Assembly (NCBI GenBank): GCA_000333815.1
Contig: CAPI01000040.1
Location: 1 to 32,076, forward strand
Length of the DNA stretch: 32,076 bases
Direction: 5' to 3'
Source of the DNA: [Collinsella] massiliensis
GTDB taxonomy: Bacteria; Actinomycetota; Coriobacteriia; Coriobacteriales; Coriobacteriaceae
In this document: positions 1 to 32,076 of the stretch, one piece after another
Position numbering within the stretch: the first letter of the stretch is position 1
Layout: every line of letters starts with the position of its first letter
Position numbers and translations under genes: made by a program
The notes under the pieces: generated by a model
What the model was told of the DNA's origin: nothing
Seen by the model: the letters and a program-made list of their open reading frames with translations, nothing else
Databases searched by the model: none

Positions 1-120
1 CAGAGTTGCCGCTTTCCCGGCTACTTGGCACACCCCTTATAAAACGTTCGTTTCGTTCAATTTGGTTCGGCGAGGCTGCTGCGGAGGTGTTGTAAGGGCG
101 CCACGAGGTCGCCTGCGGTG
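1..120. other. Non-coding left edge
   Basis: No gene, RNA or clear promoter is supported here. There is an AT-richer patch around positions 35-65 that could belong to a promoter of a leftward gene lying outside the window, but no -35/-10 pair with acceptable spacing was found on either strand. Confidence 0.4.
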
Positions 121-164
121 CAAAAAAACGCGCGGGGCGCCGCAATTTGGCTGCAGCGCCCCGC
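121..164 (-). terminator. Rho-independent terminator of the pyridoxamine kinase gene
   Basis: A perfect 9-bp stem (GCGGGGCGC at 132-140 with GCGCCCCGC at 156-164) is followed, on the minus strand, by CGCG and then a run of seven T (complement of A122-A128). It lies about 34 bp beyond the kinase stop codon. The orientation of the T run shows that it serves the minus-strand gene. Confidence 0.85.
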
Positions 165-197
165 AAAAACTCAATTATGCGCCACGTGGGCGTCGGT

Positions 198-1091
198 TTA
201 TCCCAGCAGCGCCGCGACCCTGCCCAGCAGCGGCTCGAAGCTCACGCCGCGCGCCTGGAAATCGGGCTGCTTCGAGGAGACGATCATCGCGTCGCGCACG
301 AGGTCGCCGGCGAAGCGCACGGCCTCGTCGAGCGAGCGCCCGGCCATGATGGCGGCGAGCAGGCACGAGCAGTACAGATCGCCGGTGCCGTGGAGCATGT
401 AGGGCAGAAGCTCGTTGCTCACTTCGAAGAAGGCGCCGCCCTGCGTGCCCACGAAGTTGCGGATGAGCCCGTCGCCGCGCTGGATACCCTTGAGCACGAC
501 GGTCTTCGTGCCCTTCTCGAGGAGCGCGTCCACCAGGCGGCGCGCCTCAGCGTCGTCGATGTCCTCGCCTGCCCACGCGTCGCCGATGGGCTCATCGAGG
601 ATGATGGCGGCCTCGGTGAGGTTGGGCGTGAGGATGTCCGCGCCCTCGGCGAGCTCGGTCATCGCGGCGCAGAGCTCGGGCGTGTAGGTGGGGTAGACCT
701 TGCCGTGGTCGGCCATGACGGGGTCGACCACGCGCAGCGCCTCGGGGAACATGGCGTAGAGGTCACGGATGCGCTCGACTTGCTCCGGCGCACCGAGGAA
801 GCCCGAGTACACCGCATCGATCTGGACGCCGATCTTCTGCCAGGCGGCGAGGTAGTCGGTGAGGATCTCGGTCGTGTCGTGCATGTACCAGCCGGGGAAC
901 GCGGTGTGGCTCGAGAAGATGCCCGTCGGGACGGGGCAGACGTCGCAGCCGGCGGCGGAGAGCACCGGGATGGCGATGCCGAGCGAGCATTTGCCGTAGC
1001 CGCACAGGTCGTGCACGGCGGCGACGCGCGGGATATACGCCCCCTCGCGCTGATAGAGTGGCAGAGCGGTGCTAGCGGTCTCGTTTGTCAT
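198..1091 (-). CDS. pdxK: Pyridoxamine/pyridoxal kinase
   Basis: This 297-residue ribokinase-superfamily kinase is of the PdxK/PdxY type. It phosphorylates pyridoxal, pyridoxamine or pyridoxine in the cytoplasm with ATP, the salvage route to pyridoxal phosphate. Visible marks are the substrate-side N-terminal segment VHDLCGYGKCSLG (residues 27-38), the DPVMADHGKVY segment (123-133) and the anion-hole/catalytic HGTGD motif at 234-238, where D238 is the expected base. The length matches the family. The ATG at 1089-1091 is preceded by a strong Shine-Dalgarno (AGAAGGA). The gene stands alone on the minus strand with its own terminator, and the LacI gene behind it is about 210 bp away, so co-transcription is unlikely. 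The Gram-positive subfamily is usually annotated pyridoxamine kinase. A hydroxymethylpyrimidine kinase activity cannot be excluded from sequence alone. Confidence 0.88.
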   Translation of the reverse strand: MTNETASTALPLYQREGAYIPRVAAVHDLCGYGKCSLGIAIPVLSAAGCDVCPVPTGIFSSHTAFPGWYMHDTTEILTDYLAAWQKIGVQIDAVYSGFLGAPEQVERIRDLYAMFPEALRVVDPVMADHGKVYPTYTPELCAAMTELAEGADILTPNLTEAAIILDEPIGDAWAGEDIDDAEARRLVDALLEKGTKTVVLKGIQRGDGLIRNFVGTQGGAFFEVSNELLPYMLHGTGDLYCSCLLAAIMAGRSLDEAVRFAGDLVRDAMIVSSKQPDFQARGVSFEPLLGRVAALLG

Positions 1092-1119
1092 GATTTCCTT
1101 CTTTCATCGCGGACTTATG

Positions 1120-1155
1120 GACCAGCGTGCGCTACCAGCATAGTACGCACCGGTC
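1120..1155. promoter_or_regulatory. Imperfect inverted repeat upstream of pdxK
   Basis: The arms GACC..GTGCG.TAC and GTA.CGCAC.GGTC surround the centre CAGCATA, 29 bp or more upstream of the kinase start codon. The minus strand reads TACTATGCT across the centre, which could be a -10 region. It may be an operator for the kinase gene, but no convincing -35 was found. Confidence 0.3.
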
Positions 1156-1298
1156 GTGACAGCGCCCGCGCACCGCGCAGTTTCCTATTTCGCCACAATG
1201 CCCGCACGGACCGCACGTCGGGCTGGGGCGCGGGGCAGGGCGCGACAAGCCCGGGCACCCGTCCCGGCTGCGCACCCGCCGCCCGCCGCGCCCTAGCC

Positions 1299-2303
1299 CT
1301 ACCGCCGCGTGGTGGATTCGCGCACGATGAGCTCGGTCTCGAGCGTCATCGAGCGGGGCGTGCCGCCGCGCATGCGCTCGAGCAGCAGGTTGCAGGCTGA
1401 ATATCCCATGCGGTAGCGCGGCTGGTTCACCGTCGTGAGCGTCGGGGTTGTCATGGTCGCGATGTCGATGTTGTCGAACCCCACCACCATGAGGTCGTCG
1501 GGCACGGAGAGCCCCGCCCGCCGCGCCGCGCGGATCACGGCCGCCCCGTACGTGTCCGAGCAGGCGAACACGCCGTCGGGGGCGTTCTCGGATTCGAGCA
1601 TGTGGCACGCCGCCGCGCACGCGAGCTCGTAGTTGTTGTCGGGCACCTGCAGGATCCAGCTCGGGTCGAGGTCGATGCCATGCTCCCGCGCCACCGAGAG
1701 GAAGCCCTCCATGCGCCCGCGGGCGTACTTGTACGACTCGGGGCCGCTCACGATGGCGAGCCGCCGGCACCCGCACGCGATGAGGTGCTCGACGGCGGCG
1801 CGCGCGGCGGAGCGGTCGTCGATTGTCACGTAGGGCACGTCGGTCTCGGGGTTGTTCTCGGCGCACTGGATGGTTGGCAGCGTCGCGTCGATGCGCTCGA
1901 TGGTCTCGGTCGAGAGCGAGCACAGGGTGATGAGGCCGCTCGCGTTGCTCCGCCGCAGGCTCGCGCAATACGCCTCGACGGTGCTCTGGCGCGGGGTGTC
2001 CCACGAGATGAGGACGTCGTAGCCCGCGGTGCGCGCGGAATCGCGCACGCCGTGGACGATCTCGCTGTAGAAGGGGTTGTCGAGCCACGGGATGTTCACC
2101 ACGATGGGGCCGCGCTCCTCGGGCGGCCGCACGGCGCCGTAGCGGTCGACGAGGCTCGCGTACCCGAGCTCGCGGATGCAGGCGTTCACGCGCGCGAGAG
2201 TCTTGGCGCTCACGAGCTCCGGGTGGTTGATGACGCGCGAGACGGTCGCGGGGGAGACGCCCGCGCGCTGCGCGACGAGGTCGATGGTCATCTTCTTCGC
2301 CAT
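1299..2303 (-). CDS. LacI-family transcriptional regulator
   Basis: This 334-residue repressor-type protein has an N-terminal LacI helix-turn-helix (about residues 6-30, including GVSPATVSRVINHP) and a C-terminal periplasmic-binding-protein-like sensor domain (about 65-330). The sensor domain shows typical segments such as YVTIDD, VVGFDNID and TTVNQP near the C-terminus. It would bind a sugar-like effector and control transcription. It is divergent from the adjacent sugar operon, so that operon is its most likely target. The ATG at 2301-2303 has an AAGGAG ribosome site 5 bases away. An oddity is the hinge after residue 48, which reads YASLVDRYGAV instead of the usual Asn-x-x-Ala-Arg-x-Leu hinge helix that inserts into a central CpG. 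The candidate operators nearby also lack a central CG. The effector is unknown. Confidence 0.9.
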   Translation of the reverse strand: MAKKMTIDLVAQRAGVSPATVSRVINHPELVSAKTLARVNACIRELGYASLVDRYGAVRPPEERGPIVVNIPWLDNPFYSEIVHGVRDSARTAGYDVLISWDTPRQSTVEAYCASLRRSNASGLITLCSLSTETIERIDATLPTIQCAENNPETDVPYVTIDDRSAARAAVEHLIACGCRRLAIVSGPESYKYARGRMEGFLSVAREHGIDLDPSWILQVPDNNYELACAAACHMLESENAPDGVFACSDTYGAAVIRAARRAGLSVPDDLMVVGFDNIDIATMTTPTLTTVNQPRYRMGYSACNLLLERMRGGTPRSMTLETELIVRESTTRR

Positions 2304-2314
2304 GAGCTCTCCTT

Positions 2315-2326
2315 ACATATATATGT
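2315..2326. promoter_or_regulatory. 12-bp palindrome upstream of the LacI gene
   Basis: ACATATATATGT is a perfect palindrome directly upstream of the ribosome binding site of the regulator gene. It could be an autoregulatory site or only an AT-rich unstructured leader next to the ribosome site. Only the symmetry is seen. Confidence 0.25.
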
Positions 2327-2426
2327 GCGCCCGCGGGGTGCGAGCCGGGAGCCTGAGGGTCGGCGCGGGCCGTGCGCGGCTGCGGCGCGAGGGTTTCGCC
2401 CGCGTGCACACCTGCCACGACGCCCC

Positions 2427-2629
2427 TTTCATTCTAGGCGTGCGTGCCTGCCGCGCCCCCGATTTTCCGTCAGCGGAATGAAAAAATTTCAAACACAACG
2501 CTTACCGATATATTCCCGCCGTTGAGCACCGCATTATTACCGTTCGCGGATTGAAAAAACAGCAGGTGCGTACCGCCCCGGTATCATCGGAAATGAAAGA
2601 AATGTCGATATGGAATGAAAGAAATTTCA
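2427..2629. promoter_or_regulatory. Divergent control region with candidate LacI-family operators
   Basis: Two inverted repeats share the pattern GGAATGAAA..TTTCA: TGAAAAAATTTCA at 2479-2491 and TGAAAGAAATTTCA at 2616-2629. A third partial copy, TGAAAGAAATG, starts at 2594, exactly 22 bp before the second, which is about two helical turns. A fourth AATGAAAG half-site lies on the minus strand at about 2427-2434, next to a possible -10 (TAGAAT on the minus strand, 2431-2436) for the regulator gene. The 2616-2629 site overlaps the proposed -35 of the operon. This layout fits a repressor that controls both its own gene and the operon. The assignment to this LacI protein is inferred. Confidence 0.5.
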
Positions 2630-2656
2630 CACCAGTATCGAGCCTCGGGGTATATT
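2626..2656 (+). promoter_or_regulatory. Candidate promoter of the sugar operon
   Basis: TTCACA at 2626-2631 and TATATT at 2651-2656 resemble a sigma-70 promoter, although the 19-bp spacer is longer than usual. Transcription would start near 2663, leaving a leader of about 80 bases before the first gene. The candidate operator at 2616-2629 overlaps the -35 element. Confidence 0.4.
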
Positions 2657-2745
2657 CGGCGCCCGCTCGTTGATTCAACGACGTCCGGGCGCTTCGAGGA
2701 AGCGGAAGCATGCGGACATGCGCCGCATCGGCGGAAGGGAGCACC

Positions 2746-3780
2746 ATGGTTCGCGTCGGCGTCATCGGATGCGGAAAGATCTCGCAGGTACGGCATCTCC
2801 CGGAGTACGAGGCGAACCCTCATGCGCAGATCGTCGCCCTCTACGACGTGAACCTCGAGCGCGCCCGCGAGCTGGCCGAGCGCTACGGCGCCACGGCGTA
2901 CGAGACGCTCGACGAGCTCCTCGCCGCGCCGGACATCGACGCCGTGAGCGTCTGCACGTCGAACGCCACGCACGCCGAGACCACCATCAAGGCGCTCCAG
3001 GCGGGCAAGCACGTGCTCTGCGAGAAGCCCATGGCCATCACGCTCGAGGAATGCGAGCAGATGGTCGCCGCCGCGGACGGCGCGGGCAAGCAGCTCATGA
3101 TCGACCAGAACCAGCGTTTCGCGAAGGCGCACATCCGCGCCAAGGAGCTCCTCGACGCCGGGCGCATCGGCCGGGTGCTCACGTTCCGCACCACCTTCGG
3201 CCACGGCGGCCCGGAGACCTGGAGCGTCGACCCGGGCACCGGTAGCTGGTTCTTCGACCCCAAGCGCGCGGCGATGGGCGCCATGGCGGACCTGGGCGTG
3301 CACAAGACCGACCTCATCCAGTGGCTCATCGGCCAGACGGTCGTTTCCACCACGGCGCACGTCACCACGCTCGACAAGCGCGACCCGGAGGGCAACCTCG
3401 TGGGCGTGGACGACAACGCCGTCTGCATCTACCGGATGAGCGGCGGCGCGGTGGGAACCATGACCGCGAGCTGGACGTACTACGGCCCGGAGGACAACTC
3501 CACCGTCATCTACGGCACCGAGGGCGTCATGCGCATCTACGACGACCCGGCGCATTCCATCGTCATCGACCGCCGCGACGGCGAGCGCGAGCTCTACGAC
3601 GTGGAGGCCATCCAGACGAATGACAACCAGACCGCCTCGGGCATCATCGACGCCTTCGTCGCCTGCCTCGAGGACGGCACCGAGTCTGCGATCCCCGCGT
3701 CGAGCGTGCTGCCCGCCATGCGCGCCGTGTTCGCGAGCATCGAGTCGAGCAAGACCGGTAAGACCATCGAGATCGGCTAG
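2746..3780 (+). CDS. Gfo/Idh/MocA-family NAD(P)-dependent oxidoreductase
   Basis: This 344-residue cytoplasmic dehydrogenase belongs to the family that includes inositol 2-dehydrogenase and glucose-fructose oxidoreductase. The N-terminal Rossmann fold opens with GVIGCGKIS (residues 5-13). The hallmark EKP lies at 93-95, where the lysine is catalytic, and the second hallmark DLGVHKTDL (182-190) carries the catalytic His186. A C-terminal alpha/beta substrate domain completes it. The start is set at the ATG of 2746 because GGAAGGGAG lies just upstream; an in-frame ATG at 2710 has no ribosome site and adds residues unlike the family. It is first in the operon, followed 57 bp later by a TIM-barrel isomerase, which suggests oxidation of a sugar or cyclitol followed by isomerisation or dehydration. 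The substrate cannot be read from the sequence. Confidence 0.88.
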   Translation: MVRVGVIGCGKISQVRHLPEYEANPHAQIVALYDVNLERARELAERYGATAYETLDELLAAPDIDAVSVCTSNATHAETTIKALQAGKHVLCEKPMAITLEECEQMVAAADGAGKQLMIDQNQRFAKAHIRAKELLDAGRIGRVLTFRTTFGHGGPETWSVDPGTGSWFFDPKRAAMGAMADLGVHKTDLIQWLIGQTVVSTTAHVTTLDKRDPEGNLVGVDDNAVCIYRMSGGAVGTMTASWTYYGPEDNSTVIYGTEGVMRIYDDPAHSIVIDRRDGERELYDVEAIQTNDNQTASGIIDAFVACLEDGTESAIPASSVLPAMRAVFASIESSKTGKTIEIG

Positions 3781-3837
3781 CACCGGGGCAATGTCAAAAA
3801 ACCCCTGGGGTAATTTTACATGGAAGGAGAACGCGCT

Positions 3838-4761
3838 ATGAGGATGGGATTCATCACCTCGCTCTTCGACGGCTGGACGTATGAGGAGATGATGGATGAC
3901 GTCGCGCGCCTCGGGCTCGAGTGCGTGGAGGTCGCCTGCTGGCCGAAGGGCAAGGCGGAGCGCAAGTACGCCGGCGTGACGCACATCGAGACCGAGCGGG
4001 TGATCGAGGACGACGCCTACGCGCAGCACATCCTCGACTACGCCCGCGAGAAGGGCATCGACATCTGCGCGCTCGCGTACTACCCCAACAACCTCGACCC
4101 CGACCCCGAGCGCCGCAAGGTGTTCAACGACCACCTCGTCACCACCATCCGCGCCGCCGCGAAGCTCGGCGTGCCGAAGGTCACGACGTTCATCGGGCGC
4201 GTGACGGACAAGACCTTCGAGGAGAACCTCGAGATCCTGCCCGGCGTGTGGGGCCCCATCCTCGACGTGGCCGAGCAGGAGGGCATCCTCGTGTGCATCG
4301 AGAACTGCCCGATGCTCTTCGACGCGTCCAACTGGCCGGGCGGCCAGAACATCATGACCACGCCCGCCAACTGGGAGCGCGTCTTCGAGGTGCTGCCGAG
4401 CAAGAACCTGGGGCTCGCCCTCGACCCGAGCCACTTCGTGTGGCAGCAGATCGACTGCGGCGCGGCCATCCGCGAGTTCGCCGACCGCATCTACCACGTG
4501 CACTTCAAGGACATCAAGTTCAAGCCCGAGGAGCTCGCGCGCCGCGGCACCATGGCCTACCCGCTCGACATCATGGACCCGAAGATCCCGGGGTACGGCG
4601 ACGTCGACTGGAGCGACTTCGTGTCGCAGCTCACCATGGTGGGCTACAACGGCGACTGCTGCCTGGAGATCGAGGACCGCTTCTTCGAGGACGGCACCCG
4701 CGAGCGCCTGGTGCAGGCGGTCGAACTCTCGAAGCGCTACATGGACCAGTTCGTCATCTAG
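3838..4761 (+). CDS. Sugar phosphate isomerase/epimerase-like TIM barrel protein
   Basis: This 307-residue protein of the xylose-isomerase-like (AP endonuclease 2) TIM barrel family would be a cytoplasmic metal-dependent isomerase, epimerase or dehydratase. The expected metal and catalytic positions are visible: Glu155 in VCIENCP, Asp196 and His199 in DPSH, His222 in VHFKD, and Glu277 in CLEIED. The true start is the ATG at 3838, because a strong GGAAGGAGA lies at 3822-3830. An in-frame ATG at 3820 would put the ribosome site inside the gene. Such proteins are often paired with Gfo/Idh/MocA dehydrogenases, as in inositol catabolism (IolE/IolI) and 3-keto-sugar pathways. No other inositol gene is present, so an inositol assignment is not justified. 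Confidence 0.82.
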   Translation: MRMGFITSLFDGWTYEEMMDDVARLGLECVEVACWPKGKAERKYAGVTHIETERVIEDDAYAQHILDYAREKGIDICALAYYPNNLDPDPERRKVFNDHLVTTIRAAAKLGVPKVTTFIGRVTDKTFEENLEILPGVWGPILDVAEQEGILVCIENCPMLFDASNWPGGQNIMTTPANWERVFEVLPSKNLGLALDPSHFVWQQIDCGAAIREFADRIYHVHFKDIKFKPEELARRGTMAYPLDIMDPKIPGYGDVDWSDFVSQLTMVGYNGDCCLEIEDRFFEDGTRERLVQAVELSKRYMDQFVI

Positions 4762-4835
4762 GACTCAGCCTCGTCTGTGGAAAAGGCAGGCGAGTCGAAG
4801 GTAATGCGGCCAAACAGGGAAGGAAGGAACGCATT

Positions 4836-5945
4836 ATGAGCAACATCACCCGTCGTTCGTTCGTGGTAGGTACGGGCGCGACCGCGCTGGTCGCCGCGCT
4901 CGCCGGCTGCTCCGGCGGCGAGACCGCCGAGGGCTCGGGCGCCGGTTCCGCCGCTGCCGCCACCGGTGGCCACATCTACGTGCTGACGGCCTCGCCGGAC
5001 CACGGCTGGACCGGCCAGGTGGGCGTGTTCGCGCAGGAGAAGGTCGACGAGATCAACGATGCCGGCGCCTACACCGCCGAGCTCCAGACCGCCGGCGCCG
5101 CCGCGGATCAGATCGCCCAGGTCGAGGACATCCTCGCCGGCGACCTCTCCAACGTCGCGGGCATCGTCATCCAGCCGCTCGATGACACCGTCCAGTCCGC
5201 CATCCAGCAGATCGTGGACGCGGGCGTGCCCTACGTGGCGTTCGACCGCATCATCGAGGCCGTCCAGGATTCCGCCGTCGCCAACGTCAAGGGCGACAAC
5301 TCCGGCATCGGTGCCGGCTCCGCGGCCTACTTCGTGGAGAACGGCATGAACCCGGGCGACGCCGTGTACATCTACCAGGGCGACACCTCCTCCGTGACCA
5401 CCCTGCGCGACAACGGCTTCACCGACTACCTGCTCGGCAACCTCGAGTTCGACGGCGCCACCGTGCCCGAGGACAAGAAGTGGACGCAGGAGCAGATCGA
5501 CGCCGCCATCAAGAAGTCCGGCGCCATGAACTGGAGCCGCTCCGACACGAAGGCCGCGTTCGAGTCGCTGCTGGGTGACGAGGCCAACGCGCAGATCAAG
5601 TGGTGGTATGCCGAGGACGACGAGCTCGCCATGGGCATCCTCGAGGCCCTCAACGGCGGCGGCATCACCGACGCCACCAAGGAGGTCTTCTACGAGACCA
5701 AGCCCTACATCACCGGCTGCGGCGGCCTGAACGAGTACTACGAGGTCATTCGTGGCAACAGCTACCAGGACATCACCGAGAACCTCGGCGGCGTCATGTC
5801 CGTCACCTACTCGCCGTCCATGATCCAGACCGCCATTCAGGACATGGTGGATCACCTCGACGGCAAGGAGGTCCCGCAGGACCACGTCATCGCCTGCGAG
5901 AACGTCACGGCCGAGAACGTCGACGATTACGTCGGCTTCGAGTAA
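4836..5945 (+). CDS. Sugar ABC transporter substrate-binding lipoprotein (ribose/xylose type)
   Basis: This 369-residue type I periplasmic-binding protein (RbsB/ChvE class) captures the sugar outside the membrane and delivers it to the downstream permease. The N-terminus carries a twin-arginine stretch TRRSFVVG (residues 5-12), a hydrophobic segment and the lipobox LAGC, with Cys25 as the lipidated residue. This suggests export as a folded Tat lipoprotein anchored to the outer face of the membrane. A Gly/Ser/Ala-rich linker (about 26-44) precedes the globular domain, which starts at GHIYVLTASPDHGW. GGAAGGA lies 8-14 bases before the ATG at 4836. A strong hairpin directly after the stop may raise the level of this message relative to the downstream ATPase. 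The ligand is unknown. Confidence 0.9.
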   Translation: MSNITRRSFVVGTGATALVAALAGCSGGETAEGSGAGSAAAATGGHIYVLTASPDHGWTGQVGVFAQEKVDEINDAGAYTAELQTAGAAADQIAQVEDILAGDLSNVAGIVIQPLDDTVQSAIQQIVDAGVPYVAFDRIIEAVQDSAVANVKGDNSGIGAGSAAYFVENGMNPGDAVYIYQGDTSSVTTLRDNGFTDYLLGNLEFDGATVPEDKKWTQEQIDAAIKKSGAMNWSRSDTKAAFESLLGDEANAQIKWWYAEDDELAMGILEALNGGGITDATKEVFYETKPYITGCGGLNEYYEVIRGNSYQDITENLGGVMSVTYSPSMIQTAIQDMVDHLDGKEVPQDHVIACENVTAENVDDYVGFE

Positions 5946-5955
5946 GAGGCATCCC

Positions 5956-5989
5956 GGTGCCCGCCCCCAGCAGCACGCGGGCGGGCACC
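5956..5989 (+). promoter_or_regulatory. Intercistronic hairpin after the binding-protein gene
   Basis: A perfect 11-bp stem (GGTGCCCGCCC with GGGCGGGCACC) has a 12-base loop and starts 10 bases after the stop codon. There is no T run, so it is more likely an mRNA-stabilising or processing hairpin than a terminator. This is a known arrangement for giving more binding protein than ATPase and permease. Confidence 0.65.
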
Positions 5990-6052
5990 CCGTCGCGGCG
6001 CGGATCCGCGTTCGCCCCCCTGCGGCTTCGGCCGGGAGGCGGATGCGGGTCG

Positions 6053-6184
6053 CGCCGCCGTTTGGTATGCGTCCGCCGAAGTGGTGCTGCTTTCGGCGAG
6101 CGCATATGGAGGGGCGGCGGCCGGGGCGTGACCTGCGGGACGCCGAAAATGGGTTGAAAGGAACACGTCCCCAACCAACCCATT
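6053..6184 (+). promoter_or_regulatory. Structured intercistronic region before the ATPase gene
   Basis: A nested hairpin has arms CGCCGCC (6053-6059), TATGCG (6066-6071) and CGCCGAA (6074-6080), pairing with TTCGGCG (6092-6098), CGCATA (6101-6106) and GGCGGCG (6113-6119). A second stem follows, AATGGGTTG (6148-6156) with CAACCCATT (6176-6184). Together with the hairpin at 5956 they fill the 274-base gap. No gene or T-tract terminator is seen in the gap. Confidence 0.5.
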
Positions 6185-6219
6185 CGACAAGGGGACAGAT
6201 CGCATTGGGAAGGAGCGCT

Positions 6220-7749
6220 ATGGATCTGCTTGAGATGAGCGGCATCCGCAAGGCGTTCAGCGGCGTCACCGTCTTGAACGGCGTCGACCTGCACGTCGCG
6301 CGCGGCGAGATCCACGCCCTCTTGGGCGAGAACGGCGCGGGCAAGTCGACGCTCATGAACATCCTCACCGGCTCGTACACCGCCGACGCCGGCACCGTCA
6401 CCTTCGACGGGGCGGACATCACCGGCGCCTCGATCAAGGCGGTCGAGAAGGCCGGCATCGCCTTCGTGCACCAGGAGCTCAACCTCTTCAATGACCTGCT
6501 GGCCTACGAGAACATCTTCCTGGGGCAGGAGGAGACCGGCCCGGTCTTCTCGCTCAAGAAGCGCAGCATGATCGAGAAGGCGCGCGAGCTCTTCGAGCGG
6601 CTGGGCGTGGACATCGACCCCACGGCCCTCGTCGCGGACCTCAAGCAGAGCCAGAAGCAGCTCCTGGAGATCAGCCGCGCGCTCTTCTTCAATGCGAAGC
6701 TGCTCATCCTGGACGAGCCCACCACCGCCCTCAACACGGCCGAGGTGGAGCACCTCTTCCAGATCGTGCGCAGCCTGCGCGACCAGGGCACGTCCTTCAT
6801 CTTCATCTCGCACAAGATGCCCGAGATCTTCGAGCTGTGCGACACCTACACGGTGCTCCGCAACGGCTCGTTCGTGGGCGAGGGCAAGATCGCCGACACC
6901 ACGCCGCGCGAGGTCACGGGCATGATGGTGGGCGCGGCCATCTCGGAGCGCGGGGCCTGGGAGCCGCGTCCGGCGGGCGAGACCGTGCTTGAGCTCGACC
7001 ACTATTCCGGCCCGGGGTTCTCGGACATCTCCCTCAAGGTGTCGCGCGGGCAGGTCATCGGCCTCACGGGCCTCATGGGTTGCGGCAGCACGGAGCTCAT
7101 GCAGTGCCTGTTCGGCATCGGCCACCCCACCGGCGGCACGGCAACGATGATGGGTAAGCAGCTCTCCGGCGGCTCGATCCACGAGGCCATGAAGGCGGGC
7201 ATCGCCATGCTGCCGTCCGACCGCAAGGAGAACTCGGTGGTGCCGGACATGTCGCTCCTCGAGAACATGTACCTCTCCGAGCAGGTGCTCTCGGCGACGC
7301 AGCCCATCATCAACAAGCGCCGCGAGCAGGAGCGCTTCGAGCACTACCAGAAGCTGCTGAGCATCAAGGCGAACTCCAGCGCCGAGAGCGTGCTGTCGCT
7401 GTCCGGCGGCAACCAGCAGAAGGTCTTCATGGCGCGCTGGCTCAACACCGATGCCGAGCTGCTGCTGCTCGACAACCCCACGCAGGGCATCGACGTGGGC
7501 GCGAAGGCCGAGATCTACCACCTGATCCTCGACCTGGCGCGCGACGGCAAGACGGTGATCATCAACACGCTCGAGATCCCCGAGCTGCGCGAGGTCGCCG
7601 ACGTGTGCTACGTGCTGTATGAAGGGCGCATCGTGAAGCGCCTGGAACATGACGAGATTGACGAGCAGACCGTCATGCTGTACTCGACGAACTCCGTGAG
7701 CGACGACCTGCCGGCGGGCGACGGCCAGCCGGTCGGGATGAATGAGTGA
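6220..7749 (+). CDS. Sugar ABC transporter ATP-binding protein (RbsA/MglA type)
   Basis: This 509-residue double ABC ATPase of the carbohydrate uptake transporter-2 class energises sugar import at the inner face of the membrane. The first cassette has Walker A GENGAGKST (36-44) and Walker B LILDEP (162-167, Glu166), with a degenerate signature LKQSQKQ (141-147). The second cassette has a degenerate Walker A (GLMGCGSTE), a good signature LSGGNQQK beginning at residue 394, and a Walker B ending LLLDNPTQG. Such asymmetry, with one good ATP site, is normal for the family. The start at 6220 follows GGGAAGGAG at 6208-6214. A longer open frame upstream runs through the structured intercistronic region and is not credible. 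The permease starts 12 bases after the stop. Confidence 0.93.
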   Translation: MDLLEMSGIRKAFSGVTVLNGVDLHVARGEIHALLGENGAGKSTLMNILTGSYTADAGTVTFDGADITGASIKAVEKAGIAFVHQELNLFNDLLAYENIFLGQEETGPVFSLKKRSMIEKARELFERLGVDIDPTALVADLKQSQKQLLEISRALFFNAKLLILDEPTTALNTAEVEHLFQIVRSLRDQGTSFIFISHKMPEIFELCDTYTVLRNGSFVGEGKIADTTPREVTGMMVGAAISERGAWEPRPAGETVLELDHYSGPGFSDISLKVSRGQVIGLTGLMGCGSTELMQCLFGIGHPTGGTATMMGKQLSGGSIHEAMKAGIAMLPSDRKENSVVPDMSLLENMYLSEQVLSATQPIINKRREQERFEHYQKLLSIKANSSAESVLSLSGGNQQKVFMARWLNTDAELLLLDNPTQGIDVGAKAEIYHLILDLARDGKTVIINTLEIPELREVADVCYVLYEGRIVKRLEHDEIDEQTVMLYSTNSVSDDLPAGDGQPVGMNE

Positions 7750-7761
7750 GGTGCATCCATC

Positions 7762-8820
7762 GTGAATGAGCAGGCAAAGGCGAAATCGACGGGGCTGGCG
7801 AGCGTGTTCGGCTTCGTGAAGCGGTACAGCTTCGTGCTGGTGTTTCTGGCCATCCTGGTGGTGTACGCCGTCGCGAACAACGGCCTCACGCTCAACGCGG
7901 GCATGAACGTCCTGCGCCACAGCGCGGTGATCGGCACCATCGCCATCGGCATGGGCATCGTGTGCCTCACCGGCGAGATCGACCTCTCCGTAGGCTCGAT
8001 GCTCGCGCTCGTGGCCGGCTTCTCGGTCGTGGTGTTCAACATGACGGGGTCCATCCCGCTCACGCTGCTGTTCGCGCTCGCGTTCGGCGCGCTCTGCGGG
8101 CTGGTGAACGGCTTCCTCGTGGGCGTGGTGCAGATGCCGGCGTTCATCGTGACGCTCGCGACCATGCTCATCTACCGTTCCGTGGCGCAGTACGCCTGCC
8201 AGCACCTGCCCGGCGACCTCATCGGCAACGGCAGCTCCGTGTACCGCATGTCCAACGAGCTCGGCGCCTACGACGCGCTCTACACCTTCGGCAACGCGCG
8301 CATCGCGGGCGTGCCCATCGTCGGCATCGTCATGGTGCTCATGGTGGCGCTGTTCGTCTACATCTGCACGTCGACGAAGTTCGGCAAGAAGATCTACGCG
8401 GTGGGCTCGAACGCCAAAGCGGCGCACCTCGCGGGCATCTCCGTGCCGCTCATGAAGACGCTCGTGTTCACCATCGCGGGCGCGCTCGTTGGCCTCGCGG
8501 CATTTCTGTGGGTGGCGATGAATGCCTCCGCCGACCCGGCCACCACCGGCTCGAGCTACGAGATGTACGCCATCGCCTCCGTGGTGCTCGGCGGCATCAG
8601 CATGAGCGGCGGGCGCGGCCGCATGATCGGCGTGCTGTTCGGCGCGCTGTCCTACGACGTCATCGACAAGATCATCATCGCCCTCAAGATGGACGCGCTC
8701 ATCCAGGACACCATCAAGGGCGTCATCCTCATCGTGGTGATCATGATCCAGGTGGCGGGGCCGCAGCTCAAAGAGGTGTTCAGCCGCAAGGGCGCGAAGC
8801 GCGGCGATACGGCGAAGTAA
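7762..8820 (+). CDS. Sugar ABC transporter permease (RbsC type)
   Basis: This 352-residue integral membrane protein has about eight to ten hydrophobic segments and family marks GEIDLSVGS near residues 72-80, GSNAKAAHLAGI in the cytoplasmic loop, and GGISMSGGRG towards the C-terminus. It would form the translocation channel, presumably as a dimer, with the ATPase and binding protein just upstream. The start is a GTG at 7762. No ATG in this frame fits better, and the ribosome site is weak (GTGAGGTG), so translation may be coupled to the ATPase gene 12 bases upstream. The C-terminus is short and basic. It is the last gene of the operon, followed by a terminator. The specificity is unknown but would be that of the binding protein. 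Confidence 0.92.
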   Translation: MNEQAKAKSTGLASVFGFVKRYSFVLVFLAILVVYAVANNGLTLNAGMNVLRHSAVIGTIAIGMGIVCLTGEIDLSVGSMLALVAGFSVVVFNMTGSIPLTLLFALAFGALCGLVNGFLVGVVQMPAFIVTLATMLIYRSVAQYACQHLPGDLIGNGSSVYRMSNELGAYDALYTFGNARIAGVPIVGIVMVLMVALFVYICTSTKFGKKIYAVGSNAKAAHLAGISVPLMKTLVFTIAGALVGLAAFLWVAMNASADPATTGSSYEMYAIASVVLGGISMSGGRGRMIGVLFGALSYDVIDKIIIALKMDALIQDTIKGVILIVVIMIQVAGPQLKEVFSRKGAKRGDTAK

Positions 8821-8911
8821 GCACGCGGCGCGCGGGTGCGGTGCGCCGGATGGTGTAAGGCCGCCGCGGAGCACAGCCGCGTGGCGCCGGGTGATGCGAC
8901 CTTCCTCCCAC

Positions 8912-8954
8912 AGCCCCGGGTGCAGCTCGATGGCGAGCGCGCCCGGGGCTTTTT
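8912..8954 (+). terminator. Rho-independent terminator of the sugar operon
   Basis: AGCCCCGGG (8912-8920) pairs with CCCGGGGCT (8942-8950), and an inner GCTCG/CGAGC stem extends the hairpin. Five T follow at 8950-8954. It lies about 90 bases after the permease stop. Confidence 0.88.
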
Positions 8955-9119
8955 GCGCCCTGCCCGGCGGGGTGCGTTTTCAGGCGGTGAGCAGCGCAAA
9001 TCTACCAAAATGTCACACGGCGACCAACATACGGCATCCCTGCAGACAAATGGGCTCATAGCGTCAAATGATGTGGGGGGTATTGATGAAATATCTGCAG
9101 GTCAGCCGCCGATTTTTCG
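8955..9119. other. Non-coding region before the adhesin promoter
   Basis: No gene is seen. The composition is clearly AT-richer than its surroundings. The only structure noted is an 8-bp inverted repeat (CCTGCAGA at 9039-9046, TCTGCAGG at 9094-9101) separated by 47 bases. It is suitable in position for upstream regulation of the adhesin, but nothing specific is supported. Confidence 0.4.
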
Positions 9120-9148
9120 TTTACAGACCTTGCAATGCGGATTAGAGT
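9120..9148 (+). promoter_or_regulatory. Promoter of the giant adhesin gene
   Basis: TTTACA (9120-9125), a 17-bp spacer and TAGAGT (9143-9148) make a good sigma-70-like promoter. Transcription would start near 9155, giving a leader of about 90 bases. Confidence 0.6.
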
Positions 9149-9152
9149 AGGC

Positions 9153-9185
9153 ATGTCTATCCTCATGTAGCGTAGGGATAGATAT
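9153..9185 (+). promoter_or_regulatory. 5'-end hairpin of the adhesin transcript
   Basis: TCTATCC (9156-9162) pairs with GGATAGA (9176-9182), and flanking A-T and G-T pairs extend the stem. It begins almost exactly at the predicted transcription start. A stem at the extreme 5' end can protect a long mRNA from decay. It also covers an upstream in-frame ATG at 9184, which argues against that start. Confidence 0.45.
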
Positions 9186-9243
9186 GCGCAAATGCAGCGT
9201 AATGGTAGTTCGCGTGTCGGTAAGGGATGGGAAGGTTATGTTG

Positions 9244-12200
9244 ATGGCAGGAACCCACAAGAAACCCCGCGGGGGGGGGCGCTCTAGGGCGATAGTGGCT
9301 GCAGCCCTCGCAGCCGTGCTGTTCGTCGTGGTGTCGGTGGCGTCGTTCATAGGCGTCGCGCGAGCCGCGGGCGTCACGGGCAAGACGGTGGTCGACCCGG
9401 ATACGACGAATAGCTGGACGCAGTACACGCGTCCCGATGATCAGCCGTCAACGCAGAACGTCGGTCGCATCTGGACCGACAAGAGCGTGTTCGATGACAC
9501 GTACACGTTCAAGAACGACGACAACGAAGGTCTGAGCGGGCAGTCCATCACGAAGGGCGACTCCGACTTTATCGTGAGCCTTTCGGCGCTGTCCTCGACG
9601 TCCAACCTCAAGTCGACGACGGTTTCGACGAAGCCGCTCGACATCGTGCTGGTGCTGGACGTGTCCGGGTCGATGTCCCAAAGCATGGGCACGACCTACA
9701 CCTATACCGAGGCCTATCCGAGCAACCATCGCGGAACCTATTACGTCAAGGTGGATGGAGCCTGGCAGCAGGTTGAGTATTTCGAGCCGGGTCGGTGGGA
9801 TTCTGATCCGGAAGGCTGGCGGTACCGCAGCGGCGGAAGCGGTTGGAATCCGCAATATACCTACGTAGAGCCGAAGACCTCGCCTGCGGACAACGATCCC
9901 GATCACATTCAGTTCTACTCGCGCGGGCACGGTCAGAACATCAGCAAGATTGATGCGCTGCAGAACGCGGCGGACGCATTTGTTGATTCCGTCGCCGAAA
10001 TGAACGATGGCATCACAGATCCCAATAATCAGCACCGCATCTCGCTGGTGAAGTTCGCCAGCGGTAGCCGTGACAACATCGGCAACAACAAAGATGGGGA
10101 CGGATACAACAATTCCCAGGTCGTGTCTGACCTTGCGCCATACACGACCGATAACGCTGCAACGCTCAAAAATACCATCGATAGGCTTGAGCCGGCTGGC
10201 TCTACCTATGCGAACTACGGTATGAGTCATGCGAAGCGTGTGTTGGATGGCGGAGAGGGACTGACCGGCGCCCGCGCCAACGCGCAGAAGGTCGTTATCT
10301 TCTTCACTGATGGTGAACCCGGATATAGCGAATGGAGCGGTTCCGTTGCCGCCGAAGCTATTAACTATGCATACGACATGAAACAAGACGGCACGCTGAT
10401 TTATAGTATCGGCGTGTTCCAGGATGCCGATCCGAGCGACACGAGCGGCAATTTCAACAAATACATGAACGCTGTTTCGAGCAACTATAGAGATGCTCAG
10501 TGCGCGGAGAATACTTCGTGGTTCCCTTGGGATGAGCCGAACTACGAGCAGACAGATGACTTTGGTGATCTCATGCTTGGCGACCGTACGACGGGTGCCC
10601 AGGGTGAGCCGAATCCCGATTACTACTTCGCTGCGACAGATTCCGAACAGCTCGATCAGGTCTTCGAGGACATCACGTCCTCCATCACCGAGAACGTTGG
10701 TTCTGGTTCGCCGATCGTTGACAACTCCCTCGAGGGCAACCTCGCCCCGGGTAATCTCACCTTCACCGATCAGCTCGGCTCCTACATGCAGGTGACGGGC
10801 ACCGGCGTCGGTAAAGACCAGATTCAGCTTGCCTATGGCGACGAGATCTATACAAGTGACAGCAAAGAGACGAACGGCAACGTCGACACCTATCACTTCA
10901 CCGGTACGGTTGACGGCAACGCTGTGTACGGTTCGGCGAATCTTGCCGACCTTACGGTGACGGTTACCCGCAGCGATGACCTTGCCACGGGCGACACCAT
11001 CACCGTTACCCTTCCTGCATCCCTTATCCCGCTGCGCAACTACAACGTTGATACCGACACCGGTGACATGACGGTGTCCCAGGCATATCCTGTGCGTCTG
11101 TTCTACGGCGTGAGCCTGAAGGCTGAGGCCAAGGAGGCGCTTAACAAACCGTCGAGCGACGAGTACGCGGCTATCGTGGCTTCCCAGAAGTCCGCGGATG
11201 GCAAGACCATCGACTTCTATTCCAACAACTTCACGGCCGGCGCAGCCGACGGTCTCACGACGGCGACCTTCGAGCCCAACGCGGGCAACAAGTTCTACTA
11301 CTACACGCAGAACACCACGCTCTACGTCGACGAGGGCTGCAACACCGAGGCGACTCAGTGGAACATCGGTAATTACAACACCCTCTACTGGAAGGACACC
11401 TACTGGGTGCAGACCAGCGAGGGCACGGGCGAGGAGCGCTCCACGGGCGTCGCCATTCAGCGCGGCACCGCTGAGTGGAACGCGATGCAGAAAGAGGATG
11501 GTTGGGACGGTGCCTACTACATTCCCGCCGGTACCCAGCGCACCGACCGTCCCGCAACGCTGACCGACGGGAAGGACTCGAACGAAACGAAGACCGCGGC
11601 CAACGTGCTCAACCCGTCGTGGAGCGACACCGACGAGGTCACCCAGGCGCTCGGCAACAACGGCAAGCTCTACTACGAGATGCCCGGTTCGCTCGAGATC
11701 AAGAAGACGGTCGACTGGGGCAACGCGTCCGACGAGACCAAGCAGAATACGGAAAAGAACACGTTCACGTTCGAAATCACGGCAAGCGTGCCTTCCGATG
11801 AGGAGGGTAAGACCGAGCCGCTTTCCGGCACCTATAACTACTACGTCGGTGACAAGGCTGACGGCAATGTGACGTTCAACGAAGGCAAGGCGACGCTGGA
11901 GGTTAAGGGCGGCACGACGGTTCGCATCGACAGCCTGCCCGTTGGCACCGAGTTCACGGTGACCGAGAAGGGCGTCGGCGACAACGGCTGGACTGTGAAG
12001 GATGCCACGGCGCAGGATGGCGTTCAGAACGACAACACCACCGACGGCATCGTGACCGGTACCATCGAGTCCGCTACGCAGGTCTCCCTGACGTTCGACA
12101 ACGTGTATCGCGCCGCCGACGTGAACCTCAGCACGAACACCACACTCAGCGTGGAGAAGGTGCTCAAGGGCCGCGACTGGCGCGACAGCGACGAGTTCAC

Positions 12201-15200
12201 GTTTGATATCGATGGGCTGGGCAATACGGCCGGGAACGGTATTACCACGCCCGAACCTGCCGACACAACCATCACGGTGAACAGCCAGACCGAGGATTAC
12301 AAGGCTTCCTTCGGAGACATCACGTTCACCGCACCCGGCGAGTATCGCTACAACATCACTGAGGACAACGACACCGATCCGATCAACGGCATCGACTACT
12401 CCGCGGCGATTTACCGCGTGGTGGTCACGGTGACCGATGACGGTAACGGTAAGCTCGTGGTCTCCAAGGTCGAGCTGCAGCAGACCCAGAACGATGAGGG
12501 CACGATGGGGGCCGGCGCCGACCCGGTGCCGGTTGAGGGCAGCACCGCCACGTTCACGAATACGTATGACGTGAACTCCGCTCCCACCAACATCGACGGC
12601 ACGAAGGTCTACAACGACACTACGGGCGGCAACGGCATCGACTACGGTAAGTTCACCTTCCAGCTCGAGGCGCTTGGTGGCTACGAGACCAAGGGCGGTA
12701 GCTCCGTGAACTACACGGTTGACGCAACAGACGTCCCGATGCCCGCGGACGTTGCCGAGGGAACCACGACCAAGCAGGTGACCAACACCGGCCATGACTT
12801 CACCTTCGGTACCATCAACTATGACGGCAACGATGTTGGCAAGACCTTCGAGTACAAGGTGACCGAGATCGCCGGCGACGAGCAGGGCATGACCTACGAC
12901 AAAACCGAGCGCATCGTTCAGGTGGAGGTCGAGGAGGTCACTACGGGCGAGGGGACTCCCGAGGAGGAGACCCATCTGGTCGCCACCGTGCTGTCTCCGT
13001 ATGACACGCCTGCCGGCCTCGCGTTCAACAACGAGTACGACCCGGCCGACGCCGAGCTCAAGGGCGATACCGCCATCCACGGCACCAAGACCCTTACCGG
13101 TCGCGAGATGCATGACGACGAGACGTTCTACTTCCAGCTGACGGCGACGAACGATAACGCGAAGAGCATTCTGCCCGATGCGGAGGTCGTCCAGGTTACC
13201 AAGGCCGACATGCAGGGCGGATCTGCTGACTTCTTCTTCAAGGACATGGCGTTCGCCAAGACGGGCGAGTACACGTTCACCGTGGACGAGGTCGCGTCTG
13301 ACGGTCAGGGTGACTACATCGAGACCGCCAACGGTGCCGGCATGACCTACGACACCAACATCTGCACCGTGACGGTCAACGTGACGGACAGCCACGATGG
13401 AACGCTCCAGGCTAAGGTTACCTATCGCAATGACAAGCACGCAGGCGAGATCGAAGGCGCGTACTTCAAGAACACCTACGAGGCGTCCATGGACTACGGC
13501 GCCGAGGGCAAGGGCGGCATCAAGGTGACCAAGCAGCTCACCAACCGCCCGATGGATGCTGACGAGTTCGCGTTCTCCATTACGGGCGTGGCAAATGACA
13601 GCGGAAAGACCACTGCCGATGATGCCAACGAGAAGCTGACTGAGGTCGATACGAGCTTTAAGAACACGGCGGCTGCATCCGGTCAGACCATCACCATGGA
13701 CAAGCTCCAGGGCGTGACCTTCGACGAGACCGATGCGGGCAAGACCTACAGCTACATCGTGGACGAGGTCACCGAGAGCGGCGCCCCGCAGGTGACCTAT
13801 GACCAGACCCAGTATCGCGTGGACATCGAGGTCGTGGACAACGGCAACGGCACCATGCACACGCTCACCACGGTGACGAAGATCCAGAACGCCCAGGGCG
13901 AGCCCGCGGACGAAGTCATCGTTGACAAGGCGGACTCCGATGCCGACGGCTACACCGCGCCGACCTTCGGCTTCGTCAACGAATACAACCCGACGCCTGC
14001 CACGGTGGGAGAGGACGCCGATTATCAGATCCAGGTGACCAAGTATGTTGAGGGCGCGGATTCCGCGACCGACTACACCTTCACGCTCAAGCTCGCTGAC
14101 AGCAGCACTGGCATGGCAGGTTACGTGAAGGGTCTGGGTCCGGACGGCACGATGACTGTCAACACGACGGACACCATCAAGGCCGGTGAGTCCCAGAGGC
14201 TCACGTTCGGCGATTTGGCCTTCACCAAGCCGGGCACCTACACCTTCACGGTGCAGGAGAACGCGCCTGACGCGGATGCAGGCTGGGCGTTTGACACGAG
14301 CGAGCGCACGGTGACCGTTGAGGTAACCGATCGCAACGCCGAGGGTAAGTACGACGGCAAGCTCTACATCGCCAAGGTGGATGGCAGCCCGGTTGAGATT
14401 ACTAACCGCTATGCGGCCGATCCGGTGGTCGTGGGCGGCGAGGACGCCGAGCAGCAGATCACGGTTCGAAAGACCGTGACGGGCGCTGCCTCCACCACGG
14501 ACTTCCAGTTCAAGATCGAGCCGGTCGACAAGGACGACGAGAAGTGGGACAACGTCAAGGCTGTTGAGAGTGACTTCGACGGCCAGACCTCCATCACCGA
14601 GGACTTCGCTGACGGCGACACCAAGACGGCCGCCTTCGGCGCCATCAAGTTCAGCGCCACGGGCGAGTACCAGTTCAAGATCACCGAGGTTGGCGCAGCT
14701 GACTTCAACGATGGCGTCAATCGTAATGGTTGGACCTACGACGAGCACGCGGCATTCGTGACCGTCACGGTGACCGACAACGGCGAGGGCCAGCTCGTCG
14801 CTAAGCTGACCTACGACAACGACGGCGCGAACACCGATACCGACAAGCAGGTGGAAGACGCTGCCGCGTTCACCAACGCTTACACGACGACGCCTGTCGA
14901 GCTGACCCAGGATGCCGAGTCGGGCATCGGTGTTCAGAAGAAGGTCGAGGGCGCGCCGAACTCGGCGAACTTCACCTTCAGCGCGACCTTCAATGCCGAC
15001 GCGAGTGCGGAGAAGGCCGCCGCGGCCGACATGGCCGCGGGCAAAGCCGCCGGTATTGAGGGCCTGACCGAGGGCAAGCTCTCCGTGACCATCAAGGACG
15101 ACTTTGAGGCTGGTGACACCAAGGCCGCCGACTTCGGCACGATCAAGCTCACCAAGCCGGGCGTGTACGTGTTCGACGTGACGGAGGACAACGCCAAGGT

Positions 15201-18200
15201 CGAGGAGCCCAACGGCTGGACCTACGACAAGACAACCCACCAGATCACGGTGACGGTCACCGACAACGGCAAGGGTCAGCTCGAGGCTACGGTTGACGGC
15301 AACGACCCGCTGTTCACCAACAGCTACCATGCCCATAGCGTGACGCTGCGCGGCGAGGATCAGCTCAAGGTGACCAAGGAGGTCACGGGCGCGCCCGCGC
15401 TCTCCGACTTCGAGTTCACCCTGACGCTCATCGAAGGCGATGCAACTGCTGTGACGGGCATCGACGAGCATGGCATCACCAAATCCACCTCTGGCCTGAA
15501 AGACAAGACGGGCGACGAGGCGAAGCAGACCGTCGAGTTCGGCGAGCTGACCTTCACGAAGGCTGGCACCTATACATTCCAGGTTGTCGAGAACACCACG
15601 ACGGATGCCGCTGGCTGGACCTATGCTTCTGGCGACGATAACGCCCAGACCATCACGGTCACGGTGACGGACGATCAGGTCAGCGGTCAGCTTGAGGCCA
15701 CTACCGAGCTGGATGGCGAGGAAACCAACAACCCGACCTTCACCAACAGCTACAAGGCTGGTTCCATCACCACGGGCACCGACAATGGCATCAACGTCCA
15801 GAAGACGCTGACCGGCCGTGATTGGCTGGAGGGCGACAGCTTCGAGTTCGTCCTCGAGGCGGTTGATGGCGCCCCCATGCCCGAGGGCGACGGCAACAAG
15901 GTGACCATCACCGATAAGAGCGATCCCAAGACCGCAGTGTTCAGTGGCATCACCTATGAGGCTGCTGGCGATTACAAGTACACGGTCACGGAGACCAAGG
16001 GGACTTTGGGCGGCGTGACCTACGACGAACACGTGACGAACGTGACGGTGACCATCGCCGACGATGATTACGATGGTTCCTTCGAGGTCAAGTCGGTCGT
16101 GTACGACAACTCCGATGCCGCTACCGATGCCGACCAGGCTGTGGACAACGCTGCCGCGTTCACCAACGTATACAAGGCGTCTGGCTCGCTCGACGGCGAT
16201 GCCGACGGCAACCTCACCGTGACCAAGAGCTACACGAGCAACCTGGGCGACCCCTGGACGCCGGACGATAGCTTCGGCTTCACGCTCGCGGCTGACACCA
16301 CGGACGAGCCGACGAAGCAGGCCGTTGATAACGGCTGGATCGCTCTGCCCGAGAACGCGGGCAAGGCCGATGAGCCTGGCATCACGGTAACCGCCGAGAG
16401 CAAGAACCATCAGGCTTCCTTCGGTGACATCATCTTCACGCACGCGGGCACGTTCAAGTTCACCGTGCGCGAGGTGCTGCCCGAGGGTGTGAGCACCGAC
16501 AACCCGACCAAGGACGGCATCACCTACGACACGTCCGTCAAGACCGTGACGGTCAACGTGAACGATAACGGCGACGGCACCCTGACGGCCACGGTGGCAG
16601 AGGGCAGCGATGCGCTGACCTTCGACAACACCTACAACGTGCAGCCCGTCATGTTCCGTGCGGCGCACTTCGCGCTGCAGGGCAACAAGGTGCTCGACGG
16701 CCGCACCTGGGAGCAGGGTGACGCCTTCACCTTCACCATGACGGCTGGCCGCGGCACCAACCCTGACGGCGAAACGCAGATGGATCCCGGCGTGGTCGAG
16801 GCGACCATGCCCGAAAAGACCACCGATACCATCGAGCCGCTGGCGGATGGTTCCAAGGTGACCGACAACTCCGCTCAGTTCACCTTCACCGACGAGCGTT
16901 ACCCCGGCGGCGACGTGGCGCCCGATGCGAAGGACGTGTTCACGTTTACGCAGCCCGGTACCTATCGCTACCTCATCGCCGAGACCAACCCCAACGCTTC
17001 GAACCCCGGCTCGGGCATCCTGGGCGTGACCTACGACCAGACGCAGTACCGCCTGACCGTGGTCGTTGAGGACGATGGCAACGGCAACCTCGAGGTGACG
17101 AGCAGCAAGTTCTCGTCGCGCCCGACCGCGGGCTCCGGCGAGTGGTCTGACATCGCCGGCGACCAGGGCATCACGTTCACCAACAAGTACTCGGCGAACG
17201 AGGTGGGCGTTTCGTTCAACGCCGCCAAGGTGCTGACCGGCCGCGACACCGCCATGTCCGACAACGAGTTCATGTTCCACATGACGTTTGCCGGCTGGAT
17301 GTCGAACGACGACTTCGACGCCCAGTCCGAGGATTGGAAGATGGACGGCGAGGTTGCCGAGAAGGCTCCTGCGGCCGCGCCCGACAAGGGCAACATCATT
17401 CGCGGCGACGTGATCTTCGACAACGTGACGTTCACGAGCGATAACGTGGGCTACACCTATCGCTACGCTATCACCGAGGTGATTCCGGACGACGCGACGA
17501 ACGCCGCGTATCCGGACGTGACCTACGGCACGGCTTCGGCCGAGCAGAAGGCCGGCACCGGCTGGACGAAGAACGGCGTGACCTATGACGGTTCCACCAA
17601 GTACGTGACCGCCAAGGTGACGAGCGAGCAGACCCAGGATCAGCAGAACCCCGGCACCTTCATCGAGGTCGTGCGTGTGGCCACGGGCGGTGAGGCTCCG
17701 TACAACGAGCAGACCGGCACGTTCGAAGGCAACGCCATCTTCACCAACACCTACGATGCGGGTTCGACGGATGTCGACACCGGCACCGCCGACGTGCAGC
17801 TCACCAAGGTGCTCACGGGCAAGGCGTGGGACGGCGACAGCTTCACCTTCAAGATCGAGGCCGTTTCCAACACGGCCGGCATCGAGCTTGACCAGCAGCC
17901 CATGCCCGCCCAGACCGAGGTGACGGTCAACGCGGCCACCGGTGAGGACGCCGAGGGCAACGACCAGGCGACCTTCTCGTTCGGGAAGATCTCCTACGAC
18001 ACGCCGGGCACCTATGTATATAAGGTGGCCGAGGTCGCGGGTGATAACCCGGGCATCACGTATTCCACGAACGAGGCCACCATCACGGTGACGGTCGAGG
18101 ACAACAACGCGGGCGGCTACACCACCGGCGTGACGGTTGCCAATAACGTGTTCACCAACCAGTACGCGAGCGAGCTCGACTTCGCGGCGGCCGGTGGCAT

Positions 18201-20460
18201 CGAGATCGCCAAGATCTTCGAGAACGCCGACATGCGCGAGTTCAGCTTCACGGTGAAGCCGGCCGACCAGGCGTCTGCCGACAAGCTCGGCATCGACATG
18301 GACGGCGAGACCTTCACCACGAAGGCGGGTGCCACGGTCGATGACGACAACGCGTCGCACGCCGAGGTCATGATGATCGACGCTGCGACCGAGGCCAAGT
18401 TCACGCAGGACGATGCCGACGACACCTACACCTACACGGTGCAGGAGGTCAAGGGCGCGGATGCCGGCGTCGACTACGACGGCACGGTCTACACCGTGAC
18501 CATCACCACGGCTGACGACGGCCACGGCGGCATCAAGGTGACCACCACGGTGACCGACGGCGCGGACTACACCCAGACCTACGTCTACGACAACGACGAG
18601 AACGAGGACCCGACCGCGGTGATCCCGTTCACCAACACCTACAAGGCGACGGGTGAGCTGGGCGGCAACGGCTCCGCGAGCATCAAGGCCACCAAGACGC
18701 TCACCAACCGCCCGATGGTCGACGGCGAGTTCACCTTCAACGTGACGAACGCTGCCGATCAGAGCGACACGGTGGTTGCCACCGGCACCAACGCCGCGGA
18801 CGGAACCATCACGTTCAGCGCCATCAACTACAGCATCGACCAGATGATGAAGGACGTGGACAACAACCTGGCGACGCCGAGCCTCGTGAACGGCAAGAAC
18901 ACCTTCACCTACACCTATGACGTGACCGAGGACACCACCAACCTGGATGAGGGCGTTGCAGCGACCGATGCCGCGGGCTTCCAGATCACCGTCACGGTGA
19001 CCGACAACGGCGACGGCACGCTCGGGATCGTCGTGGGCTACCCGCAGGGTTCCGAGAACGGCCTCACGTTCCGCAACACTTACGGCGAGGGTCAGACGGG
19101 CCAGCAGACCATCGCCATCGCCGGTGCGAAGCAGCTCAAGGTCGAGTCCGGCAACAACGCGCCCGACATCGCGGGCAAGTACACCTTCACGCTGACCGGC
19201 GAGGACGGCGCGCCGATGCCCGCCACCACCACGGCGACCAACGACGCCTCGGGCAACGTGAGCTTCGGTGACATCACCTTCACCATGGAGAACGTCTTCG
19301 GCGACACGGGCAGCCAGACCGCTGCGGCGACCGCCGAGGCCGAGGGCGAGGGCACCGAGGACGCGCCCGCCGTCGAGTCCGCGCAGCGCACCAAGACCTT
19401 CACCTACACGGTGGCGGAGACGGGTGAGGTCGCGGGCGTGGCGAACGACGCCGAGACCGGCAAGACCTTCACGGTCACGGTGACCGACAACGGCGACGGT
19501 ACGCTCTCCGCGGTGGCCGATCCGGCGCAGGGTGCGCTCTTCACCTTCACGAACACCTACTCCGTCGACCCGCAGACCTCGTCGCCCACGGCTGACGGCG
19601 GCCTGACCCTCACCAAGGAGCTCACCGGCCGCACGATGGACGAGGGCGAGTTCCAGGTGGTCATGGTGGACAAGGACGGCACGCAGGTCTCGCAGGGCGT
19701 GAACGATGCCAACGGCAGCATCGCGCTCGACGCGATCACCTTCACCGCGCCTGGTGACTACACCTACACCTTCTACGAGGTCGATGGCCACAAGGGCGGC
19801 GTGACGTACGACGCGGCACGCTACACCGCGACGGCGTACGTGAAGGACGAGGGCGACGGCACGCTGTCCGTCACCTGGGAGTTCGCGGACGCCAACGGCG
19901 ACCCCGTGACTGACGTGGTCATTAGCAACAGCTACGAGGCACGGGACGCGTCGATCTACGTCGGCGGGTCGAAGGTGCTCGACGGCCGCGCGCTCGCCGA
20001 GGGTGAGTTCTCCTTCGAGCTGCGCGACGCCGACGGTAACGTGCTGCAGACCGTGAAGAACGCGGCGGACGGCGGCTTCGTCTTCGACGCCATGACCTTC
20101 GACACGGCCGGCGAGTACCAGTTCACCGTGGCCGAGGCGCTGCCCGAGGATGACGACCCGGCGACCGCCGGCGTCCAGAAGGACGGCGTGACCTACGACG
20201 AGACCGTCTACACCGTGGACGTGACCGTCGAGGACAACCGCGAGGGCTACCTCTGGGTGACGAGCCTCACCTACAACGGCAAGGCCGAGCTGCCGGTGTT
20301 CTCGAACACCTACGTTGAGCCGGTTGCCCCGGCGGGCCCGAGTGACGACGGCCTGATCCAGACGAGCGACATGATGCCGACCGCCGTGATGGCCGCAGCG
20401 GGCATCGGCGCCGTGTGCGTCGCGGCCGGCGTGGTGACGCGCAAGAAGCGGGGTGAGTAG
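9244..20460 (+). CDS. Giant vWA/FctA-repeat pilin-like surface adhesin
   Basis: This protein of about 3,738 residues (roughly 400 kDa) is predicted to be exported and wall-anchored. In order it has: a basic n-region and hydrophobic signal peptide ending near VARA (about residues 1-40); a vWA domain with MIDAS residues DVSGS (Asp139), Thr321 and Asp356; a linker; a CnaB-like module (about 815-955); 18 FctA/Spy0128-like pilin isopeptide repeats (about 956-3690); then LIQTS, a hydrophobic helix and RKKRGE. Each repeat has the Lys, Glu and Asn expected to form an internal isopeptide bond. The start is set at ATG 9244 because GGGAAGG ends 8 bases upstream. In-frame ATGs at 9238 and 9184 are alternatives. 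The vWA part is visibly less GC-rich than the repeats. A winged-helix gene follows after 3 bases. No sortase gene is in the window. The ligand is unknown; a role in adhesion is inferred from the domain plan. Confidence 0.9.
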   Translation: MAGTHKKPRGGGRSRAIVAAALAAVLFVVVSVASFIGVARAAGVTGKTVVDPDTTNSWTQYTRPDDQPSTQNVGRIWTDKSVFDDTYTFKNDDNEGLSGQSITKGDSDFIVSLSALSSTSNLKSTTVSTKPLDIVLVLDVSGSMSQSMGTTYTYTEAYPSNHRGTYYVKVDGAWQQVEYFEPGRWDSDPEGWRYRSGGSGWNPQYTYVEPKTSPADNDPDHIQFYSRGHGQNISKIDALQNAADAFVDSVAEMNDGITDPNNQHRISLVKFASGSRDNIGNNKDGDGYNNSQVVSDLAPYTTDNAATLKNTIDRLEPAGSTYANYGMSHAKRVLDGGEGLTGARANAQKVVIFFTDGEPGYSEWSGSVAAEAINYAYDMKQDGTLIYSIGVFQDADPSDTSGNFNKYMNAVSSNYRDAQCAENTSWFPWDEPNYEQTDDFGDLMLGDRTTGAQGEPNPDYYFAATDSEQLDQVFEDITSSITENVGSGSPIVDNSLEGNLAPGNLTFTDQLGSYMQVTGTGVGKDQIQLAYGDEIYTSDSKETNGNVDTYHFTGTVDGNAVYGSANLADLTVTVTRSDDLATGDTITVTLPASLIPLRNYNVDTDTGDMTVSQAYPVRLFYGVSLKAEAKEALNKPSSDEYAAIVASQKSADGKTIDFYSNNFTAGAADGLTTATFEPNAGNKFYYYTQNTTLYVDEGCNTEATQWNIGNYNTLYWKDTYWVQTSEGTGEERSTGVAIQRGTAEWNAMQKEDGWDGAYYIPAGTQRTDRPATLTDGKDSNETKTAANVLNPSWSDTDEVTQALGNNGKLYYEMPGSLEIKKTVDWGNASDETKQNTEKNTFTFEITASVPSDEEGKTEPLSGTYNYYVGDKADGNVTFNEGKATLEVKGGTTVRIDSLPVGTEFTVTEKGVGDNGWTVKDATAQDGVQNDNTTDGIVTGTIESATQVSLTFDNVYRAADVNLSTNTTLSVEKVLKGRDWRDSDEFTFDIDGLGNTAGNGITTPEPADTTITVNSQTEDYKASFGDITFTAPGEYRYNITEDNDTDPINGIDYSAAIYRVVVTVTDDGNGKLVVSKVELQQTQNDEGTMGAGADPVPVEGSTATFTNTYDVNSAPTNIDGTKVYNDTTGGNGIDYGKFTFQLEALGGYETKGGSSVNYTVDATDVPMPADVAEGTTTKQVTNTGHDFTFGTINYDGNDVGKTFEYKVTEIAGDEQGMTYDKTERIVQVEVEEVTTGEGTPEEETHLVATVLSPYDTPAGLAFNNEYDPADAELKGDTAIHGTKTLTGREMHDDETFYFQLTATNDNAKSILPDAEVVQVTKADMQGGSADFFFKDMAFAKTGEYTFTVDEVASDGQGDYIETANGAGMTYDTNICTVTVNVTDSHDGTLQAKVTYRNDKHAGEIEGAYFKNTYEASMDYGAEGKGGIKVTKQLTNRPMDADEFAFSITGVANDSGKTTADDANEKLTEVDTSFKNTAAASGQTITMDKLQGVTFDETDAGKTYSYIVDEVTESGAPQVTYDQTQYRVDIEVVDNGNGTMHTLTTVTKIQNAQGEPADEVIVDKADSDADGYTAPTFGFVNEYNPTPATVGEDADYQIQVTKYVEGADSATDYTFTLKLADSSTGMAGYVKGLGPDGTMTVNTTDTIKAGESQRLTFGDLAFTKPGTYTFTVQENAPDADAGWAFDTSERTVTVEVTDRNAEGKYDGKLYIAKVDGSPVEITNRYAADPVVVGGEDAEQQITVRKTVTGAASTTDFQFKIEPVDKDDEKWDNVKAVESDFDGQTSITEDFADGDTKTAAFGAIKFSATGEYQFKITEVGAADFNDGVNRNGWTYDEHAAFVTVTVTDNGEGQLVAKLTYDNDGANTDTDKQVEDAAAFTNAYTTTPVELTQDAESGIGVQKKVEGAPNSANFTFSATFNADASAEKAAAADMAAGKAAGIEGLTEGKLSVTIKDDFEAGDTKAADFGTIKLTKPGVYVFDVTEDNAKVEEPNGWTYDKTTHQITVTVTDNGKGQLEATVDGNDPLFTNSYHAHSVTLRGEDQLKVTKEVTGAPALSDFEFTLTLIEGDATAVTGIDEHGITKSTSGLKDKTGDEAKQTVEFGELTFTKAGTYTFQVVENTTTDAAGWTYASGDDNAQTITVTVTDDQVSGQLEATTELDGEETNNPTFTNSYKAGSITTGTDNGINVQKTLTGRDWLEGDSFEFVLEAVDGAPMPEGDGNKVTITDKSDPKTAVFSGITYEAAGDYKYTVTETKGTLGGVTYDEHVTNVTVTIADDDYDGSFEVKSVVYDNSDAATDADQAVDNAAAFTNVYKASGSLDGDADGNLTVTKSYTSNLGDPWTPDDSFGFTLAADTTDEPTKQAVDNGWIALPENAGKADEPGITVTAESKNHQASFGDIIFTHAGTFKFTVREVLPEGVSTDNPTKDGITYDTSVKTVTVNVNDNGDGTLTATVAEGSDALTFDNTYNVQPVMFRAAHFALQGNKVLDGRTWEQGDAFTFTMTAGRGTNPDGETQMDPGVVEATMPEKTTDTIEPLADGSKVTDNSAQFTFTDERYPGGDVAPDAKDVFTFTQPGTYRYLIAETNPNASNPGSGILGVTYDQTQYRLTVVVEDDGNGNLEVTSSKFSSRPTAGSGEWSDIAGDQGITFTNKYSANEVGVSFNAAKVLTGRDTAMSDNEFMFHMTFAGWMSNDDFDAQSEDWKMDGEVAEKAPAAAPDKGNIIRGDVIFDNVTFTSDNVGYTYRYAITEVIPDDATNAAYPDVTYGTASAEQKAGTGWTKNGVTYDGSTKYVTAKVTSEQTQDQQNPGTFIEVVRVATGGEAPYNEQTGTFEGNAIFTNTYDAGSTDVDTGTADVQLTKVLTGKAWDGDSFTFKIEAVSNTAGIELDQQPMPAQTEVTVNAATGEDAEGNDQATFSFGKISYDTPGTYVYKVAEVAGDNPGITYSTNEATITVTVEDNNAGGYTTGVTVANNVFTNQYASELDFAAAGGIEIAKIFENADMREFSFTVKPADQASADKLGIDMDGETFTTKAGATVDDDNASHAEVMMIDAATEAKFTQDDADDTYTYTVQEVKGADAGVDYDGTVYTVTITTADDGHGGIKVTTTVTDGADYTQTYVYDNDENEDPTAVIPFTNTYKATGELGGNGSASIKATKTLTNRPMVDGEFTFNVTNAADQSDTVVATGTNAADGTITFSAINYSIDQMMKDVDNNLATPSLVNGKNTFTYTYDVTEDTTNLDEGVAATDAAGFQITVTVTDNGDGTLGIVVGYPQGSENGLTFRNTYGEGQTGQQTIAIAGAKQLKVESGNNAPDIAGKYTFTLTGEDGAPMPATTTATNDASGNVSFGDITFTMENVFGDTGSQTAAATAEAEGEGTEDAPAVESAQRTKTFTYTVAETGEVAGVANDAETGKTFTVTVTDNGDGTLSAVADPAQGALFTFTNTYSVDPQTSSPTADGGLTLTKELTGRTMDEGEFQVVMVDKDGTQVSQGVNDANGSIALDAITFTAPGDYTYTFYEVDGHKGGVTYDAARYTATAYVKDEGDGTLSVTWEFADANGDPVTDVVISNSYEARDASIYVGGSKVLDGRALAEGEFSFELRDADGNVLQTVKNAADGGFVFDAMTFDTAGEYQFTVAEALPEDDDPATAGVQKDGVTYDETVYTVDVTVEDNREGYLWVTSLTYNGKAELPVFSNTYVEPVAPAGPSDDGLIQTSDMMPTAVMAAAGIGAVCVAAGVVTRKKRGE
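11686..20313 (+). repeat. Tandem isopeptide pilin modules R1-R19 inside the adhesin gene
   Basis: Nineteen protein modules end with a F/I-x-N-x-Y strand. R1 (11686-12108) is CnaB-like. R2-R19 are FctA-type, with last-tyrosine codons ending at 12567, 13038, 13479, 13986, 14412, 14883, 15327, 15753, 16173, 16635, 17190, 17754, 18165, 18642, 19083, 19560, 19935 and 20313. Units are about 125-188 residues long, and the two last are the shortest. Each starts with a Lys strand (for example VTKxLTGR), has a central TYxFTVxE strand carrying Glu, then GVTYD, then TVTVTDNGDGTL, and ends with FTNTY carrying Asn. The repeats are diverged at DNA level, so this is an old array and not recent slippage. Confidence 0.88.
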
Positions 20461-20463
20461 CGC

Positions 20464-20793
20464 ATGTCCGAGGCCGGGATGGGGACCTCGCTGAGGGGCA
20501 TCAGCACGCGCATCAACGGGCGCCATGCCTTCGTGCACGAGCGCGTGCTGGAGCTCATCGCGCGGGAGACCAAGCGCGCGGGCGAGGTGCGGTTCAGCCA
20601 AGCCGAGCTCGCCAAGCGGATGGGCTGCTGCTCGCAGTCGCTCGCCCGCGCCGTCACGCGCCTGCGGCGCGAGGGCTTGATCACCTCCACCCCGGTCTAT
20701 AGCGAGTCGGGCGCGCAGCTGGGCAACAGCTACAAAGCGACGCCCGCCGGGATCGAGCGCGCCGAGGTGCTCGCGCACAGTCGGCGGGGCTAG
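20464..20793 (+). CDS. Small winged-helix DNA-binding protein coupled to the adhesin gene
   Basis: This 109-residue protein has a central winged helix-turn-helix (about residues 40-75; FSQAELAKRMGCCSQSLARA then VTRLRREGLI). This is the recognition unit seen in Crp/Fnr C-terminal domains and replication-initiator-like regulators. The N-terminal half (about 1-38) is basic and helical, and no sensor domain is present. The ATG lies 3 bases after the adhesin stop, and the GGGGTGAG that could serve as its ribosome site lies in the last adhesin codons, so translation is probably coupled. A strong terminator closes the pair. It may regulate the adhesin or another locus. The exact family cannot be named from the sequence. 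Confidence 0.75.
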   Translation: MSEAGMGTSLRGISTRINGRHAFVHERVLELIARETKRAGEVRFSQAELAKRMGCCSQSLARAVTRLRREGLITSTPVYSESGAQLGNSYKATPAGIERAEVLAHSRRG

Positions 20794-20799
20794 ACAATG

Positions 20800-20837
20800 A
20801 GGCCTCCTTTCGGGATCGTCCGGAAGGAGGCCTTTTT
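20800..20837 (+). terminator. Rho-independent terminator of the adhesin-regulator unit
   Basis: AGGCCTCCTT (20800-20809) pairs perfectly with AAGGAGGCCT (20824-20833) and is followed by TTTTT. It starts 7 bases after the stop codon of the small regulator. Confidence 0.93.
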
Positions 20838-20897
20838 GCGTTGGCGGGGTGGCACGGCGCGGTGGTTGCGCGGGCCGCGCGGGTTGGCGGGCGCAAA

Positions 20898-20937
20898 ACT
20901 GAATAATTTGCACTCATAGCAATCAATTACTGAATAA
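20898..20937 (+). promoter_or_regulatory. ACTGAATAA direct repeats upstream of carA
   Basis: ACTGAATAA occurs at 20898-20906 and 20929-20937, 31 bp apart (three helical turns), in an unusually AT-rich patch just upstream of the carA promoter. TGAATAA resembles half of the arginine-repressor box (TGAATA-AT-rich-ATTCA), and carAB is a known ArgR target in other bacteria. The second halves are poor, so this is only a candidate. Confidence 0.3.
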
Positions 20938-20951
20938 ATCACCCATCTTCG

Positions 20952-20980
20952 TACACAAGGCCGCGCGCAATGACTACAAT
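20952..20980 (+). promoter_or_regulatory. Promoter of carA
   Basis: TACACA (20952-20957), a 17-bp spacer and TACAAT (20975-20980) fit a sigma-70-like promoter. The start of transcription would be near 20987, about 10 bases before the PyrR-type element. Confidence 0.6.
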
Positions 20981-20996
20981 ACGCACAGCCTGTAAA

Positions 20997-21028
20997 CCTT
21001 TAATCCGGTTCTGAGAGGCCGGGAAGGA
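20997..21028 (+). promoter_or_regulatory. PyrR-type RNA binding element overlapping the carA ribosome site
   Basis: The leader reads CCTTTAATCCGG, then TTCTGAGAGG, then CCGGGAAGGAG. The TCC(GG)..GAGAGGCC core matches the PyrR anti-antiterminator loop (consensus about UCCnGnGAGGCU). The inner stem is CCGG/CCGG, and the outer CCTT pairs with AAGG, which is part of the carA Shine-Dalgarno. No terminator follows. The arrangement fits repression of translation by PyrR bound to UMP, as described for actinobacterial pyr operons. The identification comes from pattern match by eye. Confidence 0.6.
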
Positions 21029-21034
21029 GCGAAG

Positions 21035-22501
21035 ATGGCGCATACCGATGCAGCGGTCGCAGCGTGCGACCCAGGATGCGCGGCGCACTCCGCACCGCGC
21101 GCGCAGCTGAGCGAGCTCGCCCAGCGCATGCTTTCCCAAACAAGCAAGCACGAAGGAGCCCCTGCGGTGCTCATGCTCGCCGACGGCACGGCGTTCTTCG
21201 GCCGTGCGTGCGGCGCGCGGGGAACCGCGACGGGCGAGGTGTGCTTCAACACCTCGGTCGAGGGGTATTTCGAGGTGCTCACCGACCCGAGCTACGCGGG
21301 GCAGATCGTCACCATGACGTACCCGCAGATCGGGAACTACGGCGTCGACCTGGCGGATACGCAGGTGGCGTCCGGCGCACCCGGCGAGCTCGCAGGCAAC
21401 GTGCGGCCGCCGCTCCGCGCGCTCGTGGTGCGCGACCTCTGCCGCACGCCGTCCAACTGGCGCTCTACCATGAGCCTGCCGGAGTACCTGGACGAGCGCG
21501 GCATCGTGGGCATCGAGGGCGTGGACACGCGCGCGCTCGTGCGGCACCTGCGCGAGACGGGCGCTCAGAAGGGCATCGTCTCGACCGAGGTGCTCGACCT
21601 CGCGGAGCTGCGCGTCCAGCTCGACGCTGCACCCGAGCTGGTGGGGCAGAACCTCGTCGAGACCGTGAGCTGCCGCGAAGCGCACGCCTACGACCCCGGC
21701 CGCGTGCCGCAGGGCCATGCGTTCGCGGAAGCCCCGGCCGCACCCGCCCGGCACCGCGTCGTCGTGTACGACTGCGGCGTGAAGCGCGGCATCCTCGAGG
21801 GCCTGCGCCGCGCCGGCTGCGAGCTTACCGTCGTCCCGTGGGACACCCCGGCGGCTGACGTGCTCGCGCGGCGGCCGGACGGCGTGTTCCTCTCCAACGG
21901 CCCGGGCGACCCGGAGGCTGCGACCAAGACGTACGAGCAGGTGCGCTCCCTGCTGGGGGAGATGCCGGTGTTCGGCATCTGCCTGGGGCACCAGATGATG
22001 AGCCTCGCCGCGGGTGCGCGCATGGAGAAGCTCAAGTACGGTCACCGCGGCGGCAACCACCCCGTCATGAACCTCATCACGCACCGCGTGGAGATCACGG
22101 CGCAGAACCACGGCTTCAACCTGGTGTTCCCGAGCCTGGGCGAACTCGTCCCGGAGCTCTCTGGCGGCGTGTCGGAGCATCCGGTGAGCGCGGACGGCAC
22201 TGTGGCGACGGCTGACCTGCGCTTCTGGGCGGAGCGCGGAATCGCGCCGGTCGTTGCGAACGAGCGCTTCGGCCGCATCCGCCTCACGCACGTGAACCTG
22301 AACGACGGCACCGCCGAGGGCATCCAGTTCCTCGACATCCCCGCCTTCTCGGTGCAGTACCACCCTGAGGCCTCGCCCGGCCCCACCGACGCGCACTACC
22401 TGTTCACCGCGTTCACGCGCCTCATGGACGGCGACCCCGATTACCTCGACATCAACATCGCCCGCGACCGCCTCGCGGGCTGGGAGTTCGCCGCCGCGTA
22501 A
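21035..22501 (+). CDS. carA: Carbamoyl phosphate synthase small (glutaminase) subunit
   Basis: CarA hydrolyses glutamine and channels ammonia to CarB to make carbamoyl phosphate for pyrimidines and arginine. The N-terminal CarA-specific domain (about 45-215) includes ADGTAFFG and FNTSVEGYFEVLTDPSY. The class I glutamine amidotransferase domain has nucleophile Cys316 in GICLGHQ and His443/Glu445 in YHPEA. At 488 residues it is about 100 longer than the usual ~380. There is a ~44-residue N-terminal extension rich in Ala and Cys, and roughly 40 extra residues between QNHGF and THVNLNDGT (about 365-415). The start at 21035 is supported by GGGAAGGAG 5 bases upstream. The extra segments do not touch the catalytic motifs. 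Expression is probably controlled by the PyrR-type element that overlaps the ribosome site. Confidence 0.95.
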   Translation: MAHTDAAVAACDPGCAAHSAPRAQLSELAQRMLSQTSKHEGAPAVLMLADGTAFFGRACGARGTATGEVCFNTSVEGYFEVLTDPSYAGQIVTMTYPQIGNYGVDLADTQVASGAPGELAGNVRPPLRALVVRDLCRTPSNWRSTMSLPEYLDERGIVGIEGVDTRALVRHLRETGAQKGIVSTEVLDLAELRVQLDAAPELVGQNLVETVSCREAHAYDPGRVPQGHAFAEAPAAPARHRVVVYDCGVKRGILEGLRRAGCELTVVPWDTPAADVLARRPDGVFLSNGPGDPEAATKTYEQVRSLLGEMPVFGICLGHQMMSLAAGARMEKLKYGHRGGNHPVMNLITHRVEITAQNHGFNLVFPSLGELVPELSGGVSEHPVSADGTVATADLRFWAERGIAPVVANERFGRIRLTHVNLNDGTAEGIQFLDIPAFSVQYHPEASPGPTDAHYLFTAFTRLMDGDPDYLDINIARDRLAGWEFAAA

Positions 22502-22646
22502 GCGCCGCACGGGCGGACGCGTCCCGCCGGGCAAGCGCCGCACGGGGCGGAACCCCGCCGCGGAGCCGTCCGCGAGGGGAGAACGCCCACCGCGTACGCG
22601 TCGAACGGGGTGAAAGCCCCGCCGCGACCCATTTTTCGCCTCCCAT
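22502..22646 (+). repeat. GC-rich degenerate repeat region after carA
   Basis: AAGCGCCGCACGGG occurs twice (from about 22500 and 22533). Small GGGGxxxxxCCCC hairpins recur: GGGG CGGAA CCCC near 22545 and GGGG TGAAAG CCCC near 22607, the latter followed after ten bases by ATTTTT. It looks like decayed repetitive extragenic sequence, perhaps with a weak terminator. No gene is supported. Confidence 0.4.
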
Positions 22647-22849
22647 CGCGCATTTCTGGTGATGGAATTCAGATATGCACGATGGGCGGCGGCCGAAAGC
22701 GGCAAATCGGAGCTTTTAAGTCCGAAAACGGACGAAAACAGCCCGAAAAAGGGGGTCGCGACGCCAGATTCAGGGGTTCGGAGGCCTTCCGAGCACCGTC
22801 AGCCATCGTCTCATCGTGCATATCTGAATTCCACCACCAGAAATGCGCG
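22647..22849. mobile_element. MITE-like element with 38-bp terminal inverted repeats
   Basis: The sequence from 22647 to 22684 (CGCGCATTTCTGGTGATGG to CACGATG) is the reverse complement of 22812-22849 with only one mismatch. The 203-bp element is flanked by CAT on both sides (22644-22646 and 22850-22852), a possible 3-bp target duplication. The inside holds no gene, only small hairpins (GTCCG AAAA CGGAC at 22720-22733; TCGGA/TCCGA around 22780-22795). It splits carA from carB and ends 26 bases before the carB start. It may instead be a large regulatory cruciform. No transposase of its own is present. Confidence 0.6.
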
Positions 22850-22875
22850 CATCAATTGAAAAAAGGAGCAGCCAC

Positions 22876-26160
<3,285 letters not shown>

Positions 26161-26210
26161 ACGCGGCGCGGTGGGCGCGAGCTGGGACGGCCGGCGGGCG
26201 TCCGCCGCGT
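26161..26210 (+). promoter_or_regulatory. Inverted repeat after carB
   Basis: ACGCGGCG directly after the carB stop pairs with CGCCGCGT at 26203-26210, with further GACG/CGTC pairing inside. There is no T tract, so termination here is uncertain. A TGCTACCAT extended -10-like sequence follows at 26210-26218 and may start the next gene. Confidence 0.35.
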
Positions 26211-26281
26211 GCTACCATGGGACGACACTACCGCCCCGGTGCGCTTGGGGGCGGCGGCGACCACAGGGCGGTGATGCGGCG

Positions 26282-26650
26282 ATGCGATATGACGAGACGG
26301 TGCGCACGCGCGCGATCGAGCTGCTCGAAGCGGGTGCAGGCCGCAGGCGCATCGCGCGCGAGCTGGGGATTCCCGAGGCCACGGCGCGGCAGTGGTCGCA
26401 TGCGTACGCGGCGGGCGGCGCCGAGGCGGTGCTCCGCGCGGGCGCGTCCCGCCTGGTATACGACGCGGACACGAAGCGCGCGGCCGTGCGCGACCACCTC
26501 GAGCGCGGCCGGTCGATCCGCGAGGTCATGACGAAGTACCACGTCGCGAGCGAGTCGACCGTCAAGGCGTGGTGCCGGGCGTACAAGGCGGGCGGCGCCG
26601 ACGCGCTCGCGGTGCATCGCCGCGGGCGGAAGCCGCGCGCGGACGCCTAG
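26282..26650 (+). CDS. Orphan transposase OrfA-like helix-turn-helix protein
   Basis: This 122-residue basic protein consists of two consecutive helix-turn-helix units, about residues 8-40 (RTRAIELLEAGAGRRRIARE) and about 58-100 (containing SIREVMTKYHVASESTVKAW and CRAYKAGGADAL). It ends in a basic RRGRKPRAD tail. This is the plan of the OrfA/N-terminal DNA-binding part of IS3- and IS630-like transposases. No catalytic DDE part follows, and no insertion-sequence ends were found. It is therefore either a remnant of an insertion sequence or a domesticated DNA-binding protein. The ATG at 26282 has only a weak ribosome site (AGGGCGGTG). Base composition is like the neighbours, so transfer, if any, was not recent. 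Confidence 0.65.
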   Translation: MRYDETVRTRAIELLEAGAGRRRIARELGIPEATARQWSHAYAAGGAEAVLRAGASRLVYDADTKRAAVRDHLERGRSIREVMTKYHVASESTVKAWCRAYKAGGADALAVHRRGRKPRADA

Positions 26651-26724
26651 CCGCGCACCCCGTCGAGCGCCGTCCGCCCCGCGTCCCGCCCTACCTGTCG
26701 AGAAATGCCACAAAATGGGTATCA

Positions 26725-26759
26725 TGCAGCCGGCATACGCTGCACGTGCTATCATGTGC
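26725..26759 (+). promoter_or_regulatory. Promoter/operator region of the flavodiiron gene
   Basis: TGCTATCAT (26747-26755) is an extended -10 element (TGnTATCAT) without a good -35. It is covered by the inverted repeat GCACGTG-CTAT-CATGTGC (26742-26759, one mismatch). An adjacent perfect repeat, TGCAGC-N8-GCTGCA, spans 26725-26744. Overlap with the -10 suggests a repressor site, perhaps redox-responsive. Regulator unknown. Confidence 0.45.
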
Positions 26760-26824
26760 CGCAACAAGGACGGGCGCACGGAAAGCGGGCTGTACCGCGA
26801 TGCGCCGCGACGGAAAGGACTCCC

Positions 26825-28010
26825 ATGCTTAACGCGATCGAGATCTCACCGAAGGTCTGGTGGGTGGGCGGCCTCGATTGGAGCGAGCGCCACTTCCACG
26901 GGTACACCACCGAGCGTGGTATCACCTACAACGCCTACCTCATCATGGATGAGACCATCACCCTCATCGACACGGCCAAGTCGACCTTCACCGACGAGTT
27001 CGTCCAGCGCATCTCGCAGGTGGTCGACCCCGCCAAGATCGAGCTCGTCGTGACCAACCACGTCGAGATGGACCACTCGGGCAGCCTCCCCGCGATCCAC
27101 CGCCTCGCCCCCAACGCGCGCATCGTCGCGAGCGCGCCGGCCGGCGTGAACGAGATCCGCGCCCACTACGGCATCGAGGCCGAGGGCGTGAAGACCGGCG
27201 ACTCCATCTGCATCGGCGAGCGCACGCTCCACTTCGTGCAGACCCCCATGGTGCACTGGCCGGACAACATGGTCACCTGGTGCCCCGAGGACGGCATCCT
27301 CTTCTCGAACGACGCCTTCGGCCAGCACTTCGCCACCACGAAGCGCTTCGATGACGAGAACGACCTGTGCGAGGTCTACAAACAGGCCAAGAAGTACTAC
27401 GCGAACATCGTGTGGCCGTACGGCGCGCAGGTGCAGAAGGCCATGGCGGCCCTCGCCGGCCTGGACATCCGCCTCATCGCCCCGTCGCACGGCGTGATCT
27501 GGCGCAGCCACATCCCCGAGATCCTCGAGAAGTACCAGGCCTGGAGCACGTACCAGACCGAGGAGAAGGCCGTGGTGGTGTTCGACTCCATGTGGCACTC
27601 CACCGAGATGATGGCGCGCGAGATCTGCGACGCGTTCATCAAGGAGGGCGTGACGGCGCAGCTCATCGACGTGAAGCACACGCACATCTCCGACATCATG
27701 CTCTACCTGTGCGACGCGCGCTACGTGGCGTGCGGCTCGCCCACGCTCAACTTCCAACATGATGCCGCCCATGGCGAGCTTCCTCACCTATCTGCGCGGC
27801 CTCTCGCCGAAGAACGACCAGCGCATCGGCATCGCGTTCGGCAGCTACGGCTGGGCGCCGCTCGGCCCCAAGCAGGTGTACGCCGAGATGGAGAACATGA
27901 AGTTCAACATGGCGTGCCCGGTCATCGCCCAGCAGTGGATCCCCAGCGAGGAGCAGCTGTCCGAGCTGCAGGCCACGGTGGCCAAGATCGTCGAGGACGC
28001 CCGGGCGTAA
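26825..28010 (+). pseudogene. fprA: FprA-family A-type flavoprotein (flavodiiron protein), +1 frameshift
   Basis: Flavodiiron proteins reduce O2 to water or NO to N2O in the cytoplasm of anaerobes. The lactamase-like domain has the full diiron set: His79, Glu81, Asp83 and His84 in HVEMDH, then His144, Asp163 and His222. A flavodoxin domain begins near residue 253 (VVVFDSMWHSTEMMA). At GSPTLN (codons ending 27751) the frame goes wrong. The expected continuation NMMPPMASFLTYLRGL lies one base ahead, from 27756, and runs to TAA at 28010, giving 394 residues, the normal length. So one extra base (C at 27754 or 27755) breaks the gene. Read literally, translation would run to 28081 with an unrelated tail and lose half the flavodoxin domain. 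ATG at 26825 follows GGAAAGGA. It may be a sequencing error, as both halves are otherwise intact. Confidence 0.85.
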
Positions 28011-28039
28011 GGCGCGTCGAGCGCATACACGATCGTGAG

Positions 28040-28072
28040 AGGGGTCGGCCGCAGCACGCGGTCGGCCCCTTT
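28040..28072 (+). terminator. Probable terminator of the flavodiiron gene
   Basis: A 12-bp stem including two G-U pairs (28040-28051 with 28059-28070; AGGGG..CCCCT at the base) has a 7-base loop and is followed by only three T. It starts 30 bases after the stop of the repaired frame. It is well inside the literal, frameshifted frame, which supports 28010 as the original end. Confidence 0.65.
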
Positions 28073-28174
28073 GCCATGTAAGGTGGACGGGTGCGTGCCG
28101 TGGGCGGGTGCGCCGAGTGCACCAGTCGCGTGTCCGCCGCCTGCGCCCCCCCACGCCCCCGCCGCCCGTGCCGC

Positions 28175-28203
28175 TTTACACATGAAATTCGCCCCGATAT
28201 GCA
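28175..28203 (+). promoter_or_regulatory. Candidate promoter of the Ech hydrogenase operon
   Basis: TTTACA (28175-28180), a 17-bp spacer and TATGCA (28198-28203) give a possible promoter about 70 bases before the first gene. A second -10-like TATCAT lies at 28228-28233 without a good -35. The sequence CCGATAT is repeated near 28195 and 28222. Confidence 0.4.
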
Positions 28204-28272
28204 CTTATCTCGGCGCGCTGGCCGATATATCATAGAAGTCTATGTACAAGCTTCGACCGAAGAGGTGTTTCT

Positions 28273-31149
28273 GTGGCGACTCTTGGGTTTCTAGTTGCGT
28301 TTCCACTGCTCGTGGCCGTAGCGCTCATGGTGTTCCGCACCGATTCCGCGCGCGACCCCATCGTCATCGGGTCGGCGGCGGTCATCGGCGCGGCGAGCGT
28401 CGTCTGCGCGGTCCAGTTCATGAACGCCCCGACGAGCTTCGCGGTGCCCTACGACTTCTCGTTCGCCGGGAACATCCTCTCCGCGGCGATCGACCTCTTC
28501 CTCTGCGGCCTGGTGCTCGCGTTCGCGCTCCGCTACCGCAACTTCGCCATGCTCGTGTTGGCCATCGTGCAGTTCATCGCGTCCATCTGGTGCGCGTCCA
28601 TGGCCATCGCGCCCGAGGACATCATGGCCGAGCCCCTCTACATCGACAACCTCTCGATCATCATGATCCTCATCGTGGGGCTCGTGGGCAGCGCTATCTG
28701 CATCTACGCCCTCGGCTACATGAAGGACTTCCAGCACCACGAGGAGGCGGAGGCCGAGAAGCGCGGCGAGCACGCGCCCGACCGCCGGCACCAGTTCATC
28801 GCGCTCATGTTCCTCTTCCTCTCGGGCATGTTCATCATCGTGATCTCGGACAACATGGACTGGCTCGTGGCCGGCTGGGAGATCACCACCGTGTGCTCGT
28901 TCCTCATGATCGGCTACACGCGCACGCCCGAGGCGCGCAAGAGCGCCATCCTGCAGATCAACCTCAACATGGTGGGCGGCCTGGCGTTCCACATCGCGCT
29001 CATCCTCATCCACCTCGTGCACATCCCGCTCTCCATCGGCGGGCTCATCGAGGTGGCCCAGAGCGGCGAGGCCGAGTACCTCATCATCCCCATCCTGCTG
29101 CTCTCCATCGCCGGCCTCACCAAGGCGGCGCAGATGCCGTTCCACCGCTGGCTGCTGGGCGCCATGGTCGCGCCCACGCCCACGAGCGCGCTGCTGCACT
29201 CCTCCACGATGGTCAAGGCCGGCGTGTTCCTGCTCATGAAGCTTGCCCCGGCGTACCTGGTGTTCCCGGCGGCGTCCGTCATGGTGGTCATGGTGGGCGG
29301 CGTCACGTTCGTGCTCTGCAGCTTCATGGCCATCACCCAGAGCAACGCCAAGCGCGTCCTGGCCTACTCGACCATCGCCAACCTGGGCCTCATCTCGGCC
29401 TGCGCCGGCGTGGGCATCGCCGAGGCCGCGTGGGCGGGCATCTTCCTCATCATCTTCCACACGGTGTCGAAGTCGATTCTCTTCCTGTGCGTGGGCACGG
29501 TGGAGCACCGCATCGGCAGTCGCAACATCGAGGACATGGACGGTCTCTTCAGCCGCCTGCCGCGCCTCACGCGCTTCATGATGCTCGGCATCCTGGGCAT
29601 GGTGGTCGCGCCGTTCGGCATGCTCATCTCCAAGTGGGCGACGCTCGTGTCGTTCGCGGAGACGGGCAACGTGGTCTTCCTCATCCTGCTGGCCTTCGGC
29701 TCGGCCGCGACGTTCTTCTACTGGGCGAAGTGGCTCGGCAAGCTCGCCGGCGTGGCGCAGAAGGCCGAGAACGTCGAAGCCGGCGTGCACAAGACCGAGT
29801 GGTTCGCCATCGGATTCATCGCGGTGCTCATGCTCGGGTGCTGCGTGGGGCTGCCGGTCATCTCGCTCGGCGTGGTGTCGCCGTACCTCGAGCGCGTCTT
29901 CGGCAGCAACCCGCAGTTCCTGGGCGTGGACAACATGCTCATCATGGCGGTCATCGTCGCGTTCATCGCCATCGTGTTCCTCACGCCGTGGGGGCGCGCC
30001 AGCAAGAAGCGCCGCGTCGAGGTCTACCTGGGCGGCACCTGCACCGACCCGGATAGCCGCCGGTTCCACGGCGCCATGGGCCGCACCATGACCTCCGTCA
30101 AGCGCAACTGGTACATGACGGACATCTTCCCGGAGAAGACGGTCACCGCCGTGGGCATCATCGTGTGCGGCGCGGTGATCCTCATGGCGTTTGCCGCGAG
30201 CTTCATCTTCAACCCTGACGTCCTCACGGGCGGCGCCTTCTACATCGAGCGCATCCCGCGCCTGGTGGGCCCTGAGCTGCCGGGGCTGTTGTTGGGCATC
30301 GTGGTTTTCGCCGTGGTGGCGCCGGTGCTCGGGTGCCTGCTTGACGGCCTCGACCGCAAGGTGAGCGCGCACATGCAGGGCCGTGTGGGCCCGCGCCTGC
30401 TGCAGCCCTACTACGACGTGCGCAAGCTCCTCGCCAAGGAGCAGGCGAGCGTGAACGCCGTGGACGAGGCGTACATCACCTGCGCCATCATCTTCTGCAT
30501 CCTGGCCGGCGGCATGTTCATCTCGGGCTCCAACCTGCTCATGTGCGTGTTTTTGGTGACGCTCGCCACGCTCTTCGTGATCATCGCCGCGTACTCCGCG
30601 CGCAGCCCCTTCGCCGACACCGGTGCGGACCGCGAGTGCCTGCAGGTGATGTCCTACGAGCCCATGCTCCTCATCATGACCGTGGGCTTCTTCGCGGCCA
30701 CGCAGTCGTTCGACGTGGCGTCGCTGCTCGGGCTCGACGCGCCCATCATCATCCAGCTCGTTCCTATCTTCCTGGGTTTGCTGTTCATCCTTACCATCAA
30801 GCTGCGCAAGAGCCCGTTCGACTACTCCTACAGCCACCATGCGCACCAGGAGCTCGTCAAGGGCATCACCACCGAGATGGAGGGCCGCACGCTCGCCAAG
30901 GTGGAGATCATGCACTGGTGCGAGACGGTGCTCTTCCTCATGTGGACGGGCATGTTCTTCATCTGGGACAACCCCATCTCGATCGTCGTCGCGCTCGTCG
31001 CGGTGGCCGTGGTGTGGTTCCTCGAGGTGTTCATCGACAACAACAGCGCCCGCACCAAGTGGCAGTTCGGGCTCAAGTCCGCGTGGCTCGTGGCGCTCGT
31101 GGTGGGCGTCGTGAACCTGTTCTACATGCTCGTCACCCCGTTCATCTAA
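28273..31149 (+). CDS. echA/echB: Ech-type hydrogenase membrane subunit, EchA-EchB fusion
   Basis: This 958-residue membrane protein combines two normally separate subunits. Residues 1 to about 645 are a NuoL/MrpA-like antiporter domain with many helices and the ion-path residues Glu203 (GWEITTVCSF), Lys284 (GLTKAAQMPFH), His309 and Lys315 (LLHSSTMVKAG). Residues about 665-958 are NuoH/EchB-like, with GLDRKVSAHMQGRVGPRLLQ and RSPFADTGADREC, the quinone-site-like region that contacts the hydrogenase arm. The joining segment, about residues 645-665, runs from FNPDVLTGG to PRLVGPELPG with no stop or internal start. The start is GTG at 28273 after AGAGGTG; no better ATG exists. It would pump H+ or Na+ as ferredoxin electrons go to protons. 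The next gene begins 9 bases after the stop. Confidence 0.88.
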   Translation: MATLGFLVAFPLLVAVALMVFRTDSARDPIVIGSAAVIGAASVVCAVQFMNAPTSFAVPYDFSFAGNILSAAIDLFLCGLVLAFALRYRNFAMLVLAIVQFIASIWCASMAIAPEDIMAEPLYIDNLSIIMILIVGLVGSAICIYALGYMKDFQHHEEAEAEKRGEHAPDRRHQFIALMFLFLSGMFIIVISDNMDWLVAGWEITTVCSFLMIGYTRTPEARKSAILQINLNMVGGLAFHIALILIHLVHIPLSIGGLIEVAQSGEAEYLIIPILLLSIAGLTKAAQMPFHRWLLGAMVAPTPTSALLHSSTMVKAGVFLLMKLAPAYLVFPAASVMVVMVGGVTFVLCSFMAITQSNAKRVLAYSTIANLGLISACAGVGIAEAAWAGIFLIIFHTVSKSILFLCVGTVEHRIGSRNIEDMDGLFSRLPRLTRFMMLGILGMVVAPFGMLISKWATLVSFAETGNVVFLILLAFGSAATFFYWAKWLGKLAGVAQKAENVEAGVHKTEWFAIGFIAVLMLGCCVGLPVISLGVVSPYLERVFGSNPQFLGVDNMLIMAVIVAFIAIVFLTPWGRASKKRRVEVYLGGTCTDPDSRRFHGAMGRTMTSVKRNWYMTDIFPEKTVTAVGIIVCGAVILMAFAASFIFNPDVLTGGAFYIERIPRLVGPELPGLLLGIVVFAVVAPVLGCLLDGLDRKVSAHMQGRVGPRLLQPYYDVRKLLAKEQASVNAVDEAYITCAIIFCILAGGMFISGSNLLMCVFLVTLATLFVIIAAYSARSPFADTGADRECLQVMSYEPMLLIMTVGFFAATQSFDVASLLGLDAPIIIQLVPIFLGLLFILTIKLRKSPFDYSYSHHAHQELVKGITTEMEGRTLAKVEIMHWCETVLFLMWTGMFFIWDNPISIVVALVAVAVVWFLEVFIDNNSARTKWQFGLKSAWLVALVVGVVNLFYMLVTPFI

Positions 31150-31158
31150 GGAGCGCGT

Positions 31159-31596
31159 ATGGGGTACTCTTCCAAATCGCCGTGGCTCATCCACTATGAT
31201 GGGTCGAGCTGCAACGGCTGCGACATCGAGGTGCTCGATTCGCTCACGCCGCTCTACGACCTCGAGCGGTTCGGCATCATCAACACCGGCAATCCCAAGC
31301 ACGCCGACATCTTCCTGGTCACGGGCGCGGTGAACCACCAGAACATGAACGTGGTGAAGCACATCTACGACCAGATGATGGAGCCGAAGGTCGTGGTGGC
31401 GTGCGGGATCTGCGCGTGCACGGGCGGCGTGTTCCGCGACGCGTACAACGTGATCGGCGGCGTGGACAAGGCCATCCCCGTGGACGTGTACGCGCCGGGC
31501 TGCGCGGTGCGGCCGGAGACCATCATCGACGCCGTGCTGAAGGCCGTCGAGATCCTCGACGAGAAGGCGGCCAAGCTCGCCGGGAACAAGCGGTAG
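31159..31596 (+). CDS. echC: Ech-type hydrogenase small subunit (NuoB-like)
   Basis: This 145-residue NuoB/EchC protein carries the single proximal [4Fe-4S] cluster that passes electrons to the NiFe site. Ligands are Cys18 and Cys21 (SSCNGCDIE), Cys82 (VACGICACTGG) and Cys115 (PGCAVRPE). Cys85 and Cys87 are additional and close to Cys82. The short length, with no N-terminal signal, fits the cytoplasm-facing energy-converting hydrogenases and not periplasmic NiFe small subunits. TAAGGAG, overlapping the stop codon of the fusion gene, serves as ribosome site 5 bases before ATG 31159, so the genes are tightly coupled. The NiFe large subunit (echE) is expected beyond the window. A complex I subunit is the alternative reading, but gene order and the fused EchAB favour Ech. 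Confidence 0.9.
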   Translation: MGYSSKSPWLIHYDGSSCNGCDIEVLDSLTPLYDLERFGIINTGNPKHADIFLVTGAVNHQNMNVVKHIYDQMMEPKVVVACGICACTGGVFRDAYNVIGGVDKAIPVDVYAPGCAVRPETIIDAVLKAVEILDEKAAKLAGNKR

Positions 31597-31604
31597 GAGG
31601 CAGG

Positions 31605-32076
31605 ATGTACACGACCGAATTCGTCGAGATTCCCCTGGGCGAGCTGCTGTGCCGCGTGCAGACCCTGAAGCACGAGGGCCTGCGGTTCGTGCAGATGTGC
31701 GCCGAGACCACGGAGGCCGGCATCGACCTGCTGTACACGTTCTACGACGAGACCTGCGACAACGCGCTGAACCTGTGCGTCTACGGGATCGATCACACGT
31801 CCGAGGTGCCCTCGATCCAGGGACTCTACTTCGCGGCGTTCAGCTACGAGAACGAGACGCACGACCTCTACGGCGTGAAGTTCATCAACATGCAGCTCGA
31901 CTTCGGCGGGAACTTCTTCAACGTGGCCACCGACGAGCCCATGACGATCATCTCGCCCGAGATGAAGGCGGAGCGCGAGAAGCTCGCGAAGCAGAAGGCG
32001 GCTGCGGCCGCGAAGGCGCGGAAGGCCGCCGAGGCCGCGCAGGCCGCGGAGGCGGATGCGGCCGCCGGCGAGAAGG
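31605..32076 (+). CDS. echD: Ech-type hydrogenase NuoC-like subunit, 3' end outside the window
   Basis: At least 157 residues are present, open at the window end. The NuoC/EchD hallmark ENETHDLYGVKF (about residues 85-96) is the 30-kDa-subunit signature, which helps dock the hydrogenase arm. The frame starts at ATG 31605 after TAGGAGGCAGG, 8 bases past the echC stop; the GGAGG overlaps that stop region. From about residue 122 the protein becomes a charged, Ala/Lys/Glu-rich helix (EREKLAKQKAAAAAKARKAA, continuing) that ordinary EchD lacks. It may be a flexible tail or a linker to a further domain beyond position 32076. The gene is cut by the window, not by a mutation. Confidence 0.85.
   Translation, partial: MYTTEFVEIPLGELLCRVQTLKHEGLRFVQMCAETTEAGIDLLYTFYDETCDNALNLCVYGIDHTSEVPSIQGLYFAAFSYENETHDLYGVKFINMQLDFGGNFFNVATDEPMTIISPEMKAEREKLAKQKAAAAAKARKAAEAAQAAEADAAAGEK

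Follow-up and report, generated by a model that had tools for sequence, protein, structure and literature searches.

We found that the window, by which we mean the whole 32,076-nucleotide stretch of [Collinsella] massiliensis DNA analysed here, encodes a 3,738-aa stalk protein that is very probably a sortase-anchored fibrillar adhesin working as a one-piece pilus, with about 19 isopeptide bonds predicted from its sequence and from structural models. The gene was delimited by ORF translation, profile matches and a ribosome-binding sequence: it is a single open frame of 3,738 codons plus stop at 9244–20460 on the forward strand, and GGAAGG lies 8 nt upstream of the ATG at 9244. From the N to the C terminus, the product comprises a signal peptide (9244–9369, forward strand; read from the translation as a basic start, a hydrophobic core and VARA/AG), a vWA head, one DUF7601/DUF5979 module, 18 FctA modules and a sortase-type tail. 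Searching Pfam with hmmscan yielded FctA at 990 bits over 19 stretches, together with matches to DUF7601/DUF5979 and VWA, and the NCBIfam model TIGR03786, “streptococcal pilin isopeptide linkage domain”, matched the protein 17 times.

We cut the stalk into 19 modules and aligned modules 2–19 to a module profile, supplemented by a structural model for modules 13–15. Along the forward strand, the FctA modules and their candidate isopeptide residues are module 2 (12112–12570; K972, E1040, N1106), module 3 (12574–13041; K1121, E1208, N1263), module 4 (13039–13482; K1282, E1349, N1410), module 5 (13483–13989; K1430, E1508, N1579), module 6 (13993–14412; K1600, E1672, N1721), module 7 (14434–14886; K1743, E1815, N1878), module 8 (14890–15330; K1899, E1981, N2026), module 9 (15331–15756; K2045, E2116, N2168), module 10 (15757–16176; K2187, E2250, N2308), module 11 (16177–16638; K2328, E2410, N2462), module 12 (16651–17193; K2482, E2580, N2647), module 13 (17197–17757; K2662, E2745, N2835), module 14 (17770–18165; K2855, E2930, N2972), module 15 (18169–18645; K2990, E3068, N3131), module 16 (18646–19083; K3151, E3229, N3278), module 17 (19096–19563; K3296, E3392, N3437), module 18 (19567–19938; K3458, E3512, N3562) and module 19 (19942–20313; K3577, E3631, N3688). 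Against PF12892 (FctA), these modules scored 34.8–86.5 bits, compared with a curated cut-off of 22.1. Lys, Glu and Asn occupied the columns of the Spy0128 isopeptide triad in all 18, and the profile alignment thereby bore out the claim of an earlier note on this DNA that modules R2–R19 are FctA modules each carrying the triad. Pairwise identity among the 18 averaged only 28.6% (maximum 41.7%), yet the triad filled three of the five columns that were invariant across them, indicating that its retention is not due to chance; with five invariant columns among 97 full ones, three columns specified beforehand would all be invariant with a probability of 10/147,440.

The same pattern extended to relatives. 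When the profile built from the 18 FctA modules was run over the long ORFs of relatives, 288 FctA modules were collected from 28 related proteins, and the triad columns were the sole substitution-free ones (Lys 277/277, Glu 286/286, Asn 270/270), the next-best column being 95.7% conserved. These counts come from a profile that was seeded on triad-bearing modules and favours such modules at alignment ends; in 29 of the 288 modules, one or two triad columns fell outside the local alignment, and many of those show the residue just past its edge. The modules might instead be ordinary folded spacers in which some or most triads are relics, so that bonds form in part of the stalk only, and DUF11-type domain families do include members that lack the bond (PMC12617251). 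However, relics would drift, whereas none of the 277, 286 and 270 aligned cells is substituted and all other columns vary, which makes this explanation improbable.

Structure prediction, a check proposed in the earlier note, was run on modules 13–15 and on module 1, and placed the triads on the expected strands. For modules 13–15, a set that includes the two FctA modules scoring lowest against Pfam, AlphaFold2 was given 69 aligned non-overlapping module triples and returned a model with a pLDDT of 83.8, covering three of the 18 FctA modules (module 1 was modelled with the head). In each of the three, Lys lies on the first strand, Glu on a central strand and Asn on the last strand (K11, E94, N184; K204, E279, N321; and K339, E417, N480 in model numbering). 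The best PDB matches to this model by Foldseek were the FctA pilins 8f70, 3b2m, 6bbt and PitB, and also FctB, although multi-domain superpositions had high rmsd and the fit was tight only for a single domain (FctB, TMt 0.62–0.68). The sequence profile recovered the same solved pilins, with Lys, Glu and Asn aligning onto the triad of Spy0128 (3b2m).

The head contains a vWA domain at approximately 9625–10563 (forward strand), identified by Pfam VWA, an alignment of 26 heads and fold matches. Its metal ion-dependent adhesion site (MIDAS) residues, D139, S141, S143, T321 and D356, were invariant in 26/26 heads, whereas only some relatives have the variable insertion that follows the first MIDAS loop. 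The proposal that a vWA domain sits at the distal end of the stalk was thus upheld, and the conserved site suggests that the head is a putative metal-dependent binding domain. Next follows a beta-rich region without a Pfam name (approximately 10741–11613, forward strand), conserved in relatives and containing strands in the model. By sequence, PitA, Cpa, GBS104 and RrgA are among the nearest solved relatives of the head; by fold, PitA, SpaC and Cpa are among them. The model of the head had a pLDDT of 83.1 and was poor at head residues 379–394 and 439–456. Module 1 (R1; 11677–12111, forward strand) carries a triad equivalent to that of FctA, K821/E908/N953, according to Pfam, the head alignment and the model, in which these residues (K777/E864/N909 in head numbering) lie on strands in the same order as the FctA triads. 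The earlier note saw the triad apparently in R1 as well; the residues are present, but we rejected R1 as an FctA module, as Pfam assigns it to DUF7601/DUF5979. DUF5979 is an isopeptide family with a solved structure (4BUG), and DUF7601 is also listed among families with predicted or proven bonds (PMC12617251). Because its sequence and fold match PitA, SpaC, Cpa and FctA pilins, we regard the protein as a tip-pilin-like head joined to shaft-pilin-like modules.

We propose that the protein is secreted through Sec, as its signal peptide suggests, and that the 18 FctA modules and the DUF7601 module would each fold as a CnaB-type sandwich. The triad, the fold and homology to Spy0128 point to one Lys–Asn isopeptide bond per module, which would join the first strand to the last with the assistance of Glu. 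The chain would then hold about 19 bonds, each accompanied by a loss of 17 Da; this number, put forward in the earlier note, is supported as a prediction by the 18 FctA triads and the R1 triad. Once its C-terminal tail had been attached to the cell wall by sortase, the stalk would be stiff, resist protease and force, and hold the metal-dependent vWA head off the cell. From 4–5 nm per module, we estimate a stalk length of ~0.1 micrometre, which would be set by module number and would vary between species mainly in mid-stalk.

The tail bears a sortase-type C-terminal signal (20353–20457, forward strand), visible in the translation as LIQTSD, a hydrophobic stretch and RKKRGE, and relatives have similar signals at the same place. 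The protein combines a signal peptide, a distal adhesion domain, a repetitive stalk and a sortase signal. LIQTSD is an LPxTG variant, and its departure from LPxTG counts against the anchored-fibre reading, as does the location of the only sortase found. Equivalent tails read LEQTGD in a paralogue and LPVTGD, IPATGD and LVETSD in relatives. TS replaces TG both in LIQTSD (window 20353–20370) and in LVETSD (tails of L024 and L036). The genome encodes several sortase-tailed proteins as against a single sortase match.

The only sortase found lies on another contig (G000:C117; L018, L068), adjoining pilin-like genes, in a genome that is 99.65% complete. This arrangement, together with the similarity of the head to pilus tip proteins, would suit a different role, in which the giant does not stand alone but is the tip or base component of a sortase-built pilus, joined to it by a class C-type sortase. 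Profile searches of the neighbouring ORFs tested, however, gave no sortase or pilin match, so that the class C sortase and further pilin genes expected beside a sortase-polymerised pilin were not seen among them; the pilin-motif lysine used in polymerisation is not a reliable sequence marker in FctA domains. Moreover, the protein already has a long stalk of its own, and a housekeeping sortase may be missing from the draft, as relatives show 0–5 sortase matches each. We therefore consider membership of such a pilus unlikely. As for the idea of a pre-assembled fibre that dispenses with polymerisation, the tip-like head and shaft-like modules fit it, with pilus membership remaining as the rival reading, and in functional terms the protein can fairly be called a “pre-assembled single-chain pilus”.

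Since the source genome is a draft in 135 contigs, we considered whether the stalk gene could be an assembly artefact in which tandem modules of several genes were fused into one contig. It is one open frame, its modules share no long exact repeats, and independent genomes keep the module order: modules 2–7 correspond to positions 1–6 of most relatives and modules 14–19 to the last positions of several, while the middle is variable. Given the lack of long exact repeats and the colinear genes of relatives, mis-assembly is extremely unlikely. A minus-strand open frame of 3,821 aa lies opposite the stalk gene (window 9448–20913), and we rejected it as a gene. Its openness is explained by codon usage, as TTA, CTA and TCA together account for one of 3,739 codons of the stalk gene (GC3 0.85).

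Similar giants are widespread in the family. The same genome encodes a second one on contig C135, with 17 profile-detected modules and a head 42% identical to that of the stalk protein. FctA was present in 28 of 40 relatives, with frames reaching 4,844 aa and 24 modules, and of 67 family genomes, 31 encoded the head; the relatives that are named are uncultured Collinsella and Atopobiaceae. Family relatives have the same head, DUF7601 module, FctA stalk and sortase tail, with 11–24 FctA modules in those that share the head. A sample of 296 genomes from across the phylum yielded FctA at E < 1e-10 in 14, all of them Coriobacteriales. Matches between species at the same position often reached 45–80% identity and mostly exceeded those within the stalk protein, indicating that the ordered array of modules is ancient and did not arise by tandem duplication in recent times. 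Exchange is suggested by modules 8 and 9, which share 80% identity with modules 7 and 8 of a protein from a different genus. Near-identical head segments (L015 and L016) also occur on a contig labelled Collinsella and on one labelled Atopobiaceae, suggestive of either transfer or a binning error.

The stalk gene is flanked by further conserved elements, on which the earlier note was silent. Upstream, a 5′ leader (9144–9240, forward strand), defined by stalk-gene comparison, a consensus fold and a covariance model, contains the hairpins CTATCC..GGGATAG and then ATGCGC..GCGTGT, with TATGCGCAAA between them, and ends at the ribosome-binding region. It is common to the stalk genes of several genera, with TRTGCGCAAA (L109–L120). 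The consensus fold has 15 pairs, of which two were changed on both sides, so covariation supports it weakly. The covariance model gave 12 matches in 10 genomes, 11 of them at E < 1e-5, and those 11 include matches from outside the training set (at the C135 paralogue and in G005 and G079). Wherever the following gene was read, the match preceded a stalk gene, in one case a relic in G008 (contig C15; L089, ~2440–3400), in which the leader, signal peptide, tail and regulator gene were kept and the stalk was deleted. An Rfam search with the leader gave nothing near a gathering score. In L009 and L024, the palindrome GTAAACTATAGTTTAC stands immediately upstream of the leader.

Downstream, 3 nt after the stalk stop, lies a 109-aa small winged-helix regulator gene (20464–20793, forward strand; Pfam HTH_Crp_2/MarR-like). 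All four copies in this genome are directly behind sortase-tailed genes (in the window and at L009 19265, L073 2855 and L074 8234), as are 24 of 33 copies in relatives (among L077–L108), a count obtained by inspecting the C terminus of each upstream frame by eye. Comparable layouts are known in Gram-negative bacteria, where MrpJ/PapX regulators stand at the ends of fimbrial operons. The two-hairpin leader, the variable-length cross-linked stalk and a cognate winged-helix regulator may form a conserved family cassette, in which the stalk, or a switch between surface programmes, would be under the control of the regulator; judged from sequence, we give this interpretation an even chance. The leader may act as a DNA operator or as RNA. 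The leader and the linked regulator make the control of giant stalk proteins testable.

If the one-piece pilus reading is right, gut Coriobacteriales would encode pilus-like fibres in one gene, as a tip-like head plus up to 24 shaft-like domains. They would offer a natural length series in which the effect of module number on reach and force resistance could be tested, and their diverse FctA domains would be a stock for protein-ligation tools.

Finally, we compared the stalk protein with known systems. Like the streptococcal FctA/T-antigen pilins (Spy0128, 3b2m; PitB, 7w7i), it is built on the FctA domain with aligned Lys, Glu and Asn; those pilins, however, contain between one and a few domains and are linked into polymers by a sortase, whereas here 18 FctA modules are in one chain. 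With the tip adhesins PitA (7w6b) and SpaC (6m48), which match its head best in fold and sequence, it shares a vWA head followed by beta domains, but these tip proteins are added onto a separate shaft, while the Collinsella head is fused to its own. The earlier note had measured the protein against known pilins with one to a few such domains, which is the wrong comparison, because cross-linked single-chain giants are known and FctA giants are common in the family. The giant adhesin of Mobiluncus mulieris is a single chain of 7,651 aa and 51 domains, and likewise consists of one polypeptide with a distal adhesion domain and dozens of internally cross-linked Ig-like domains (PMC10619420). Its head is of the thioester type and its domains are of the ester or isopeptide type, in contrast to the vWA head and almost pure FctA stalk of the Collinsella protein. 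A published survey covers long surface proteins with tandem isopeptide domains, but its structure source ends at 1,280 aa and would not capture proteins this large (PMC12617251); our search of the open-access literature gave no publication on FctA giants from Coriobacteria. Among the Coriobacteriales FctA giants themselves, the architecture is the same and module number differs. Many-domain cross-linked single-chain giants are thus already known, and the FctA/vWA version in Coriobacteria is a variant of that class.

Follow-up and report, generated by a model that had tools for sequence, protein, structure and literature searches.

A dispersed, paired-end DNA element with helically spaced arms between carA and carB in the Coriobacteriaceae

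Introduction

The Correia elements of Neisseria (CREE/NEMIS) are reported to be short and intergenic, with inverted repeats of about 26 bp, variant ends and a core directionality, and the long form has an internal IHF bend site that has been proposed to help end synapsis (PMC2649163, PMC10969869, PMC2229807). Inversion or exchange between the ends is also reported for these elements (PMC10969869). REPINs are extragenic and combine two conserved inverted ends with a variable spacer (PMC3116915), and their populations are said to persist for millions of years (PMC8049555).

Here we describe an inverted repeat between carA and carB in a window of 32,076 nt, the whole stretch of DNA that was analysed. 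The window is contig C96 of genome G000 (2.33 Mb, 99.65% complete). Among open-access papers we found nothing on this element family, and neither the window nor 12 further loci gave an Rfam match.

Results

Anatomy of the copy between carA and carB

The arms of the repeat occupy positions 22647-22684 and 22812-22849 of the window; they are 38 nt each, differ from perfect complementarity by one mismatch (97% complementary) and enclose 127 nt. They lie in the gap between carA (21035-22501, plus strand, start codon uncertain) and carB (22876-26160, plus strand), both called with a home-made gene finder, and end 26 bp upstream of the carB ATG at 22876. These coordinates confirm the inverted repeat with 38-bp ends, a single mismatch and 26 bp to carB that an earlier note had described. 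The family-wide part of each arm is 27 of the 38 nt. The outer 10 nt (CGCGCATTTC) match between left and right within this copy and are absent from the family consensus.

Reading inward from the left, the copy has an outer T-tract (T5, 22632-22636; T at -36 to -31 in most family arms), an A/T tetrad outside the left arm (W4, 22652-22655; 74-99% AT at -16 to -13 in 118 half-elements), an outer arm module of TGGTG plus a variable 6-nt spacer matched to the right arm (22657-22667, plus strand), and the arm core TTCAGATATGCACGAT (22668-22683, plus strand), as located by the arm-core search of the genome. The same search places the inverted right core at 22813-22828 on the minus strand of contig C96, followed outward by the right outer module (22829-22839, minus strand), an A/T tetrad (22841-22844) and an outer A-tract (A6, 22859-22864), which stands at the mirror position of +31 to +36 and directly joins the AAGGAG upstream of carB. 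The variable interior (22684-22812) has an AT periodicity of about 10.4 bp, with amplitude 0.203 and phase 6.5 in its left half and 0.073 and 7.3 in its right half. A probable centre motif, GATTCAGGGGTTCGG (22767-22781, plus strand; family form AATCCTGGGGTTTTG), is weak here, scoring 10/15 and 8 on the reverse strand.

A CAT trinucleotide flanks the repeat at 22644-22646 and 22850-22852, and the earlier note had read it as a target duplication. Since the symmetry of the copy extends outward from T5 to A6, the CAT lies inside the symmetrical anatomy and is not an element end. In a scan of 59 elements over a series of offsets outward from the cores, no direct repeat was consistently shared by the copies, and the best scores fell within the arms; the duplication is therefore not upheld. 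Elsewhere in the window, positions 9184-20460 hold an ORF of 3,758 aa, probably for a very large surface protein, in which many modules are repeated and a hydrophobic tail lies at the C-terminus; an equally long antisense ORF is spurious.

A dispersed family with arm dialects

Searching genome G000 with the 16-nt arm core at up to two mismatches gave 41 matches, and a reversed-pattern control gave 0. The half-sites form 20 inverted pairs, spaced at 134-167 bp, and one lone arm, and no gene-bearing copy was seen among them. The carAB repeat is a copy of a dispersed DNA element of the Coriobacteriaceae that is non-coding and has paired ends. Read inward, the arm plan comprises T5 at -36 to -31, the A/T tetrad at -16 to -13, TGG(TG) at -11 to -7, a variable spacer at -6 to -1 and then TTCAGATATGNRCGATT, and a centre motif (AATCCTGGGGTTTTG in Enorma) stands between the arms in either orientation. 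Each genome has its own typical outer module: TGGTG-RTGRA in G000, TGGTGGCGCAG in G002, TGGCCGCGCAG in G003, TGGCAGTTAT in G004 and TAGACAGTTAG in G014, where the centre motif also differs from that of Enorma. Genus g5 (G012 and G022) has another centre motif and a different inner arm, GTTCAGATTCCGGAGC, as its family marker.

Two loci of G000 (L032:3920-4420 and L037:4000-4420) hold a second, tandem element and a lone arm; their outer modules end in GTTAG or GTTAT-like sequence, as in G014, G004 and genus g5, and they are possible relics of an older arm dialect. At L051 and L060, a degenerate copy with a G002-like arm type adjoins a near-identical predicted protein of 457 aa in G002 and G004, a probable horizontal transfer with the element attached. 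Several elements of genus g5 (L119, L129, L131, L138, L139, L142 and L145) have a second, mostly AT-rich palindrome at their centre, which is different in most copies.

The paired pattern was found in 4 of 395 genomes of the order, all of one genus, and in named records of Enorma massiliensis, E. burkinafasonensis and an uncultured Coriobacteriaceae bin. A looser single-arm pattern matched in 9 of 60 relatives; true pairs were present in G000, G002, G003, G004 and G014, and no partner arm was found for the matches in G007, G017, G043 and G052. Copy number ranges from the 20 pairs of G000 to a few in G003 and G004. The paired pattern was absent from viral contigs, where the single-arm pattern occurred, lacking a partner arm, in two near-identical contigs; phage and plasmid collections gave no match.

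Further arm variants lie 3' of a prs-like gene in 8 of 24 readable loci out of 29 surveyed (G003, G004, G006, G010, G011, G012, G022 and G029) by an inverted-repeat scan in which 0 of 120 shuffled regions reached at least 18 matched arm bases. Between carA and carB, the element is present in 5 of 27 genomes read (G000, G003, G004, G014 and G012), four caught by automatic scan and the diverged G003 copy read by eye, and also in G022, which together span three genera. G001 keeps T5 and A-tract-like flanks at this site and lacks the arms, which looks like loss of the element. The earlier note had said that finding this structure at carAB in every relative, and at no other place, would count against its reading; that is not what we see. 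Other repeats occupy the same gap elsewhere. In G005, G006 and G008 (L071, L073 and L076), and similarly in G011 (L072), there is a different conserved palindromic stretch around AACGAGGAGGGAGCACGCC...GGCGACCGACGAGTGAAG; it had no Rfam match in L071, L073 and L076 and is perhaps an undescribed structured RNA or repeat. Yet another repeat, GGGGACGTGTTCCTTCCAACCC-like, occurs at carAB and elsewhere (L067, L072, L197) in genomes with Y1 transposases, and resembles REP/RAYT repeats.

The arms are whole helical turns apart

Measured from CAGAT to ATCTG, 62 elements are 146-148, 156-159, 167-169 or 178-179 bp long, with no lengths between; three of them, in G010, G011 and G221, measure 157 bp each and were picked up by a pattern whose gap length was limited. 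The lengths follow a rule of 147 + 10.5n bp (about 147, 157.5, 168 and 178.5), with R = 0.941 at 10.5 bp and a best period of 10.53 bp. The 20 elements of G000 alone give R = 0.945, and the rule is common to arms with different inner sequence. Elements at prs that had been found without the spacing rule also obey it (157 bp in G004, 177 in G006 and 168 in G011); the prs element of G029 has no CAGAT core and was excluded from the spacing analysis. In 27 elements with a clear centre, the distance from left arm to centre is 59, 69-70 or 79-80 and that from centre to right arm 71, 82-83, 92-93 or 102-103, each phased, and in most of these the centre is shifted by whole turns while the total length stays constant.

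In 118 half-elements, taken from 59 elements, the AT content inside the arms swings from about 0.2 to about 0.7 and back roughly every 10.4 bp (R = 0.787). Each of four groups has a common phase (Rayleigh p 0.01 to 3e-14, values that are too small because orthologous copies among the elements are not independent), and this phase roughly agrees with the positions of the A/T tetrad and T5. Such an oscillation is the pattern of DNA that curves in a single plane or wraps around a protein, and nothing in an RNA role would call for it. AT/GC bending signals recur in phase through the interior, and the arms are a whole number of helical turns apart. A weaker in-phase AT signal runs outward to about -100, some 60 bp past the A/T tracts.

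Conserved arms and spacing around a drifting interior

Seven orthologous pairs with syntenic flanks could be compared between G012 and G022. Their arms are identical at 343 of 350 positions (98%) and their interiors at 669 of 883 (76%), with 276 of 342 identical in the flanks and 962 of 1201 in the outer DNA. Their interior lengths differ by 0 or 1 bp (140/140, 119/120, 129/129, 140/140, 129/128, 118/118 and 151/151). Because arms and interior length are held while interior sequence drifts, these comparisons indicate that the architecture is under selection: arms and spacing under purifying selection, with a drifting interior. Within G000, the interiors have little mutual similarity beyond the short centre motif, except for two copies in L036, which look like a segmental duplication.

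Within an element, the variable spacer of one arm matches that of the other. In G000 the match is 0.708 versus 0.556 when arms are re-paired, and 0 of 2000 shuffles were as high; p is 0.018 in G002, 0.064 in G003 and 0.11 in G014, and G004 has no variation. No left-right coupling was found in the arm core of G000. Matching in genus g5 was assessed on the 16 elements from loci read, other listed half-sites without a locus being left out. In one of the seven G012/G022 pairs (L138/L139), the interior is inverted exactly between the arms while the flanks are fixed (reverse score 158, forward 66, shuffled maximum 41); the remaining six are not inverted. At prs/pth, the centre has opposite orientations in G000 (L035) and G002 (L052). 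Orientation in L048 and L055 was ambiguous by score and was read by eye, and comparisons involving G014 were excluded on account of its different centre motif. Both the spacer matching and the inversion would fit recombination or strand exchange between arms.

Mobility and candidate enzymes

At nine G000 loci, all 20 comparisons with relatives G001-G004 showed syntenic flanks and no element, which may reflect either gain in G000 or loss in the relatives. Exact element ends could not be read from these empty sites, intergenic DNA being too diverged in all 20 comparisons. The earlier note's view of a MITE-like element stands to the extent that this is a repeated, intergenic inverted repeat whose arms recur elsewhere in the genome and in relatives (true pairs also in G002, G003, G004 and G014) and which is absent at orthologous sites; the target duplication that was part of that view falls away. 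As the element is found at carA-carB in three genera and sites elsewhere are empty, copies come and go, and some sites are old or repeatedly used.

One copy lies in frame inside hypF in both G000 and G002 (L040:3945-4179 and L047:4014-4247) and leaves the reading frame open. Its arms encode the shared peptides FRYARCG and SCISE. Against the solved 3vth chain, HypF aligns up to residue 670 and again from 771 (629 and 646 in 3vth), so that the insertion comprises about 84 residues relative to 3vth and contains the whole T5-to-A5 span.

We found no autonomous relative or cognate enzyme by half-site pairing or by searches for Y1, serine and tyrosine recombinases. A REPIN system with RAYT was rejected, since neither G003 nor G022, each 99% complete and element-bearing, had a match to PF01797 (Y1_Tnp). 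Serine recombinases had no match in G022, G014 or G002 (the last only 86% complete). The only tyrosine recombinases (PF00589) of G022 are two proteins that both cluster with family-wide Xer-like ones and that we read as Xer-like, and a dedicated tyrosine integrase was rejected there on this basis.

Gene context and RNA folding

The RNA of the carAB element folds far more stably than shuffles on both strands (z = -11.5), as is expected of any 38-bp inverted repeat. A structured RNA should show compensatory pairs and tolerate G-U on the transcribed strand; imperfect arm pairs of tandem elements, counted on the sense strand, include 8 G-U and 11 A-C, that is, no G-U bias. Of 59 elements, 23 lie between tandem genes, 17 between convergent and 11 between divergent genes, with 6 at edges and 2 within an ORF, and control gaps in the same loci are 50 tandem, 28 divergent and 6 convergent. 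The layout, with 17 of 51 classed elements between convergent genes, makes a general promoter-switch role unlikely, and the flanking genes have no evident common theme. The RNA-stem mechanism put forward in the earlier note thus gained no positive support from pair counts or gene layout, and 10.5-bp phasing is beyond what RNA folding would account for. RNA processing at carAB is possible but unsupported. An effect on carB is possible through the right A-tract, which merges into the sequence before the start codon. Because two congeners lack the element there, however, it is probably tolerated at carAB rather than required.

Discussion

The explanation that we favour, with modest confidence, is a MITE- or REPIN-like element that would be folded, through its paired ends and bent interior, into a compact nucleoprotein loop. 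A predicted protein would occupy the two arms from one face of the helix, and the DNA in between, roughly 147-178 bp, would curve into a tight loop, perhaps with a bending protein assisting at the centre, so that the element would act as a compact paired-end complex. It may spread occasionally, like a MITE or a REPIN, with the help in trans of an enzyme encoded in the chromosome. Arms could be compared or exchanged at the 6-8 nt between TGG and TTCAGAT, which vary among copies and match within a copy. The AT phasing beyond the A/T tracts would be odd if the flanks were random host DNA, and we count it against this explanation. Inert MITE copies should not keep intact arms at old sites as these copies do, so mobility may be rare and a host function is possible.

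If copies were instead kept because the loop itself is useful, the element would be a host architectural or regulatory site at which a nucleoid or repressor-like protein bridges the arms around an apex bend, as in the Gal repressosome. Such a site would suit the purifying selection that arms and spacing show at fixed loci, the occupation of carAB and prs across several genera and the phased bends; it is nevertheless rather unlikely given the 20 pairs of G000 against the few of G003 and G004, the nine loci empty in relatives, the copies inside hypF and between convergent genes, and the lack of an evident theme among flanking genes. The exact inversion at L138/L139, the spacer matched between arms and the differing centre orientation at prs/pth would be expected of a switch in which a site-specific recombinase flips the interior and changes expression of a neighbouring gene. 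Such a switch is improbable, since six of seven orthologous pairs are not inverted, 17 of 51 classed copies lie between convergent genes, and in G022 serine recombinases had no match and the tyrosine recombinases comprise only the two Xer-like proteins.

Still less probable is a long RNA stem, cut by RNase III or masking the carB start, that tunes expression of carA and carB: although the fold is very stable, the arms covary at the spacer and the copy lies just before carB, helical phasing has no RNA rationale, G-U pairs are not enriched, Rfam gave no match and copies lie between convergent genes. We give the least weight of all to an ordinary MITE family that has decayed after the loss of its transposon and is under no current selection. 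Terminal inverted repeats, small size, multiple copies and polymorphic presence are what such a family would have, but at fixed loci the arms evolve far more slowly than the interior, spacing is held within 1 bp, and a single half-site among 41 is unpaired.

More tentatively, the element may represent a previously undescribed class, a self-contained DNA-loop module of two inverted sites, an apex motif and in-phase A-tracts at 147 + 10.5n bp that would spread like a transposon and be kept by selection, its recognition sequence drifting into species dialects with a dedicated putative binding protein. A spacing rule that holds over several genera while interior and arms drift would be a clear genomic footprint of a DNA-looping nucleoprotein complex, read from sequence alone. 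The rule is relevant to the way in which REPIN- and MITE-like elements keep their ends together and to the reasons for their persistence, and it makes looping testable, as 5-bp and 10-bp insertions between the arms would be distinguishable. The arm dialects offer a natural series of coevolving DNA sites that could lead to the predicted binding protein.

The carAB-type element resembles MITEs, REPINs and, above all, Correia elements, and it fails the target-duplication and RAYT tests. With MITEs it shares terminal inverted repeats, a non-coding sequence of about 240 bp, multiple copies and absence at orthologous sites of relatives; it differs in that no parental IS or target duplication was seen and that resident copies appear to be under purifying selection. 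Like a REPIN, it has two inverted conserved ends and a variable spacer. Its arms, however, are not compact palindromes, its spacer obeys a rule of helical phase, and Y1/RAYT had no match in G003 and G022. Phase-variable invertible elements and DNA-loop repressosomes likewise place inverted sites on a short phased loop with an apex bend, and one inversion was seen here, but no recombinase or promoter was identified for the element and its gene context is unlike that of a switch. Correia elements are alike in being short intergenic inverted-repeat elements with an internal bend signal, variant ends, a directional core and reported inversion; their cores, by contrast, are conserved in sequence, with few length classes and a target duplication. 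In the present element interiors are unrelated between most copies, length is quantised in helical turns, arm dialects are species-specific and no duplication was seen. It goes beyond these known kinds in that its spacing strictly follows the helical turn, its interior bears a bending signature and its resident copies are under selection.
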